From: Nostoc sp. FACHB-280
Lineage (GTDB): Bacteria; Cyanobacteriota; Cyanobacteriia; Cyanobacteriales; Nostocaceae
Direction: 5' to 3'
Length of the DNA stretch: 64,000 nt
NCBI RefSeq assembly: GCF_014697615.1
Contig: NZ_JACJSD010000007.1
Span: 1-64,000 of the forward strand
Shown: positions 1 to 64,000 of the stretch, in pieces
How the letters are laid out: every line of letters begins with the position of its first letter
Position numbering within the stretch: the stretch's first letter is position 1
The notes under the pieces: generated by a model
What the model was told of the DNA's origin: nothing
The model's input: only the letters and a program-made list of their open reading frames with translations
Databases searched by the model: none
Made by a program: the position numbers and the translations under genes

Positions 1-645
1 GGCTCTTTACTGTTTCTGATAAAATCTTCTAGTAATTGCATCCACATCACTGCTAGTATATTTGAGTTTTAAATTTTACTTTTTGCTCTCTCAGTATTTT
101 CTCATATATTATTTAGGATTGCTATAGCAATTTTAAATTACTGAGGAATAAGCTCCAAGATTGTCAGTTGAAACTGAATATAACTATCCTAAATCATTTA
201 CAAACATCTCTCCCTTGTCTCCCTTGTCTCCCTTGTCCCCCTTATCCCAAATACAACTGCTATCATTTCACCCTTCAGATTGAGTTAGCAGATAATCGCT
301 TTCCACCTAGAGAGTGATTAATACTCATAACTTAATAGATACCTTAAAAACAGATAAAGAGACTTTAATGCTTTATCAATAAGTAGAGTTGTGTACTTTG
401 TTTTCCGTGGTCAGAATAAGAGCGTTTTTAGGGTGTGGGGAGAATTAATGTCAGTAGATGAAATTTGGCTAATATCCGGGGTAAAAATGCAGCCATTTAC
501 TAGATGTAAGTGAAAGCAAAATCTATCAATAAACCTTGGCTTGAATTTTCGATCCAAGGTTTATTTATTCATTTTTAAGAAGGCTTTTAGTTCTGACTTT
601 TATATGGGCGAATTTTGGCACAATATTAATTGTAAGGACAATGCG
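1..645. other. Intergenic stretch with repeat relics
   Basis: No supportable complete gene. A short reading frame on the minus strand starts at 47 or 41 and runs off the window edge; it is too short to judge. A 9-bp tandem repeat of the CTCCCTTGT type lies at about 208-248. The string ATTTAGGATTGCTATA near 112-127 equals the right end of the MITE at 19382-19524, so it looks like a relic of that family. Confidence 0.5.
208..248. repeat. 9-bp tandem repeat, CTCCCTTGT type, about 4 units
   Basis: Units of CTCCCTTGT follow each other with one or two changes per copy. The same unit, in either orientation, recurs at about 3292-3331, 15335-15380, 32211-32240 and 39371-39417, so it is a dispersed short tandem repeat family of this genome. 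Confidence 0.75.
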
Positions 646-1512
646 ATGACAGTATCAACACAAAAAGAAACATTACAACCACCACAGCAGCAACAAGCAC
701 CGGGTAAAGAATCTGAGATGCAGCCGAGACCTAAAGCTGATGATGAACAGTATCGCGGTAGTGGTAAATTAAAAAATAAAGTCGCATTGATTACAGGTGG
801 AGATAGTGGTATTGGTCGGGCTGTAGCGATCGCATTTGCTAAAGAAGGTGCAGATGTAGTGATTGTTTACCTCAGCGAACACGGGGATGCAAAAGAAACC
901 AAAAGTTTGGTAGAAGAACAAGGAAGGCGGGCGCTAACGATAGCGGGTGATATTACCGATGAAGCTGTTTGCCAAAACGCGATTCAACAAACTTTAGGGG
1001 AGTTTGGTAAACTGGATATCCTAGTAAACAATGCGGCGGAACAACACCCCCAAAAAAGCATTGAAGATATTACCAAGGAACAACTAGAGCGGACTTTTCG
1101 CACTAATATTTTTTCGATGTTTTATTTAACCAAAGCAGCATTAAAACATTTGAAAAAAGGTAGTGCTATTATCAATACTACCTCCGTAACTGCTTATAAA
1201 GGCAGTCCCCAACTATTAGATTACTCTTCTACCAAAGGTGCGATCGTCGCTTTTACTCGTTCGTTATCCCAAAATTTGGTAGAAAAGGGAATTCGGGTTA
1301 ATGCAGTAGCACCCGGCCCTATTTGGACACCATTAATTCCCTCAACTTTTCCTGAAGAAAAGGTTGAGACTTTTGGTAAACAAGTACCTATGCAAAGAGC
1401 CGGACAACCAGAAGAAGTCGCACCTAGTTATGTATTTTTAGCTTCTGATGACGCTTCTTACATATCTGGTCAAGTCATTCATGTAAATGGTGGAGAAGTT
1501 GTTAACGGTTAA
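646..1512 (+). CDS. SDR family oxidoreductase (YghA/YhdF-like, 288 aa)
   Basis: NAD(P)-dependent short-chain dehydrogenase, probably cytosolic; substrate unknown. The cofactor motif TGGDSGIG is at residues 50-57, the NNAA motif follows strand 4, and the catalytic Ser and Tyr-x-x-x-Lys (YSSTK) are present. The C-terminus carries the usual ISGQVIHVNGG. A polar, Gln/Pro-rich extension of about 40 residues precedes the Rossmann fold, as in the general-stress YhdF/YghA group. The reading frame is open from 541, but ATG 646 is preferred because AAGGA lies 8 bp upstream. A Crp-like regulator gene follows about 95 bp downstream on the same strand. Family assignment is secure; the physiological role is inferred only by family. 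Confidence 0.9.
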   Translation: MTVSTQKETLQPPQQQQAPGKESEMQPRPKADDEQYRGSGKLKNKVALITGGDSGIGRAVAIAFAKEGADVVIVYLSEHGDAKETKSLVEEQGRRALTIAGDITDEAVCQNAIQQTLGEFGKLDILVNNAAEQHPQKSIEDITKEQLERTFRTNIFSMFYLTKAALKHLKKGSAIINTTSVTAYKGSPQLLDYSSTKGAIVAFTRSLSQNLVEKGIRVNAVAPGPIWTPLIPSTFPEEKVETFGKQVPMQRAGQPEEVAPSYVFLASDDASYISGQVIHVNGGEVVNG

Positions 1513-1606
1513 CTTCAGCCACCAAAATTGTCTGTAAAGATGGGGTATAGGGATTTTGCATACACCCTCATACCCTAATCCCCACGAGTATGAAGGAAGT
1601 AGTGAG

Positions 1607-2239
1607 ATGTTGCATAGTAGAGTTATGACCTCACCTCTTCCTTTCGTTATGTTTCCACCTGCTTATCTTCAACTGAGTTATGTTTTACGCACCCTGGTTG
1701 AGATTCCAGAGAATGAACTTGCAAAATTAACCCAAGTCTTTCAACCATTCAGTTGCAAAACAGGAGAGTTTTTCATGCGTGCGGGGGAAGTTCCTCAGCA
1801 AATTGGATTTGTGGTTTCCGGGATATTTCGTCTTTATTATGTGAATGCAGCAGGGACTGAATTCACAAAGTCATTTTGTCCAGAAAATCATTTTGTAACT
1901 GCCTATAGTGCGCTGATTTTAAAACAACCTGCTCAATTTTTTATTGAAGCTTTAGAAGATTCATTATTATTAGTTGTAGATTATAATCAATACGTACAAT
2001 TATGTACAGAAAATCCATGTTGGGAAGCTGTTAATCATAAGTTAGTTGAGGCGTTATTTATTAAAAAAGAGAGGCGGGAGGCGGAATTACTTATAGATGA
2101 TGCCACAACAAGATATCAAAAGTTTTTGCAAGAGTATCCTAATTTAGAACATAGAGTTAAGCAATATCATATAGCCTCTTATCTGGGAATTTCGCCTGTC
2201 TCCCTCAGTCGGATTCGGAAAATTCTCCAGCCGAATTAA
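1607..2239 (+). CDS. Crp/Fnr-like transcriptional regulator (210 aa)
   Basis: The N-terminal half looks like a cyclic-nucleotide-binding-type beta barrel (from about LTQVFQPFSCKTGEFF through FCPENHFVTAYS). The C-terminus has a winged helix-turn-helix with IASYLGISPVSLSRIRK. The canonical cAMP phosphate-binding RxS signature is not visible, so the effector is unknown. The frame is open from a TTG at 1556, but ATG 1607 has AAGGAAG upstream and better fits the family length; ATG 1625 is an alternative. It sits between two short-chain dehydrogenase genes on the same strand and may regulate one or both, which is inference from position. Confidence 0.85.
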   Translation: MLHSRVMTSPLPFVMFPPAYLQLSYVLRTLVEIPENELAKLTQVFQPFSCKTGEFFMRAGEVPQQIGFVVSGIFRLYYVNAAGTEFTKSFCPENHFVTAYSALILKQPAQFFIEALEDSLLLVVDYNQYVQLCTENPCWEAVNHKLVEALFIKKERREAELLIDDATTRYQKFLQEYPNLEHRVKQYHIASYLGISPVSLSRIRKILQPN

Positions 2240-2290
2240 CATAGGTTAATGACTTCGCCATGATTTGAGATTACATCTAAACAAGATGTT

Positions 2291-3184
2291 ATGAAATGCG
2301 ATCGCTCAAAACAGGCAATGGTGAAGACAAAACTACATCCTTTTATCCTCTACACAGGCTTTCTGGCATTTTTGGGCTTTGGAGTCATAAATCCCATTAT
2401 GCCGACATTTGCGATCGCTCTTGCGGTTGCTGTTAAGCCATCAGTGCAGAAATCCTCTATGCCAACTCAAGGCAATACAGTGTTAATTACTGGAGGTTCA
2501 TCAGGAATTGGCTTTGCATTGGCTAGAAAGTTTCTTCAAGCCCAAAATACAGTGATTATTACTGGACGTGATGCCAAAAAACTCGCTGAAGTCAAGAAAA
2601 TCTTGCCGGAAATTATTACTGAAGTTGCTGATTTACAAGATTTTAATGCTTTACAACAGCTTGTTAATCGCTATCCCAATGTAAATATATTGATTAACAA
2701 TGCCGGGATTCAATACAACTATGAATTTGCTAATCCAGAAATTTCAACTGATTTAATTGAGGAAGAATTACGCACCAATTTAATTGCACCATTGCAATTG
2801 ATTAAACTGATGTTACCGCATTTGTTAACTAAGCCAAACGCTGCGATTGTGAATGTATCTTCTGGCTTGGGATTAGTACCGAAACAAACTGCGCCTGTTT
2901 ATTGCGGTAGTAAAGCCGGATTACATATTGCCACTAAAGCCCTGCGCTGGCAACTGGAAACCACATCCATTAAAGTATTTGAAATTATTGCCCCTTTAGT
3001 TGATACACCAATGACTCAAGGTAGAGGTAAAGGGAAAATTTCACCGGAAGCATTGGCGGATGAATTCTGGCATAATTTTAGGTGCGATCGCTATGAAATG
3101 CGAATCGGTAAAACCAAACTGTTGTTTTTCCTTCAACGTTGGTTTCCCCAAGTCGCTGAGAAAATTCTCCGCCCTGGAATTTAG
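2291..3184 (+). CDS. SDR family oxidoreductase with hydrophobic N-terminal extension (297 aa)
   Basis: Short-chain dehydrogenase of the DltE-like type. TGGSSGIG lies near residues 68-75, followed by NNAG, VSSG and the YCGSK active-site motif. The core would begin near residue 57 (MPTQGNTVLITGG), but no ribosome-binding site precedes that Met. The upstream frame from ATG 2291 adds a hydrophobic segment (FLAFLGFGVINPIMP and following) that could be a membrane anchor or signal. Two HIP1 sites lie within the extension. Substrate unknown. Whether the N-terminal segment is translated is uncertain. Confidence 0.8.
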   Translation: MKCDRSKQAMVKTKLHPFILYTGFLAFLGFGVINPIMPTFAIALAVAVKPSVQKSSMPTQGNTVLITGGSSGIGFALARKFLQAQNTVIITGRDAKKLAEVKKILPEIITEVADLQDFNALQQLVNRYPNVNILINNAGIQYNYEFANPEISTDLIEEELRTNLIAPLQLIKLMLPHLLTKPNAAIVNVSSGLGLVPKQTAPVYCGSKAGLHIATKALRWQLETTSIKVFEIIAPLVDTPMTQGRGKGKISPEALADEFWHNFRCDRYEMRIGKTKLLFFLQRWFPQVAEKILRPGI

Positions 3185-3291
3185 ATGGATTGCTGCAAAG
3201 CTAATCAGTAAACGTTATAAACAAATCTCTAGCTTGAAAGTGCTGAGTAAAAATCCTATTTACACTTTCATACTTAGCTATGAAAAAAGTT

Positions 3292-3331
3292 TCTCCTTTG
3301 TCTACCTTGTCTCCTTTATCTACCTTGTCTA
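3292..3331. repeat. 9-bp tandem repeat, CTACCTTGT type
   Basis: Degenerate copies of CTACCTTGT/CTCCTTTGT lie between the dehydrogenase and the next gene. They belong to the same dispersed family as the copies at 208-248 and 39371-39417. Confidence 0.6.
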
Positions 3332-3344
3332 TTTTACTCATATA

Positions 3345-3695
3345 TCAATATGGATTTCTCAGCTTTTGTTGTAATCTGAGTGTATCTATTTCTTGTCTTT
3401 GTTGTAGCCTGAGTCTGTCTCTGTCTAACTGCTCAAATTTTTGTTGTCTAAGTTGATTTTCTAAGCGAAATTGTTCGATTTGATGATGTTGTTGCAATCT
3501 AAACTCATCTTGTCGCTGTCTAAATCTTTCCCACAATTCTTGAGAAGCTGACTGTCTTTTTACCTGTTTTCTTTTTAGCTCTAATGATTGTTGATTGATA
3601 GTTTGATGAGTATTAGCCTTTACAGGCGCGTTCATTCCTAAATTTGTTGTCAAAATAGCTAGGAGCAACCCTGATTTGATTGTTAAACTATTCAT
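3345..3695 (-). CDS. Putative exported Gln-rich coiled-coil protein (116 aa)
   Basis: No recognised family. The N-terminus looks like a signal peptide: Lys, then a hydrophobic stretch (LLLAILTTNLGM), with a probable cleavage after VKA near residue 28. The rest is a highly charged, Gln- and Arg-rich helix with repeated RLQQRQ- and LRQQKF-type segments, suggesting a coiled coil. The start is ATG at 3695. The gene is probably real because signal sequence and amphipathic helix occur in one frame, but composition bias makes homology uninformative. Confidence 0.55.
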   Translation of the reverse strand: MNSLTIKSGLLLAILTTNLGMNAPVKANTHQTINQQSLELKRKQVKRQSASQELWERFRQRQDEFRLQQHHQIEQFRLENQLRQQKFEQLDRDRLRLQQRQEIDTLRLQQKLRNPY

Positions 3696-3743
3696 ATATA
3701 AAACTAATATTTTATTTCTGAAATAAAAAGTACATTCAAAAAA

Positions 3744-4025
3744 TCAAACCGACTTGCTATATTTTGCTTTGCGCCTCGATTTAGGTGGTGTTCTATGCGC
3801 CCCAAAGTATTTCTCACTCCGATAACGTAACCATACACGTAACACTTGCGGAACCTGCTCTTTTTCTTCCTTAGTTAATTTGTTGTAAAGAGCTAATGCT
3901 CGTTCACGTTCACCTCGACAAGCAGCATTGTTATGAGCATCCCAATAGCTACGTGCTACACGAATTCGCCGACAGACTTCTTTTATTAACGCTTCACCAA
4001 CAAGTGGAGCTTCTTGTTTTGCCAT
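3744..4025 (-). CDS. Conserved hypothetical protein, basic C-terminus (93 aa)
   Basis: Small soluble alpha-helical protein with no membrane segment or signal peptide and no recognised domain. It contains IRVARSYWDAHNNAACRGER, then a charged middle segment (LTKEEKEQVPQVLRVWLRYR) and a Lys/Arg-rich tail (PPKSRRKAKYSKS), so nucleic-acid binding is conceivable. The frame opens at a TTG at 4031, but ATG 4025 is the likelier start. It stands alone between the exported Gln-rich gene and a MATE exporter gene. Confidence 0.6.
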   Translation of the reverse strand: MAKQEAPLVGEALIKEVCRRIRVARSYWDAHNNAACRGERERALALYNKLTKEEKEQVPQVLRVWLRYRSEKYFGAHRTPPKSRRKAKYSKSV

Positions 4026-4165
4026 TTGCAAGATACTGAGATTTTTTCTATGATTACTAATACCATTGTAGCGATTTTAACTGATACTAACAAATGACAA
4101 CTCAATTTTTCATAACTGCCGAACTCAACATTATCATTGTCAGAAAATCACTGCATTATTTTATC

Positions 4166-5476
4166 CTATTGACTGAATGTTGTTGGTAAGTGCCGTGCTA
4201 AAGTTATTGTTCTTGCTGCCATAAATAAAGACATAGACAGCCATAGCAGATGACTATTACGAAAATACCAAGCTGTAATCGCTAAGGGGATAAAACCAAT
4301 TGCTGTGGCTGTTAGCATTGCTTGGCGTAGAATATGACCTTGAGTTAATCCTAAAAAGTAACCGTCTAGTGCATAAGCAATTGAACCAAATCCTAAAACT
4401 GGTAATAACCAAGGAACATAAACCCGCAATTTATGAATAATTTCAACATGATTTGTCAGGAATCCTAAAAGTTGTTCGGGAGCCAAAATAAATATAGTGG
4501 CGAAGGTTAGTCCTATAATTAAACTACTAATCAAAGAAACCTTTAACAGTTGTTTCAAATAACTAGTATTACCGCTACCTTGATAAATCCCTGCCAAACT
4601 TTCAGTAGCAAATGCCAAACCATCAATGAAATATGCTGCCAAGCCAACGATTTGCATAAGTACGGTATTGGCTGCTAAAGTTTCAGTCCCTAAACTTGAA
4701 CTTAAATTAGTAAACATTGCCATTGTTGATATCAAGGCAAAAGTCCGAATAATAATTTCTCCATTGAGCATTAAGGCTGTTTTTATAGCAGATATGTCAA
4801 AGATTTTTTTCTTGAAAGCTTGTATATTTTGCCATGAAAGTTCTTGATAACATAGCCCAATACCTACTGTAAACATGAGATATTGACTCATGGCTGTGGC
4901 TAAACCTGCGCCTCTACTTTCCCAACCATATTGCACAATAAATAGATAATCAAGTAATACATTACTAAAGTTACCGATAGCTGAAAGTAACAAAACTTTG
5001 CTACTCTTTGCTTGTCCTAAAAACCAACCAATCAAAACAAAGTTAATCAGCGTAGCTGGCGCACCCCAAACTAAAGCATTATAAAATTCCATACCAGATT
5101 TTTTGACTTCTGGCGCTGCACTTAAAATTGCAAAACCTAATATTTGTAAAGGTTGCTGCAAAATAATAATGGTAATCCCTAATAGTAAGGCTAAAATTCC
5201 ATGCTGTAACCCAATCAAAACCACTGCTTGATTATCTTTACGTCCGATCGCCTGGGCAACCATTCCAGTTGTCCCCATACGTAAAAAACCAAATGTCCAG
5301 TAAATATAATTAAACAAAATGGTTGCTAATGCCACACCTGCTAAATGACGAATTTCTGTCAAATGTCCTAAAAACATGACATCTAATAGTCCAGCTAGGG
5401 GAACCATTAAGTTAGAAATCACATTTACAGATGCAAGTTGGAAAAAACGGCGAATGAATGTTGAAGGTTGATGCAA
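4166..5476 (-). CDS. MATE family efflux transporter (436 aa)
   Basis: Integral inner-membrane antiporter of the MATE (DinF/NorM) family with about 12 hydrophobic segments over its length. Characteristic parts are the early VPLAGLLDVMFLGHL, GTTGMVAQAIGR after the second segment, and the second-half counterpart around IDGLAFATESLAGIYQG. Length is normal for the family. The start appears to be TTG at 5476, since the next in-frame ATG would cut into the first membrane helix. Likely role is Na+ or H+-driven export of organic cations or metabolites; the substrate cannot be told from sequence. No operon partner is obvious. Confidence 0.88.
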   Translation of the reverse strand: MHQPSTFIRRFFQLASVNVISNLMVPLAGLLDVMFLGHLTEIRHLAGVALATILFNYIYWTFGFLRMGTTGMVAQAIGRKDNQAVVLIGLQHGILALLLGITIIILQQPLQILGFAILSAAPEVKKSGMEFYNALVWGAPATLINFVLIGWFLGQAKSSKVLLLSAIGNFSNVLLDYLFIVQYGWESRGAGLATAMSQYLMFTVGIGLCYQELSWQNIQAFKKKIFDISAIKTALMLNGEIIIRTFALISTMAMFTNLSSSLGTETLAANTVLMQIVGLAAYFIDGLAFATESLAGIYQGSGNTSYLKQLLKVSLISSLIIGLTFATIFILAPEQLLGFLTNHVEIIHKLRVYVPWLLPVLGFGSIAYALDGYFLGLTQGHILRQAMLTATAIGFIPLAITAWYFRNSHLLWLSMSLFMAARTITLARHLPTTFSQ

Positions 5477-5582
5477 AATAAATCAGATGAATAAATTTAG
5501 AGACTGCTAATATATATAATGTCGCAATAAATTTAGGATTTACACAGAGAGATTCAATCAAACAAACTACCTAATCAATGAA

Positions 5583-6950
5583 TTAAGCATTTAGCGGCTG
5601 TCTATTGTTAGCTGGATTGTAATGATTTCTGTGACTGCTATCTTCAAATTTAGCGAATGCTAAAGCTTCTTTTTCGGTAATTAATCTGGCGCTACGTCTG
5701 CGAGTGAGGTAATTCCATCCCCACTGAATCATGACTAAGACTTTACTGTCAAACTCAATCAAGAAGTAGATGTGAATTAATAGCCAGAATACCCATGCAG
5801 AGAAGCCTTTTAATTTAATCAACCCTATGTCTACAACGGCTGAATTTTTGCCAATCATGGCTAGGTTGCCATAATCAGTATATTTAAATTGTTGCAGAGT
5901 TTTGCCGCGCAGACGTTTTTGAATCAATGCGGCGACATATTCGCCTTCTTGTTTGGCGACGGGTGCGACTCCAGGGAGGGGTTGACCATTTTGGTGGGAG
6001 AAATTGGCTAAGTCTCCAACAACGAAAATATTCTTGTATCCTTTAATGCTTAAGTCTGGTTCAACAATCACTCGTCCACTGCGATCGCATTCTACACCAG
6101 TTTTTTCGGCTAATACTTTACCCATTGGTGAACCTTGCACGCCTGCTGCCCATAATACAGTTTTAGCGGCAATTTCTTTGAATTCATCACCTTGCTTCAG
6201 GGTAATGATATCGTTTTCAATGTTTGTGACTCTGGTTTTTTTCTGAACAACTACACCCAGTCTTGTTAACGATGCTTCCGCTTCTTGGGATAACTCTGGT
6301 GCAAGGGCGGGAAGGATGCGATCGCCACCTTGTAGTAGTAAAATTCTAGTCTCTGAGGTGTTAATGTTGCGGAAGTCTTCTTGTAGGGTTTTATATGCTA
6401 ATTCTGCGATCGCACCTGCTAATTCTACCCCGGTAGGGCCTGCACCCACAATCACGAAAGTCAATAAAGCACGACGTTTTTCAGGATCAGTTTCATGTTC
6501 TGCGGCTTCAAAGGCTTTAAATATCCGGCGACGCATTTCTATCGCATCTTCCACGGTTTTCAAACTAGGTGCAACTTCTCTCCAGTCATCTTTACCAAAG
6601 TAAGAATGCTTTGCACCAGTAGCAACAATTAATGTGTCATATTTAATTGTTCTTTCACTGAGAATCACTTCTTGGGTTGCGGGATTAATATCATTTACCT
6701 CTCCCATCACCACTTTCGTATTTTTACTTTTGCTGAGGATGGAACGTAATGGTGCAGAAATGTCAGCAGGTGACAGCGCACCTGTCGCAACTTGATATAA
6801 AAGTGGCTGAAATAAATGGAAATTTCGTTTATCGATCAGAGTAACATTTACATTAGCTTTGGCAAGTGCCTTTGCTGCATATAGTCCACCAAAGCCACCA
6901 CCAACTATGACAACCTGATGTGGTTGATGATTCTCAAGTGAAGCTTGCAT
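5583..6950 (-). CDS. ndh: Type II NADH dehydrogenase (NDH-2), FAD-dependent (455 aa)
   Basis: Single-subunit, non-proton-pumping NAD(P)H:quinone oxidoreductase of the membrane surface. An FAD-binding dinucleotide fold is near residues 13-20 (VVIVGGGFGGLYAA), a second GxGxxG for NAD(P)H is VIVGAGPTGVELAG near 165-178, and the FAD motif NIFVVGDLA lies in the last third. LLYQVATGAL is typical of the NDH-2 group. The C-terminal AWVFWLLIHIYFLIEF is hydrophobic and probably docks the enzyme to the membrane. The start is ATG at 6950. Cyanobacteria usually have several paralogues (NdbA/B/C); which one this is cannot be decided here. Confidence 0.88.
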   Translation of the reverse strand: MQASLENHQPHQVVIVGGGFGGLYAAKALAKANVNVTLIDKRNFHLFQPLLYQVATGALSPADISAPLRSILSKSKNTKVVMGEVNDINPATQEVILSERTIKYDTLIVATGAKHSYFGKDDWREVAPSLKTVEDAIEMRRRIFKAFEAAEHETDPEKRRALLTFVIVGAGPTGVELAGAIAELAYKTLQEDFRNINTSETRILLLQGGDRILPALAPELSQEAEASLTRLGVVVQKKTRVTNIENDIITLKQGDEFKEIAAKTVLWAAGVQGSPMGKVLAEKTGVECDRSGRVIVEPDLSIKGYKNIFVVGDLANFSHQNGQPLPGVAPVAKQEGEYVAALIQKRLRGKTLQQFKYTDYGNLAMIGKNSAVVDIGLIKLKGFSAWVFWLLIHIYFLIEFDSKVLVMIQWGWNYLTRRRSARLITEKEALAFAKFEDSSHRNHYNPANNRQPLNA

Positions 6951-7545
6951 AATTAATATTCCCTTGGGTTAAGAGCTTTGTAATCATTCTTAACTAATGT
7001 GTAACAAATTCCTGAGATTTATGACAGTTTATGTTGAACAGTTAGAAAAATAATTGAATTGACTAAAGTTACGAATCATCATAATTAAGATGCTCAAGTT
7101 TGAATTAATCATCTTTAACTGCCTGATTTTGTCGGCATTATCTAAAATCACACGCTAAGTATAATTAATTAATTGGTGATGATTATCAGAGAAATAAATT
7201 TGTTTTTATTGAGAATGAGTCACTAAATAAATGAATCGATAATTAGTGAGTGAATGCTATTACAAATATTAAGAATCAAATATTGAGTAAACTTACTTAT
7301 ATTCTCACGCAGAGACGCGGAGGTGCAGAGTAGTATTGTGTCTGGGAAAAGACTTATGATTAAGACCGCAGGGGCAGCAGCACCTCGACTTCGCTCGGCG
7401 ACAGGGAGCAGAGGAAGCAGGGGAGAGGGTTTTGTTGTCTGCACAGATTGACTGAATCATAACTGATTACCCGAACTTGATGTTAATGATTAAGTCTTTT
7501 GCCGGACACGATATGAATCTTGAATTCTATTTTGATAAACTGCGA
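6951..7545. other. Intergenic region with repeat debris, no gene supported
   Basis: AT-rich with no convincing coding signal. From about 7300 to 7440 it holds dispersed repeat text of the CACGCAGAGACGCGGAGG type, also seen near 39332-39355, and a CTTCGCTCGG-type segment. An apparent 73-codon frame on the minus strand is composed mostly of this repeat and is not called. Confidence 0.5.
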
Positions 7546-7578
7546 AACAACATTTAGAAATCATTTCTAAATGTTGTT
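7546..7578 (-). terminator. Perfect 16-bp palindrome downstream of nblS
   Basis: AACAACATTTAGAAAT is followed, after one base, by its exact reverse complement, ending 9 bp past the nblS stop. It would form a long hairpin in the nblS transcript with only a short U run, so it is a probable terminator or 3'-end stabiliser. Confidence 0.6.
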
Positions 7579-7586
7579 ATCAACGT

Positions 7587-9479
7587 CTAGTCACATAAAG
7601 TTAAATCAAACCAGAAAGTTGTCCCTACACCAATTTCGCTAACCAAGTTAACTTTACTACCATGTCTTTCTACAATATTTCTGACAATGGATAAACCCAA
7701 ACCAGTACCTTCTAAGGTGTGGACTCGGTTTTCGACGCGGAAGAAGCGGTCAAAAATGGCTTGTTGGTCTTCCGGTGCGATCCCAATTCCAGTATCAGAC
7801 ACTTCCACGCGCACACGGGGAGATTGATTTTGGGACTGGGGTTTGGGATCTAATTGGTAGGCGCGGAGAGCGACTTGACCGCCGGCTTTGGTAAATTTCA
7901 GAGCATTGCCGACTAAATTGGCTAAGACTTGGAGTAATAAATCATAGTTACCCATGACTAGCGGTAAACTAGGGGCAACTTCTTGAATGAGTTCAATCCC
8001 TTTATCTTTGGCGTTGAGTTGATAAGTTCGCAAAGTTTGTTCAATGGCTTGAGCGAGGTCTACACCATCAAAGTTATAACTACGACCAGATTCTAACTTA
8101 GATAAGTCTAAAACATCGTTAACTAAACGAGTCAGGCGATCGGTTTCATGGTTAACGGTTTTGAGAAAATCTTGACGCTGTTCTATACTCAAGTCTTCGC
8201 CGTAGTCGTGCAGAGTTTCAATAAAAGATTTGATATTGAATAACGGTGTCCGCAGTTCATGAGACACGTTGCTGATAAATTGGCTTTTGGCTTCGTTGAG
8301 TTCTACTTCCCGTGTAATATCTTGTACAGTAATCGCAATTCCTTTAATACTTTCTCGTTGTAAATTCAGCACCGTGGTTAATAAAATCCGAATGGTGCGC
8401 TTAGTTGGTTGATTCAGATGAATGCGAAACTCAGCACTATCGCATTCACCCGCAGCCATTTCGTACAAGGGACGGGTGATTTCCATCTGAATGGCGGAGG
8501 GTAATTGATGCAAGACATTACTACCGACGACATCATTACCTTCCCAGGCAAAAATCCTTCTGGCTGTGGGGTTGACTAAAATCACCTGCATGTTGTTGTC
8601 AATCAACACAGCACCATCGGCAATGGTGGAAACCAAAGTTTCGAGTTTGGCTTTTTCGGCGGTTAATTCTTCAATATTTTGTTCTTCATAGCGTTCTAGA
8701 CGCTCTGCCATATCATTAAAACTGAGAATTAACTCTCCAAGTTCGCCGCCTAGAGGTAAATCGATGCGCTGCTTAAAATTCCCGGTGGCGATTTGTTTGA
8801 CCCCGACTAGCAGTTCTTTAATCGGCTTGGTGATGGTTAAAGCATTAATTACCCCTGCCAAAATCACCATTACCCAAATTGTGATAAATACGGCGATGGT
8901 AACATCACGGGTGAAATTAGTAGAAATTACGGCTGTTTGGTTGGGGTTAATCCCAATCGCCAAGACACCCAAGTATTTTTTATCAACAATAAGGGGGACA
9001 AATACATCAGTGACAATGCCATCGGGGGTGTTATGTTGCCGCACCATTGGCTTATCGTCATTACCAGGGTAATCTTCTGGTAATTGTATCCGCCGCTCAA
9101 TTGTCAATAAAGAGTTTTCCACTTCGGGTTCCCAAAAGGGAATCCCGAAAAAGATTTTGCCGCCTTCGTCAGCGTAAAGCATATACCTCACACTGGAAGT
9201 ACTGCTGTAGAATCTTTGGGAAAATTGGGCAATCTCAGTGAGATTATTTTCTGCAATGAGGGGAGTAACGTTAGCAGCAAGCAGCAGTCCCAAGTCGCGG
9301 CCGAATCGGGTGTCATTCAAACGCGCATCTTGCTGAATTGTGTTTACAGCCCAAAAGGTCAGACCACTCATCACCAAAGAAACCACCAAAGTGGCAACAG
9401 CTAACAGCTTAGTTTGGAGGGTGAAATCTGACCACCAATTGGCGATCGCTTCTCGGATTGTTTTTAACAGAGCTAACAT
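7587..9479 (-). CDS. nblS: Sensor histidine kinase NblS (Hik33/DspA type, 630 aa)
   Basis: Membrane kinase that controls high-light, nutrient-stress and phycobilisome-degradation responses, normally acting through RpaB. Seen in order: first membrane helix about 24-46, an extracytoplasmic sensor domain, second helix about 195-216, HAMP about 217-268, a Leu-rich linker, PAS about 275-390, HisKA with phospho-acceptor His near 407 (NVSHELRTPLFNIKSF), and the HATPase boxes NALKFT, DTGIGI and GTGLGLSIV. The frame opens with TTG at 9485; ATG 9479 is preferred. purD lies about 130 bp upstream on the same strand, with a CTAGGGG/GGGGTTAG-type repeat between. The architecture and the sequence around FWEPEVE fit NblS; orthology is strongly inferred, not tested. 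Confidence 0.9.
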   Translation of the reverse strand: MLALLKTIREAIANWWSDFTLQTKLLAVATLVVSLVMSGLTFWAVNTIQQDARLNDTRFGRDLGLLLAANVTPLIAENNLTEIAQFSQRFYSSTSSVRYMLYADEGGKIFFGIPFWEPEVENSLLTIERRIQLPEDYPGNDDKPMVRQHNTPDGIVTDVFVPLIVDKKYLGVLAIGINPNQTAVISTNFTRDVTIAVFITIWVMVILAGVINALTITKPIKELLVGVKQIATGNFKQRIDLPLGGELGELILSFNDMAERLERYEEQNIEELTAEKAKLETLVSTIADGAVLIDNNMQVILVNPTARRIFAWEGNDVVGSNVLHQLPSAIQMEITRPLYEMAAGECDSAEFRIHLNQPTKRTIRILLTTVLNLQRESIKGIAITVQDITREVELNEAKSQFISNVSHELRTPLFNIKSFIETLHDYGEDLSIEQRQDFLKTVNHETDRLTRLVNDVLDLSKLESGRSYNFDGVDLAQAIEQTLRTYQLNAKDKGIELIQEVAPSLPLVMGNYDLLLQVLANLVGNALKFTKAGGQVALRAYQLDPKPQSQNQSPRVRVEVSDTGIGIAPEDQQAIFDRFFRVENRVHTLEGTGLGLSIVRNIVERHGSKVNLVSEIGVGTTFWFDLTLCD

Positions 9480-9609
9480 TTTCAATCAAGTTGTTAGTAG
9501 TTTTTGTAATAAACCCCAACAACTAAAAAATTAACAGTTAATTTGCCCAATGGGGTAGGGGTTAGAGGCTAGAGTTTAGGGGCTAGAGGCTAGGGGAAAA
9601 GTTTTTTAC

Positions 9610-10893
9610 TCAGCACTCATTACTCAACACTCTATAACCAATGTCTCTCCTATAATATATTCCTTCAAACTGGATAGATTTCAGCCCTGTGTAGGCTTGG
9701 GCGATCGCTTGTTGAAAGTTTTCCCCTGTGCCTGTCACATTTAATACTCTTCCGCCATCAGTTACTACTTGCTGCTGGTCGTTCAATTTTGTCCCGGCAT
9801 GAAATACAGTGACTGTGGCTGTTTCGGCTGCGTCAATGCCTGTAATGACTTTGCCTTTTTGATAATCCCCTGGATAACCGCCAGAAGCCGCCACAACGGT
9901 CGCTGCTGCGCCACTGTGCCAAGTAATGGGGACTTCGCCTAAACGCTGTTCGACACAAGCCAGAATTAAATCTAATAAGGGTGTGGCTAACAATGGCAAA
10001 ATTACCTGAGTTTCGGGATCACCAAAGCGACAGTTAAATTCCAACACCTTAAAGTCGCCTTCGGGGGTAATCATTAACCCGGCGTAAAGTACACCCCTGT
10101 AGTCTATGCCTTTGCTGCGGAGAGTGGCGATCGCTTTTTCTAACACATCTGTTTGCACCCTAGCCATTAATTCTGGTGTGGCAATGGGCGCTGGGCAGTA
10201 TGCACCCATCCCGCCAGTATTTTCACCTGTATCACCTTCACCGACTCGCTTATGGTCTTGTGCTGGCAGTAGGGGGCGAATTGTTAACCCATCGGTCAAA
10301 GCTAACACTGATACTTCTTGCCCAAATAAACACTCTTCAATCACAACAAACTCACCAGCACTGCCAAACTGCCCTTGAAAAATCGCATCAATGGCACTCT
10401 CAGCTTGTTCTATCGTTGTAGCAACTATTACGCCTTTCCCTGCCGCCAAGCCATCAGCTTTCACCACTATCGGCGCACCTTGAGCTTTCACATAAGATTT
10501 AGCTGCTGCCGCTTCCGTAAATACCGCAGCCTTAGCTGTAGGAATCCCAGCTTCTTGCATTAGTGCTTTTGCCCAAGCTTTACTGGCTTCAATTTGCGCC
10601 CCCGCTCTAACAGGGCCAAATACCATGAGTCCCTGAGCTTGCAGGTAGTCTGTAATTCCCTTCGCCAGTGGAACTTCTGGCCCGACGACTACCAAAGAGA
10701 TATGATTTGCTAGGGCATATTGGCTGATTCCCGCAAAATCATCCACAGCCAAGGGTAAATTCTGACAACCTGCCAGATTAGCTGTACCGCCATTCCCTGG
10801 CACACAAACGACTTGCTCAACTTGCGGGGATTGCAATAATTTCCATGCTAGAGCGTGTTCACGCCCGCCGTTACCTACAACTAAAACTTTCAC
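9610..10893 (-). CDS. purD: Phosphoribosylamine-glycine ligase (GAR synthetase, 427 aa)
   Basis: Second step of de novo purine synthesis: 5-phosphoribosylamine, glycine and ATP give GAR. N-terminal domain begins KVLVVGNGGREHALAWKL; the ATP-grasp domain shows VKADGLAAGKGVIVA, GEEVSVLALTDG-like EVSVLALTDG, and the signature RFGDPETQ with the metal-binding EFNCRFGDPE. Length is standard. The start is GTG at 10893, with GAGGAAAT just upstream. nblS follows on the same strand, so co-transcription is possible. Confidence 0.96.
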   Translation of the reverse strand: MKVLVVGNGGREHALAWKLLQSPQVEQVVCVPGNGGTANLAGCQNLPLAVDDFAGISQYALANHISLVVVGPEVPLAKGITDYLQAQGLMVFGPVRAGAQIEASKAWAKALMQEAGIPTAKAAVFTEAAAAKSYVKAQGAPIVVKADGLAAGKGVIVATTIEQAESAIDAIFQGQFGSAGEFVVIEECLFGQEVSVLALTDGLTIRPLLPAQDHKRVGEGDTGENTGGMGAYCPAPIATPELMARVQTDVLEKAIATLRSKGIDYRGVLYAGLMITPEGDFKVLEFNCRFGDPETQVILPLLATPLLDLILACVEQRLGEVPITWHSGAAATVVAASGGYPGDYQKGKVITGIDAAETATVTVFHAGTKLNDQQQVVTDGGRVLNVTGTGENFQQAIAQAYTGLKSIQFEGIYYRRDIGYRVLSNEC

Positions 10894-11384
10894 GGATTTC
10901 CTCTTGCGTGCCTTGTGACACGAGAAAAGTCTAGTACAAAAAGGCTGAAGTATGAAGTCTAAAGTATGAAATGAAGAAACCCTTATAGTGAGCTTTGCAG
11001 CAATTTATAATGGGTGCTTTATTTTCGCCGACTTGTACTAGGGAGTCAAAAGTCAATTTTTAACTCTTGTACCATTGACAGTGGCGGCCAGATTACCGCC
11101 ATGCTGTACTAGAAATACTCGCGGATCAATTTTTCACTAATTTAGGTACTGATGCAAGTCCCCAACCTTGTATATTGACTTTTAACTTCCGCGTAGCGGT
11201 ACTAGCTCCTAGGTTGAAAATTAAATTTTTATCAGAAAATCTCAATAAGTATACGTAAGTAATTCTGCGATGTTTAGATGATTAATTTAAACATTACTGC
11301 TAAATGATGACGTTTATACAAGATAAGTATTAACCTGTGAATATTGCGATCAGGGAAATATCAAAAAACGGGTCAAGAGAGAAC
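10894..11384. other. Divergent intergenic region with an inverted repeat
   Basis: Separates purD from the divergent epimerase gene. GTCAAAAGTCAAT at 11045-11057 is matched by ATTGACTTTTAAC at 11174-11186, its inverse with one mismatch, so a decayed MITE of about 140 bp may be present. No gene seen. Confidence 0.4.
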
Positions 11385-12332
11385 ATGGCTAAAATTATTG
11401 TGACGGGGGCAGCAGGTTTTATTGGTTCTCATATTGCAGAGGTACTGCTACAACAAGGAGCAGAAGTAATTGGGATTGATGAATTTAATGATTACTACGA
11501 TCCAATATTAAAACGTAAGAACATTGCTCTTTTAAACTGCTGGTCTAACTTTAAATTAATTGAAGGAAATATTCAGTTTTTAGATTGGCAAAATTTACTC
11601 CAAGATGTAGAAATTATTTATCATCAAGCAGCTCAAGCTGGAGTTAGGGCGAGTTGGGGTGATGGTTTCCGTGCTTACACTGAACGGAATATCAATTCTA
11701 CACAAGTTTTATTAGAAGCAGCTAAAGATGCAAAACATCTGAAAAGATTAGTATTTGCTTCTACATCTAGTGTCTACGGTGATGCGGAAACTTTACCCAC
11801 CCACGAAAGTATTTGTCCTCATCCAGTTTCACCTTATGGCATTACCAAGTTAGCCGCCGAAAGGTTGTGTGGGCTTTATCAGAAGAACTTTAATGTGCCG
11901 ATTGTGGCATTGCGCTATTTTACAGTTTATGGGCCGAGACAACGCCCAGATATGGCATTTCATAAGTTTTTCAAGGCTATTTTACAGGATGAAGCTATTC
12001 CGATTTATGGGGATGGACAGCAAACACGGGATTTTACATTTGTGAGTGATGTTGTCGCGGCAAATTTGGCGGCGGCGAGTGCAGCAGAAGCTGTGGGTAA
12101 AATTTTTAACATTGGCGGTGGTAGCCGAGTTGTGTTAACTGAAGTGTTAGACACAATGGCAGAAATTGTTGGTCAACCAATTAAGAAAAACTACATTGAA
12201 AAAGCAATGGGAGATGCACGACACACGGCTGCGGATATATCCCAAGCGCAGAAAATTTTGGGGTATCAGCCACAAGTTTCGCTGCGGGAGGGATTAACAC
12301 AAGAATGGCAGTGGGTGAAGGGATTATATTAA
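11385..12332 (+). CDS. NAD-dependent sugar-nucleotide epimerase/dehydratase (315 aa)
   Basis: Extended short-chain dehydrogenase acting on a nucleotide sugar, most like UDP-glucose or UDP-glucuronate 4-epimerases. NAD-binding TGAAGFIGSHIAEVLL is at the N-terminus, ASTSSVYG carries the catalytic Ser region, YGITKLAAE gives Tyr-x-x-x-Lys, and RYFTVYGPRQRPDMAFHKF matches the family. The frame is open from a GTG at 11337, but ATG 11385, preceded by AAGAGAG, starts exactly at the Rossmann fold. Likely cytosolic and used in cell-wall or exopolysaccharide precursor synthesis. Exact substrate unknown. It converges on the large DUF2157-like gene. Confidence 0.88.
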   Translation: MAKIIVTGAAGFIGSHIAEVLLQQGAEVIGIDEFNDYYDPILKRKNIALLNCWSNFKLIEGNIQFLDWQNLLQDVEIIYHQAAQAGVRASWGDGFRAYTERNINSTQVLLEAAKDAKHLKRLVFASTSSVYGDAETLPTHESICPHPVSPYGITKLAAERLCGLYQKNFNVPIVALRYFTVYGPRQRPDMAFHKFFKAILQDEAIPIYGDGQQTRDFTFVSDVVAANLAAASAAEAVGKIFNIGGGSRVVLTEVLDTMAEIVGQPIKKNYIEKAMGDARHTAADISQAQKILGYQPQVSLREGLTQEWQWVKGLY

Positions 12333-12453
12333 ATGAGCAAGATTTGGATGTAGTGCGATCGCAAATTTTGGAGAACCCTAGAAATACCCACATAATATTG
12401 CACCTGAAGATTAAAATCGCGGCCAGGTGCAAATTATCGTGTATGGCGGAAAA

Positions 12454-15400
12454 CTACTCCCATTCATCCAATTCATGACTGCGGTTGCGAAGTAGGCTAT
12501 TAAGTTGGGTGCGGTGAGTTTCAAAGTTAGCGGCGATATAAATTAGTAAGATGCCAACTAACAAACCAATAATCCATTTTAAAAATGGGTAACGTAAGCT
12601 GAAGATTACTAATTGGTAAATACCAGTAACTAAGAAAGTACCTGTACCAACATATAAAAAAGCCCGAATACGCAAAGTTAATCCGGCAAAAATAGCGATG
12701 AGGCTGAAAATTCCGGGAATGATGACTGTATCTTGATGAAATACCACAGCCCATCCACAAATTAAACTGATACCTACCAGCCTGACAATGTGCCGCGATG
12801 ATTTTGATTCTGGCTGTTTTAGCTGTGGATCAACTTGGGCAATGTATAACAGTGAAAGTCCAGTGGCGGTAAAATACCACAAGGGGTCAGTAATATTTAA
12901 TTGGGATAACCATTTCCAGGCTGCCCAATCAATTAAGGCGATACTAATATATGTGAGGCGGATATTTTCACTCACCTTGGCTAAGATGATGTAAAATCCA
13001 GCCGCGATGACAAGAGTAATGGGGTAAATTTGCAGTTTGGTTTCCCACAAAATCATTAATGGCAAAATGTAGGCGGCGAGTTGCCAAGGTCTTTTTGACC
13101 AACCCCAATTTTCCCAGGGTAAGCTGTATAAGAAGTAGGCTATCACACAAGCGATCGCACCATTCCAAGGTACTAACGGCCCGGCTAACCACTGTCCGAC
13201 GGCGGTTTCTCGCCAATAAACCCGCATTCCCAATACTTCTAATAAGCCAAGATACACCCACATTTCTTCTGTGGTGATTCTGCCAAAAACCCTTGGTGTA
13301 TTACTAGTCCCTCTTCCTTGAAAGATGGCATACATAATTAATAATCCCCCTGTACCCAACCCAACAAGGCGGTTAGCTTGAATTGGCAAGGCAATGGCCA
13401 GGGTTAATAATACACTACTCCAAGCCCAGTGCAGATGAGCAATACCTTTGATTTCTAGCAAACTGAGGCGTAAATATCGGCTCAACCACGGTGCTAATCG
13501 GTTGTAAACTAGCATGATGCTTGTCCCTAAAGTGGACATAGCAATTAAGCCATCACCCAATGCACCGCCTTTAGCTTGGGACATTTGATAAAACAATAGT
13601 TCATAAAATGAAATTGATACGCCAATAATGCCGCAGTACAGTAGCGGTTTAAAGTTTGGTTGTCGTCTACCGATACCGATGATGATTAACGCTACACCCA
13701 AACTAGATAAACCAGTCCACTCAGTAAAAACGTTTAACCGCAGAACAACACTCAATGCACCATAAACTAAGGGCAGAATATGTAAACTGCTGGGAAGTAC
13801 GGCGGGATGATATCGTCTTTTCCACCATTCGCCTAAAAGTTGGGTGAATAAACCTAAAGCAATATTAGCGATCGCAATTCTGATTGTAGAACGTTCCCCA
13901 AAGCTCAACACTTCGGCGATGAATAATTCTACACACCAACCAATACCGTAAAATGCCCAATCTGTGGGTTCACGCCAGCTACGGTAAACAATGGCGAGTA
14001 AAGTAATGGCACTGGCAACTAAATACCAAACTCCGGGAATGACGACGGCATCATAAACTAAGTATGAGTGGATTGTCAGGGTTGAGAGTACAGTACAACA
14101 TAAAGCGATCGCCCATTTATCACTAGCATCTGCATATATATCTGCTAATTCATGGTTGCGTTGTTGTAATAATTTCCGCATTAACCATAAACTAAAAGTG
14201 GCGATCGCACCTACAACTAACCAACCTGCAATAGCTAGGCGGGGTAATCCTGGTATTCCTTCCCACAGCAACGCCGCTACAAAACTCAGTCCTAAACCAA
14301 TGGTAAAAGCGGCAGATCCTTCATTTCGTAAATAGCGGGTATTGAGATACATTACACCCGTACCCACCGCCAAACTCATAAATCTAGTTTCTGGTACAAG
14401 AATAGTTAAAAACTGCACTGCAAACACAGCCAAACTACTCAAAAAAGCCCTGATGGTGCGGGGTTTGCCTGTGGTACGACTCGCTAAAAAAGTCAAACAT
14501 AAGGGTGTAATTAACCAAATCACGCCCCAATATTGTTTGTTAACAGTGGCATCAAAAAATAAACTAAAACTGACAATGGATAATACTAACCCGAAATACC
14601 ATGCACTACTTTGCCAGCTACCATTGCCAAGACTAAATCCCCATTCTGCTACCATCACAACTGAGATCACCGTTGCCCAGAGATAATGGGGGAGATTGGG
14701 GAAAAACCAGTCTATGACTGAGAAAAGTGCCAGTAAGCCGATGAAGTGAGTCAGGTAAATTAACGGCGTGGAAGATGGCGAACGGCGTTTAGTAACAACA
14801 ACCAAAGTAATGGTAGAAAAAACCAAATTAAGCGATCGCAAGGTAGGATTAATTGTGGACAAGACAGTTAAAAAACTGCCAAACATTACGGCTATCGCTT
14901 CACCAAAATCTGCCAAATCTCGTTTCTCGGTATGACGCAGGCGATCGCAAAACCATACCATAAATATTAAATAAGGAAATAATGCCACACTCAGCAACGC
15001 CCAAGGTTCATTTTGTGCCTGGGTGAGATTTGCCACAGTGGCAATTATCGATTGTCGCGTTCCCTGCGGTACAACTCGCCAACCCTGCCAAATCGACTGT
15101 AAGCCAACCAAAAACAGCACCGCTAAATCAAGCTTGAGGCTATATCTCTGCAAACGCTGACTCACATACCACAAAGCCAAACCACTCACCGCCAAAGCTT
15201 GTCCCGGATAATCTGCTACCGCCACAGCCCAACCGAGGAAGAGTAAAAGGCTACCTAAGATTTCCCAAGGGAATGAGGGAGAGGGGGGTGAGGGGGGTGA
15301 CAAGGGAGAGGGGGTAGACAAGGGAGAAAGATAGCTACCTTGTCCACCTTGTCCACCTTGTCCACCTTGTCCCCCTTGCACCCCTATACCCTTGTACCCC

Positions 15401-16386
15401 TGCACCCTTCCCTGCTGTACTAACCAAGTAATCAACCAACCACAAATCCCAATGGCTAACCCTAGTTGGGTGACATTTACACCAGCAACAAAAGTTGCCC
15501 GTGACAACAGTACAATTAACGAGTAAACAATGACGGTGGCAAATAAATTGAGTTGGTTTTCATTGGTATTACGTCGCTGACGACGAATGTCATAGATAGT
15601 TAGTAGCGTTGTGCCTATCATCGCTGCATACACAGCAATTAAAGGAAAGACTGCGATTTTCCAACCCCAATGTAAATAACTCAGCGCCAGGATATTAATT
15701 AGTGGTAACTTTCTCGTGGGGGAGTTGGGAAAAACTGTACGATTACGGCATAGTAAAACTGTAATATAAGTCAGGGTAGGAGCAGCGATCGCAACTGTCA
15801 ACCAGTTAAGCGGATTGTGCCATAATCCAAAACTGTCCATTGCCCAAAAATTCACAGGCACTAAAAATAACGTGACAATTAATAGCGTCTGAGTAGTTAA
15901 TCTCAGGTTTGCTTGTCTCCCAGTCCAAAAGCTGAAACCCCAAAAAGTTAAAGTATAAGCAAATAACACCCCATACTGTCCAGATGCGGGAAATCTTTCC
16001 CATTGACTTGCAGCCAATACCCCAGAGGACAGCACTACTAAAAATACACCTAAAAATAGTAGCCAGCGTACACTCAGTTCTTCCCCCAAAGATTGCAACA
16101 TCCTCGTGACAAAGTTGGGTTGAGAAGGTTGTTTTGGCGGTGCTGGCGAATAAGCAATTAATGGCTTGGCTGGCTGTTTGAGAGTTGCACCCGCTACCAC
16201 TGCTTCCGGTTCGACTTGCGGCTGTAGCACCACCGTACAACTGAGGTATTCTTTACACAATTGCCTAACTTGGGCATCAGATATCAAACCTAAGCGCAGC
16301 CACAAATCCAATCCCTCTAATAATTGCGGATGGGATGATGGTAGGGTGATGTGAATTTTTAACGGACGCTCTGGAGAAGATGACAT
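12454..16386 (-). CDS. DUF2157-like giant polytopic membrane protein (1310 aa)
   Basis: The cytosolic N-terminus has a short helical DUF2157-like module (LLEGLDLWLRLGLISDAQV). From about residue 105 to the end there are more than 25 hydrophobic segments in groups, as in DUF2157/DUF2339 proteins. Function unknown; no catalytic motif seen. Between two membrane segments, residues about 333-375 are a low-complexity insert: tandem Gly-Gly-Gln, then Ser/Pro repeats, encoded by the 9-bp repeat family found elsewhere between genes. The start is ATG at 16386. The stop converges on the epimerase gene. The frame is intact along its whole length, so it is presumably functional. Confidence 0.8.
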   Translation of the reverse strand: MSSSPERPLKIHITLPSSHPQLLEGLDLWLRLGLISDAQVRQLCKEYLSCTVVLQPQVEPEAVVAGATLKQPAKPLIAYSPAPPKQPSQPNFVTRMLQSLGEELSVRWLLFLGVFLVVLSSGVLAASQWERFPASGQYGVLFAYTLTFWGFSFWTGRQANLRLTTQTLLIVTLFLVPVNFWAMDSFGLWHNPLNWLTVAIAAPTLTYITVLLCRNRTVFPNSPTRKLPLINILALSYLHWGWKIAVFPLIAVYAAMIGTTLLTIYDIRRQRRNTNENQLNLFATVIVYSLIVLLSRATFVAGVNVTQLGLAIGICGWLITWLVQQGRVQGYKGIGVQGGQGGQGGQGGQGSYLSPLSTPSPLSPPSPPSPSFPWEILGSLLLFLGWAVAVADYPGQALAVSGLALWYVSQRLQRYSLKLDLAVLFLVGLQSIWQGWRVVPQGTRQSIIATVANLTQAQNEPWALLSVALFPYLIFMVWFCDRLRHTEKRDLADFGEAIAVMFGSFLTVLSTINPTLRSLNLVFSTITLVVVTKRRSPSSTPLIYLTHFIGLLALFSVIDWFFPNLPHYLWATVISVVMVAEWGFSLGNGSWQSSAWYFGLVLSIVSFSLFFDATVNKQYWGVIWLITPLCLTFLASRTTGKPRTIRAFLSSLAVFAVQFLTILVPETRFMSLAVGTGVMYLNTRYLRNEGSAAFTIGLGLSFVAALLWEGIPGLPRLAIAGWLVVGAIATFSLWLMRKLLQQRNHELADIYADASDKWAIALCCTVLSTLTIHSYLVYDAVVIPGVWYLVASAITLLAIVYRSWREPTDWAFYGIGWCVELFIAEVLSFGERSTIRIAIANIALGLFTQLLGEWWKRRYHPAVLPSSLHILPLVYGALSVVLRLNVFTEWTGLSSLGVALIIIGIGRRQPNFKPLLYCGIIGVSISFYELLFYQMSQAKGGALGDGLIAMSTLGTSIMLVYNRLAPWLSRYLRLSLLEIKGIAHLHWAWSSVLLTLAIALPIQANRLVGLGTGGLLIMYAIFQGRGTSNTPRVFGRITTEEMWVYLGLLEVLGMRVYWRETAVGQWLAGPLVPWNGAIACVIAYFLYSLPWENWGWSKRPWQLAAYILPLMILWETKLQIYPITLVIAAGFYIILAKVSENIRLTYISIALIDWAAWKWLSQLNITDPLWYFTATGLSLLYIAQVDPQLKQPESKSSRHIVRLVGISLICGWAVVFHQDTVIIPGIFSLIAIFAGLTLRIRAFLYVGTGTFLVTGIYQLVIFSLRYPFLKWIIGLLVGILLIYIAANFETHRTQLNSLLRNRSHELDEWE
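15335..15380 (-). repeat. In-frame 9-bp tandem repeat inside a coding sequence
   Basis: On the plus strand the unit is CCTTGTCCA, about 4-5 copies; read on the coding strand each unit gives Gly-Gly-Gln. Because the unit is 9 bp, expansion keeps the frame. Flanking sequence (15265-15330) has a related GGGAGAGGGGG pattern encoding Ser/Pro repeats. Confidence 0.8.
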
Positions 16387-16681
16387 AAGCAGCAGCCGTG
16401 TAGGTATATACTTAAGTCTTGATTAGGGTAAAGTATATCTTGACTCAACTTGTGCCAGTTCCGGGAGCGATCGCTAGAATGTTTTAAGATAAGTGCGATC
16501 AACCTCTCCTCAACGCGGAGTTCCGTTGTAGATACAAAGTCAAAATTTTTATGCTGCAAAAATATTTCGCCTATAACTAAAGTTCTAGGCTAATTAACCA
16601 AACGCAAACTTCAGATTGATTCATTTCATAACTATGGTGTAAAGTCTTGATGTAGATATAGTTAAATCGATACTTCACTGT

Positions 16682-17122
16682 ATGAAGTGCAATCTTTTGA
16701 AAACAGGCAAATATATTTCTCTTTCTCTTTTTGCCTCAACTTCAATGATTTGTGCGATGCCAAATAGAACTCTTGCACTATGTGTTGCACCTAGAGACCT
16801 CAATGGAATTTGGAGGGCAAATGATGGGGGTACCTACTATGTTAGGCAAATTGGCAATGACGTTTGGTGGGTTGGTATGAGCAGTGATAATGGAAAAACC
16901 TGGACAAACGTATTCAAGGGAGTCAAAAAAGGAAACACTGTCACTGGGCAATGGGCTGATGTCCCTAGAGGTAGAATCAAATCTGGGGGAATTCTCAATT
17001 TGACTGTTAAAGTGACTAATCAGAGTGTCTCCGAATTTACCAGAAGTGCTGTTAGCGGTGGATTTGGTGGTTCAAGATGGTTACCAACCTGTGATGATAC
17101 CATACTCAATCCTGTTCCATAG
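16682..17122 (+). CDS. Small exported protein, WVG-type beta domain (146 aa)
   Basis: Probable signal peptide of about 33 residues (ISLSLFASTSMICAM then NRTLA). The mature part starts near a Cys and reads LNGIWRANDGGTYYVRQIGN followed by DVWWVGMSSDNG, a pattern seen in small secreted proteins with a lipocalin-like or beta-sandwich fold. A second Cys near the C-terminus may pair with the first. The start is ATG 16682. No operon partner. Function unknown; the fold remark is inference. Confidence 0.7.
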   Translation: MKCNLLKTGKYISLSLFASTSMICAMPNRTLALCVAPRDLNGIWRANDGGTYYVRQIGNDVWWVGMSSDNGKTWTNVFKGVKKGNTVTGQWADVPRGRIKSGGILNLTVKVTNQSVSEFTRSAVSGGFGGSRWLPTCDDTILNPVP

Positions 17123-17308
17123 AGATTCACTACCCATCGGCAGAGATGTATCATTAACCAATTGACTATTTATAGCATCACAAGTGAAGTGAAGCGATCG
17201 CACCCCTCAAACTTCCAAATCTCAATCAAAACCCAATAGCGATCGCCTGTGTCTGCTGGAAAGTTACATTGGCGATATGATGAAATTAGCTTCTGATGAG
17301 AAATCTTT

Positions 17309-17683
17309 ATGGTAGCAGCATCCAAGCAAGAACCAAAAATCATTCGCACAGAGCGTGGATTGACGATCGCAGGTACACGCATTACACTTTACGACGTGAT
17401 GGATTATCTAAAAGCTCAGTATCCACCAAAACTGATTCGTGAGAAGCTTGGTCTCAATGATGAGCAGATTAATTCAGCGTTAGCATACATTGAAACTCAT
17501 CAGACAGAAGTTGAGGCAGAATACCAGGAATGTCTGCAAACAGCAGTGGAAATTCGGCAATATTGGGAAGAGCGAAATCGAGAACACTTTGCAAAAATCT
17601 CTGCAATGCCTCCTAAATCAGATCAAGAAGCCCTACGTGCAAAACTACAAGCCTGGAAAGCTCGCATTGAAGCGCAGTCATGA
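17309..17683 (+). CDS. DUF433 antitoxin-like protein (124 aa)
   Basis: The first 65 residues match the DUF433 pattern: RTERGLTIAGTRITLYDVMD, then a helix with YPPKLIREKLGLNDEQI and ALAYIETHQTEV. DUF433 proteins are helix-turn-helix-containing antitoxins of the VapB45 kind. The C-terminal half is a charged helix, possibly the toxin-binding or oligomerising arm. ATG 17309 follows GATGAG. The stop codon overlaps the next gene's start by four bases (ATGA), typical of translational coupling in toxin-antitoxin pairs. Confidence 0.85.
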   Translation: MVAASKQEPKIIRTERGLTIAGTRITLYDVMDYLKAQYPPKLIREKLGLNDEQINSALAYIETHQTEVEAEYQECLQTAVEIRQYWEERNREHFAKISAMPPKSDQEALRAKLQAWKARIEAQS

Positions 17684-18072
17684 ACTTTCTGATTGACTAC
17701 AACTTGACGGGCGATGCTGTTTTATTCTGGGGAACACTCTCTGCGGAAGGATGGCTGGATTTGTTACCTATCCGCTTCTGCACATTTCAGGAAGTTGGTT
17801 TACCGATGAATAGTAGCGACCGAGTTGTTTGGCAATTTGCTCAAACCAACCAGATGATTTTGATTACAGCGAATCGAAATATGAAGGGTGATGATTCTCT
17901 AGAACAGACAATACGTGAGGAAAATCAACCAACTTCCCTACCAATTTTGACAATCGGAAACCCGGATAGACTTGATGAAAGTAACTATCGGCAAAAATGT
18001 GCAACTCGCTTGATTGAGATTGTATTTGATCTAGAAAACTATCTGGGAGTTGGTCGAGTTTTCATTCCTTAA
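17680..18072 (+). CDS. PIN-like DUF5615-type toxin candidate (130 aa)
   Basis: Begins MNFLIDYNLTGDAVLF, with an acidic residue at position 6 where PIN-like nucleases place the first metal ligand, and contains ILITANRNMKGDDSLE, matching the second acidic cluster of the Mut7-C/DUF5615 superfamily. Known partners of DUF433 proteins are such PIN-like toxins, so this is probably an RNase toxin (VapC45 group). It overlaps the DUF433 gene by ATGA. Whether it is active cannot be told from sequence. Confidence 0.8.
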   Translation: MNFLIDYNLTGDAVLFWGTLSAEGWLDLLPIRFCTFQEVGLPMNSSDRVVWQFAQTNQMILITANRNMKGDDSLEQTIREENQPTSLPILTIGNPDRLDESNYRQKCATRLIEIVFDLENYLGVGRVFIP

Positions 18073-18374
18073 AGTTGAGTCATAAGATTTTTGTATAAAA
18101 TACTGCTGCGATCGCCTGCTTAACCTCACCCTTCAACCTTTCATCACTTTTCGCACATAGAACTCATCGTGGTTGCGGAAAAATCAGGATTCCCCACTGC
18201 CTACGCCCTGATTGCCCAGAGGATTGCCAAAATTAGTCTAGATTACCATACGCTCTCATATACTTACGTAATAATTCAAAAAGTCTTTAATTTTCTTGCC
18301 TGTTATTTTTGGTAAAAACTACTATAATTGAATCCACTGGATAAAATACTTGCAACCATAAGCAACCCCTAACT
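18073..18374. other. Intergenic region before nadA
   Basis: About 300 bp containing one HIP1 site and no convincing gene. The nadA promoter should lie here. No regulator site was recognised. Confidence 0.4.
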
Positions 18375-19349
18375 GTGTTTACAACTGCATTTGCACCAAA
18401 AAACCAAACCCAATCAGGTGAGCTACCACGAGATTTATTTGCTGCTATTGAGGATTTGAAAAAAGAACTCAATGCGGTAATCTTGGCGCATTACTATCAA
18501 GAACCAGATATTCAAGATATTGCAGATTTTATTGGTGATTCGTTACAACTGGCGAAAGCCGCAGCCCAGACAAATGCAGATGTAATTGTCTTTGCTGGGG
18601 TACACTTTATGGCAGAAACAGCCAAAATTCTCAATCCTGATAAGTTAGTACTGTTACCTGATTTAACGGCTGGTTGTTCTTTAGCAGATAGTTGTCCACC
18701 ACAGGAATTTGCGGCGTTTAAAGCAGCCTATCCTGATCATTTGGTGGTTTCGTATATCAACTGCTCTGCTGACATTAAGGCAATGAGCGATATTATCTGC
18801 ACTAGTTCTAATGCTGTCAAAATTGTGCAGCAGATACCCAAAGATCAGCCAATTATTTTTGCCCCAGACCGGAATTTAGGGCGCTATGTTATGGAACAAA
18901 CTGGCAGAGATTTGGTATTGTGGCAAGGTAGCTGTGTTGTCCATGAAACCTTTTCCGAAAAGAAAATCGTCCAGTTAAAAATAGCACATCCCCAAGCGGA
19001 GGCGATCGCGCACCCAGAATGTGAAACCAGCGTTTTGCGCCACGCTAATTATATTGGTTCGACGGCAGCTTTACTCAAATATTGTCAGACCAGCCCTGCC
19101 AAAGAATTTATTGTGGCGACAGAACCAGGAATTATTCACCAAATGCAAAAATTTGCCCCAGATAAGCATTTTATTCCTGCACCACCCACAAATAATTGTA
19201 ACTGTAATGAGTGTCCATTTATGCGACTCAATACATTAGAAAAACTATATTTAGCGATGAAAAACCGCGCTCCTGAAATTACCATATCGGAAGAAATTCG
19301 ACTAGCGGCGCTGCGTCCTATGCAACGGATGTTAGAAATGAGTGCTTAA
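18375..19349 (+). CDS. nadA: Quinolinate synthase A (324 aa)
   Basis: De novo NAD synthesis: condenses iminoaspartate with dihydroxyacetone phosphate to quinolinate using a [4Fe-4S] cluster. Shows [33 protein letters not shown], the Cys in [13 protein letters not shown], a central HPECE segment, and the C-terminal [19 protein letters not shown] containing the third cluster Cys. Length is normal. The start is GTG at 18375; there is no earlier ATG in frame. No nadB or nadC neighbour in the window. Confidence 0.96.
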
Positions 19350-19381
19350 AAGTGCTGACTAGAAACTGAATGGTACTTAAC

Positions 19382-19524
19382 TATAGCAATCATATCTGAT
19401 TTGTGAAAAAGTATTCTTTTTAACGAACCGCATAGACGCGCAAGCGGCTTCCCGCAGGGTAGGACGCAAAGGACACAAAGAAGGAAAAGAAAGAGAATTT
19501 CACAAATGATTTAGGATTGCTATA
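19382..19524. mobile_element. MITE-like element with 27-bp terminal inverted repeats (143 bp)
   Basis: The left end starts TATAGCAATC and ends TTTGTGAAA (19382-19408); the right end (19498-19524) is its reverse complement with 4 mismatches in 27. Ends abut TA, suggesting the TA target duplication of IS630/mariner relatives. The core carries CGGCTTCCCGCAGGGTAGG and GGACACAAAG, which recurs inverted in the element between coxB2 and coxA2. No coding capacity. Confidence 0.75.
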
Positions 19525-19653
19525 TCAAGTTACACATTAGAATAAACTTGTCATCATTCAAAGTGATCGCTCTCATCAATCAATAGATGTAATTAAGAAA
19601 ACCAAGCAATTACCGAAATTATTGTTACTGGGTTTTCTTTCTTCGTAACGAAC

Positions 19654-20037
19654 CTAAGCTTGTGAAAAAAAATGCTGTTTAATTACATCTAGCTGTGAAC
19701 AATTCCAATAATCAATGTGAGAAATAATCAAATCATCAGAGTTGAGTTTTAATTCACTCCAGCCAGTGATAGAAATGCGGGGTTTCCAAGGTAAGGGACT
19801 ATTCCAACTCAGTGTCCATTCAGTTTTGATTGTGTCTTCTAAACGTTGAATACTATGTAAATCCATTTTGAGATTTAAAAAGAAAGTTTGGATAAATTTA
19901 ATCATCCACTGATAAAGTTTAAGTCCTCGAAATTTGAAAACAGCATCTTGAAAATAAACATCTTCTGCGTAAATTGAATATGTTTGATTTTCAGGAAATC
20001 TTTGATAATCTTCTTTGAGAATTGCGATAATATCCAT
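19654..20037 (-). CDS. DUF2358 family protein (127 aa)
   Basis: Soluble SnoaL-like (NTF2-fold) protein conserved in cyanobacteria and plastid lineages. Starts MDIIAILKEDYQRF; YSIYAEDVYFQDAVFKFRGL is the family hallmark, and the C-terminal part alternates strand-forming segments (ISITGWSELKL, LIISHIDYW). ATG at 20037. No catalytic residues can be assigned. The next gene upstream on the same strand, 88 bp away, is also a conserved hypothetical; the gap holds a GGGACTAGGGGCTAGAG-type repeat. Function unknown. Confidence 0.75.
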   Translation of the reverse strand: MDIIAILKEDYQRFPENQTYSIYAEDVYFQDAVFKFRGLKLYQWMIKFIQTFFLNLKMDLHSIQRLEDTIKTEWTLSWNSPLPWKPRISITGWSELKLNSDDLIISHIDYWNCSQLDVIKQHFFSQA

Positions 20038-20124
20038 GAATAAAAAAGGGAGTAGGGAGTAGGGACTAGGGGCTAGAGACTAGGGATTCGTATTTTTTCT
20101 CAGCACTCAGCACTCAGCACTTTG

Positions 20125-20688
20125 CTATATTTCATTCCACAGGCGTTCTAGTTGATATTGCCAAGTTGCTAATACTTGTTCTCTATCGTTAGCAGATTGG
20201 TTAATTTCACCCATTAAGCCTTCTGCATAAAATCTGTCTAAGTTTTGCATTGTGGCTTGTAGAGATTGTCCTTGCTGTTTTGCGGCTTGAATAATTTTGC
20301 GGAGGCGGTTTTCAATAAATCGATTGAAGACATCATTTAAACCAGCTTTATGTAGAGAAAGCAGTCTAGAAATAGCATTGGCAAAATCCGCACTCACTAA
20401 TGTACCCATATTATGGTGATAGACTCCCCAAACTACTCCGTCATAAACTGCATAACGGGCTTCTTGAGTTTCATCAAAGTTGGCTTCTAAAAATTGGGTT
20501 AAAAAGGTTTCCGCTTCTTGTAGCGGTACAATTGGCAATAGCACTCGCAGCCAAGTTTGGTCTTCTGACAGCAGCACTAACAGCCGAAAACTAGGTGAGT
20601 CTACTTGCCAAGATCCAGGTGCGATCGCAGCGATACTTTCTGTACCAAAAAATTCTGTTAGTGTTACCGCAATTTCGTCAGGTGTCAT
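20125..20688 (-). CDS. Conserved hypothetical protein, chaperone-like fold possible (187 aa)
   Basis: Soluble protein. The first about 110 residues (FGTESIAAIAPGSWQVDSPS, then LLVLLSEDQTWLRVLLPI) resemble the alpha/beta layout of YbjN or type III secretion chaperone-like domains. The C-terminus is a long charged helix (FIENRLRKIIQAAKQQGQSL and following). ATG 20688. I do not recognise a specific family. Its only close neighbour on the strand is the DUF2358 gene; a link between the two is possible but not shown. Confidence 0.65.
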   Translation of the reverse strand: MTPDEIAVTLTEFFGTESIAAIAPGSWQVDSPSFRLLVLLSEDQTWLRVLLPIVPLQEAETFLTQFLEANFDETQEARYAVYDGVVWGVYHHNMGTLVSADFANAISRLLSLHKAGLNDVFNRFIENRLRKIIQAAKQQGQSLQATMQNLDRFYAEGLMGEINQSANDREQVLATWQYQLERLWNEI

Positions 20689-20804
20689 AGTCTAAATTTG
20701 AGCTTTACCATCTAGGGTAACGCTTTCAAGGCACAAAGGTTATCTGTTGAGGGTGTAGGGGTGTAAGGGTTTTGTATACATACACTCTTGTGCAAATCCT
20801 TGAT

Positions 20805-21806
20805 TTACAAAACTGTGCGCTGTAACTCTGGGAAAACTTTGGCTACTTTACTCAGCACGTAATCACCATAGGTTCCCTGAAAGTTATGCACACTGGCTTT
20901 ATCCCAGCGTTCTTGAGAATCTTCTTGGACGACGTGATTTAATTCAATCGGTTTGACTTCTACATCAAAGTTGGGATCGAAGAAGAATGGAAAGGATAGA
21001 CGATCGCGTCCACTAAAATTTTGTACCCGATGGGGTGTAGATTTATATAATCCGCCTGTCATGCGATCGAGCATATCGCCGATGTTACACACAAAGGAAT
21101 TCGGTACAGGTGGCGCATCAATCCAGCGTGATTTTGATTTGATTTGCAAACCACCTAAATTATCTTGTTTGAGAATAGTTAATACACCGTAATCTGTATG
21201 TTCACCCACTCCCCAGCGAATTTCGTCGTTGCTTGATAACTGATCAGGGGGGTAGTTAAAGATGCGAAATAATATTAAGGGGTCGCTGGTGTAGCGATCG
21301 CTAAAGTAAGATGCTTCTAACCCCAAGCTTAAGGCAATACCTGTCATTAAAATATGTCCCAGCTTGGTCATTACAGACATATACTCTAGTACTGTCTCAC
21401 GAAATAGTGGCAGATTAGGCGGAAACAAATTTGCACCGTGCATGGGTGTACCAGCTTTTACCTGCGGGTGTGATGGAGTTAATTCCGCACCAAAATAAAT
21501 CCCTTCTTTTAAATCTGGCTTTCCTGATGTGAGTTCGTCACCCACAGGAAAGTAACCCCGCCATGCTTTTCCACCCAAAGCCATAGGGATTTGCATTTTG
21601 GTTGCTAAATCTTGGGCAAAAAACTCACGGCTGTAATCTTCTAGGCGCTGCTGCAAGTCTGTATCTACACCATGCCCAATAATATAGAAAAATCCATATT
21701 CCCGACAGGCTTGACCAATTTTTGCTGCTGTCAGGTGGCGATCGCTACTTTCTGTCACTAAGGCACTGATATCTATAATCGGAATCTGTTGTTGTATGAT
21801 TGCCAT
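20805..21806 (-). CDS. 2-oxoglutarate/Fe(II) oxygenase, isopenicillin N synthase family (333 aa)
   Basis: Double-stranded beta-helix oxygenase. N-terminal DIOX_N region (IPIIDISALV, CREYGFFYIIGHGVD); iron ligands are in GEHTDYGVLTILKQD (His and Asp) and STPHRVQNFSGRDRLSFPFF (distal His, then the RLS-type Arg-x-Ser that binds 2-oxoglutarate). Length and order fit the family. Substrate unknown; cyanobacterial homologues are mostly uncharacterised, and an ethylene-forming or antibiotic role cannot be inferred. ATG 21806. Stands alone. Confidence 0.9.
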   Translation of the reverse strand: MAIIQQQIPIIDISALVTESSDRHLTAAKIGQACREYGFFYIIGHGVDTDLQQRLEDYSREFFAQDLATKMQIPMALGGKAWRGYFPVGDELTSGKPDLKEGIYFGAELTPSHPQVKAGTPMHGANLFPPNLPLFRETVLEYMSVMTKLGHILMTGIALSLGLEASYFSDRYTSDPLILFRIFNYPPDQLSSNDEIRWGVGEHTDYGVLTILKQDNLGGLQIKSKSRWIDAPPVPNSFVCNIGDMLDRMTGGLYKSTPHRVQNFSGRDRLSFPFFFDPNFDVEVKPIELNHVVQEDSQERWDKASVHNFQGTYGDYVLSKVAKVFPELQRTVL

Positions 21807-22302
21807 AGTTTTATTTTTTACGTAATATTTGACACATCAATTTTTGATATATCTCATCGCCTTTCTTAACTTAGTGAGTTATAGATAAAAATAATTAACC
21901 GCAGATAGATTTATCCTTCAGTCAACTAGTAAAATTTTCTCTCAATGCCAGATAACTTGTAGTTAATCTCTGCTAAATAACTGTGCAGAAATTCTTAACC
22001 TAAATTTGTACTAATTTTAACTGGTTCTTTGCTCATACTGTCTGTCTTCATAAGAAGATTATGGGGTAACAATATTAAAATACACTAAATCTATCAAGTT
22101 TTAGATGTATTGACTAATTTCTTTCTGACAGAAGAAAAAAGGAGTCATGAATGTGATTGATTAAACTGACAATCGCACATCAATAAAACTTTTAAATATT
22201 ACGGTAATGTCACCCGAAAAATTGACAAGATGCGGCGCTGCATCAACTGTCTTTTTGGGATTTTTTTGTGTGGATTTGTTTAATTGAACGTGAGGAGTAC
22301 AA
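21807..22302. other. Intergenic region between divergent genes
   Basis: About 500 AT-rich bases upstream of both the oxygenase gene and the histidine-box membrane protein gene. It should contain both promoters. No repeat or RNA gene recognised. Confidence 0.4.
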
Positions 22303-22803
22303 ATGCTTGAGGCTATCGTTGTTGCTTGGCTGTTATTATTTTTTGGTGATTTTTTATCTACATTCGTGTATCACATACCTGAGCATGTTTTTGGTAGCCT
22401 CCACTTAAGAACACATCATTCTTGGAAGAAGGATTTTCGCCACTATGCCATATTAACTGCAAATCTTCAGGTACTTTTAGATGGAATTTTGGGAGCTTTG
22501 CCTTATATAATTATGGCATTTATTTTCTGGTCTTTCTCTCCCATTGGTGTGATTTTAGGATTGCTATTAGGTCAGTTTCATGTATGGTGGAGACATGTTA
22601 GTGTTTTGGGTTGGCAAACTCCAAAGATTATCAATGTTGTGTGCCAATTTCTATTCATCACCACTCCCGAAAGACACTGGCTGCATCATAATAAAACTAA
22701 CCTGGGCTTTGGCGATATTTTCACTTTCTTTGAGCAACCTGCACAAGTTTGGCTGCGGTGGTTGCGTCTTTTGAGAGTACGTCTGCGTTATTCGCGGATT
22801 TAG
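22303..22803 (+). CDS. Membrane protein with histidine boxes, fatty-acid-hydroxylase-like (166 aa)
   Basis: Small integral membrane protein with about 4 hydrophobic segments. His clusters resemble the di-iron boxes of the fatty acid hydroxylase/desaturase superfamily: VYHIPEHVFGSLHLRTHHSW early, QFHVWWRHVS in the middle and RHWLHHNKTNLGFGDIF near the end. It is shorter than typical hydroxylases (200-300 aa) but the order and spacing of boxes are kept. A strong GAGGAG site precedes ATG 22303. Substrate unknown, perhaps a lipid or carotenoid. Confidence 0.7.
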   Translation: MLEAIVVAWLLLFFGDFLSTFVYHIPEHVFGSLHLRTHHSWKKDFRHYAILTANLQVLLDGILGALPYIIMAFIFWSFSPIGVILGLLLGQFHVWWRHVSVLGWQTPKIINVVCQFLFITTPERHWLHHNKTNLGFGDIFTFFEQPAQVWLRWLRLLRVRLRYSRI

Positions 22804-22996
22804 TTAATTGTTAAGAATTCAGGAGTCAGAATCCAGAATGATTAATAAATCAAGGTTTTGCTAGGCAGAGATTCTCAAAATCTAAAACTATGAAATATCA
22901 AACTGTGATTACTTCTGACTTCTGTATTCTAAATACTTACTTTAATGGCTTTACCAATTCTCCATTTTTTGGAAAATCGGTAAAGCAGAAATCGGT

Positions 22997-23320
22997 TTAA
23001 ATATTCTTGGCTAATTGTCGTTCGGGTAGAAAAGCCAAAATTATGTGTTCTTCTGGTATTCCTTCTGCGATTAAATCTGTGATAATGCCAGTTTCAATAC
23101 CGTCGTATTCTACCCAAACTTTTTGATCATGAAGAGTTACATAAATTATATTGCCTCTAACTCTTCTGCCTCGTTCCCAGCCTACTTGCATTAAGGCATA
23201 CCGATTTTGCTGTTCATCAAAAACAGTATCCAGCCGAATTTGCCCATGAGATGGAGTAAATTGGGCATATTTCTGAATTACTCGTTTTATAATTCCTGCA
23301 TAATGCGTGGTGGTATCCAT
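22997..23320 (-). CDS. XisI family protein (107 aa)
   Basis: Member of the XisI family named after the fdxN-element excision controlling factor of Anabaena. Characteristic features are HYAGIIKRVIQKYAQF, the beta-rich middle (RYALMQVGWERGRRVRGNII) and WVEYDGIETGIITDLIAEGI near the end. ATG 23320 lies inside the 3' end of the split xisH gene, so the pair originally overlapped by about 34 bp and was translationally coupled. Such pairs are numerous in heterocystous cyanobacteria and are mostly not near excisable elements; a toxin-antitoxin-like role has been suspected, which is inference. The reading frame is intact although its partner is disrupted. Confidence 0.88.
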   Translation of the reverse strand: MDTTTHYAGIIKRVIQKYAQFTPSHGQIRLDTVFDEQQNRYALMQVGWERGRRVRGNIIYVTLHDQKVWVEYDGIETGIITDLIAEGIPEEHIILAFLPERQLAKNI

Positions 23321-23949
23321 TGTTTTACCTCAACTTTATTTGAATCTATAACCAGTAATTTCATAGGTAATTCACTAATAACCAATTGACCGATAGGTTC
23401 ACTAAATATTTCTTCGTAGATAATGTCTGTAATAGCAAGATATATTTCCCTTTCTGGATCAACTTGATTGAGTAAAAGTTGATAAAGAGTATAGGCTCTC
23501 CCAGACTTGGGTTGATAAATTAACACTAAAAAATGGCTCAAATGATTGATATAACAAGGTTTCGCTAATATAAAAACAATGATTTAATAAAAATTTACTT
23601 TATTACTCCTGAATCCCAGACTATGTAAGGATTTAACCTGATATTAAGTATTAATTTGCTATAGCTAGTCTAGGAGAGCCAGAGTATATTGACCTATTGC
23701 TTGTTCTAAGTCGGCAATTACAGACTTACCTCTAAATTCCTTAATTTCTATCGCAATCTGGCGATTTTGCCTTTCAGCACCAATAAATGGTGATGAAATT
23801 TTATGAGAGTCACTAGACTCTGTTGCTGCTAAATCTACAAATAAAAATCGTTCACCGTAGGATATTATGTATGGATCGTTGGTAATTGTCCAACCATCTT
23901 TGATGATAGCTTGTTTAACAAGAGTGTGAATAGTATCTCTTTGTGGCAT
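23287..23949 (-). pseudogene. xisH-like gene split by a MITE insertion
   Basis: XisH partner of XisI (nuclease-like fold). The N-terminal part (23949 down to about 23681) encodes MPQRDTIHTLVKQAI through LEQAIGQYTL and then runs into ALLD and a stop inside the inserted element. The C-terminal part (about 23493 down to 23287) encodes YQLLLNQVDPEREIYLAI through KQWIPPRIMQEL. Removing the 187-bp element and one copy of the 8-bp duplication restores a single frame of exactly 155 codons plus stop, with the family's GQY-LY junction intact. The current product would lack the C-terminal 65 residues, so it is most likely inactive. Confidence 0.9.
23494..23680. mobile_element. 187-bp MITE with 8-bp target duplication, ISL3-like ends
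   Basis: Left end GGCTCTCCCAGACTT, right end (inverted) GGCTCTCCTAGACTA: 13 of 15 match. It is flanked by AGAGTATA at 23486-23493 and 23681-23688. Ends beginning GGCTCT and 8-bp duplications are typical of the ISL3 family, so it is probably a non-autonomous ISL3 derivative. No transposase is encoded. Confidence 0.88.
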
Positions 23950-23971
23950 AAATTAAAGCACATTTCCACCA

Positions 23972-24010
23972 TAAAATTTTAGCCTCCCAATGTGAGAGGC
24001 TAAAATTTTA
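23972..24010 (-). terminator. Strong hairpin downstream of the repeat-rich membrane protein gene
   Basis: TAAAATTTTAGCCTC (23972-23986) and its exact reverse complement (23996-24010), 9-base loop. On the minus strand the 3' arm ends in a T-rich stretch. It lies 18 bp past the stop of the 1039-residue gene and is its likely terminator. Confidence 0.8.
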
Positions 24011-24028
24011 GCGGAGATAGTTTTTAAG

Positions 24029-27000
24029 CTAGACAAACAAAACAGCGATCGCACCACCAAAGGCGGCGAAAATTGCGGAAACAACGGCGGTAGCAAATAA
24101 CCACCAAGCGGCTGTAGCCGCGGCTTTACGGGTTTCTTCGGCTTGCTTTTGGGCTTGACGTTTGACTTCTTCTAAACGGCGTTGTGCTTCTTGTTGGATG
24201 CGTTCGGCGCGTTGTAAGACTGTGTTCCGGGCGCGTTCCACTTGGTCGATAATCCGGTTTGCATCTTCCTCGGAGATATCTTCACGGGAACTCATGATGG
24301 CGACTAGGGTATCACGGTTGAAGGCAGATAAGCGATCGCGCAAGGCATCAAATCCCGCCTGTGGATCATCGAATAACTGACGCACATCCCGTTTAATGCC
24401 ATCATAGTTGAGTTCTGGGCGATCTAAAGAATTGAGATAGTTACGGATACGGGCAAAAATCCCATCCACGACATCTTGTATCCGGCGTTGAATACTGCGT
24501 ATTTGTTCGACAAATTGATCCCGGACAGAAACTATATTGTCTGCAATTCTGGCGGCTTCTTCATCGCTCATATCTTCCCGAATTTTCAGTAAGGCGATGA
24601 TGGTAGAACGGTCAAAATGCGCCAAGCGATCGCTCAAACTTTCTACTCCGACCCGTGGATCATGCAACAATAATTGCAAGTCACGTTTAATACCTTCGGG
24701 GTTGAGTTCTTCTTTGCCAGTTTGTCGCAAATATTCTTCTAGATAAGCTTTGAATGTATCCATTCTTTGCTGAGTACGAGTAGCCAAACGGCGGGGCGCA
24801 CGTACAATATTGCGGATGGATGTTTGCATCGAGTCAATCACTTGGTTGACTTGTTCTTCACTCAAGTCTCGCCGTTGACTCAGCAATTTGACTAAGGTAT
24901 CGCGGTCTACTTGGGATAAACGTCGCCGCAAAGCGATCGCACCTTCTCTGGGATTGGCAAACAAGCGATCTAAATCTCGTTGAATTCCTTCGGGGTTGAG
25001 TTCTGCTTTGCCAGTGTTCCGCAGATAATCTGTAATTGTCGTCATCACAGAATCATATTGCTCTTTGGCTTTGTCAGCGACGGCTTGGGGTGCGTGACGA
25101 ATACTGTGCCAAGAATCTTCCACAGTATTAATAATGTTATTAACTTGGTCTTCGCTCAAATCTTGGCGCTGACTTAATAACTGCACTAAAGTATCGCGGT
25201 CAAAACGAGACAATCTGGCGCGAATCGCACTCATCCCGGCTTGGGGGTCTTCTAATAATCGCTTGAGGTCGGCGCGAATTGCATCAGGGTTTAATTCTGC
25301 TTTACCTGTGTTCCGCAGATATGATTCTACATTCAACCACAGGGTTTCTGCTTGATATTTTGCCTGTTCTGCTATACCTTGGGCAGTAATTAAAACGCGA
25401 TCGCGTTGTCTTTCCAATTCATCTAAAATTGGTTCAACTTCATATACTTGCACATCGTTGCGTTCCAGCAGAATTTGTCGCATTTCTGCCCGGTCAATCA
25501 CTGCAAAACGGCGTGACAGTGTTTCAGCATCTGCATCAGAATCGGACAACAAAGACTGAAAATCCCGTTCAATACCTTCCGCAGTTAAATCTGATTTTGG
25601 TGTCACCAACAAATAACTTTCGACTCGCCGTTGCAAATCTTGGGCGATTTCCCTTTCTTCTTCGGCTGTAACTGTGACTACGACTGATTGACGTACAACT
25701 TCTAGACGGTCGGCGATGCGTTGAATTTCATCTTGGGTAAGTAAGCCTCTATCTTGCAGAATCCTCACAAAATCATTGCGAGACAGGCGGTCTAATTCTC
25801 TTTTAATTATGCCAGGGTCGGCGGCTGGGTCATAAATCACATCGCGGAATTCTTGGGCGATTCTTTCTTGGCTGAGTTGCCAAGCATAGGTGTTATGCAG
25901 ATAATTTTCGATGTCAGCGCGAATTGGGCTGTAAGGTTGGGAAGGTACGGGAAGTCCTAATTTATCAGCTTGTTCTGTGGCTTTATCTTTGGCGGTGGTT
26001 AGAGACTGTAAAATCTTTTCCACATCAATATCTGATAAATCAGTGCGTCCCAAAACAATACCAGTTAAAGCCGTTAAACCTTGCTGGAGTGTCTGCTGAA
26101 TGGGGCCTGGTGTGGCTTTTTGGTCAGCTTGTTTCGCGGAACGGCTTTCCGCAATTAACTGTTCTAGTTTGGCGTTGAGTTCGTCGGTTCTAGTTTGTCC
26201 TGGTGGTAAAGATTTGAGATAGTCAACTAATTCCCCTAAACGGTCTTGAACAGGCGGCTGTTGTCCTACCACTTGCTGCCAAACATTGTGTAGTGTATCT
26301 GCAATGCGGTTAACGTCGCGTTTAGAAAGGTCGGTGCGACTGCTGACTAAATCAATAAATTTTTGGCGGTCGATGTGGCGTAAATCAGGGCTACCGGCGA
26401 TCGCTTTTAATTGTGGATCATTGAGTAATTTTTCAAATTCGCCCCGGATTTGCGAGATATCCAACTCTGGTGGACGCAGTTTTTCTAGGTAATCTTCAAC
26501 ATTTTCTCGAATGCTAATTGGGTCGATTGCACTACCTAATTCTCGACGTACAGCAGCGGCAGCGGCTTCGGCGGTGGCTACCACTTGCTGATTCACGGCT
26601 TTCGCACCCAAAGCGGCGGTAGCAGTACCCATAATCGCCTGAAAACCAGAGGTAGCAGTATTCACCACTGAACCAATTAAGGAACCCACAGTAGTGGAAC
26701 TAACCCACACTAGTAATAAGAAATATGCACCCCAAATCACTAACCCTAGAATTGCCCCTAATCTGGGGTCAAAAATCACTAAGCTTAATTTTACTGCTAG
26801 GAAACTGGCAATTAATAAGGCAATAGTAACAGTAACTAGCGTCCAAATTCCTACAGCCGTACCAATTTTGCGAATGGTACCGCCAAAACTGCCTGTTTCC
26901 CCATGACTAGAATCGGAATCTGAGGAATGTCCTAAGTAGGAAATACCAGCAGCCACGGAGAGATTGGTTAGCACTAATTGAAAAGCAAAAGCCAAAATCA

Positions 27001-27148
27001 CACCGGAAATTAAGGCGACAAAAAAGCGCGGCCCGGAAGTTAGCACCGATGCTTGCGCTGGCGTGACGTTGGAGGGATCTACAGAAATTTGTGCTACCCA
27101 TAACAATGGTTTGTAGAGTCCCAACATAATGCCTGTACTTTGAATCAT
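24029..27148 (-). CDS. Membrane protein with seven ~95-residue helical repeats (1039 aa)
   Basis: No known family recognised. Three membrane segments at about 41-65, 98-125 and 130-150, an Ala-rich linker, then from about residue 213 seven degenerate repeats of roughly 80-110 residues. The consensus is a helix ending YLRNTGKAELNPEGI, then RDL-LL-DP, then RLS-DRDTLV-LLSQR-DLSE and a terminal IID helix. Repeats 4-7 are the most alike. A Lys/Gln-rich helix and one C-terminal membrane segment (about 1010-1039) finish the protein. ATG 27148 has AAGGAAAT upstream. Divergent from the HLIP genes; the HLR1 box at 27490 lies between. A structural or scaffolding role at a membrane is plausible but unproven. 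Confidence 0.85.
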   Translation of the reverse strand: MIQSTGIMLGLYKPLLWVAQISVDPSNVTPAQASVLTSGPRFFVALISGVILAFAFQLVLTNLSVAAGISYLGHSSDSDSSHGETGSFGGTIRKIGTAVGIWTLVTVTIALLIASFLAVKLSLVIFDPRLGAILGLVIWGAYFLLLVWVSSTTVGSLIGSVVNTATSGFQAIMGTATAALGAKAVNQQVVATAEAAAAAVRRELGSAIDPISIRENVEDYLEKLRPPELDISQIRGEFEKLLNDPQLKAIAGSPDLRHIDRQKFIDLVSSRTDLSKRDVNRIADTLHNVWQQVVGQQPPVQDRLGELVDYLKSLPPGQTRTDELNAKLEQLIAESRSAKQADQKATPGPIQQTLQQGLTALTGIVLGRTDLSDIDVEKILQSLTTAKDKATEQADKLGLPVPSQPYSPIRADIENYLHNTYAWQLSQERIAQEFRDVIYDPAADPGIIKRELDRLSRNDFVRILQDRGLLTQDEIQRIADRLEVVRQSVVVTVTAEEEREIAQDLQRRVESYLLVTPKSDLTAEGIERDFQSLLSDSDADAETLSRRFAVIDRAEMRQILLERNDVQVYEVEPILDELERQRDRVLITAQGIAEQAKYQAETLWLNVESYLRNTGKAELNPDAIRADLKRLLEDPQAGMSAIRARLSRFDRDTLVQLLSQRQDLSEDQVNNIINTVEDSWHSIRHAPQAVADKAKEQYDSVMTTITDYLRNTGKAELNPEGIQRDLDRLFANPREGAIALRRRLSQVDRDTLVKLLSQRRDLSEEQVNQVIDSMQTSIRNIVRAPRRLATRTQQRMDTFKAYLEEYLRQTGKEELNPEGIKRDLQLLLHDPRVGVESLSDRLAHFDRSTIIALLKIREDMSDEEAARIADNIVSVRDQFVEQIRSIQRRIQDVVDGIFARIRNYLNSLDRPELNYDGIKRDVRQLFDDPQAGFDALRDRLSAFNRDTLVAIMSSREDISEEDANRIIDQVERARNTVLQRAERIQQEAQRRLEEVKRQAQKQAEETRKAAATAAWWLFATAVVSAIFAAFGGAIAVLFV

Positions 27149-27489
27149 TGTATTTCCTTATTTTTTAATGTTTAACTTTGGAGAGATATCAGAATCATCT
27201 GAGCAGCAACTATGCAATTAATATGTGTTAACAATCGCCATACCTAACTCTTGTAAATCTCAGAATCGGGCAATTTAGGCGATTTGATCATCCATCTCAA
27301 GTTTGAATAATATATCTAGCGTCGGATAGAAGTTTGATGAACCGAAAGATTTAATTTTGGGAGAACGCTGGAATTATGACAGCCAAATACCTGTAATGAC
27401 AGATATTTCGGTATTTAATTTCTATTGATTAATATTGGCGAAATCCTCTGATTTCATCCTAAATTATCCAGAAATTAGTTAATAGCAAT

Positions 27490-27507
27490 TTACATTTATT
27501 TACAAAT
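27490..27507 (+). promoter_or_regulatory. HLR1 box (candidate RpaB-binding site)
   Basis: TTTACATT, two bases, TTTACAAA: two direct 8-bp half-sites each fitting (G/T)TTACA(T/A)(T/A) with a 2-bp spacer, the published HLR1 consensus. It lies about 160 bp before the first HLIP gene and about 340 bp before the divergent repeat-rich membrane gene. Confidence 0.75.
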
Positions 27508-27665
27508 ATGAATCTGATCACCATCTAAAGAAATAGATGTTACAAGTTTCCAGCTTTTTGTATCGTCCATGAGAGGTGGCTAGAGTTTGTTCCTCCAGAC
27601 GGAAAGCAGGCTAGTGATAAATAGCTAACGTAAAGTTAAGTAACAAATAAATTGGGAATCAACAA

Positions 27666-27869
27666 ATGGAAACTCGCTCCTCCACGAATTTACCACCAGT
27701 TGCTACAGAGTATAACGGCATAGACCGCAATGCGTTTATTTTTGGCTGGACTCCCCAAGCCGAACTCTGGAATGGTCGCCTAGCCGCAATTGGTTTTGTC
27801 GCTTATTTACTGTGGGATTTAGCAGGTTATAGCGTCCTACGCGATGTCTTACATCTAATTGGTTACTAA
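27666..27869 (+). CDS. High light-inducible protein (HLIP), copy 1 (67 aa)
   Basis: Single-helix relative of light-harvesting proteins, in the thylakoid membrane, protecting photosystem II assembly and chlorophyll. The chlorophyll-binding motif is AELWNGRLAAIGF, with the Glu, Asn and Arg ligand/ion-pair residues in place, followed by VAYLLWDLAGYSVL. Length is normal for HLIPs with a C-terminal hydrophobic tail. Start ATG 27666. A second copy follows 41 bp later, probably in the same transcript. An HLR1 box upstream points to RpaB/NblS control. Confidence 0.93.
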   Translation: METRSSTNLPPVATEYNGIDRNAFIFGWTPQAELWNGRLAAIGFVAYLLWDLAGYSVLRDVLHLIGY

Positions 27870-27910
27870 AGAAAAATTTGCCAACATTAGCTTAATTTTG
27901 GAGAAAAATC

Positions 27911-28123
27911 ATGGAAACTCGTGAAACTCGTTCCTCTACAGATTTACCAGCAGTTGCTAATGCTTATAATGGACGCGATCGCAATGAATTTTTGTTTGGT
28001 TGGACTCCCCAAGCCGAACTCTGGAATGGCCGTTTAGCTGCAATTGGTTTTTTGGCTTATTTACTGTGGGACTTAGCTGGCTATAGCGTAGTTCGTGATG
28101 TCCTACACTTGATTGGCTATTAA
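27911..28123 (+). CDS. High light-inducible protein (HLIP), copy 2 (70 aa)
   Basis: Tandem duplicate of the preceding gene: nearly identical from FGWTPQAELWNGRLAAIGF to the C-terminal VLHLIGY, with most changes in the N-terminal arm (METRETRSSTDLPAVANAYN). The chlorophyll-binding residues are conserved. A GGAG site lies before ATG 27911. It ends just before a strong terminator. Duplication presumably raises dosage under high light; that is inference. Confidence 0.93.
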   Translation: METRETRSSTDLPAVANAYNGRDRNEFLFGWTPQAELWNGRLAAIGFLAYLLWDLAGYSVVRDVLHLIGY

Positions 28124-28129
28124 TATATT

Positions 28130-28173
28130 GGGTGTAAGGGTGTAAGTGTTCAAAACCCTTACACCCATTTTTT
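28130..28173. terminator. Terminator after the HLIP pair
   Basis: GGGTGTAAGGGT (28130-28141) pairs with ACCCTTACACCC (28155-28166) and is followed by ATTTTTT. Placed between convergent hlip copy 2 and cnfR, it probably serves the plus-strand genes and may also act on the minus strand. Confidence 0.85.
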
Positions 28174-29764
28174 AATTCATTCCCAAGGCTTTTCTCAATA
28201 ACATTAAGTCTTCTAACTTAGCTTGAAAACGTCCATTTTCAATGTCACGAATCCAACTCTGACTTTTGCCTGTGAGTTGTGCTAAATCTCTTTGGCTTAA
28301 CCCTAACTTTTTTCTTGACTCCAGAATATTTTCTCTAGAGAGGGCAATTTGCGGTTTTAACTTGGTTTTGCGGTGACTAGTTCGCTTCTTTTTAGACTTC
28401 GTCAGTTGTTTTTGCCATTGTGATGGCATCTCAAAATATAAGATGCGGGCATTCATTAAGCGATTCCATTTACCACGAGGAGCGGCATCGGTTAAGCGAT
28501 TACCATTACTAGCATCATCTATCCAAAATTCTAATGCTGCCTCTGCATCTTCGGGAATATCAATTAGCTTAGTCCACAAAGGTTGAATTTCTAAAGGATA
28601 GGTAACTGGGTCGAATAGAGGTTTGAGTCCATAATGATTGAGGACTTCTAAGTCACTTTCAAATATTCTTAATAAACGTTGGCGATGTTCTGGTAGCAAA
28701 GCGACTTGGCTAAGTTTTTGTTCGCCGTAAGCAACTTTCATCAGGGTAGGAATTGTAATGCGTTGTTCCCTACCCATTTTGGTTTTAAATAATAACCACA
28801 GCATCATCCGCGCTGCACCTTCATGCTGCTGCCAAATGCTCATGATTGCGCTGAGTAGAGGTTTGGGCAAATTACCATACTGATAAAAAGCTGTCCGTTC
28901 TTTACAAGCTTGTCTATTAAGAAAATACTGCGCCCACTTTCCTGCTTTAATTTTGAAAGTTAATCCAATCAGATGTTTGCATCCTAGTTCGTCTGCTTGA
29001 AAGTGGTGTTGAATTTCTAATAAATGCCACAAGCGGCTTTTTTCTAAAAATACTCCTTTAATTTTTCTTTGGGGAGGTATGTTAATAGAAGCTATAAGTT
29101 TGCATGGTTGTTGAGCTAGTTCTTTAATTAAAGCCAGTTTGGCAGATTTGCTTAAGTCTTTGCGTTTTTCTAGTCCTAGATATTCTTCAATTTGACGATC
29201 GCTAATGATAAACTCTTCTTGCCAAGGCTGATCTAGGTTAGTGGCATGAGCCGCATAAATCAAGTGCATACAAGCTGATCTTATATCAAATGCGGCGATC
29301 GCAGATAAGGCTTCTGTACCTTTCAGGGCAATTGGCGCTTCTTGTTCTATACTGTCTGTAATTTGAACAGCGATCGTACCTTTACCGCTATTAATTTGTC
29401 GTTGATAATATAACTCTCCGGCTGTATTACTTTCCCACAAAAGAGACTGTCGCTGTGCCAAAACATTGCACAATTCCCAAATAATAATCGATGAAGCAAA
29501 AGGATGGCTTTTACTGTCAGCAAACAATTTGGCACTAGGTGTAATTCTCGCATCACTCTTGCATCTGCCCTTTTTTGCTTGATAAGGCACTGGAGAGTTA
29601 ACCGGACAAGAAACTATACACTGTGGTATGGAATAACCTTGACAGTCATTACACAAAATCGGGTCAATCCAGTACTCACCTTCCATAAGTTTGATTGCAC
29701 CTTGAGGACATTGAGGAAGGCAATTATCACACTGAATACAGCGATTAGTAATAGCGTAAGGCAT
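28172..29764 (-). CDS. cnfR: CnfR (PatB) nitrogenase-gene regulator (530 aa)
   Basis: Transcriptional activator of nif genes under microoxic conditions in cyanobacteria; in Anabaena it is needed for heterocyst nitrogen fixation. The N-terminus has two 4Fe-4S ferredoxin motifs, Cys at 9, 12, 15, 19 (CIQCDNCLPQC) and 38, 41, 49, 53, probably the oxygen-sensing clusters. A long middle region with no other recognised domain follows, then a basic linker (KSKKKRTSHRKTKLKPQ) and a C-terminal HTH (KKLGLSQRDLAQLTGKSQSW). The frame opens at TTG 29794, but ATG 29764 gives 530 residues, close to known PatB. Divergent from the coxB2A2C2 cluster across a 1.08-kb intergenic region, as in Anabaena sp. PCC 7120. 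Confidence 0.93.
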   Translation of the reverse strand: MPYAITNRCIQCDNCLPQCPQGAIKLMEGEYWIDPILCNDCQGYSIPQCIVSCPVNSPVPYQAKKGRCKSDARITPSAKLFADSKSHPFASSIIIWELCNVLAQRQSLLWESNTAGELYYQRQINSGKGTIAVQITDSIEQEAPIALKGTEALSAIAAFDIRSACMHLIYAAHATNLDQPWQEEFIISDRQIEEYLGLEKRKDLSKSAKLALIKELAQQPCKLIASINIPPQRKIKGVFLEKSRLWHLLEIQHHFQADELGCKHLIGLTFKIKAGKWAQYFLNRQACKERTAFYQYGNLPKPLLSAIMSIWQQHEGAARMMLWLLFKTKMGREQRITIPTLMKVAYGEQKLSQVALLPEHRQRLLRIFESDLEVLNHYGLKPLFDPVTYPLEIQPLWTKLIDIPEDAEAALEFWIDDASNGNRLTDAAPRGKWNRLMNARILYFEMPSQWQKQLTKSKKKRTSHRKTKLKPQIALSRENILESRKKLGLSQRDLAQLTGKSQSWIRDIENGRFQAKLEDLMLLRKALGMN

Positions 29765-30848
29765 AGTCTTGTAATAGTGATTTTCAGGTAGCAATGCTAA
29801 TTGCTAACTAAAGCTGTAGGTATAGCAGGAAACAGGCAGAATTGAAAACTTTGGTATATAGCTTTTTTGTTAAAATTTGTACCTCATTTACCTGCAATCT
29901 GCTTTATTTACGAGCTTTAGAGGCAATTTTTCAAGTGAATATTAAAAAAGGGAGATAAAAACTGAAAAAGGTTGCGCGTTTAACTCACAAGTCATTTTTT
30001 AAGACAATAGAGTAATTTTCATTCTGTCCTTATAGTTTTGTCTGTAGAAAATCACTTAAAATTTAAGGTTTATTTTATAAATCATTTTTTATGGTGGTTC
30101 TGTTTGTAGATCAATATTCGGGTAAATTTTCTGGGCGATCGCCACAAAATTGCTTATTGAAATCATTCAATATTATTACTAATTAGCACTATCCTCAATA
30201 TTGATATTAGTAACTTTTGTAACAAACAAATCAAAATCATTTTGTTTGTATTGAACGACTAAGCCAATTTTTATATTCTTTTAACATTATCGGAATCTAC
30301 AACGCAGTTAATCAATTTTCATCAGCTTATTCCCAGCCCAGATTGGCTCTGAAGTTTGATACTCATTTTACATCTTATAAATAAAACAAAAGTTGTCAAC
30401 AGTTAAATATCCATTTTTTGACAATCTAATTCTCACTTTCACAGGTTTAAAGATAATTTTTCCGAATATATCGAAGTTGCGTTAATTGAAAATTTGTAAT
30501 TGATTTTATAAGTAACTTTTCCCTAGATTAAAAGCATATTGTGAGAGTTACTTAATTTATTGAATTTATATTAAGTGTATTTTAATATTTTGTGTGATTT
30601 TATACAAAAATTACAAAATTATAAGTATTATTTAGACCTTGGATTGAGTACAGAGACACCAGTAACTCTGTATGTAAATATTCGTAAATAGCAGAAAAAT
30701 ACTAGTACCCCGCACTAAAAAAACTTTTGAACCCTTATCAGGTAAAGATTTAAACAGTTGAGTACAGGCTTAATAATTGCTAATCAGCCATGAAGTAGCT
30801 GATATAACACTGTTTATCTCCAAAGTGCTAAAGCTAATTAGTGCCAAG
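29765..30848. other. 1.08-kb AT-rich region between divergent cnfR and cox2 cluster
   Basis: Very AT-rich, with one HIP1-like site and no supportable gene. It should hold the developmental promoters of both units. I looked for a canonical NtcA site (GTA-N8-TAC) near both starts and saw none; GTACCTCATTTAC at about 29879 has a 7-base spacer and is not counted. A small RNA cannot be excluded by eye. Confidence 0.5.
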
Positions 30849-31196
30849 ATGAAACCCAAACTTTTGAATTTTCTAAAAGTCTGCTTATTAACCTTAGTAG
30901 TGCTTTCTCCGGCTTTGGGAGTCATAAGCGTGGTTTGGCAAGAACATCTCGATTTTATGGCAACAAAACATTTACTTTATGTAGTAAAAGATAGCCAACA
31001 ATTAATTACTGATGCTAACAAGACAATTATCAATGTTGTGCTATGGTTGATGTTTTTTGCCCCTATAGGTTTTGGTTTAGGAATTGTATTGTACGACAGA
31101 TATCTGATTTATCGTGCGGCTGTGCTACAAAGACAAGTTGAAATGTTGGAAAGAATCTGGCAGAGAAGTCCTTATCCAGAGGAAATAATTTTATGA
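30849..31196 (+). CDS. Small membrane protein at head of cox2 cluster (115 aa)
   Basis: Two hydrophobic segments: about 9-29 (LKVCLLTLVVLSPALGVISV) and about 60-84 (VVLWLMFFAPIGFGLGIVLY), with basic flanks. No family recognised, but the position directly upstream of coxB2 equals that of the hypothetical gene preceding the heterocyst cox2 genes of Anabaena. The frame opens at TTG 30777; ATG 30849 is preferred. Its stop overlaps the coxB2 start by ATGA, so the two are translationally coupled and this protein is probably made with the oxidase, perhaps as an assembly or accessory factor (inference). Confidence 0.75.
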   Translation: MKPKLLNFLKVCLLTLVVLSPALGVISVVWQEHLDFMATKHLLYVVKDSQQLITDANKTIINVVLWLMFFAPIGFGLGIVLYDRYLIYRAAVLQRQVEMLERIWQRSPYPEEIIL

Positions 31197-32038
31197 AACA
31201 AATTCCCCTTGGGATTATAACTTTAATCGCAGGTATTTTAATTACTTTAATTAGCTTGTGGGTGGGACAGAATAATCATCTTCTGCCAGAACAAGCTTCG
31301 GTGCAAGCGCCTTTAGTAGATAATTTCTTTAACGTGATGGTAGCCATTGGTACTGCTTTATTTTTGGTAGTACAAGGAGCGATCGCATTTTCTGTAATTA
31401 AATTTCGCCGTCGTCGTGGCGATAATAGCGATGGTGCATTTATTGAAGGTAGCTTTCCCCTAGAAATTTTGTGGACTCTCATTCCTGGAATTATTGTGAT
31501 TGGACTAGGAATTTACAGTGTAGATGTTTACACAGAAATGGGGGGCATGGATGAGATTGGCCATCACAGTATGAGTCACACAGCAATGATGGCAGAAGCA
31601 AAATCTAACTCAATTGGGATTGGTTCTACACCTGTAAACGAAGGTAAACCACCATCTGTTGTCGTCAACGTCACTGGAATACAGTACGCATGGCTATTTA
31701 ACTATCCCGATAGCAATGTCAACACTGGAGAATTACACGTTCCTGTCGGTCAAGATGTATTACTTAACATCTCTGCAAATGATGTGATTCACTCATTTTG
31801 GGTGCCGCAGTTCCGGTTAAAGCAAGACGCAATCCCTGGACAAGCTACACAGTTAAGATTTACGGCGACTAAAACAGGAACTTACCCGATAGTGTGCGCC
31901 GAACTTTGTGGTGGCTATCACGGCAGTATGCGTACTTCTGTAGTTGTCCACACCCAAGAAGATTACGATCGCTGGTTAGCAGAAAACCAAGTCGCCCAAC
32001 AGCCAGAAATTGATCAAACCGTCGCTGTAAATCCTTAA
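31193..32038 (+). CDS. coxB2: Cytochrome c oxidase subunit II, Cox2 type (281 aa)
   Basis: Holds the CuA electron-entry site of an aa3-type terminal oxidase; in heterocysts Cox2 removes oxygen. Two N-terminal membrane helices (about 5-25 and 47-70, then a third hydrophobic stretch at ILWTLIPGIIVIGLGIYSV belonging to helix II). The periplasmic cupredoxin domain shows the His of DVIHSFWVPQFRLKQD and CAELCGGYHGSM, so all CuA ligands (2 Cys, 2 His, Glu, Met) are present. Unusual is a His/Met-rich loop (MGGMDEIGHHSMSHTAMM) just after the helices. ATG 31193 overlaps the upstream stop. coxA2 follows after a MITE. Confidence 0.95.
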   Translation: MKQIPLGIITLIAGILITLISLWVGQNNHLLPEQASVQAPLVDNFFNVMVAIGTALFLVVQGAIAFSVIKFRRRRGDNSDGAFIEGSFPLEILWTLIPGIIVIGLGIYSVDVYTEMGGMDEIGHHSMSHTAMMAEAKSNSIGIGSTPVNEGKPPSVVVNVTGIQYAWLFNYPDSNVNTGELHVPVGQDVLLNISANDVIHSFWVPQFRLKQDAIPGQATQLRFTATKTGTYPIVCAELCGGYHGSMRTSVVVHTQEDYDRWLAENQVAQQPEIDQTVAVNP

Positions 32039-32063
32039 TTCCGCTACACGAAAGTCAATACTT

Positions 32064-32203
32064 ATACCAATTTTATGTGAGGCTACATTTAATCTTTTAT
32101 CTTTTCTTTCTTTGTGTCCTACCCTGCGGGAAGCCGCTATCGCGTCTATGCGCCCTTTGTGGTTCGTTCTTTAATTCAGTGCATCTTCATACAGGATTGG
32201 TAT
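32064..32203. mobile_element. MITE-like element between coxB2 and coxA2 (140 bp)
   Basis: Ends ATACCAAT (32064-32071) and ATTGGTAT (32196-32203) are inverted, with weaker matching inward (TTATGTGA against TGTATGAA). The core (about 32107-32175) is the reverse complement of the core of the element at 19382-19524, sharing CCTACCCTGCGGGAAGCCGC, although the ends differ. Confidence 0.65.
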
Positions 32204-32210
32204 TACTAAG

Positions 32211-32240
32211 TCTTCCTTGTCCCCCTTGTCTTCCTTTTCC
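32211..32240. repeat. 9-bp tandem repeat before coxA2
   Basis: Degenerate CTTCCTTGT/CCCCCTTGT units end just before the coxA2 start codon and belong to the dispersed 9-bp family. They replace any recognisable ribosome-binding site. Confidence 0.5.
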
Positions 32241-32242
32241 CT

Positions 32243-33889
32243 ATGACACAATTAGAAACTCAACAAACCAAAGTAGAAGTTACCCATCACCCACAAGCTT
32301 GGAAATGGTACGACTACTTCACCTTTAATATTGATCACAAAGTCATCGGTATTCAATATATAGTGACCGCCTTTGTGTTTTATCTAATTGGCGGATTGAT
32401 GGCGATGGCCATCCGCATCGAATTAAATACACCCGATGCAGATTTCCTCGACCCCAATTTATATAACGCCTTCATGACCAACCACGGCACATTGATGATT
32501 TTTATGTGGATTGTGCCGGCTGCCATTGGTGGATTTGGCAATTTTCTTATCCCGTTGATGGTGGGGGCGCGAGATATGGCGTTTCCCAAGTTAAATGCGA
32601 TCGCTTTTTGGTTGAATCCACCCGCAGGTGCCTTACTTTTAGGAAGCTTCTTCTTTGGTGGTTCTCAAAGTGGCTGGACTGCTTACCCACCATTGAGTTT
32701 AATTACAGCTAATACTGCTCAGACAATGTGGATTTTAGCAATTGTTTTGGTGGGAACTTCCTCAATTTTGGGGGCGTTAAATTTTGTCGTCACCATCTTA
32801 AAGATGAAAGTCCCCAGTATGCAGTGGACGCAAATGCCGTTATTTTGCTGGGCAATTTTAGCAACTTCCGTTTTAGCCTTGCTTTCTACCCCAGTATTAG
32901 CGGCGGGATTGGTACTGTTATTATTTGATATTAATTTCGGCACTTCGTTCTTTAAACCCGATGCTGGGGGAAATGTTGTACTTTATCAGCATTTATTTTG
33001 GTTTTATTCTCACCCCGCAGTATATTTAATGATTCTGCCCATTTTCGGCATTATGTCGGAGGTGATTCCTGTTCATGCACGTAAACCGATATTTGGATAT
33101 AAAGCGATCGCTTATTCTAGCTTGGCAATCTGTATTATCGGGTTATTTGTTTGGGTACACCACATGTTTACCAGTGGTACACCCCCTTGGATGCGGATGT
33201 TCTTCACCATCTCTACTTTGATTGTTGCCGTTCCCACTGGTGTGAAGATTTTTGGTTGGGTGGCGACTCTCTGGGGTGGCAAAATTCGCTTCACCAGTGC
33301 CATGTTATTTGCAATTGGCTTGTTATCGATGTTTGTCGTTGGCGGATTGGGTGGCGTAACCTTGGGTACAGCACCTTTTGACCTCCATGTCCACGATACA
33401 TATTATGTTGTGGGTCACTTTCATTACGTTTTATTTGGCGGTTCAGTGTTTGGCATCTATGCAGGAATTTATCATTGGTTTCCTAAGATGACAGGCAGGA
33501 TGATGAATGAAACTTGGGGACGAGTTCATTTTGCTTTAACCTTTGTCGGTACTCACCTCACCTTTTTGCCAATGCACCAACTGGGGTTACAAGGAATGCC
33601 ACGCCGAGTTGCTATGTATGACCCTCAATTTGCGGGAATCAATCATCTTTGTACTATTGGCGCAATGATTCTGGGCATCTCTGTACTACCATTCTTCTTC
33701 AACGCTATTTGGAGTTGGGCGTATGGGACAAAAGCCACAGATAACCCTTGGGATGCCATGACTTTAGAATGGACAACCAGTTCACCACCAGCCATTGAAA
33801 ATTGGGAAGTTTTACCTGTAGTAACTCACGGCCCTTATGATTACGGTCGCAGTGAAGAGGTTAATTCCAATCTTGCACCAGTGACTTGA
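32243..33889 (+). CDS. coxA2: Cytochrome c oxidase subunit I, Cox2 type (548 aa)
   Basis: Catalytic subunit with twelve membrane helices that reduces oxygen to water and pumps protons. Heme a ligand His in NHGTLMIFMW; the CuB His and cross-linked Tyr in WFYSHPAVYLMILPIFG; two further CuB His in VWVHHMFTSGTPPW; heme a3 and heme a His in HDTYYVVGHFHYVLFGG. All residues of an active oxidase are present and the length is normal. ATG 32243. The ribosome-binding site is poor because a short repeat abuts the start. Adjacency to cnfR marks it as the heterocyst-type enzyme. Confidence 0.97.
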   Translation: MTQLETQQTKVEVTHHPQAWKWYDYFTFNIDHKVIGIQYIVTAFVFYLIGGLMAMAIRIELNTPDADFLDPNLYNAFMTNHGTLMIFMWIVPAAIGGFGNFLIPLMVGARDMAFPKLNAIAFWLNPPAGALLLGSFFFGGSQSGWTAYPPLSLITANTAQTMWILAIVLVGTSSILGALNFVVTILKMKVPSMQWTQMPLFCWAILATSVLALLSTPVLAAGLVLLLFDINFGTSFFKPDAGGNVVLYQHLFWFYSHPAVYLMILPIFGIMSEVIPVHARKPIFGYKAIAYSSLAICIIGLFVWVHHMFTSGTPPWMRMFFTISTLIVAVPTGVKIFGWVATLWGGKIRFTSAMLFAIGLLSMFVVGGLGGVTLGTAPFDLHVHDTYYVVGHFHYVLFGGSVFGIYAGIYHWFPKMTGRMMNETWGRVHFALTFVGTHLTFLPMHQLGLQGMPRRVAMYDPQFAGINHLCTIGAMILGISVLPFFFNAIWSWAYGTKATDNPWDAMTLEWTTSSPPAIENWEVLPVVTHGPYDYGRSEEVNSNLAPVT

Positions 33890-33918
33890 AATTGTTTAAC
33901 TACTTGTCCTTTGTTCTT

Positions 33919-34010
33919 AGGACTTACGCAGACTCTACAGTTTCTTGGCGTTCTTGGCGACTTGGCGGTTCGATAAATTAAGCCTTTTAGGAATTTTTGC
34001 GTAAGTCCTG
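33919..34010. mobile_element. MITE-like element (92 bp) with ends AGGACTTACGCA, between coxA2 and coxC2
   Basis: AGGACTTACGCA (33919-33930) and its exact reverse complement (33998-34009). Flanking GTTCTT occurs on both sides (33913-33918 and 34011-34016). Removing the element and one GTTCTT gives TTGTCCTTTGTTCTTTGTC, the exact inverse of GACAAAGAACAAAGGACAA at 34037-34055, so it inserted into an older inverted repeat. A related copy is at 58016-58071. Confidence 0.85.
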
Positions 34011-34098
34011 GTTCTTTGTCATTCGTCATTTGTATTGACAAAGAACAAAGGACAAATGACAAATGACAAATGACAACTTTGAACACAATTAAAAATTT

Positions 34099-34686
34099 AT
34101 GCAAACTGTTAACACACCAGAAATCTCCCACGAAGCACATCCAGACTTGCGAGTATTTGGACTGCTGACATTTTTAATTTCCGAGTCATTGATGTTTGGT
34201 GGTTTTTTTGCCAGTTATCTCTATTTACGCGGTGCTACCGCAGTTTGGCCACCAGAAGGTACAGAAGTTGAATTACTTGTACCAACCATTAACACTATCA
34301 TTTTAGTTTCTAGTAGTTTTGTGATTCATTTGGGTGATACAGCAATTAAGAAAAACAACGTCACGGGAATGCGGTTGTGGTATGGTATCACTGCAATGAT
34401 GGGAGCGATTTTCTTAGCAGGTCAAGTATATGAGTATTGGACTTTGGGATATGGGCTAACTACTAATGTGTTTGCCAACTGTTTTTATTTAATGACAGGT
34501 TTTCACGGCTTGCACGTATTTATTGGGTTGTTGTTGATACTGGGTGTACTGTGGCGATCGCGCCGTCTTGGTCATTACTCTGCTACTAAACACACTGGCA
34601 TTGAAATGGCAGAAATCTACTGGCACTTTGTAGATATTATCTGGATTATCCTATTTTCGCTCTTGTATATTCTGACTTTGTTTTAG
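34099..34686 (+). CDS. coxC2: Cytochrome c oxidase subunit III, Cox2 type (195 aa)
   Basis: Third core subunit, with five membrane helices, the short bacterial form lacking the first two helices of mitochondrial COX3. Seen are LLTFLISESLMFGGFFASYL, the conserved Glu in that first helix, FHGLHVFIGLLLI and a final AEIYWHFVDIIWIILFSLLY with the conserved WHFVD. ATG 34099. It follows coxA2 by 210 bp, a gap filled by an inverted repeat and a MITE, so co-transcription needs readthrough of that structure. Confidence 0.95.
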   Translation: MQTVNTPEISHEAHPDLRVFGLLTFLISESLMFGGFFASYLYLRGATAVWPPEGTEVELLVPTINTIILVSSSFVIHLGDTAIKKNNVTGMRLWYGITAMMGAIFLAGQVYEYWTLGYGLTTNVFANCFYLMTGFHGLHVFIGLLLILGVLWRSRRLGHYSATKHTGIEMAEIYWHFVDIIWIILFSLLYILTLF

Positions 34687-34700
34687 AATATTCCTTTTAA

Positions 34701-34910
34701 CTTCGCAATGTGAATGTGTCGCCTCGCAATGTGAATGTGTCGCCTTGCAATGTGAATGTGTCGCTTCGCAATGTAAATGTGTCGCCTCACATTGTGAATG
34801 TGTCGCCTCGCATTGCGAATGTGTCGTCTTACATTACGAATGTGTCGCCTTGCAATGCGAATGTGTCACTTCGCATTGCCAATGCGTTGCTTCACATTGT
34901 GATTGCAAGC
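34701..34910. repeat. 21-bp minisatellite, 10 tandem copies, after coxC2
   Basis: Ten contiguous 21-bp units, consensus CTTCGCAATGTGAATGTGTCG, with 1-8 changes per copy; the last two copies are most diverged. It begins 15 bp past the coxC2 stop. Because 21 is a multiple of 3, frames remain open and give a repeated Asn-Val-Ser-Pro peptide at 34710-34958; that frame is not called as a gene. Confidence 0.92.
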
Positions 34911-34935
34911 AATTTATTTTTTAGAGGACTCATAC

Positions 34936-35916
34936 TTACAACCAACGTTGTCGTTTAGCAAAGGTAATACTACAAATCACAATTAACACTATGACGCTAA
35001 TTACGACTGGGTAAGCCCAAGGTTTTTCTAACTCTGGCATGTATTTAAAGTTCATGCCATAAAAGCCAGTAATAAAGGTAATGGGTAAGAATGTCGTGGA
35101 AAGAATAGTTAAGCGATTAATGCGTTCACTGGTTTTACTGGCGATGTTATCGCGTTGAATTTCCATTAATTCTGACATCCAAGCGCGTAAAGCTTGGTAC
35201 TCTTGCCAGAGGTTATCAATTTGATATCCTAATTCTTGATGGAATAATTCTTTGACTGGTTGGCTAATCCATTGAATATCATCATAATTCATCATTGCCA
35301 GCAGTGATTTGATATTTTGAAAATTGCGCCGCCCAGAACGTGTAGATTGTCTCATAGCAGCAATTTTCTGATAAGTTGTTTCATTGCCAGAGTTGGCTAA
35401 GACTTCATCTTCTAAATCATCAAGTTGCCGCGAAATATAATCAAATACAGTATGGTAATTATTTAAGATATCTTTCGAGATTAAATATAACAGGTAATCT
35501 ACACCCCAACTTTGAATTTCTATGTGTTGCTTTTGAATATTATTTAGCAATATAGTTAAAACTTTAATTTCTGTGGTTTCAAAGGTAATAATAAAGTTAC
35601 GCCCTAAAACAATACTACCCCGCGCCACTTGAAATTCCCGATTTTTGATTTGGTGAGTTAAAATTTCATAGCCATCAAATAAACAATCTTCCATGTCTTC
35701 ATCAATTCCGGTGAAGGAATGGTTAAAAATCATGTCGATGCGGGATGGGTCGAGGTGAAAGTGGTTGATAATTTTAGCGGTTCCGGTGCGATCGCGGAAA
35801 TGAAGACAGCGTAACCAAATATTATGCGAACCATCAATTCTTTTCAGGATGGCATTAACATCTTTACCAGAAAATATTTCTAAGTGGTTCTGAGAAAATG
35901 TCAGCAGCGTTAGCAT
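34936..35916 (-). CDS. corA: CorA family magnesium/cobalt transporter (326 aa)
   Basis: Divalent-metal channel of the inner membrane. Long cytosolic N-terminal alpha/beta domain, a stalk helix, then two C-terminal membrane helices; the pore signature YGMNFKYMPELEKPWAYPVV follows the first helix, with GMN intact. Length fits CorA. The cation specificity (Mg2+, Co2+, Ni2+) cannot be told from sequence. ATG 35916. Convergent with the cox2 cluster across the minisatellite. Confidence 0.93.
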   Translation of the reverse strand: MLTLLTFSQNHLEIFSGKDVNAILKRIDGSHNIWLRCLHFRDRTGTAKIINHFHLDPSRIDMIFNHSFTGIDEDMEDCLFDGYEILTHQIKNREFQVARGSIVLGRNFIITFETTEIKVLTILLNNIQKQHIEIQSWGVDYLLYLISKDILNNYHTVFDYISRQLDDLEDEVLANSGNETTYQKIAAMRQSTRSGRRNFQNIKSLLAMMNYDDIQWISQPVKELFHQELGYQIDNLWQEYQALRAWMSELMEIQRDNIASKTSERINRLTILSTTFLPITFITGFYGMNFKYMPELEKPWAYPVVISVIVLIVICSITFAKRQRWL

Positions 35917-35932
35917 ATAGCATTCCTAATTC

Positions 35933-36029
35933 ATACTAAGTTGCAATCAAAGTTGTAGAGACGTTGTATACAACGTCTTTATATGGGGTGAGAGGGAGTC
36001 AGAAATTATGTTTAAACGCAACTTAGTAT
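35933..36029. mobile_element. MITE-like element (97 bp) with ends ATACTAAGTTGC
   Basis: ATACTAAGTTGC (35933-35944) and its exact reverse complement (36018-36029), probably flanked by TA. Inside is a perfect 20-base palindrome AGACGTTGTATACAACGTCT (35959-35978), a short palindrome type common in Nostoc genomes. No coding capacity. Confidence 0.7.
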
Positions 36030-36209
36030 TAGGGGTAAACATGAATAACCAAGCAAGAGTATAACTTTGCTTCTCAGTCAGAATGACAACAACTCATGCT
36101 TTTCATAAATATCATGAATTTGTTAATGGTGCATGGCAGATATTTAACAATTGAATAAAATTGATACCAAATTGCTGCTTAAGTTTTATAGACGTTGCAT
36201 GTCACAATA

Positions 36210-39200
36210 TTACTGGCTAGTTGAAGTTCCTTCTTCAAAGGGACGCACAATAGCAGGTTCTGGCGTGACTTCTGGTTGAAAGATAGCTTTTAGTGCTTGT
36301 TCGAGAGTTTGCGCCATGACAATGCGATTTTCGTAAGCGACAACCACCCGCACCAATGTGGGCAAACTATTTTGAGTTGCTTCTAAATATATTGGTTCGA
36401 CGTACAATAATGATTGCTGGATGGGAATGACTAACAAATTTCCTTGAATCGCTCTTGAGCCTTGACGATTCCATAAAGAAATTTGCTGAGAAATTACGGG
36501 GTCTTGGTTAATGCGTGCTTCAATTTGTTCTGTACCGTAGATGAGGCGCTGTTTGGGAAAAATATATAACAATAACTTACCGTAATTATCGCCATCTGAT
36601 CGCGCTGCTAACCAAGCAATTAAATTTGTCCGTTGTTTGGGAGTGTAGGGTAACAGTAAGATAAATTCTTCAAAGGGAACAGTCGGCAAACCAGTAATTA
36701 AATAATAAGCCTCCACTGGTCGCGCTTTATCACCATAAATTTCGTTAGGAATTTGCCATTGGTCTTCACGGTTGTAAAATACCTGGGGGTCTGTCATGTG
36801 ATAAGTCATCAACCGTTCCGCTTGAATTTGAAAAAAGTCCACTGGATAGCGGATATGATTGCGGATAGTTGCAGGCATAGCACTCAGAGGTTTAAACATC
36901 TTGGGAAAGATGTTAGCCCATGTTTGAATGATGGGATCTGTAGCATCGGCAATGTAAAAATTAACAGTGCCGTTGTAAGCATCAATCACGACTTTAACGG
37001 AATTACGAATATAGTTAATTCCATCGTTATTTGGGTCAGAATAAGGATAGCGATCGCTCGTTGTGTAAGCATCAACAATCCAAAATAGATAATTTTCTGC
37101 ACCAGGAAACCCAGTACCAATGCGAGGATCAGCCGCGACTAAGTAAGGGTCACTATCAAATTTTAAAAAAGGTGCAATGGCGCGAATGCGTTGGTTGATA
37201 TTGCGGCGAAATAATACCTTGGTTTCTGGCAAAAAGTCCCGCGTAAACAGCATTTGCCAATCTTTTAAATACATTGCAAATAAGCAACGTCGCCACAGAG
37301 AACCGATAGAAATGCCACCTGAACCATCGTAGATGTTGTAAGCGTTATCACTACCGCTAGGATAATCTAATTCTCTGACTCTAGTACCAGTCATTACATA
37401 AATGTTCGTAATTTCTCCGTAATAAATCCGGGGTAAACCAATCGGGATGCTATCTCGAATTGCAGTACTAGAAGTTGTTAGGGCTTCATTCGCAGTCCCA
37501 GCAATATCTTTAACAAAATATTCTGGTAGTCCCCCAGGGGCGACTGTATTCACCGGACTTAAAGTAAATCCATAACCATGTGTATAAATTAAATGACGGT
37601 TTACCCATGTCTGCGCTTGTTGGGGTACAGCACCATAATCTAATTCTCGCGCTGCAATTAAAACTTGTCGCCGTTCTATTAATTCTGTTGCTGCTTCATT
37701 TGGTGCAGTTGGTGTTGCAGGCGCACCTGGTCGTTGTGCATTTGCTTCTGCTTCTAAAGTATAACGATCAATATCTGCACCAGGAAAGCGATAGTAAGGA
37801 CGAATTTGTTGCAGTTGGCGGTTAGTATCTAAAAGTGGACGCTGATCCCACAGACGAATATTGCGAATTGTCAAGTCATTGGCTTTAATATCAGCTTCGG
37901 TTAAAGTACCTTGGGGGTTAAAGGTTCTTGCGTCAATGGCTTCTAAATCAAAAGCTTGGCGAGTTAAAGCAATAGTCCGTTTAATATAAGGTTCTTCTCG
38001 CTGTAATTCGTTTGGCTGCACGATTAAATACTGCACTACCTGGGGTAAAATCACGCCAGCCGCCACAGCTACAGCTAAATAAACGCTTAACCCGTAACCT
38101 ACAAATTTGCGATAAGTTGATTTTGGTCGCCAGAAAATTGTCCGCCCTAATAAGTAAAATGCGATCGCCACTGCTAACACACACAACACGGTGTAAGCTG
38201 GTAACTGAGTTGTCACATCGGTATAACTAGCGCCATAACTCACACCTTGTTGAGAATAAACAAGTTCATAACGACTCAGCCAATAACTCAAAGCGACAAC
38301 TAGCATTAACAAGCCACCCACCCCATACAAATGACGCTGTTGCTGGGATGAAAACCCAGGGAAAATTCCCTGACTTAAACTCTCCGCCGAAAGCAGATAG
38401 GTAAGACTAACGGCGAGGAACCCAAATAAACATAAACCCATTAACCACAGTTCCATCAATTCCCAAACTGGTAGAGAAAAGATGTAGAAACTAATATCTT
38501 GGTTAAATAATGGCTCAGAGTAGTTGAAATTTGTGGGATAAAAATATTGCAGAACCTTTCCCCAGTTCTGGTGCATTATCCAACCAAATAAAATACTAAA
38601 TGTACCCGCGATCGCTGTTAATAACCAGCGTGGATACATTAAAATAGCGATCGCTACACCCCCGACTAAAGCACCATATAAAACCTGAGTTGTAATTTGC
38701 CTTCCCAACGCCCAAATTGTTTCTAGGCGAAACAACGAAATCACAGGTAAACTAGCTTTGTTAGCCGAAGCTTGCCAATAAGCAAAAGAAATTTGACCGT
38801 AGTGCGCCAACATTAACCCCACTAACAAGCTGAAGATGACAACTAAAGGTAGAAGCCAGCGCAGTTTAATTGGTAATACACCTGTGTAAGTGATTTGACT
38901 GTTATCATATTTTGCATATTGCGGACTGAGCAAATTTTTTAACTCTGCACTCAGTCCAGCTTCTTCACGCTTGATTTGAGCAATTTTCAAAGATGCGGGA
39001 TATTTTAGCTTTTGTGCTAACCATAAATTCCCCCATAAATAGACCGCACTCACAACCGTGACAAATAATACTAAACCAAACTTAGTAACTAACCTTAATA
39101 AGAATACTTGCAAATAACCGACTTCTTGAAACCAAAAAATTTCTGCGCCTAGACGGGAAGCGAAATCTAATAACAGCCACAGTCCCAAGAGTATTACGAA

Positions 39201-39227
39201 GAGTCTTAAGCACCATTTCCAAAGCAT
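36210..39227 (-). CDS. UPF0182 family membrane protein (1005 aa)
   Basis: Large conserved membrane protein of unknown function, found in cyanobacteria and actinobacteria. The first about 400 residues hold seven or more hydrophobic segments. The rest is a long soluble, probably extracytoplasmic domain with the family's typical strings such as [30 protein letters not shown] and [13 protein letters not shown]. Length fits the family. The frame opens at TTG 39239; ATG 39227 is the likelier start. No obvious operon partner. Confidence 0.93.
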
Positions 39228-39568
39228 TGTGGCAGCCAAATTTGTGTTCTCAATATTTCTATAATCTCAATATATAGAAATCTCAGCATCTCTCTCACAT
39301 GAGAAATGCGGGAACTCGGTTTTTTGTCTCACGCAGAGACGCAGAGGCGCGGAGGGGGTGTAAGTGGAAGGGGGACAAGGGAGACAAGGAGGACAAGGGG
39401 GACAAGGAGGACAAGGGAAGGGAGAAGCACATAGCCCTAACGAATGAAATTCGCGGCTATAAAAACAAAGTCCGCCTGCGCGGACTAAGCTAAAACTCTC
39501 TTAAACTCTTATAACTTTGCGCCCTTTGCGTCCTTTGCGGTTCGTTTCTTCATTCTTTTACGTATTCC
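39228..39568. other. Intergenic region filled with repeats
   Basis: Holds CACGCAGAGACGCAGAGGCG (also near 7300), a 9-bp tandem array at 39371-39417 and the CCTTTGCGTCCTTTGCGG type of dispersed repeat at about 39507-39545. No gene supported. Confidence 0.55.
39371..39417. repeat. 9-bp tandem repeat, GACAAGGGA/GACAAGGAG type, 5 units
   Basis: Five consecutive 9-bp units starting GACAAGG, the inverse of the CTCCCTTGT units at 208-248 and of the array inside the DUF2157-like gene. Confidence 0.75.
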
Positions 39569-41296
39569 CTACAATCCAGCAACGATTTGCTGTAATCTTT
39601 CCAAACTAGGGTTATCTTGTTTTTGCGAATAGATTTTCATCGCTTGTTCAAAAGCGAGTTTAGCTTCCGCTTTCTTTTTCAGTGCTAATAAAGAATTGCC
39701 CTTGTTTTCATAAGCTGCGGCATAATTGGGGTCTCTTTGAATGACGCGATCGCAATCTTTAATTGCATCCTCATATCGTTTACGATTAAACCTAGCAACG
39801 CTGCGTTGATAATAAGCTTCAGTATAATTCTCATCAATTTCAATAGCGCGGTCAAAATCTTTAGTTGCATCTTTATGCTGAGTGATAGCGGCGCGAGCAA
39901 GTCCCCGGTTAAAATATGCCCAAGCCCAACCACTAGAGTTATCAATAGCTTTATCATAATCTTGAATCGCGCTTTGATAATCTTGCATAGCAAACCGCGC
40001 TAACCCTCGGTTATTGTATGCCTCGGCAAATTTAGAATTAATTCTAATAGCTTGGGAAGCTTCGGTAATCACTGCGGCATAATCTTTTTGAATGCGGCGA
40101 ATGGTGGCGCGTCCGTTATAAGCCTCCGCATTGTTGGGGTCAAAGCGAATGGCTTGGTCAAAATCAGTTAACGCACTTTGATAATCATTTTGTTCAATGC
40201 GAGTTAAGCCACGATTGCTGTATGCTTTTGCATAACTAGGGTCAATTTCAATTGCTTTGTTGTAGTCAGCGATCGCAGCTTGATAATTTTTCAACTTACT
40301 GTGAGCAGAACCGCGACTAGTATAGATTTGAGCATCTCTAGGATTTAATTCTATCGCTTTGTTGTAATAGGCGATCGCATTTTGATATCTTCTTTGACCA
40401 CTGAGTGTATTTCCCCAACGGCTGTAATCCAAAGCATCAGCACGAATATTCTGAGGTAAACTATCAGCATCCAGATTTGCACCCCTTAAATCTGCATTAT
40501 CCAAATTGGCACTATTAAGTTTACTGCCAATCAAATCTGCACCCTGCAAATTTGCATTGTAGAGATTAGCATTCTGCAAATCAGTATTATTCAATCTGGC
40601 ATTACTCAAATCAGCATTTTGTAAATTTGCATAACTGAGATTGGCATTTTTCAGTTCTATACCCCTCAAGTTATAACCACTCAAATTCACCCGACTTAAG
40701 TTAACCCCATTTAGCGACACGCCACGGAAGTTAAAATTCCGCAAATCTGCATTACTTAAATCAACACCATTCAAATTCACACCTTGGAGGTTGACATTAT
40801 CAAACCGCACACCCCGCAAGTTAGCATCTTGCAAATTTGCCCCATTTAAATTCGCACCACTCAAGTCAGCATTAGTCAAATCAGCACGAGTTAAATTCGC
40901 ATTCCGCAAATCAGCACCACTCAAGTTAGTGCTACTCAAATCAGCATCACTTAAGTTTGCCTTTTCCAAATTAGCCCGAAAAATATTAGCGCGAGATAGT
41001 TTCGCCTTACTTAAATTAGTATTACGCAAATTAGCGCCACTCAAATCTGCATTACTTAAGTCCGCACCACTCAAATTAGAGTCCGATAAATCAGCACGCA
41101 GCAAATTTTTCCAGCTAAAATTTGCCCCGCTTAAATCGCATTTCGCACAGTTATTTGTATCTATTAGTTGTTTGATATGTTCCGGCTTGCTGGCGTAAAC
41201 CGGAATTGTAATTAACAGTGGAGTTAAAAAGGTAAGAGTTATGAAAAACTGCTTTAGATTTTTTGCTTTAGTATTGCCAGTGTATTTTCTTAGCAT
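39569..41296 (-). CDS. Exported pentapeptide-repeat and TPR protein (575 aa)
   Basis: Signal peptide-like start (FFITLTFLTPLLITIPVYAS, cleavage near residue 36). Residues about 50-275 are tandem pentapeptide repeats of the A(D/N)LXX type, for example ADLSDSNLSGADLSNADLSG, expected to fold as a right-handed quadrilateral beta helix. Residues about 290-560 are about eight TPR units (AIAYYNKAIELNPRDAQIY and similar). Both parts mediate protein contacts, so a periplasmic scaffold is likely. Two Cys (CAKC) sit just after the signal. ATG 41296. Such fusions are common in cyanobacteria; the partner is unknown. Confidence 0.9.
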   Translation of the reverse strand: MLRKYTGNTKAKNLKQFFITLTFLTPLLITIPVYASKPEHIKQLIDTNNCAKCDLSGANFSWKNLLRADLSDSNLSGADLSNADLSGANLRNTNLSKAKLSRANIFRANLEKANLSDADLSSTNLSGADLRNANLTRADLTNADLSGANLNGANLQDANLRGVRFDNVNLQGVNLNGVDLSNADLRNFNFRGVSLNGVNLSRVNLSGYNLRGIELKNANLSYANLQNADLSNARLNNTDLQNANLYNANLQGADLIGSKLNSANLDNADLRGANLDADSLPQNIRADALDYSRWGNTLSGQRRYQNAIAYYNKAIELNPRDAQIYTSRGSAHSKLKNYQAAIADYNKAIEIDPSYAKAYSNRGLTRIEQNDYQSALTDFDQAIRFDPNNAEAYNGRATIRRIQKDYAAVITEASQAIRINSKFAEAYNNRGLARFAMQDYQSAIQDYDKAIDNSSGWAWAYFNRGLARAAITQHKDATKDFDRAIEIDENYTEAYYQRSVARFNRKRYEDAIKDCDRVIQRDPNYAAAYENKGNSLLALKKKAEAKLAFEQAMKIYSQKQDNPSLERLQQIVAGL

Positions 41297-41451
41297 CCGT
41301 CACTCATCCTCAAGCTTCTTTTAACTTTTACAAGCTCAAAACCTAGTATTACGGATCAAGCAAAAGCTATCTTTGTTCCTTAGCAAATAGTTTATACTTA
41401 GCCGAAGCCTTGAGATGATAATCTACTCCCACCAAGATTTAGTTACCTAAT

Positions 41452-41496
41452 AAGCCACTGTGCTAGACGGGTTTCCCGCCTTCCTCAGTGGCTTTA
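41452..41496 (-). terminator. Hairpin downstream of the RTX-like gene
   Basis: AAGCCACTG (41452-41460) pairs with CAGTGGCTTT (41486-41495), with an inner CGGGTTTCCCG stem. It lies about 30 bp past the RTX-like gene's stop. Confidence 0.6.
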
Positions 41497-41526
41497 GGCA
41501 TTTTCAATCTAATTCTGAATTAACTG

Positions 41527-42708
41527 TTAAACCAAAGCTACTGAACCTGTGTAGTCTTTGATAATTCCCAAAGAATGATCACCTGAACTGATGAGTGTGT
41601 CATTTCCCATTTGCGTGAAAGTGGCATTTAAACCGCTAACATCTAAACGATCCTTCTTATCAAAACCATAGATTGTAGCAAAGCCACTGCTTCCCAAAAT
41701 TACTGTTTTATTACCGCTTCCCAAATAAACAGTATCATTGCCACCTCCTTGAACAGTAGCTTCAGAAAAGTATATTTCTTCAAGGTCTTGGATAGGGGCG
41801 GGAGCAAAAAAAGTGTCTCCGCGAAGATTCACTACATCACGACCACTTCCTGTAAAAATTGTGTCGTCGCCCCGACCAGATATGATTAAATCATCTCCAG
41901 AACCAGAATTAATGAAACTTTTAGTGCCAATTGTAATGACAGTATCGCTACCACTTCCTGTCAGAATATCCACAACATCAGAATTAGGCGCTCCATCAAA
42001 AAGTTCAATATTTGCAGAGGTAGCTAAAACGAAATCTTTCCCTGAGCCTGTTGTAATACTTGTTTCCCCAGCCACGACTACTTTAATCAGGTTGTCGCCA
42101 TTTCCTGCATTAATAGTTTGTTTGTAAGGTTCTGCTCCAAAAAATTCAATATCAATTAAGATTGTAAATGCCCCATTAATAGTTGTAGTAATCAAATCAT
42201 TTCCTGAACCTGTAGACACAGAGACATTACCTGCTCCTAGATAAACTGAGTTATTACCATTACCAAGATTAATTTGAGAATCAGCACTTCCTGTCATATC
42301 AATAATATTATTGCCGTTGCCAGCCGATATTTTGATATTGCCAGAAGTACCAGTACCATCAATAATATTGTTACCCTGACCGAGATCAACAATATAATTG
42401 CCCTCTCCTAAAACAACAAAATCATCACCAAGTCCAGTGTCAATAGTTGTAGTACCTCTTATTGATGCTTCAGGTATCACACCATAACCACCATAAAAAA
42501 TTGCGGGGCCGACATAAGGAGGATAATTACTAATAAACAGGAACTTCAGGTTTTCCAAAATGACATCATTACCTCTACCAGTTGTGATGACGTTATTCGT
42601 ACCTAAAACTTCTAACCAAGTATTTTTTTGATTGCTCTGAAAAGTTTGGTCACTTCCCACTAATGATTCAACAGTGTAATTAATTCCCCGAAAAAATCTT
42701 GTTGTCAT
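41527..42708 (-). CDS. RTX-like repeat protein, Ca2+-binding type (about 393 aa)
   Basis: Built mostly of glycine/aspartate-rich nonapeptide-like repeats: TGRGNDVILENL, GLGDDFVVLGEGNYIVDLG, GSGNDLIT, GSGKDFVL, GSGSDTVI and GRGDDTIFTGSGRDVVNL. Such arrays form calcium-binding parallel beta rolls in secreted or surface proteins. Some repeats have Asn in place of Asp. No signal peptide is visible, so export by a type I system is possible. ATG 42708 (MTTRFFRGI) is chosen; an ATG at 42771 adds 21 residues, and neither has a clear ribosome-binding site. Function unknown. Confidence 0.8.
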   Translation of the reverse strand: MTTRFFRGINYTVESLVGSDQTFQSNQKNTWLEVLGTNNVITTGRGNDVILENLKFLFISNYPPYVGPAIFYGGYGVIPEASIRGTTTIDTGLGDDFVVLGEGNYIVDLGQGNNIIDGTGTSGNIKISAGNGNNIIDMTGSADSQINLGNGNNSVYLGAGNVSVSTGSGNDLITTTINGAFTILIDIEFFGAEPYKQTINAGNGDNLIKVVVAGETSITTGSGKDFVLATSANIELFDGAPNSDVVDILTGSGSDTVITIGTKSFINSGSGDDLIISGRGDDTIFTGSGRDVVNLRGDTFFAPAPIQDLEEIYFSEATVQGGGNDTVYLGSGNKTVILGSSGFATIYGFDKKDRLDVSGLNATFTQMGNDTLISSGDHSLGIIKDYTGSVALV

Positions 42709-43176
42709 AACGTTATTAACCTTGCAAAACTGATGAGTTATCCAAAAATCGCATAAGCCAAAAACTAGCATTTCAAAGCAGTCAAGCTTATGTTAATGTT
42801 TGGTCAATCTTCTTCTATCGCGCTAATGAAATGAATATTTATTATCCTGACAGCATGAAAATTGATTCCAACATTAAAATTGGAATGCAACTATGCTTAT
42901 GGACAATAAAATCTCAAATTTCTCATTTGCTAAAAGTAGAGAAATTTGCTCTCATTTCGCTTAGAAGTGATTAAACAGATTTATTTCCTATTCTCAGTAG
43001 ACTCAGTACAAATCCGGAATAGTATCTAGCCAATATAGTTAAAAAAATTAAACCTGAGACTGCAAGTATCTTTAGCCAAAATCACAGCCTGAGAATAAAA
43101 ATGCTCAAATTTATATATAGCAAGACTTTTCAGACTAATTTGTCAATAACAAAACAGTGATGAGATAACAAAATAT
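42709..43176. other. Intergenic AT-rich stretch
   Basis: Upstream of the RTX-like gene. No gene, repeat or RNA recognised in about 470 bp. The promoter of the RTX-like gene presumably lies here. Confidence 0.4.
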
Positions 43177-43207
43177 AAAAACCCTGTGCAGTACCACACA
43201 GGGTTTT
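43177..43207 (-). terminator. Rho-independent terminator of the 33-residue gene
   Basis: AAAACCCTGTG and CACAGGGTTTT form an 11-bp stem with an 8-base loop. On the minus strand the stem ends in GGGTTTTTATATTTTG. It lies about 36 bp past the stop of the miniprotein at 43243-43344. Confidence 0.85.
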
Positions 43208-43242
43208 GTAAAGTTTATTTGCAAAAATTCTCAGCATTCAAC

Positions 43243-43344
43243 CTAGAACATATTCATAATTGTGATAATACTCACACTGGTTAACATAATCAAAGCGCCC
43301 ATAACTACGGATACACCTAGCTGATTGGGTTTAGAACTGTTCAT
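43243..43344 (-). CDS. Candidate single-helix membrane miniprotein (33 aa)
   Basis: Too short for usual gene finders. Reads MNSSKPNQLGVSVVMGALIM and then a hydrophobic tail ending MNMF, so one membrane helix from about residue 9 to 31. Support: AAGGAA placed 8 bp before ATG, a strong terminator 36 bp after the stop, and no other gene in the interval to account for either. Cyanobacteria have many such subunits in photosystem, cytochrome b6f and NDH-1 complexes, but I do not recognise this as one of them. Function unknown. Confidence 0.65.
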   Translation of the reverse strand: MNSSKPNQLGVSVVMGALIMLTSVSIITIMNMF

Positions 43345-43559
43345 TTTTTTATTTCCTTAATGAAATGATTATGCTTTGTTTAAGAATAACAATCTCCGTA
43401 TAAATATCTACGGAAGCAACGCAAAACTTAAATTACCGTAAATTATCTTAGTAAAGACTGTTGTATGTGCTTACATTTCAGCAGGAAAAATAGCAGAAAT
43501 CACTCAAGCAGATTTTTGTGGTTGTAAAATTACTGTTGACAACTATCTTAGGTACTGGT

Positions 43560-44021
43560 TTATGACTTCAAACGATTAGCAGTGAGGAGAACCATCGCAA
43601 TCCCCAGCGTATAAGCAACCAAATCTCGCCAGTCGAAAGTAGATCCAATTGTTAAATGAGCTAGTTGGGAGTTTCGCCAGCCTAAAATATCAATGAGATT
43701 CAGAAACTGAAGAAACTCAATCAAGTAGGCAAATATGAGAGTTCCAATAGCAACCTTCCGTAATGGAACTGCAATAAAAGCATGAACAAAGTAAGCAATC
43801 ACCATGACAATTAAAACGTCGCCCAGTAACGGTCTAATCCAATCGTCTCGAAAGCAGAGGGCAATTATTACAACTATTGCAAATAGAATCGCAAACAGAG
43901 TGAAAGAAGTACGATTAAATCTCAACCACTTGAGATTAAAAAATTGTTTAGGCACAATTGATTTCCTGGGTGTGATTCGCCAGGATCGTAACATCGTTCT
44001 TTCAAATTCGCCTAAAATCAT
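43560..44021 (-). CDS. DUF2809 family membrane protein (153 aa)
   Basis: Small polytopic protein with about four membrane segments. Family markers are RPLLGDVLIVMVIAYFVHAF, EFLQFLNLI and the terminal FDWRDLVAYTLGIAM. The Asp in GDVLIV and the DWRD motif are conserved in the family, whose function is unknown. ATG 44021 is used; ATG 43994 (MLRSWRI) is an alternative start. An RNA-binding-like or transport role cannot be inferred. Confidence 0.85.
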   Translation of the reverse strand: MILGEFERTMLRSWRITPRKSIVPKQFFNLKWLRFNRTSFTLFAILFAIVVIIALCFRDDWIRPLLGDVLIVMVIAYFVHAFIAVPLRKVAIGTLIFAYLIEFLQFLNLIDILGWRNSQLAHLTIGSTFDWRDLVAYTLGIAMVLLTANRLKS

Positions 44022-44298
44022 GAATCCAATTAGTGAATTAGTTTGGCAAAGTGTACTGAGTGGCGTTAGCAGATTTGATTTGTAGTTTATTGCGATCGCA
44101 ATTAGTGACAGTTGCGATTTCCTTTGTTCAAAGCAGTTTTAGGGATTGCATTACATTTATGTCCTATATATTGATCGAAGTTTCCTTGAATCTGCAAATC
44201 TGGAGAAAGTTTGACAATGCTAGTTCTGCACAGAAAAAGGTTCCCTTATTGCAAATTGGTATTACTCCCTCTGTAAATTACCCTCGTAATTCAATTTC

Positions 44299-44871
44299 TC
44301 AATCTATTACTAAACTTCCTTCTAATAGATTATTATCTTGCCATTTGATTGCAGTTTCATTGGAATTCCAAGTTATTTGAAAATCATTCTCTGTTTTGCA
44401 TACTCTATCGGCATTAGAGGAGATTGAACCGATTTTTTTCTCCAGTATCCAATAATGTCTAAAAACAGTATGATGACAGTCCATAAAACATGTCTCGCTA
44501 ATTGCGATTGACTTATTACCACTAGGAGAAACAAAGTCAGTTCTACATCCAGCTCCAAAAATAAAAATTACTATCAATGATTGAATAATAAATAAAGTTA
44601 ATGGTAATATTCCCAAGCATTGAGGTATGGATAATCCAAATTTTAACCAAAGAGATAAATTCGATTTGAAAATTAAAATTACTGCTACGATAGAAATAAT
44701 TAAAACTGAAATCACAAAATAAAAATTACTAATTAAGCCGCCTCTGATTGAATATTCCAATTTTTCCGATAACCACATCCAAGATATCCAACCCAAAATT
44801 ATAGATAGTATATATATGTAGAAAGCGAGACGATTTATGAAAGCATAATTGATATTATTTTGAATATTCAT
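44299..44871 (-). CDS. Hypothetical membrane protein (190 aa)
   Basis: Three hydrophobic segments in the first 105 residues (AFYIYILSIILGWISWMW, FYFVISVLIISIVAVILIF and LGILPLTLFIIQSLIVIFIF), followed by a soluble C-terminal part with four Cys (GAGCRTDF, ETCFMDCHH, VCKTEN) that may be extracytoplasmic. The last part (ITWNSNETAIKW) is beta-like. ATG 44871. AT-rich and unlike its neighbours in composition. No family recognised. Confidence 0.65.
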   Translation of the reverse strand: MNIQNNINYAFINRLAFYIYILSIILGWISWMWLSEKLEYSIRGGLISNFYFVISVLIISIVAVILIFKSNLSLWLKFGLSIPQCLGILPLTLFIIQSLIVIFIFGAGCRTDFVSPSGNKSIAISETCFMDCHHTVFRHYWILEKKIGSISSNADRVCKTENDFQITWNSNETAIKWQDNNLLEGSLVID

Positions 44872-44938
44872 ATATAAAAGTTTCGTGAGAATATATCAGC
44901 AATCTAGAAAATCAAAGTTGAGAAAATTAATTATATAA

Positions 44939-45463
44939 TTACTGGGTTGGTTGCCAAATATATTTACCAGTGCGGTCAATAAATCCCCATTGTTCGCCAA
45001 TTTGAATTGCTGCTAAATCCTCAAAAAATGACCAAGCTGCATCAAACTGGGGCTTGACGACTAATTTACCTTTTGGATTAGTAAATAGCGAAGTATATGA
45101 TTCGACAACGACGATGTACTGTTGACAGGGAGTAATCGTGACACAACCTGGTATATCGGTTCATTCAGGTAACTCTATTTCCTGGATACAGCTAAAATCT
45201 TCCCAGCGACGAATTTCTAAGATGGCATTGACTGGCTTGGAGGGAAGTTCGTAAATATTATTACACTGAATAACAGCGATCGCCTCTGCTTGAGGTATTT
45301 TGGTAAGTAAACTTAATTCTGTATATCGTTCCAAAGAAGACTCTGACAACATCTGGGCTGTATCGGCAACATCCCAACGTACCAATTTATAACGCTTTTG
45401 ATCAACAGTTAAAGTAATTGCCTCTTGCTTACTCGGATCGGAAATTAAAGTTTTGCAGTTCAT
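44939..45463 (-). pseudogene. WG-repeat protein gene interrupted by an in-frame TGA
   Basis: The upstream part (45463 down to 45161) encodes 100 residues starting MNCKTLISDPSKQEAITL and ending QEIELPE, then TGA at 45161-45163. The same frame continues without another stop for 74 codons to TAA at 44939-44941, encoding TDIPGCVTITPCQQYIVVVE and then a WG (KWG-type) repeat, NPKGKLVVKPQFDAAWSFFE to GEQWGFIDRTGKYIW. So a roughly 174-residue protein is split by one stop. Most likely a recent nonsense mutation; readthrough is a remote alternative. No other break was seen. Confidence 0.75.
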
Positions 45464-45673
45464 CTTGGGAGAAACTCGCCAGTTTTTAAGTTAATTTTAA
45501 TTGCAGGTACTGTTTGATCTCAATTTCTCTCTAAGGGAATCGTTATCCACTCACCAACGCCATCGGGTGAATTAAAAAGACAATGACAAATGACAGCCCT
45601 CATTAGTTATCTTTAATTGCACCGACCTACTTATTTATCATTAATATGGAAACACGGAATTATTGAAATTTTT

Positions 45674-46927
45674 ATGATTAAAATCCTCCATCTTTCAGAT
45701 ATCCACATGGGAAGCGGTTTTTCTCACGGTCGAATTAACCCGGCGACTGGGTTAAACACGCGGTTGGAGGATTTTGTGCAGACTTTATCCCTGTGCATCG
45801 ATCGCGCATTGACAGATCCTGTAGATTTGGTAATCTTTGGTGGTGATGCCTTTCCTGATGCGACACCACCGCCATATATCCAAGAAGCTTTTGCAAGTCA
45901 ATTTCGTCGGTTGGTGGATGCGAATATCCCGACAGTATTGTTGGTGGGAAATCATGACCAACATTCCCAAGGTTTAGGAGGCGCAAGCTTAAATATTTAT
46001 CGAACTTTGGGTGTACCGGGGTTTGTGGTGGGTGACACATTAACAACTCATCACATCCAAACTCGTAACGGTAAAGTGCAAGTCATTACTCTACCTTGGT
46101 TGACTCGTTCGACCTTAATGACGCGCCAAGAAACTGAAGGTTTATCGTTATCAGAAGTCAACGAGTTATTAACCCAAAGGTTACAAGTTGTGATTGAAGG
46201 GGAAATTCGTCGCCTTGACCCAGACGCGCCGACTGTATTATTAGCTCACTTGATGGCGGATAATGCAACTTTAGGCGCAGAACGTTTGTTAGCTGTGGGT
46301 AAAGGTTTTACTTTACCGTTGTCGTTGTTGACGCGCCCTTGTTTTGATTATGTCGCGTTAGGCCATGTCCACAAACACCAAAATTTAAATAAATTGAATA
46401 ACCCGCCAGTTATTTATCCGGGGAGTATTGAACGGGTAGATTTTAGCGAAGAAAAAGAAGACAAAGGCTATGTAATGATTGAACTGGAACGGGGAAATAC
46501 GACTTGGGAATTTTGTCCCTTACCCGTTCGCAGTTTCCGCACCATTGAAGTGGATATTTCCAAAGCCGAAGATCCCCAGGGAGCAATTTTAAAAGCGATC
46601 GCCAAATATGATATTCAAGATGCAGTAGTGCGATTAATTTACAAACTCCGTTCTGAACAGTTAGATGTGATTGAAAATGCTGCCTTACACACAGCCTTAC
46701 AATCAGCCCACACTTACACCATTCAACCAGAATTACTCAGTCAATTAGCGCGTCCCCGTGTTCCTGAATTGAGTGCAAGTAACAGCATCGACCCAATGGA
46801 AGCCTTGAAAACTTACTTAAATAATCGTGAAGACCTCAAGGAAATCGCCGCAACTATGCTAGAAGCTGCGGAAAAATTACTATCAGATGATGTGGAAATT
46901 TGGTTAGAAGCCGCTACATCTGATTAA
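45674..46927 (+). CDS. SbcD-like metallophosphoesterase/exonuclease (417 aa)
   Basis: Calcineurin-like phosphoesterase of the SbcD/Mre11 kind, a likely DNA-repair nuclease. Metal-binding motifs in order: LHLSDIHMGSGF (Asp and His), FGGDAFPDAT, VGNHDQHSQG, LLAHL and GHVHKHQ. A C-terminal capping domain of about 150 residues with a charged end (YLNNREDLKEIAATMLEA) follows. The frame opens 19 residues earlier (45617), but ATG 45674 starts exactly at the domain. No sbcC-type ATPase partner lies next to it in the window, so it may act alone or with a distant SbcC. Confidence 0.88.
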   Translation: MIKILHLSDIHMGSGFSHGRINPATGLNTRLEDFVQTLSLCIDRALTDPVDLVIFGGDAFPDATPPPYIQEAFASQFRRLVDANIPTVLLVGNHDQHSQGLGGASLNIYRTLGVPGFVVGDTLTTHHIQTRNGKVQVITLPWLTRSTLMTRQETEGLSLSEVNELLTQRLQVVIEGEIRRLDPDAPTVLLAHLMADNATLGAERLLAVGKGFTLPLSLLTRPCFDYVALGHVHKHQNLNKLNNPPVIYPGSIERVDFSEEKEDKGYVMIELERGNTTWEFCPLPVRSFRTIEVDISKAEDPQGAILKAIAKYDIQDAVVRLIYKLRSEQLDVIENAALHTALQSAHTYTIQPELLSQLARPRVPELSASNSIDPMEALKTYLNNREDLKEIAATMLEAAEKLLSDDVEIWLEAATSD

Positions 46928-47077
46928 TATCGGTGGATAAGCTGTTAATTTACATCTTGCACCAAGCGACTGAAGTCGCACGCCAGTTGCTTCAAGTCGG
47001 CAAAGCCGCCCAACGCACTGGCTCTGCTACACAGACAAAACACGCACAGGCGGGTTCAAAACACTTGATGCTGCTAA

Positions 47078-48013
47078 CTAAATAAAATTTGTTTCCTGTA
47101 AAAATTTCAAAATTTCTGTATTAATTACTTTGGCTGAACCTGTAGAAGCATCATGATAACAATCAGTCAAGATTTGAAATTGAGAATTAGCAATACTTTG
47201 ATGTAGTTTTTCACCGTGACTTGCAGGAAACCAACTATCTTTATCACCCCATAAAATTAGTGTAGGACACTCAATATGAGATAACTTGCTTTGAATTCTC
47301 GTGAGCATATTAGGTTTATTACTTTGCAAGTTTTCAATTTCTCGCGCCGCTAGTTGTAAATCTTCGGCAACTTTTACCAATGTTCCGGGAATTTCTGTAA
47401 AAGGATAAGTAATCCAATAGACATCTTCCTGTGACAAAATTGATGGGTCAAATAGCACTCTCCGGCGTTCAATTGCCATAATTTCTCTGACGAGTGGTGC
47501 AGCGAAATACGCTAACCGCAAAGAATCTATTGCTTGCAAAACTTCAATGGGAGTATGAGCTAAAATCGACATTGCCCAATGCGGTAAACGGTCAGCAAAA
47601 ATTGGCACATTAACTACTATTAACCGCGCGATTAATTCTGGTTTTTCTTGTGCTAGTGCTAAAGCAACTAAGCCCCCTAAAGACTCAGCAACTACAACCG
47701 CAGGTTCATCACATAATTCTTGAATAATCCGTTCTAATTCAATTACTTGATGACCGTCATATTCTCGTCGTAAACAAGGTTTTTCGGAAAATCCAAAGCC
47801 TTTAGCATCAAAACAAATCACTCGAAAATATTTCGATAATGGTTCAATACTATAACGCCAGTTATAGCTCCAACTCCCCATACCGTGCATTAAAATTAAA
47901 GGCTTACCTGTACCTTTTTCTCCATAAGCAATCTGCACAGGATACCCTTGAGCATCAGTAATAATGATGTTTTGCCGACCTTGAGGAAAAGTTTCTTGCC
48001 ACCAATCTTTCAT
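47078..48013 (-). CDS. Alpha/beta hydrolase (311 aa)
   Basis: Oxyanion-hole segment LILMHGMGSWSYNWRYSIEP, nucleophile elbow AESLGG (an Ala replaces the first Gly of GxSxG), Asp in LWGDKDSWFP and catalytic His in DCYHDAST. This set is typical of the haloalkane dehalogenase-like/MhpC group of esterases and epoxide hydrolases. Substrate unknown. ATG 48013. Nine base pairs upstream on the same strand is a DUF4112 membrane gene, so the two are probably co-transcribed. Confidence 0.9.
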   Translation of the reverse strand: MKDWWQETFPQGRQNIIITDAQGYPVQIAYGEKGTGKPLILMHGMGSWSYNWRYSIEPLSKYFRVICFDAKGFGFSEKPCLRREYDGHQVIELERIIQELCDEPAVVVAESLGGLVALALAQEKPELIARLIVVNVPIFADRLPHWAMSILAHTPIEVLQAIDSLRLAYFAAPLVREIMAIERRRVLFDPSILSQEDVYWITYPFTEIPGTLVKVAEDLQLAAREIENLQSNKPNMLTRIQSKLSHIECPTLILWGDKDSWFPASHGEKLHQSIANSQFQILTDCYHDASTGSAKVINTEILKFLQETNFI

Positions 48014-48022
48014 TCTTTTACA

Positions 48023-48529
48023 CTAACCACCAGTGAATACTCGCCACAGAGTGCTAATTAATAATATTGGGATTGTGATTAAAACAATGCCTAGCAATAA
48101 TAAACCCACTAAAACAACTAACACAAACCCAGTATCTGCTTTTTTTGTACTGCCAGGAATTTTTAAGTGGTCTTCTAACAGCTTGAGATTATATTCATTT
48201 GATTTCCAAGCAAAATCAAATAAGTCTCCAGCTATAGGTAAACTGCCTACCAAGCTATCAATGATGATATTCAAAATCATTCTGCCCAAAGTAGCTTTAG
48301 GCGCACCTAATCTAGCAGCTTCTAAGATAATGTAGCCTGAAAATATCAATCCTAAAACATCACCACCAACAGGTAACAGTCCTAATAATGGATCTAAACC
48401 TACACTCACTTCTGTGCCAGGAATAGTGATGGCTTTATCCATAACGCGACTTAACTGGCGCAGTCGCCTCAAGGAAGGTGCTTTAGCGTCAGGATCAATA
48501 TGAGAAAACCGTGGTGAAGAATCAGGCAT
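48023..48529 (-). CDS. DUF4112 membrane protein (168 aa)
   Basis: Matches DUF4112: RLRQLSRVMDKAITIPGTEV, then VGLDPLLGLLPVGGDVLGLI, and DSLVGSLPIAGDLFDFAWKS. The C-terminus is hydrophobic (FVLVVLVGLLLLGIVLITIPI). Probably two to three membrane segments with Gly/Asp-rich hairpins between them. The function of the family is unknown. ATG 48529. It precedes the hydrolase gene by 9 bp and is divergent from menD. Confidence 0.88.
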   Translation of the reverse strand: MPDSSPRFSHIDPDAKAPSLRRLRQLSRVMDKAITIPGTEVSVGLDPLLGLLPVGGDVLGLIFSGYIILEAARLGAPKATLGRMILNIIIDSLVGSLPIAGDLFDFAWKSNEYNLKLLEDHLKIPGSTKKADTGFVLVVLVGLLLLGIVLITIPILLISTLWRVFTGG

Positions 48530-48693
48530 TCAAGCGATCGCTTCTTTGAAGTTGGAACCGTTCAATATTTTACTGCTGCTTGGTAATTTGACAAGAGTTT
48601 GTCCTAATACTTAATCTTCAAGTGCAACTTGGTCTCAGTATGGGAAAATGTCACAATTGAATGAATATTGTCTGATAGCTACCTTGGATTTGA

Positions 48694-50409
48694 ATGCTGG
48701 TCGCCTATAGGAATGTTAATCAACTTTGGGCTTTTGTCTTGACAGAGACATTAAAGCGACTAGGTTTAACTTGTGCTGTAATTTGTCCTGGTTCTCGTTC
48801 CACACCTTTAACCGTTGCCTTTGCTCAACAAGTACCACATATTGAAGCTATATCTATTCTAGATGAACGTTCTGCGGCTTTTTTTGCCTTGGGAGTTGCT
48901 AAAGCCACCAAACGACCTGTAGCACTGGTTTGTACTTCTGGTACAGCAGGGGCAAACTTTTATCCAGCCGTGATAGAAGCCAGAGAAAGCCGCATACCAC
49001 TAATAGTATTAACAACTGATAGACCACCAGAACTACGAGATTGTCACTCTGGTCAAACCATCGACCAAGTGAAATTATATGGTAGTTATCCCAACTGGCA
49101 AACTGAGTTAGCCTTGCCCTCAGCAAATACAGAAATGCTGGCTTATTTACGACAAATGGTGATTTATGCCTGGGAAAGAACGCAAATACCAACTCCAGGG
49201 TCAGTACATTTGAATATTCCCTTCCGTGACCCCCTTGCGCCAGTTCCCGACGGTACTGACTTTCAGTTTGACCCAGAAGAATTCTTCACAGCCGTCACCA
49301 ATACTATTTCCACCTCCTACTCCCCACTCCCTACGCCCTCAGTATGGCAAAATTGCGATCGCGGTGTAATTATTGCCGGAGTTGCCCAACCACAAAATCC
49401 TGAAAATTATTGTAGAGCGATCGCCAAACTTTCCCAAACGCTGCAATGGCCTGTTCTGGCTGAGGGACTCTCGCCACTGAGAAACTACGCCGACCTCAAC
49501 CCCTATTTAATTTCCACCTACGACCTGATTTTACGTAATCAGCAATTAGCCAAGCAGTTAGCACCCGAAATGGTGATTCAGGTCGGAGATATGCCTACCA
49601 GTAAAGAACTGCGGACTTGGTTAAATGCAACACAACCCCAACGCTGGGTAATTGACCCCAGCGACCAAAACCTTGACCCACTCCACGGCAAAACCACACA
49701 TTTACGAATCAGTGTAGATACTTTGGATACCAGGGAAAGTCACAATCAAAATTCGCCATCGGAATATCTGCAAAATTGGTGTGTTGCAGAAGCAAAAGTC
49801 AGGGCTGCCGTTGACCAAACTATGACGACAATGGAGAATTTATTTGAAGGGAAAGCAGCTTGGTTATTGTCTCAAATATTACCCCCAGAAACGCCGTTAT
49901 TTATTGCCAATAGTATGCCTGTGCGAGATGTAGAGTATTTTTGGCGACCGAATAATTTAAGAGTGCGGGCATATTTTAACCGTGGCGCAAATGGGATTGA
50001 TGGCACATTATCCACCGCGTTAGGAATTGCCCATCGTCAACAAAGCAGCGTGATGTTGACAGGAGATTTAGCATTATTACATGACACCAATGGTTTTTTA
50101 ATCCGCAATAAGTTTGTCGGTCATCTCACAATCGTTTTAATTAATAACAACGGCGGTGGCATTTTTGAAATGTTGCCTATCGCCAAATTCGACCCACCCT
50201 TTGAAGAATTTTTCGGCACACCCCAGGATATTAATTTTGCTCAGTTGTGTGCTACATACAGTGTACAGCATGAATTAATTACTTCTTGGCAAGAGTTACA
50301 GAGAAAACTAAATTCGTTACCAACTCAAGGAATCAGAGTTTTAGAGTTGCAGACAAATCGGAAAGCCGATGCTAAATGGCGACAGGAAAATTTAGGAAAA
50401 TTTGCGTAA
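48694..50409 (+). CDS. menD: SEPHCHC synthase MenD (571 aa)
   Basis: Thiamine-diphosphate enzyme of phylloquinone/menaquinone synthesis, adding the succinyl semialdehyde unit of 2-oxoglutarate to isochorismate. N-terminal pyrimidine-binding domain [19 protein letters not shown]; the ThDP site [14 protein letters not shown] followed by [15 protein letters not shown]. Conserved [17 protein letters not shown] and DRPPELR are present. Length standard. ATG 48694. menB lies 1.5 kb downstream on the same strand. In cyanobacteria these serve photosystem I quinone supply. Confidence 0.96.
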
Positions 50410-50479
50410 GCTATTGTGATTTAAATGTGTTAAAAGTTAGGAGAATAACTCATATTTCATAAATTAAAAGAAAGAAGTC

Positions 50480-50662
50480 ATGATAAATGAAAGAATTCTC
50501 ATTGGGAAAACAGTTGAAGAAGCTACTGAATATGTAAAAGGCAATGGTTACGAATTGATCATAGTAAAAGACAACTGGATGATACAAAATCTAGCTACTA
50601 GAGGAGTATATGTAGTTGTGGTCGATAATAAAGTAACCAAGCTTAAAGATGTTCATCATTAA
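50480..50662 (+). CDS. Small I78-inhibitor-like protein (60 aa)
   Basis: Begins with AAAGAAAGAAG before ATG 50480. GKTVEEATEYVKGNGYELII followed by a beta hairpin (RGVYVVVVDNKVTKLKDV) resembles the I78 family of small protease inhibitors, which has a related helix and V-x-x-D-x-x-x-V pattern. Conserved functional residues cannot be placed with certainty. No signal peptide. Located between menD and a YaaW-like gene. Assignment is tentative; otherwise a small hypothetical protein. Confidence 0.6.
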   Translation: MINERILIGKTVEEATEYVKGNGYELIIVKDNWMIQNLATRGVYVVVVDNKVTKLKDVHH

Positions 50663-50775
50663 GGTTTAGTTGAGATAACCAGACATTTTCATATTCTGAA
50701 GTGAATCTCAGTAACCGAAGCATGATTAAGCAATCAGTGCAGAAAATCAGACATCTTGCAATTATTCAAAAATCA

Positions 50776-51444
50776 TTAAGCAAAACCTCCATCTAATTTT
50801 GCTCTTAAGGCGCAAATATAAATAATGGCTGGAATGAGCCTTTTATAATTAGGGCTTGTCAATTGCCATGCAGTGAATAGTCCTGCACCTATCCACCCAA
50901 CTGGGCCGATAATTACCGCTATTGTACTTGACATTGTTGTGTAGGCAACAAAAGGTAAAGTAACTCCTAATATTCCCGTAAGCGTACCTAATGTTGTTGA
51001 AGCTAGTAAGTAAATACCAAAACCAGACAATTGAGCAGTTGTTAAAGCAATAAAAATACTAGTACTTCCTAATAATTCACCGCCTTTATCAAATTGTGAT
51101 GCTGTTTTTCTTAACTCCTGTTCCATTTCTCGCTTTTGTTCGGGAGTCATTTTTTCCAAGATTTTTGCCATCACCTTCTGTGTAATTTTTACCTCCATCT
51201 CACTAGCAGATTCATATTTACCACATTTAATTTTTAACTTTTTAGCAGCTTTCTTAACTATTTTGTGATAGCTGGGTTGATCATCACATATTTCGTTAAA
51301 TATATAAATTGCAGCATCTTGACTTGCCTCCCATAGACGATTAACAATAGCATCGACTGTTGGTTTTGAGGCTTTAAGAATATCTGCCAATGCTTTCCTA
51401 TCCTCTAATGAAGCACGATCTAGTAAAGATTTAAGGTCATTCAT
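50776..51444 (-). CDS. YaaW-like (UPF0174) membrane-associated protein (222 aa)
   Basis: N-terminal helical half with MNDLKSLLDRASLEDRKALA and a segment of acid/basic helices (KMTPEQKREMEQELRKTASQ). The second half has two to three hydrophobic stretches (FIALTTAQLSGFGIYLLAS, IAVIIGPVGWIGAGLFTAW) and ends RLIPAIIYICALRAKL, similar to the C-terminus of E. coli YaaW. Function of the family unknown. ATG 51444. Family assignment is by motif layout and not tested by search. Confidence 0.65.
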   Translation of the reverse strand: MNDLKSLLDRASLEDRKALADILKASKPTVDAIVNRLWEASQDAAIYIFNEICDDQPSYHKIVKKAAKKLKIKCGKYESASEMEVKITQKVMAKILEKMTPEQKREMEQELRKTASQFDKGGELLGSTSIFIALTTAQLSGFGIYLLASTTLGTLTGILGVTLPFVAYTTMSSTIAVIIGPVGWIGAGLFTAWQLTSPNYKRLIPAIIYICALRAKLDGGFA

Positions 51445-51597
51445 ATTTTTATACCCTTTAAGATAAGCAATCCTAATAATAGGATTCCCAAGGGTATTGT
51501 TTATATCTCAGGGCTGAATATAACAAGGCTAAAAAGCTACTTCATCAAGGAAACCATCTCTCTCTGCCATAATCGTTTTACTGTAGTGATATCGCTC

Positions 51598-51800
51598 TCA
51601 ACTAGTAGCGTGTGCCTGTAACCAAGTTTCTAAATCCGCGATCACCACAAAATCCAATAAAGCTTCACCCAATGCTTCTACCTGTTCTAACGATAACGCC
51701 TGAATCTGGCGCTGAAGTTCATCGGAAATTGCACCTACTCGTCGGTTTAGTTGTCGGAGAATGAGCGTCGCGCCTCTTCCTCTCTTGCTTCTCGAATAGC
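51598..51800 (-). pseudogene. DUF4351 C-terminal remnant, frameshifted
   Basis: The minus strand reads LILRQLNRRVGAISDELQRQ then IQALSLEQVEALGEALLDF and ends DLETWLQAHATS, the typical DUF4351 tail of Rpn/PD-(D/E)XK-type transposase-like proteins. Upstream codons give REAREEEARR in a different frame, so a one-base shift lies near 51768-51775. The N-terminal domain is absent from this window. A decayed leftover, not a gene. Confidence 0.7.
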
Positions 51801-51932
51801 CCGTGGTTCTTCTGAAATCAATATAATTTGTTTTTTATACTTCACAAGTCAGACTTTTTGACAGAGAAAATTTTAGCGATCGCTTCTCAGTCCGCGATAA
51901 AATTCTCAAGCACAATAGCGCAATTCATTCTC

Positions 51933-52766
51933 ATGCAAGTTAACTGGCAATCTGTCAAAACCTACGAAGATATCCTTTATCACAAAACCGATGGTATTGC
52001 AAAAATCACCATCAACCGTCCCCACAAGCGCAATGCTTTCCGCCCAAAGACAGTCTTTGAACTCTACGATGCCTTTTGTGATGCCCGTGAAGATACAAGT
52101 ATTGGGGTAGTTCTATTTACTGGGGCTGGCCCTCACACTGATGGCAAGTACGCTTTTTGTGCTGGTGGTGATCAAAGTGTGCGGGGACAGGCGGGTTATG
52201 TTGATGATGCGGGGATTCCTCGCTTGAATGTGCTGGATTTACAGCGATTGATTCGTTCGATGCCAAAAGTCGTAATTGCTTTAGTCGCGGGATATGCGAT
52301 CGGTGGTGGGCATGTTTTACATTTGATTTGTGACCTCACCATTGCGGCTGATAATGCTATTTTTGGTCAAACTGGCCCCAAAGTCGGCAGTTTTGATGGT
52401 GGTTTTGGTGCTAGTTATCTCGCCCGCATTGTGGGACAGAAAAAAGCGCGAGAAATTTGGTTTCTCTGTCGGCAATATGATGCTCAACAAGCCCTAGATA
52501 TGGGTTTAATTAACTGTATTGTGCCGGTCGAAGAATTAGAAAATGAAGGTATTCAATGGGCGCAAGAAATTTTACAAAAAAGCCCCATTGCTATTCGCTG
52601 TCTGAAAGCTGCATTTAACGCCGATTGTGATGGACAAGCCGGTTTACAAGAACTGGCGGGGAATGCAACTTTACTTTATTACATGACCGAAGAAGGTGCG
52701 GAAGGTAAGCAAGCATTTTTAGAAAAGCGATCGCCTAATTTTCGCTCTTTCCCTTGGTTGCCTTAA
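51933..52766 (+). CDS. menB: 1,4-dihydroxy-2-naphthoyl-CoA synthase (277 aa)
   Basis: Crotonase-fold enzyme closing the naphthoate ring in phylloquinone synthesis. Shows [20 protein letters not shown], the oxyanion-hole region [32 protein letters not shown] and [20 protein letters not shown], the last being diagnostic of MenB. The frame is open from 51828, but ATG 51933 (MQVNWQSV) gives the family's normal length and N-terminus. It ends just before a strong terminator. menD is upstream on the same strand, separated by other genes. Confidence 0.95.
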
Positions 52767-52773
52767 AAATAGC

Positions 52774-52822
52774 AAAAATCGCACCGTCAGGTATACCAAA
52801 ATTGGTATGAGGTGCGATTTTT
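52774..52822. terminator. Two-stem bidirectional terminator after menB
   Basis: AAAAATCGCACC (52774-52785) pairs with GGTGCGATTTTT (52811-52822), with an inner stem ATACCAA/TTGGTAT. It has A- and T-runs on both sides, lies 8 bp past menB and about 70 bp past the stop of the convergent gene, so it can serve both. Confidence 0.85.
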
Positions 52823-52891
52823 CCAGATGTCAACGTTTACAGCACTAGCAATTTTCAAGAGAAATATTTTTTTAATGTCTATAAACTGAGT

Positions 52892-53227
52892 TTAATAAGA
52901 AATAGTTGCTAAATTAGCACTTACTGTTTTAGCCTCAGTCTCTTCAGGAATTAAATTAGCTATTTCTTCTATAGGCACAACTGTTATATTGTCTGCCACA
53001 GAAACTAGAGAATGAACACCATCTAAAACTGGTGTTCCATCCGGCAAACTCCAAGAATCTTCTAAAGTTTCCCAAGAAGGAGCAAAAGGTGGGATCGCTA
53101 ATGCGCAAGCTTTCCAACTGGCTTGCACATGCGCTCCCAACTGTTGACAAGTTCCGCCACGGCGACCTTCTGGTTTGTAATGACGACAATATCTACAGGC
53201 AGAGGTCAAAAATTTTATCGGTTTCAT
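52892..53227 (-). CDS. Conserved cyanobacterial Cys-rich protein (111 aa)
   Basis: The first 45 residues contain four Cys: ACRYCRHYKPEGRRGGTCQQ and then SWKACALAIPPFAPSWE. The Cys-x-x-Cys and spacing suggest a zinc ribbon or Fe-S site. The C-terminal part is acidic without clear structure. ATG 53227. I cannot name the family. The stop is convergent with menB across a shared terminator. Upstream lies a 1.1-kb non-coding stretch. Confidence 0.7.
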   Translation of the reverse strand: MKPIKFLTSACRYCRHYKPEGRRGGTCQQLGAHVQASWKACALAIPPFAPSWETLEDSWSLPDGTPVLDGVHSLVSVADNITVVPIEEIANLIPEETEAKTVSANLATISY

Positions 53228-54343
53228 TTGAGTTCATCTTTCGTGCTGTTCAGGGCTGTTTGATATGTTTATATTTTGCGCCTAGATATAAATACGTAAT
53301 ATTGCCAACAAATGATTATTTACTCTAGGTTCTAGCGATCCCAACAGAAAAATAAACTTCAGGATGTTTTTAGAATCTTGTTATATTTGTAAATGATTGC
53401 TAAAGTAGCTACCTACTAATTTTGAGCTAAAAATAGCTAGGGATCAAGGTTAAAACTAAAAGTTTAGATTTAAGCTGAGTTTAACTTTAATTTTTTTATC
53501 CACCTTATATAGCTAGTTAACGATAAAATTGTGTATTTAATTTAGCCATTAAGCTTGAAACTTACATAGTTATTACTGAGATGTCATCAGGAAAAATTGC
53601 TAGATTGAGAAATACTATTTGCTCAATCTAGTCCTCAGTCACGTTAAAAATCAAAAGTTTGATGTGTCAATCAGTACTCAGAAAGGAGATATCCAAAGAA
53701 AAATTGAATATGGAAATTACCTAAAATCCTGGTAAAAATTTTAGTTAAACCAAAAATCTATATGACAACCACATCCGTTTAACACCTGAGTTAGAAGTTA
53801 ATCAGACTTGATTTTTAAACCTAATTTTTAGAAAAAAATCAGCAAAAGGATAGATTTCTCCTAGTCCAGCACAGCGAAATCTCCTTGATAAATGACTTTT
53901 TATGTCATTCAAGTTGGATGCTATCAGCCAAATCTTGATTTCTAGGGAGAACACTTCAGCTATTAACCCAGTTAATAATTTCTAACTGTTTCTGGAAAAG
54001 CCTGGAATTAACTCTAGATTTCTTAAGTATTTTCCGGGAGACCTATAGAAAATATGAAATTTACAAAAGCTTTGCGATTTTTTTTGTAAAAATATCAATT
54101 TTATTAAATATTGTTTACATAAGTAACTCAGTATTAAAAATTATCGTTACAGAAAGGCAGTGGTTCTGCTACGCGGTAATCGAGCGAAGCGATGCACTGA
54201 GCTTGCCGAAGTGTCGAGATTCATCAATCGGAGGCAGAAGGTTGTTCTGATGAAACTTATTTCACGAGCCTTGGATGAAAGAGCAATTAGTATATTTACT
54301 CAGCAACGGCCTCCTGCCTCCTGCCCTCTAACTCCTGCCTTCT
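53228..54343. other. 1.1-kb AT-rich region, no supported gene
   Basis: Contains an inverted repeat CTAGATTGAG (53600-53609) / CTCAATCTAG (53622-53631) with a 12-base loop and no T tract, and AGAAAGGAGATATCC at about 53679-53693 that resembles a ribosome-binding site but leads only to a few codons. A dispersed repeat of the GCGATGCACTGAGCTTGCCG type lies near 54188 (also near 60477) and generates a false 65-codon frame. A non-coding RNA is possible but not shown. Confidence 0.4.
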
Positions 54344-54886
54344 TCAAAACTGCTTAGACGCGCATATTGCACAAACTTGCCAGCGATGGAGTTCACCTGG
54401 AGGTGTGGGAGATTGACATTGGGGACACAAAGGTAAATTATGCGATCGCATTTGCATTTTTTTCGCCCATTCCCCAAATGCAGTTTCAGGAGTTTCTTGT
54501 GCAGCTACAGCATCAGGCTGAACAGCACCCGTCTTTCCCAGATAACTAGGATGTTCTTGGGGTGTATTTGTGGTTGGTTGGGGTTTGACTGATGAATTTT
54601 GCCAGCCAGCAGTCGAGAAGCGAATATCAACCAACGGCGCAGGTAACTTTGGATTTAACTTTAAAAGAATCATTTGGCGTTTGAAAGCCAGATTTTGCGC
54701 CCAAGCAGCACTGGAAGTTGCCACGCGCAAAACATCTCGCTGAATCATGATTGGTTGGGTGTGTTTAGCGGCTACCGCACCTACCACTTCTGCCCAAAAA
54801 TGCAGCACTTTTTGGAATGGCTGTTCTTGCCATCTGGCTTGCTGTTCTAAACAGCCTAAAATATCATTGACTGATTTCAAAGACAT
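54344..54886 (-). CDS. DciA/DUF721-like protein with C-terminal zinc-ribbon-like motif (180 aa)
   Basis: DUF721 (DciA) domain at about residues 1-95, covering VNDILGCLEQQARWQEQPFQ and VLRVATSSAAWAQNLAFKRQ. DciA-type proteins load or regulate the replicative helicase DnaB in bacteria lacking DnaC. A low-complexity linker rich in Pro/Thr/Gln follows, then CPQCQSPTPPGELHRWQVC and CAIC, a likely zinc ribbon. ATG 54886 with GGAAGTAAAG upstream is preferred over 54919. Divergent from the SPOR-like gene at 55020. Function in this organism is inferred from family. Confidence 0.82.
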   Translation of the reverse strand: MSLKSVNDILGCLEQQARWQEQPFQKVLHFWAEVVGAVAAKHTQPIMIQRDVLRVATSSAAWAQNLAFKRQMILLKLNPKLPAPLVDIRFSTAGWQNSSVKPQPTTNTPQEHPSYLGKTGAVQPDAVAAQETPETAFGEWAKKMQMRSHNLPLCPQCQSPTPPGELHRWQVCAICASKQF

Positions 54887-55019
54887 CTTTACTTCCAAGT
54901 GCTGATTGCTGAAATTCAAGATAGTTCAAGAAAGTCTATAGTGATGCGAAATTTTTCGCTACCATTGGCACAAATTATCTAAAGTTAAACTAACAGTCTA
55001 GGTTTGAGGCAGACAGGTA

Positions 55020-56249
55020 ATGAGTCAAAACTCGCCGATAGATTCCGGTATTCAATTATCTAAAACACCTGAGTTGAAGCCAGCACTAGCCGCAGCCCTG
55101 GCCAGTTTAGAAGTGCAGCTAGATCAAGAGTTGGCTAGATACCGTCGTTTACGTATAGCAGCCAAGACAGCTTATCAAGCCCAAACAGGCAGTAACGTTA
55201 ACACTCAACTCCAAAATCCAACAGCAATCACGGCATTAACTGGCAAAACTCAAATACCTGTCACAGAAGTTAAAACCAGTATACCGCCTGCACCTGTGAC
55301 GGAAGTCTCTATCGAAAAACCAGTCACAGTAGCCAAGACTGAAACAACAACGCCACCCCAGCCAACATCTTCTACCGATTCCCAGCAAACTCAAATACCC
55401 CTACCATCGCCCAATGCGACTAGCAGTATAGTGCCTGCAACTGTCAAGACGGCTGAAGGTGAAAATTTGATGTCAACCAACGAAACTCCGACTCAACCTG
55501 ATGATTACTTAGAATCAAGTGAGGCTTTGCTGCGGAGTTTAAATGATGAACAACCACAACCAACCAAGCCACCCAGTAATTCCCAAGATAGTTTGCTATC
55601 GCCTTTGGGTATCGGCTCTATGTTGCTATTGTTAATGGCTAGTTTGACATTGGGCTATGTAGTTTTTAATCCCAAAAGCTTGCCGCAGTTGAGTCTAGAT
55701 AAAATATTTAACAGCAATTCTGCAACTAATACCAATCAAACCCAGACTCAGCCAGCCGCCAGCCAATCTCAGCCCCAAAATCCAACCGAACTCACTCCCA
55801 TACCCAAATATCCCAACTTAGCGGCGAAAGAATTTCCTGAACTGAAAGATCCTAACGATATTGTGGGTTTACAACCAAAAACTCCGCCAAATGCGGTCGC
55901 ACCTGTAAATCCACCTGTGGTAATTGCCCCACCAGCCGTTAATCCTTTACCAGAGGTGCAGCCAGTACAACCATTGAATGTACCACCCATCGCCACAACA
56001 CAGCCTCTAGTCACTTCACCACAGGTAAATACCGAAATCAAACCAGCAGCAGATGGGTTTTTTCATATCGTTATGGATAATGAAGGCGATCGCAGTTTTG
56101 TAACCGCACGGCAACTAGTTGCTGATGCTTATTTATCAAGCGACAAGAAACTGATTCATCTTGCTGCTTTAAAAACCAAAGAACAAGTTGCACAAAGATT
56201 ACAAGAACTACAAGCCAAAGGAATTAAAGCACGGGTGCAGCAACCATAA
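55020..56249 (+). CDS. Single-span membrane protein with SPOR-like C-terminus (409 aa)
   Basis: The cytosolic N-terminus has a helix (LASLEVQLDQELARYRRLR), then a long Pro/Thr/Gln-rich region, one membrane helix at about 197-217 (LGIGSMLLLLMASLTLGYVV), a second Pro-rich spacer and a terminal domain at about 345-409 containing VMDNEGDRSFVTARQLVADA and a repeated helix-strand of SPOR-like layout. SPOR domains bind denuded septal peptidoglycan, so a role in division or wall metabolism is plausible but not shown. ATG 55020. The PspA-like gene follows about 80 bp downstream. Confidence 0.7.
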   Translation: MSQNSPIDSGIQLSKTPELKPALAAALASLEVQLDQELARYRRLRIAAKTAYQAQTGSNVNTQLQNPTAITALTGKTQIPVTEVKTSIPPAPVTEVSIEKPVTVAKTETTTPPQPTSSTDSQQTQIPLPSPNATSSIVPATVKTAEGENLMSTNETPTQPDDYLESSEALLRSLNDEQPQPTKPPSNSQDSLLSPLGIGSMLLLLMASLTLGYVVFNPKSLPQLSLDKIFNSNSATNTNQTQTQPAASQSQPQNPTELTPIPKYPNLAAKEFPELKDPNDIVGLQPKTPPNAVAPVNPPVVIAPPAVNPLPEVQPVQPLNVPPIATTQPLVTSPQVNTEIKPAADGFFHIVMDNEGDRSFVTARQLVADAYLSSDKKLIHLAALKTKEQVAQRLQELQAKGIKARVQQP

Positions 56250-56332
56250 GTGATCAACATCTAAGATAGGATGAGGAAAACATCGAGAAAATGCTCTGCC
56301 TGTCAACTGGCAAAAGTGAATGGAGAGCTGAA

Positions 56333-57040
56333 ATGGACTTGATCAAGCGTATCCTGCGGGTGATTCAGGCTAACCTTAATAGTCTGATAGGCAGTGCAGA
56401 AGATCCAGAAAAAGTTTTGGAACAAGCCGTTGCCGAAATGCAAGACAATTTAGTGCGATTACGGCAAGGTGTAGCACAAGCAATTGCTACCCAAAAACGC
56501 ACAGAACGCCAAGCCATAGCCGCCCAAGCTGCGGCGGAAAAATGGTATCGCAACGCCCAACTCGCCCTAGAACAAGGCAATGAAATTTTAGCCAGAGAAG
56601 CTTTAACAAAGCGTCGCGCTTACCAAGAAACTGCCACATCTTTGTCGAATCAAATTGGGCAACAAACAGAAATTGTCAACCGTCTGAAAACAGATATGCG
56701 ATCGCTAGAGGCCAAAATCTCGGAAGCCAAAACCAAAAAAGATATGTATATCGCCCGCGCCCGTTCGGCAGAAGCATCTTATAAACTCCAAGAAATGCTG
56801 AGTGGCGTTTCCCCTACCAGTAGTTTGAATGCTTTTGAGCGGATGGAAGAAAAAGTCTGGCAAATAGAAGCACAATCAGCAGCTATCAGTCAACTAGATA
56901 GTGATGACTTACAAAAACAATTTGCTTCCTTAGAATCTGGCAACAGTATTGATGCCGAATTGGCCAGTCTGAAACAACAAGTACTGCATGAATCAGACAA
57001 TACACCACAACAGCAATTGCCTCAAGCTCCAGAGTCTTAA
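56333..57040 (+). CDS. PspA/IM30 family protein, first paralogue (235 aa)
   Basis: Long coiled-coil ESCRT-III-like protein. Starts MDLIKRILRVIQANLNSLIG with the family AEDPEKVLEQAVAEMQDNLV, then continuous charged helices to about residue 215, and no C-terminal extension of the Vipp1 kind. Such proteins assemble rings and rods on membranes under stress. The frame opens at 56291; ATG 56333 is chosen because GGAGAGCT lies before it and the amphipathic N-terminal helix starts there. Followed 160 bp later by the Vipp1-like paralogue. Confidence 0.9.
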   Translation: MDLIKRILRVIQANLNSLIGSAEDPEKVLEQAVAEMQDNLVRLRQGVAQAIATQKRTERQAIAAQAAAEKWYRNAQLALEQGNEILAREALTKRRAYQETATSLSNQIGQQTEIVNRLKTDMRSLEAKISEAKTKKDMYIARARSAEASYKLQEMLSGVSPTSSLNAFERMEEKVWQIEAQSAAISQLDSDDLQKQFASLESGNSIDAELASLKQQVLHESDNTPQQQLPQAPES

Positions 57041-57200
57041 AAACTGGTCAATTGCTATGAATAGGGTATATCTTAGCAATTATGGGGTATCGAGGGGTAC
57101 CGAACCAAACCAGAAAGATTACATTTAAATAAGAAACTATTTCATAGTAAAAACCTTAACTGTTCATCCAAGTACCGAAACTGCCAAAGGAAAAGTAATT

Positions 57201-57986
57201 ATGGGATTATTTGATCGGATTAAACGAGTCGTCAGTGCCAACATCAATGACTTGGTAAATAAAGCTGAAGATCCAGAAAAAATGCTAGAGCAAGCAGTTC
57301 TGGAAATGCAGGAAGACTTGGTACAGTTGAAACAAGGTGTTGCTCAAGCGATCGCTGCTCAAAAACGAACTGAAAAACAGTACAACGACAATCTCAACGA
57401 AGTCAATAAATGGCAGCGCAACGCTCAACTAGCACTGCAAAAAGGCGATGAAAACTTGGCGCGTCAAGCCCTAGAACGGAAAAAAACTTTTAACGATACT
57501 GCTACAGCCCTCAAAGCTAGTTTAGATCAGCAAGTTGCTCAAGTTGAAACTCTAAAACGCAATTTAATTCAGCTAGAAAGCAAAATCTCCGAAGCCAAAA
57601 CCAAAAAAGAAATGCTCAAAGCGCGGATCACCACCGCTAAAGCCCAAGAGCAACTCGAAGGTATGGTACGCGGGATGAACAGCAGCAGTGCAATGGCAGC
57701 TTTTGAGCGGATGGAAGAAAAAGTTCTGATGCAAGAAGCCCGCGCCCAATCTGCCGCAGAACTCGCTGGTGCTGATTTAGAAAGCCAGTTTGCCCGTTTA
57801 GAAGCGGGAAGTGATGTAGATGATGAATTGGCAGCTTTAAAAGCTTCACTAGCACCCGCCAGCCCCGCCAATCAACCCCAACTACCACCACAGCAAGCAA
57901 CTCCTTCCCAACCTACGCCTCCCCAAACCAATGAAGTTGTTGACGCTGAGTTGGAATCTTTACGCAAGCAACTAGATCAAATGTAA
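57201..57986 (+). CDS. vipp1: Vipp1/IM30-like protein (261 aa)
   Basis: Paralogue of the preceding protein, needed in cyanobacteria and plastids for thylakoid membrane formation and maintenance. The amphipathic helix MGLFDRIKRVVSANINDLVN is followed by AEDPEKMLEQAVLEMQEDLV, a long coiled coil, and about 45 extra residues: a Pro/Gln linker (PASPANQPQLPPQQATPSQP) and a terminal helix DAELESLRKQLDQM, the usual Vipp1 extension. ATG 57201 with AAGGAAAAG. The presence of both paralogues in tandem suggests divided roles (stress versus thylakoid), which is inference. Confidence 0.92.
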   Translation: MGLFDRIKRVVSANINDLVNKAEDPEKMLEQAVLEMQEDLVQLKQGVAQAIAAQKRTEKQYNDNLNEVNKWQRNAQLALQKGDENLARQALERKKTFNDTATALKASLDQQVAQVETLKRNLIQLESKISEAKTKKEMLKARITTAKAQEQLEGMVRGMNSSSAMAAFERMEEKVLMQEARAQSAAELAGADLESQFARLEAGSDVDDELAALKASLAPASPANQPQLPPQQATPSQPTPPQTNEVVDAELESLRKQLDQM

Positions 57987-58015
57987 AATTTGACTAGATT
58001 AGCTATTAGACACAT

Positions 58016-58071
58016 GACTTACGCACACACCCTGGCTACAACCCTTGATTTTTCGTCCCACTACGTAAGTC
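58016..58071. mobile_element. Short MITE-like element, GACTTACG ends (56 bp)
   Basis: GACTTACG (58016-58023) and CGTAAGTC (58064-58071) are inverse, and the left end continues GACTTACGCA like the element at 33919-34010. Flanks show no clear duplication, so it may be an internally deleted copy. Confidence 0.55.
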
Positions 58072-58262
58072 CGGCAACACTCAAGCTGTATATTTAATTT
58101 AGATGTGTTTAGCTTACTGATTTGAGCTAGTCCCACACCTGTTGGTTGTGGGATTTTGCGTCAGTAGTCAACAGTCAATGAATTATCGACTATGGACTAT
58201 TGACAACTTTGGGATAAAGTATTTTTTGTGCCAAGTATTAATGTCCACTAATGGAGACTGCC

Positions 58263-58598
58263 ATGAGTAAGGGTGTAATCACCATCACTGATGCTGAGTT
58301 TGAAACCGAAGTGTTGAAATCTGAGCAGCCTGTATTAGTTTACTTTTGGGCTTCTTGGTGCGGCCCATGTCAGTTAATGTCGCCACTGATTAATTTAGCG
58401 GCCAACCAATATAGCGATCGCCTGAAAATTGTCAAAATGGAAGTTGACCCCAATCCCATTTCTGTCAAACAGTACGGGGTAGAAGGTGTACCAGCTTTAA
58501 GGCTAATTCAAGGGGAAAAATTATTAGAATCAACTGAGGGAGTTATTAGTAAAGACAAATTACTGAGTCTGCTAGATACGCATTTAAATAAAAATTAG
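58263..58598 (+). CDS. Thioredoxin-like protein (111 aa)
   Basis: Thioredoxin fold with the redox motif in FWASWCGPCQLMSPLI and the cis-Pro segment VEGVPALRLIQGEKLLE. The N-terminal half (GVITITDAEFETEVLKSEQP) has the canonical strand-helix order. No signal peptide, so cytosolic. GGAG lies 7 bp before ATG 58263, which is preferred over ATG 58251. An inverted repeat follows the stop. An aminotransferase gene follows; no known shared pathway. Confidence 0.93.
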   Translation: MSKGVITITDAEFETEVLKSEQPVLVYFWASWCGPCQLMSPLINLAANQYSDRLKIVKMEVDPNPISVKQYGVEGVPALRLIQGEKLLESTEGVISKDKLLSLLDTHLNKN

Positions 58599-58611
58599 TC
58601 ATTAGTCATTG

Positions 58612-58648
58612 GTCATTGGTCATTAGCAAATGACTAATGACCAATGAC
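58612..58648. repeat. Inverted repeat of GTCATTGGTCATTAG type after thioredoxin gene
   Basis: GTCATTGGTCATTAG (58612-58626) and its exact inverse (58634-58648) with 7 bases between, flanked by further GTCATT- and GGACAAA-type copies. The type recurs near 34030-34075. It can act as a terminator and supplies a false ATG (58644) to the next gene. Confidence 0.7.
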
Positions 58649-58664
58649 AAAGGACAAAGGACAA

Positions 58665-59858
58665 ATGACTAACATCCAATTTGCACAACGTTTACAACCT
58701 CTACAATTTAATGTGTTTGCGGAGATGGACAAAGCTAAAGCGGCGGCTTTGTCTGTTGGGCAGCAGTTAATTGATTTATCATTGGGTTCTTCGGATTTGC
58801 CGACTGAGGCGCACGTTCTAGAAGCGATCGCCCAATCTTTACATGACCACAGCACCCACGGTTATTTGTTATTTAACGGTACACAAGCCTTTCGACAAGC
58901 GGCTGCTAACTGGTATGAGCAGAAATTTGGCATCAAAGTTGATCCCGAAACCGAGGTGTTACCTTTAATTGGTTCTCAAGAAGGTACGGCTCATTTACCT
59001 CTAGCTTTATTAAATCCTGGGGATTTTGCCTTATTGCTCGACCCTGGTTATCCCTCCCACGCAGGCGGAGTTTATTTAGCCAGTGGACAAATTTATCCTA
59101 TGCCATTACTGGCAGAAAATGGTTTCTTACCAGTATTAGCTGATATTCCGGATGCAGTTGTGGCTCAGTCGAAGATGATGGTGTTGAGCTATCCCCATAA
59201 TCCCACAGCCGCGATCGCCCCTTTGGCTTTTTTCCAAGAAGCTGTGGCTTTTTGTCAGCAACACAATATTGTGTTAGTTCACGATTTCCCCTATGTAGAT
59301 TTGGTGTTTGAGGGAATTCAGGGAATGGAATCCCCATCTTTAGTACCGTCAATTCTGCAAGCTGACCCAGAAAAAAGCGTCTCGATTGAATTTTTCACCC
59401 TTTCTAAGTCTTACAATATGGGTGGTTTCCGCATTGGTTATGCCATTGGCAATGCTGAGTTAATCAAAGCTTTACGTCACATCAAAGCCGCAGTTGATTT
59501 TAATCAGTATAGAGGAATTTTGAATGGGGCGATCGCAGCCCTAACCGGGCCACAAGCCGGAGTCACCAATACAGTCGCCACCTTCCGCCAACGCCGTGAT
59601 GCTTTTGTGAATGCTTTACATCGCATTGGTTGGCAAGTTCCCAGTCCCGAAGCCACAATGTATATTTGGGCTAAGTTACCCGCACTTTGGCAAAATAACT
59701 CTGTGGAATTTTGTACTCAGTTAGTCAAACAAACAGGGGTAGCAGCTTCTCCCGGTGCTGGTTTTGGTAAATCTGGAGAAGGATATGTCCGGTTTGCCTT
59801 GGTACATGAGCCAGCTTTATTAGAAACTGCCGTGGAACGAATTGCTAAGTTTCTTTAA
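58665..59858 (+). CDS. PLP-dependent class I/II aminotransferase (397 aa)
   Basis: Fold type I aminotransferase: LSLGSSDLPTEAHVLEAIA near the N-terminus, GSQEGTAHLPLALLNPGD, LSYPHNPTAAIAPLAFF, and the Schiff-base Lys in FTLSKSYNMGGFRIGYAIGN. Closest by motif to the LL-diaminopimelate/AlaT-like aminotransferase group, but the donor is not assignable. The frame opens at ATG 58644 inside a repeat; ATG 58665 (MTNIQFAQRL) is preferred because the repeat would otherwise encode the first seven residues. No pathway neighbours. Confidence 0.9.
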   Translation: MTNIQFAQRLQPLQFNVFAEMDKAKAAALSVGQQLIDLSLGSSDLPTEAHVLEAIAQSLHDHSTHGYLLFNGTQAFRQAAANWYEQKFGIKVDPETEVLPLIGSQEGTAHLPLALLNPGDFALLLDPGYPSHAGGVYLASGQIYPMPLLAENGFLPVLADIPDAVVAQSKMMVLSYPHNPTAAIAPLAFFQEAVAFCQQHNIVLVHDFPYVDLVFEGIQGMESPSLVPSILQADPEKSVSIEFFTLSKSYNMGGFRIGYAIGNAELIKALRHIKAAVDFNQYRGILNGAIAALTGPQAGVTNTVATFRQRRDAFVNALHRIGWQVPSPEATMYIWAKLPALWQNNSVEFCTQLVKQTGVAASPGAGFGKSGEGYVRFALVHEPALLETAVERIAKFL

Positions 59859-60031
59859 GTACGCCGAGGTCAGTAGATTTATCAAGTCTTGATGTTAAAT
59901 TGGTCAGAATTTGATTAATCCCTGGCTAATTTTGAATTTGTTTAAGATAAACTACAGAGAAATTACGGAAATGTCATCGAGATATTAAAATCTATCGGTG
60001 ACAGTAGACTAGAAGTGGTGAATAGGGGTGC

Positions 60032-60403
60032 ATGGCAAGTAGTGTAGTAAAAATTAGCCTTTGTGCTGTGTCTTTCTTTGTAATTAGTGCTTGGGGACAG
60101 CAGTCAGTTTGGGGCTTAAACAACACTTCATTAATAGAACCAGAACAGACGAGTTCCCAACTAGAAGTAACTGAAGATGAAAATCATACCAGCCCAAATC
60201 ATGACTACACGCCCAGTTTGATTCCTACCTCTAAAAGTGATGCACCTGTATCTAGTTACATTCCTCCCTATAGCAATAGGTGGGCAAACCTCAACAGTAC
60301 AAATCCCAGCCCCCGCAGAGTCCCAGAACCTTCAGTATTGCTAGGATTAATTGCGATCGCCAGTTGCTTAGGAATGCAGCATCAGCAGAAAAAAGCTAGG
60401 TAG
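60032..60403 (+). CDS. PEP-CTERM sorting-signal protein (123 aa)
   Basis: Signal peptide-like start (ISLCAVSFFVISAWG) and a C-terminal PEP-CTERM sequence: VPEPSVLLGLIAIASCLG, then a basic tail QQKKAR. The middle is polar, Ser/Thr/Pro-rich and probably unstructured. PEP-CTERM proteins are exported and processed by exosortase. AGGGG precedes ATG 60032. The other PEP-CTERM gene of the window lies 420 bp downstream on the same strand. Function unknown. Confidence 0.85.
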   Translation: MASSVVKISLCAVSFFVISAWGQQSVWGLNNTSLIEPEQTSSQLEVTEDENHTSPNHDYTPSLIPTSKSDAPVSSYIPPYSNRWANLNSTNPSPRRVPEPSVLLGLIAIASCLGMQHQQKKAR

Positions 60404-60822
60404 TAAAAGTCTTTTGAACAGAAAAATGGGGCGAGGAGTAAAGAACGCGCCACAACCTATCAATCCTATTCCCCGGCGATGCACTAAGCTTGCTGAAGTG
60501 TTGCCTGTTGCCCATTCCCTGTTACCGTTTCAATCAATGTCATATTCACGACACTAGGAAAATTAGTAATATCGTAGATTTGCTGAAATCAATAGCAAAA
60601 GATTAGTCATCTTTTTATTTAGAATCCACAACAGCTTTACCCAATAAAGTCTCCCCGTTTCCTAAACTAGATTGGTGTGCATAACTACGAGGGATGATTA
60701 AAAGCTGGTGATTTTTGAGACCAGCCGCATTCTTTAAAAGTCAAAGCCTGTAGTCAGGCTCATCCAATTCCAGAAACAAATAGAAGTATATAAAATCACA
60801 GCAAAACTGGCGGAGACAGTAA
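60404..60822. other. Intergenic region with dispersed repeat
   Basis: Carries GCGATGCACTAAGCTTGC near 60477, a type also found near 54188, and presumably the promoter of the large PEP-CTERM gene. No gene supported; an apparent frame on the minus strand at 60741-60932 overlaps the next gene and is a shadow. Confidence 0.5.
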
Positions 60823-62265
60823 ATGAAAAGAACTTTGAAAACACTTGTAATTGGTGCCTCAATGGCTGTTGGCGTGAGTGCGATCGCCTCTAATCCAGCA
60901 CAAGCTACAACTTTTTCCTTCAACGATACCAACGAAATTAAGACTTACACAGGTGGCTCCAACGGCCAATTTATTACAGGCGATACCACTGCTGCTATTA
61001 AAGCTTTAACAGATAAAGATGCTAGTTCTAACGTTGAACTTTGGCACAGTACAGAAAATCCTACTTCTAATGTTGGCTTCACTGCAACCAAAGGAAAATA
61101 CAACGCCACTGTTACTAGTGTCACTGCTGACGACTGGAAGAGTTTTAGTTCCCAATGGGTAAATGATTTATTGACTAATTACACTCCATTTCAGTCAGTT
61201 TGGAACGGTTTTTCAGCCGACACTAAATCACTAGTCACCAATTATTTGCCTTCTTTGGGAATGGGAGACCCCAACATTGGCGGTTTCCAATTCGATAAAA
61301 ATGGTGGCGTAGAACTGAAATTAGTTGGTCACTTGGATGTCAAGAGTAAGCTTGCAAGCACTATTTCACTTCAGGTTGATAATACTTGGGATTCACTGAA
61401 ATCGAAGTTTCCTCAACAAACAACTCTACCAACCCTCTCAGAAGTTGAAACTCTGATTCCACAACTGCAAACACAACTAGATGCCATTCCTGGACAAATC
61501 ACCACAGCGCAAACACAACTGAACACTGTTAACGGACAAATCACCACAGCGCAAACACAACTGAACACTGTTAACGGACAAATCACCACAGCGCAAAATC
61601 AACTGAACACTGTTAACTCACAAATCACCACAACACAAACACAACTGAACACTGTTAACTCACAAATCACCACAACGCAAAATCAGCTAAACGCAACTCC
61701 TTTAACCAACACAACACTAAGACAAACACTGACAAACACACTCAACACCCTAAATACCCAAAAAACTCAGCTAACAAGCACACTCAGCACTCTAAATACC
61801 ACTAAGACTCAACTCACAAGTGGACTCAGCACTCTAAATACCACTAAAACTCAACTCACAAGTGGAATCAACACCCTAAATACCGCCAAAACTCAACTCA
61901 CAAGTGGAATCAACACCCTAGAGACTGCCAAAACTCAACTTCCAGAGCAAATCTCTAAACTGACATCTTTTAAAGATATACTGAGCCTGCAAGATGCACT
62001 CAAGAAGTACGAAGGTGAAATTGGTGCTAGTGAAATCGCCAAAGTAGTTACTGGTGGTAAGACTTACTACGCTTACAGCTTTAAGTCGACTGCATCTGGT
62101 ATTACCGCTTCTGATGACGGTGTATCTTACAGTGCTATTTACACTTGGCAAACACCAGGCTATGTTTCTTCCACTTCCGTACCAGAACCTTCAGTAGTAT
62201 TGGGTATGTTGGGTGTGGCTGGAATCGTTGCTACACAACGCAAGTTAAAGAAAGTTTCCGGTTGA
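60823..62265 (+). CDS. Large PEP-CTERM protein with 14-residue coiled-coil repeats (480 aa)
   Basis: Signal peptide (LKTLVIGASMAVGVSAIAS, cleavage after AQA). The N-terminal domain (TTFSFNDTNEIKTYTGG and following, to about residue 205) has no recognised family. It is followed by two repeat blocks: five copies of about GQITTAQTQLNTVN and five of about STLNTTKTQLTSGL, both 14-residue heptad-pair repeats expected to form coiled coils. A short domain (YAYSFKSTASGITASDDG) and the C-terminal VPEPSVVLGMLGVAG plus a basic tail (RKLKKVSG) complete it. GGAGACAG precedes ATG 60823. Exported or surface-anchored; function unknown. Confidence 0.88.
   Translation: MKRTLKTLVIGASMAVGVSAIASNPAQATTFSFNDTNEIKTYTGGSNGQFITGDTTAAIKALTDKDASSNVELWHSTENPTSNVGFTATKGKYNATVTSVTADDWKSFSSQWVNDLLTNYTPFQSVWNGFSADTKSLVTNYLPSLGMGDPNIGGFQFDKNGGVELKLVGHLDVKSKLASTISLQVDNTWDSLKSKFPQQTTLPTLSEVETLIPQLQTQLDAIPGQITTAQTQLNTVNGQITTAQTQLNTVNGQITTAQNQLNTVNSQITTTQTQLNTVNSQITTTQNQLNATPLTNTTLRQTLTNTLNTLNTQKTQLTSTLSTLNTTKTQLTSGLSTLNTTKTQLTSGINTLNTAKTQLTSGINTLETAKTQLPEQISKLTSFKDILSLQDALKKYEGEIGASEIAKVVTGGKTYYAYSFKSTASGITASDDGVSYSAIYTWQTPGYVSSTSVPEPSVVLGMLGVAGIVATQRKLKKVSG
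61492..61945 (+). repeat. Two blocks of 42-bp coding tandem repeats
   Basis: Block 1 (about 61492-61695) repeats GGACAAATCACCACAGCG with the rest of the unit; block 2 (about 61741-61945) repeats ACTCAACTCACAAGTGGA in about 42-bp periods. Nucleotide identity is high within blocks, indicating recent duplication; 42 bp is two heptads, so copy changes keep frame and register. Confidence 0.85.
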
Positions 62266-62294
62266 GACTCCGGTTTCCATTCCAAATAATCACC

Positions 62295-62321
62295 AAAGGA
62301 GCAACTATGCTCCTTTTTTTT
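62295..62321 (+). terminator. Rho-independent terminator after the large PEP-CTERM gene
   Basis: AAAGGAGCA (62295-62303), loop ACTA, TGCTCCTTT (62308-62316) followed by a T run to 62321. About 30 bp past the stop. Confidence 0.92.
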
Positions 62322-62662
62322 ATGAAATCTTTATACCTTTCCTGTGGAATTACTGTTGTATATATCACTGTAATAAGCCATTTATGTAAGTACATATACA
62401 TGACTGGAAACAAATTCACAATCAAGTTCTATAATAGAAATATCAAGATTTGTTAAGTAAATATTAATTTTTTATTAAAATAATTAAATAAATCATAATG
62501 ATATTATTTAGTAAATACTAAGATAAAAGCTAACTTTTATTGACTATTTTTTGATATAGAGAAATAGTATAAATAGATTTTTATTAATTTAATAGTTCGC
62601 CTAACAACATATTTTTTATTCAATTTCGAGCCTGGAATGTATATCTTCAATTCTATTTTGTA
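62322..62662. other. AT-rich intergenic region
   Basis: Very AT-rich stretch upstream of the receiver gene. No gene, repeat or RNA recognised. Confidence 0.4.
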
Positions 62663-63085
62663 ATGACAGTAAACTTACTCACCATTAATCAGCAAGTGCA
62701 TCTCAATCAATTAAAAAGAGTCTTATTAATTGAAGATAACCATGTAAACCGGATGTTGCTGAGTGACTATCTAGGTTACTGTGGATATGATGTCAAAAGT
62801 TTGTCAAATGGTACAGCGTTATTTTCAACGGTCAACACATTTCAGCCCGATTTAGTGTTACTAGATTTAAAATTACCTGATATTGATGGCTATTGGCTGT
62901 TAGAACAAATCCAACAACATCCATACGTATCTAAAATACCTGTGATTGTGATTTCAGCCTTTGCTTTTAAAGCAGATCAAGAACGAGCTATACATTTAGG
63001 CGCACGTCGTTATCTTGTCAAACCAATTAATCTCAACGCTTTGATGATGACCATTGAAGAAGAGTTGGCTTGTCACTGTATTTAA
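62663..63085 (+). CDS. Single-domain response regulator (140 aa)
   Basis: Receiver domain only. Phosphorylation site Asp in LVLLDLKLPDIDGYWL, acidic pocket in RVLLIEDNHVNRMLL, the conserved Ser/Ala pair in PVIVISAFAFKAD, and Lys in RRYLVKPIN. No output domain, so it acts by protein contact in a phosphorelay like CheY or the Rcp/DivK type. A short N-terminal extension of about 18 residues precedes the domain. The PAS-GGDEF gene follows 232 bp downstream on the same strand and may belong to the same pathway. Confidence 0.92.
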   Translation: MTVNLLTINQQVHLNQLKRVLLIEDNHVNRMLLSDYLGYCGYDVKSLSNGTALFSTVNTFQPDLVLLDLKLPDIDGYWLLEQIQQHPYVSKIPVIVISAFAFKADQERAIHLGARRYLVKPINLNALMMTIEEELACHCI

Positions 63086-63317
63086 AATTAACATTTTGAT
63101 TTTTATACCAACTTTATCAGAATTAGTACTCGATAAATCTTATAAAGACAGATTTTTGAAATACACGTAGTGGCGTAGTAACGCTAAAATATGGCGTTGA
63201 AGAATTTCCAAATTCAAAACGGATTATTCGAGATATTGATTATCATAGAATTATTCACCTTCAGATTCAGTTAACAATTCCCACAATATCGGAACTTAGC
63301 AAATAGGTAGTCTTAAC

Positions 63318-64000
63318 ATGCTGACGCACAAAATCCTAGTTGCTGAGGATGAAAATTTCTTTATTAACGAGAAAATGCAGAAACAACAGCAACCAATGGT
63401 GGCAATGATTAACAGTATGCAACATGCTGTAGTTGTCACGGATACTGATGGTTGCATTCAATTTATGAATTCAATGGCGGAAATGCTGACAGGTTGGCAG
63501 CTAAAAGAAGCACAGGGAAAAAATGTAGCAGAAGTTGTGAAACTAATTGACAAAGATATAGAAGAAGCAATTGAAAATTTAGCTACACAAATAATATTTA
63601 CAGGAACAATTGTATATTTACCAGATAACTGTGTATTAATTAATAAACATGGGAGAGAAATATTCGTTGGAGATTATGCTGCACCGATTCGTGATAGTAG
63701 TAATAATATTACTGGTACAGTATTAGTTCTTCAAGAAGTCACCCAACGCAAAATTATGGAGTCACGACTGCTTCAGAATGCGTTTTATGATGGATTGACA
63801 GCATTACCAAATCGAGCTTTATTTTTAGATCGATTAAAACAAGCGGTAGAAAGAAGTAAACGCCGGATAGATTACCGTTTTGGCATTTTATTTTTAGATT
63901 TAGATGGCTTTGAGGAATTGAACGATCGCTATGGTCATACGATGGGCGATGATTTATTAATAGCGATCGCTCGCAGGTTAGAATCGTGCCTACGCAGTGG
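63318..64000 (+). CDS. PAS-GGDEF protein, C-terminus cut by the window edge
   Basis: Open frame from ATG 63318 to the end of the window without a stop, at least 227 residues. Begins MLTHKILVAEDENFFINEKM, then a PAS domain (MQHAVVVTDTDGCIQFMNSM to GTVLVLQEVTQRK), a coiled linker and the start of a GGDEF domain (FYDGLTALPNRALFLDRL, FGILFLDLDGFEELNDRYGH). The GGDEF active-site sequence itself lies beyond the edge, so activity cannot be judged. The N-terminal VAEDENF resembles the beginning of a receiver domain but the rest of that domain is absent. Probably a c-di-GMP enzyme working with the upstream receiver. Confidence 0.85.
   Translation, partial: MLTHKILVAEDENFFINEKMQKQQQPMVAMINSMQHAVVVTDTDGCIQFMNSMAEMLTGWQLKEAQGKNVAEVVKLIDKDIEEAIENLATQIIFTGTIVYLPDNCVLINKHGREIFVGDYAAPIRDSSNNITGTVLVLQEVTQRKIMESRLLQNAFYDGLTALPNRALFLDRLKQAVERSKRRIDYRFGILFLDLDGFEELNDRYGHTMGDDLLIAIARRLESCLRS

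Follow-up and report, generated by a model that had tools for sequence, protein, structure and literature searches.

A recently active 187-bp ISL3-type MITE as the probable cause of xisH disruption beside an open xisI in Nostoc

The xisH gene of a stand-alone xisHI pair in Nostoc sp. FACHB-280 is split by a short non-coding element, while the adjoining xisI gene is open. We are highly confident that the element is a recently active 187-bp MITE of ISL3 type that inserted into xisH, likely through the action of a resident ISL3 element. The pair lies in a 64,000-nucleotide stretch of DNA (the window), on contig C81 of a genome of 7.64 Mb in 113 contigs (G000).

The interrupted xisH gene and its relatives

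The features of the locus, in coordinates of the window, are as follows.

22997..23320, minus strand: xisI, open, 107 aa; start codon within the xisH 3' end; PF08869 match, E=2.2e-30
23287..23493, minus strand: xisH 3' piece, C-terminal part (YQLLLNQVD...IMQEL); the frame now starts only inside the MITE
23486..23493, plus strand: target-site duplication AGAGTATA, left copy, 8 bp
23494..23680, plus strand: MITE, 187 bp; terminal inverted repeats GGCTCTCCCAGACTT / GGCTCTCCTAGACTA; 31% GC; stops in six frames
23681..23688, plus strand: target-site duplication AGAGTATA, right copy, 8 bp; a single copy is present in Nostoc G009
23680..23949, minus strand: xisH 5' piece, codons 1-90; the frame enters the MITE for 4 codons, then meets a stop

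The start of the element and its inverted end are equal at 13 of 15 positions, and the ends carry GGCTCTCC. Its GC content is 31%, compared with 40% in the window, and all six of its frames are closed by stops. When folded on the xisH strand, it gave a z of -4.6, a value equalled by none of 200 shuffles. Together with the dispersed copies described below, the short length, the lack of coding capacity, the terminal inverted repeats and the target-site duplications identify it as a MITE. A phage origin was rejected, as none of 50,697 phage records gave a match at E 1e-5.

Deletion on paper of the MITE and one 8-bp copy yielded a single xisH frame of 155 codons, in which GQYTL is joined to YQLLLNQVD. 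The joined 155-aa protein matched the XisH profile PF08814 over the whole domain (positions 1-133 of 134, E=1.9e-47); with the broken frame of 94 codons, the match ended at position 80 (E=5.3e-29). The ATG of xisI, at 23320, lies 34 bp into the xisH 3' end and is intact. The initial annotation had placed an element of 187 bp with 15-base ends and flanking 8-bp repeats at 23494-23680, which proved exact, and its reconstruction of a single xisH frame, recognisable as XisH, with an undamaged xisI start was reproduced. It had also stated that XisI is left without a full-length partner. This holds for its own locus only; G000 has five other full xisH genes, 32-39% identical (blastp), which are at most candidate substitutes.

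Promoter-like sites between 23300 and 24100 numbered three, against 3.4 in shuffles, and none was within the MITE; terminator-like sites in the same interval numbered two, against 0.5 in shuffles, both outside the MITE and on the strand opposite xisH. On the minus strand, a frame that opens at a TTG in the MITE continues through the xisH 3' piece as far as the overlap with xisI (23287-23541) and might preserve translational coupling to xisI. The pair is adjoined by a gene for a 1039-aa protein (24029-27148, minus strand) with internal repeats, seen as multiple self-matches to relatives, and only one weak, short match in Pfam. No recombinase domain was found in ten frames near the pair (12.4 to 34.7 kb of the window), whose products include NadA and subunits of cytochrome oxidase. 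A PADLOC search for defence systems gave no match for either XisH or XisI, so that assignment of the pair to a known defence system was set aside.

An uninterrupted site was found in a related Nostoc, G009, where the orthologous xisHI is 86-87% identical, AGAGTATA occurs once, and the frame reads LYKLLLNQVD across the site. A family-wide search for the same XisI subfamily listed 33 matches, 30 of which became loci; at these, xisH was full-length and without stops in 17, not so in 12, and cut by a contig end in one. The flanking residues are contiguous at 20 of the 30 loci, including that of G009, and the possibility that the segment is a natural part of XisH was rejected. It was absent from all 17 full-length xisH orthologues, as well as from four more intact orthologues (65-69%) of Lyngbya, Kastovskya, Trichocoleus and Roseofilum, which were found in a scan of named genomes. 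According to the initial annotation, orthologues with the segment as coding sequence would speak against an insertion; none of these 17 and four genes is such a case.

The G009 gene is itself broken by another insert of ca. 130 bp (L115 1315-1444, G009:C158), nearer the xisH 3' end. This insert is MITE-like, with ends GAGG(A/T)TGTTTGAAAAGT and TAA on both sides; its end motif was not found in the window. In a third genome, G010, ca. 550 bp of xisH are deleted (L128 about 8901-8905, G010:C28), and the xisI gene is 98% identical to that of the window; the deletion may have taken out an earlier insert. The three genus genomes in which the locus was found therefore carry three different xisH lesions, and xisI is open in all of them. 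In G001, xisH and xisI are both absent at the corresponding place. Comparison of G000 with G009 gave dN/dS of 0.19 in xisH (5' piece) and of 0.11 in xisI, the former value indicating that xisH was under constraint until recently.

MITE copies and resident ISL3 elements

Twelve copies of the MITE, each exactly 187 bp long, were found in G000, i.e., 11 beyond the copy in xisH. Eight copies, that in xisH among them, are identical; the other four form a second type, mutually identical and 17 substitutions away from the first, though the identity could partly reflect assembly consensus, since the contigs of the draft G000 assembly break off at ISL3 copies (127-base contig ends). The copies occupy different sites with different duplications, which are exact around 11 copies and contain one mismatch around the remaining one, and whose A+T content is 83%. 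One identical copy (L003 1501-1687, G000:C70) apparently lies within a frame that encodes an M48 peptidase domain, just past the domain, with an open frame on its far side. Two further copies, in L008 (G000:C13) and L012 (G000:C20), apparently split open frames; the L008 frame is short and has a sub-threshold likeness to a ribbon-helix-helix antitoxin (E=0.044).

Outside G000, the MITE is widespread. Counting G000, it was found in seven of the 11 genus genomes, with 0-2 matches in every genome other than G000. Family-wide, 74 of 217 genomes contain it, representing 24 of 56 genera; the copy numbers from this search are lower bounds, as three candidates were scored per genome. Relatives of ca. 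187 bp with 80-96% identity are spread over the family. The named records with the MITE are seven plasmids of Nostoc and Trichormus. The expectation of further copies, both in the same genome and in other Nostocales, was thus borne out.

The initial annotation had attributed the element to an ISL3-type transposase on the basis of its ends and its 8-bp duplication, which are features found throughout the ISL3 family. A complete ISL3 element is indeed present in G000 (C40:78797-80215, 1419 bp). It has GGCTCTCCCAGA ends, is flanked on either side by AAATTTTT, and encodes a transposase that matches PF01610 and NF033550 (E=2.6e-95). A transposase gene between matching ends, flanked by an 8-bp duplication, supports the attribution. 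With one mismatch allowed, the end motif gave 43 hits in G000 (the reversed-pattern control, one); these are 24 MITE ends, 17 ISL3 ends and two others. Two of the ISL3 ends belong to the complete C40 element, and the rest lie at the ends of contigs: eight right ends, which adjoin ISL3 C-terminal code, and seven left ends, assigned by their likeness to the C40 left end (19 of 20 bases). An identical 8-bp word links six of these left ends to six of the right ones. We conclude that the collapsed ISL3 copies also make 8-bp duplications, in agreement with the complete element.

The first 20 bases of the MITE right end equal those of the ISL3 ends at 17-18 positions; the likeness of the left end is weaker (15-16 of 20). 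BLASTN of the MITE against the C40 element revealed a common part limited to the terminal ca. 30 bases, other matches being short and at chance level. Because the two are alike at their termini only, the MITE is not a plain internal deletion of the C40 copy, and because it is without a coding frame, we refer to it as ISL3-type rather than as an ISL3 insertion sequence proper. It shares with the family, as represented by the resident element, the GGCTCTCC... ends and the 8-bp duplication, and differs in having no transposase and no interior in common with the one complete ISL3 copy. With an interior unlike ISL3, mobilisation by ISL3 in trans is something that we infer from the ends and the duplications, and we regard it as well founded.

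Across the genus, the presence of ISL3 and the number of MITEs did not correspond. At least 15 contig-end ISL3 fragments were detected in G005 (87% over 23 residues), and the six ISL3 ends read there (L266, L271, L274, L277, L280, L283) have the same 20-base end as those of G000, but the MITE content of G005 is one 74% match and one short fragment. Conversely, two MITE relatives and no ISL3 match were found in G001. A 51% transposase, further fragments and one MITE were found in G009.

In the mechanism that we propose, the resident ISL3 transposase would, most likely, recognise the similar GGCTCTCC... ends in trans, move the MITE, and cut the target with an 8-bp stagger, giving rise to the AGAGTATA duplication. 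The insertion reduces XisH to 90 native residues and leaves xisI open. That a resident ISL3 was the actual mobiliser is suggested by its ends, and xisI is presumably still expressed after the insertion.

Two other readings of the insertion were weighed. The MITE might simply have arisen by deletion from an ISL3 copy of the same genome, as its similar ends and duplications of equal length would suggest. We consider this improbable, since only the terminal ca. 30 bases are held in common with the C40 element and since the ca. 187-bp relatives across the family point to a lineage of its own, with the proviso that the comparison of interiors rests on the C40 copy, the interiors of the collapsed copies being absent from the assembly. 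Alternatively, the split gene could be functional and the insertion a switch, with excision in some cells restoring xisH as in the case of the fdxN element. The MITE can be removed to the base on paper, and both genes have been described in DNA that is excised during development (PMC4874684); the XisH and XisI proteins of the fdxN element of Nostoc PCC 7120 belong to the same families as the pair in the window. This pair differs from that of the fdxN element, however, in that no recombinase domain is encoded in the ten neighbouring frames and in that both genes are absent at the corresponding place in G001. Moreover, no frame of the MITE could encode a recombinase, each of its 12 copies has a site and a duplication of its own, and the same gene is broken in relatives by an unrelated insert (G009) and a deletion (G010). 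An excision switch is thus highly unlikely, and the missing recombinase and the many other MITE copies led us to rule it out in favour of insertion of an ISL3-type MITE.

Among known elements, the MITE is possibly Nezha or a relative of Nezha. Nezha is a cyanobacterial MITE and the window element is likewise a MITE of Nostocales, so that the two are likened by description and host, not by sequence. Nezha was reportedly described by Zhou et al. in 2008 from Anabaena variabilis ATCC 29413 and Nostoc PCC 7120; the former organism, as Trichormus variabilis ATCC 29413, carries a relative of the MITE at 91% on a plasmid. Mobilisation of Nezha by ISNpu3-like elements has been proposed (in a passage of PMC3049150). 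Inactivation of genes by a non-autonomous element, as seen here, is also known from the MITE insertions in mcy clusters of Baltic Anabaena (Fewer et al. 2011, as cited in an excerpt of PMC10969869). The target differs, being xisH in our case, and a related strain has another MITE-like insert in xisH.

Loss of xisH and retention of xisI

To take a census of xisH/xisI pairs, profile searches of the 11 genus genomes were used, and 87 XisH and 129 XisI matches were assembled into 132 loci. A gene was called full when a single match without stops covered at least 115 of 134 (XisH) or at least 95 of 110 (XisI) positions. The numbers refer to profile matches and not to gene models, and orthologues of several species were counted separately. 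Both genes were full at 60 of the 132 loci. A full XisI was found with no XisH match beside it at 26 loci and with a broken XisH at 15; at 23 loci there was a partial XisI and no XisH, and at eight a partial XisH and no XisI. No locus had a full XisH without a full XisI. Every full xisH (60/60) was therefore paired with a full xisI, while 41 full xisI genes were without a full xisH. One match counted as full XisI (G002:C1:5392539) covers positions 15-110 only. Six of the eight loci with a partial XisH and no XisI were read as sequence, and the C9 locus ends near a contig edge.

All 15 broken xisH genes were read. Six contain single stops, some of which could be sequencing errors; the rest comprise a two-stop remnant, a frameshift, an internal deletion, four truncations or larger deletions, and two inserts. 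In a rapidly built and weakly resolved tree of the 101 full XisI, based on 119 columns, lone sequences are intermixed with paired ones, and a separate clade of lone XisI was not seen. The tree requires 27 changes between the paired and unpaired states, 15 of which are forced by well-supported branches; shuffled labels required 32 changes on average, and the real labels are slightly clustered. The scattered changes indicate that loss of xisH beside a retained xisI is recurrent.

For a wider sample, named loci were selected by their XisH matches, the 80 best being taken from at least 533 candidates. XisH was full at 71 of these 80, and a full XisI lay beside it at 68 of the 71. In one of the others (L187), XisI is cut by a contig end; the two exceptions are L216, where XisI has an internal stop, and L208, where no XisI was found. 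They make the rule strong rather than absolute. The nine partial XisH of this sample were accompanied by a full XisI in seven cases. The four xisH and seven xisI genes reported for Thiomargarita (in a passage of PMC4853749) differ in the same direction as in our census.

XisH as a putative nuclease and the role of XisI

Residues D39, E67 and K69, which we take to be catalytic, are invariant across 24 aligned XisH sequences. The MITE spares the equivalent D39, E68 and K70 of the window protein in the 90-residue remnant and removes the rest of the fold, and the truncated XisH is probably inactive. The predicted structure of an XisH orthologue (mean pLDDT 83) matched two solved XisH structures, 2okf and 2inb, with a TM by target of 0.84-0.85, and AF2093 (2ph7) followed as a weaker match; in the remaining matches, with E above 0.02, nucleases were mixed with unrelated GTPases. 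XisH is listed as a member of the PD-(D/E)XK superfamily in a portion of PMC1189080, and a passage of PMC11297309 counts XisH and XisI among the domains of predicted eCIS-associated toxins in Moorena. In the portions of the literature that touch on a toxin-like reading of xisHI, we found no proposal of XisI as an antidote. The function of xisH and xisI in strains without heterocysts was called undisclosed in part of the text of PMC2674450.

The one-way dependence of full xisH on full xisI fits either a nuclease restrained by XisI or an independently useful XisI. In the latter case, XisI would have a job of its own, for example as a factor in regulation or directionality, and XisH would be a dispensable half that needs XisI. 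The probability of this explanation is, in our judgement, not far short of even: at 26 of the 132 loci a full xisI stands without an adjacent xisH match, and Hwang et al. (cited in a passage of PMC4853749) regarded it as likely that XisI is a recombination directionality factor. However, the 15 forced changes on the XisI tree leave no distinct lineage of lone XisI, and the rarity of an intact lone xisH calls for the extra premise that XisH is useless alone. The account of tolerance that we favour, tentatively, is that XisH is a nuclease that the cell does not keep without XisI. A PD-(D/E)XK nuclease would be kept only where XisI is present, so that loss of xisH would be tolerated and loss of xisI alone would be costly. 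The xisHI pairs may then be addiction-like modules, in which XisH would harm its own cell without XisI, and xisH would be disabled time and again by MITEs or point lesions, with XisI being kept; this is possible rather than probable.

The MITE itself is ordinary and of a known kind; with its identical copies, its intact ends and a candidate transposase in the same genome, it is a clean case of probably recent ISL3-type mobilisation. Of more interest is the repeated loss of xisH with xisI kept, since the one-way survival of xisI provides a simple, testable idea of the role of the pair. If xisHI pairs are indeed addiction-like, one of them would have been recruited late for the role of XisH and XisI in fdxN excision.
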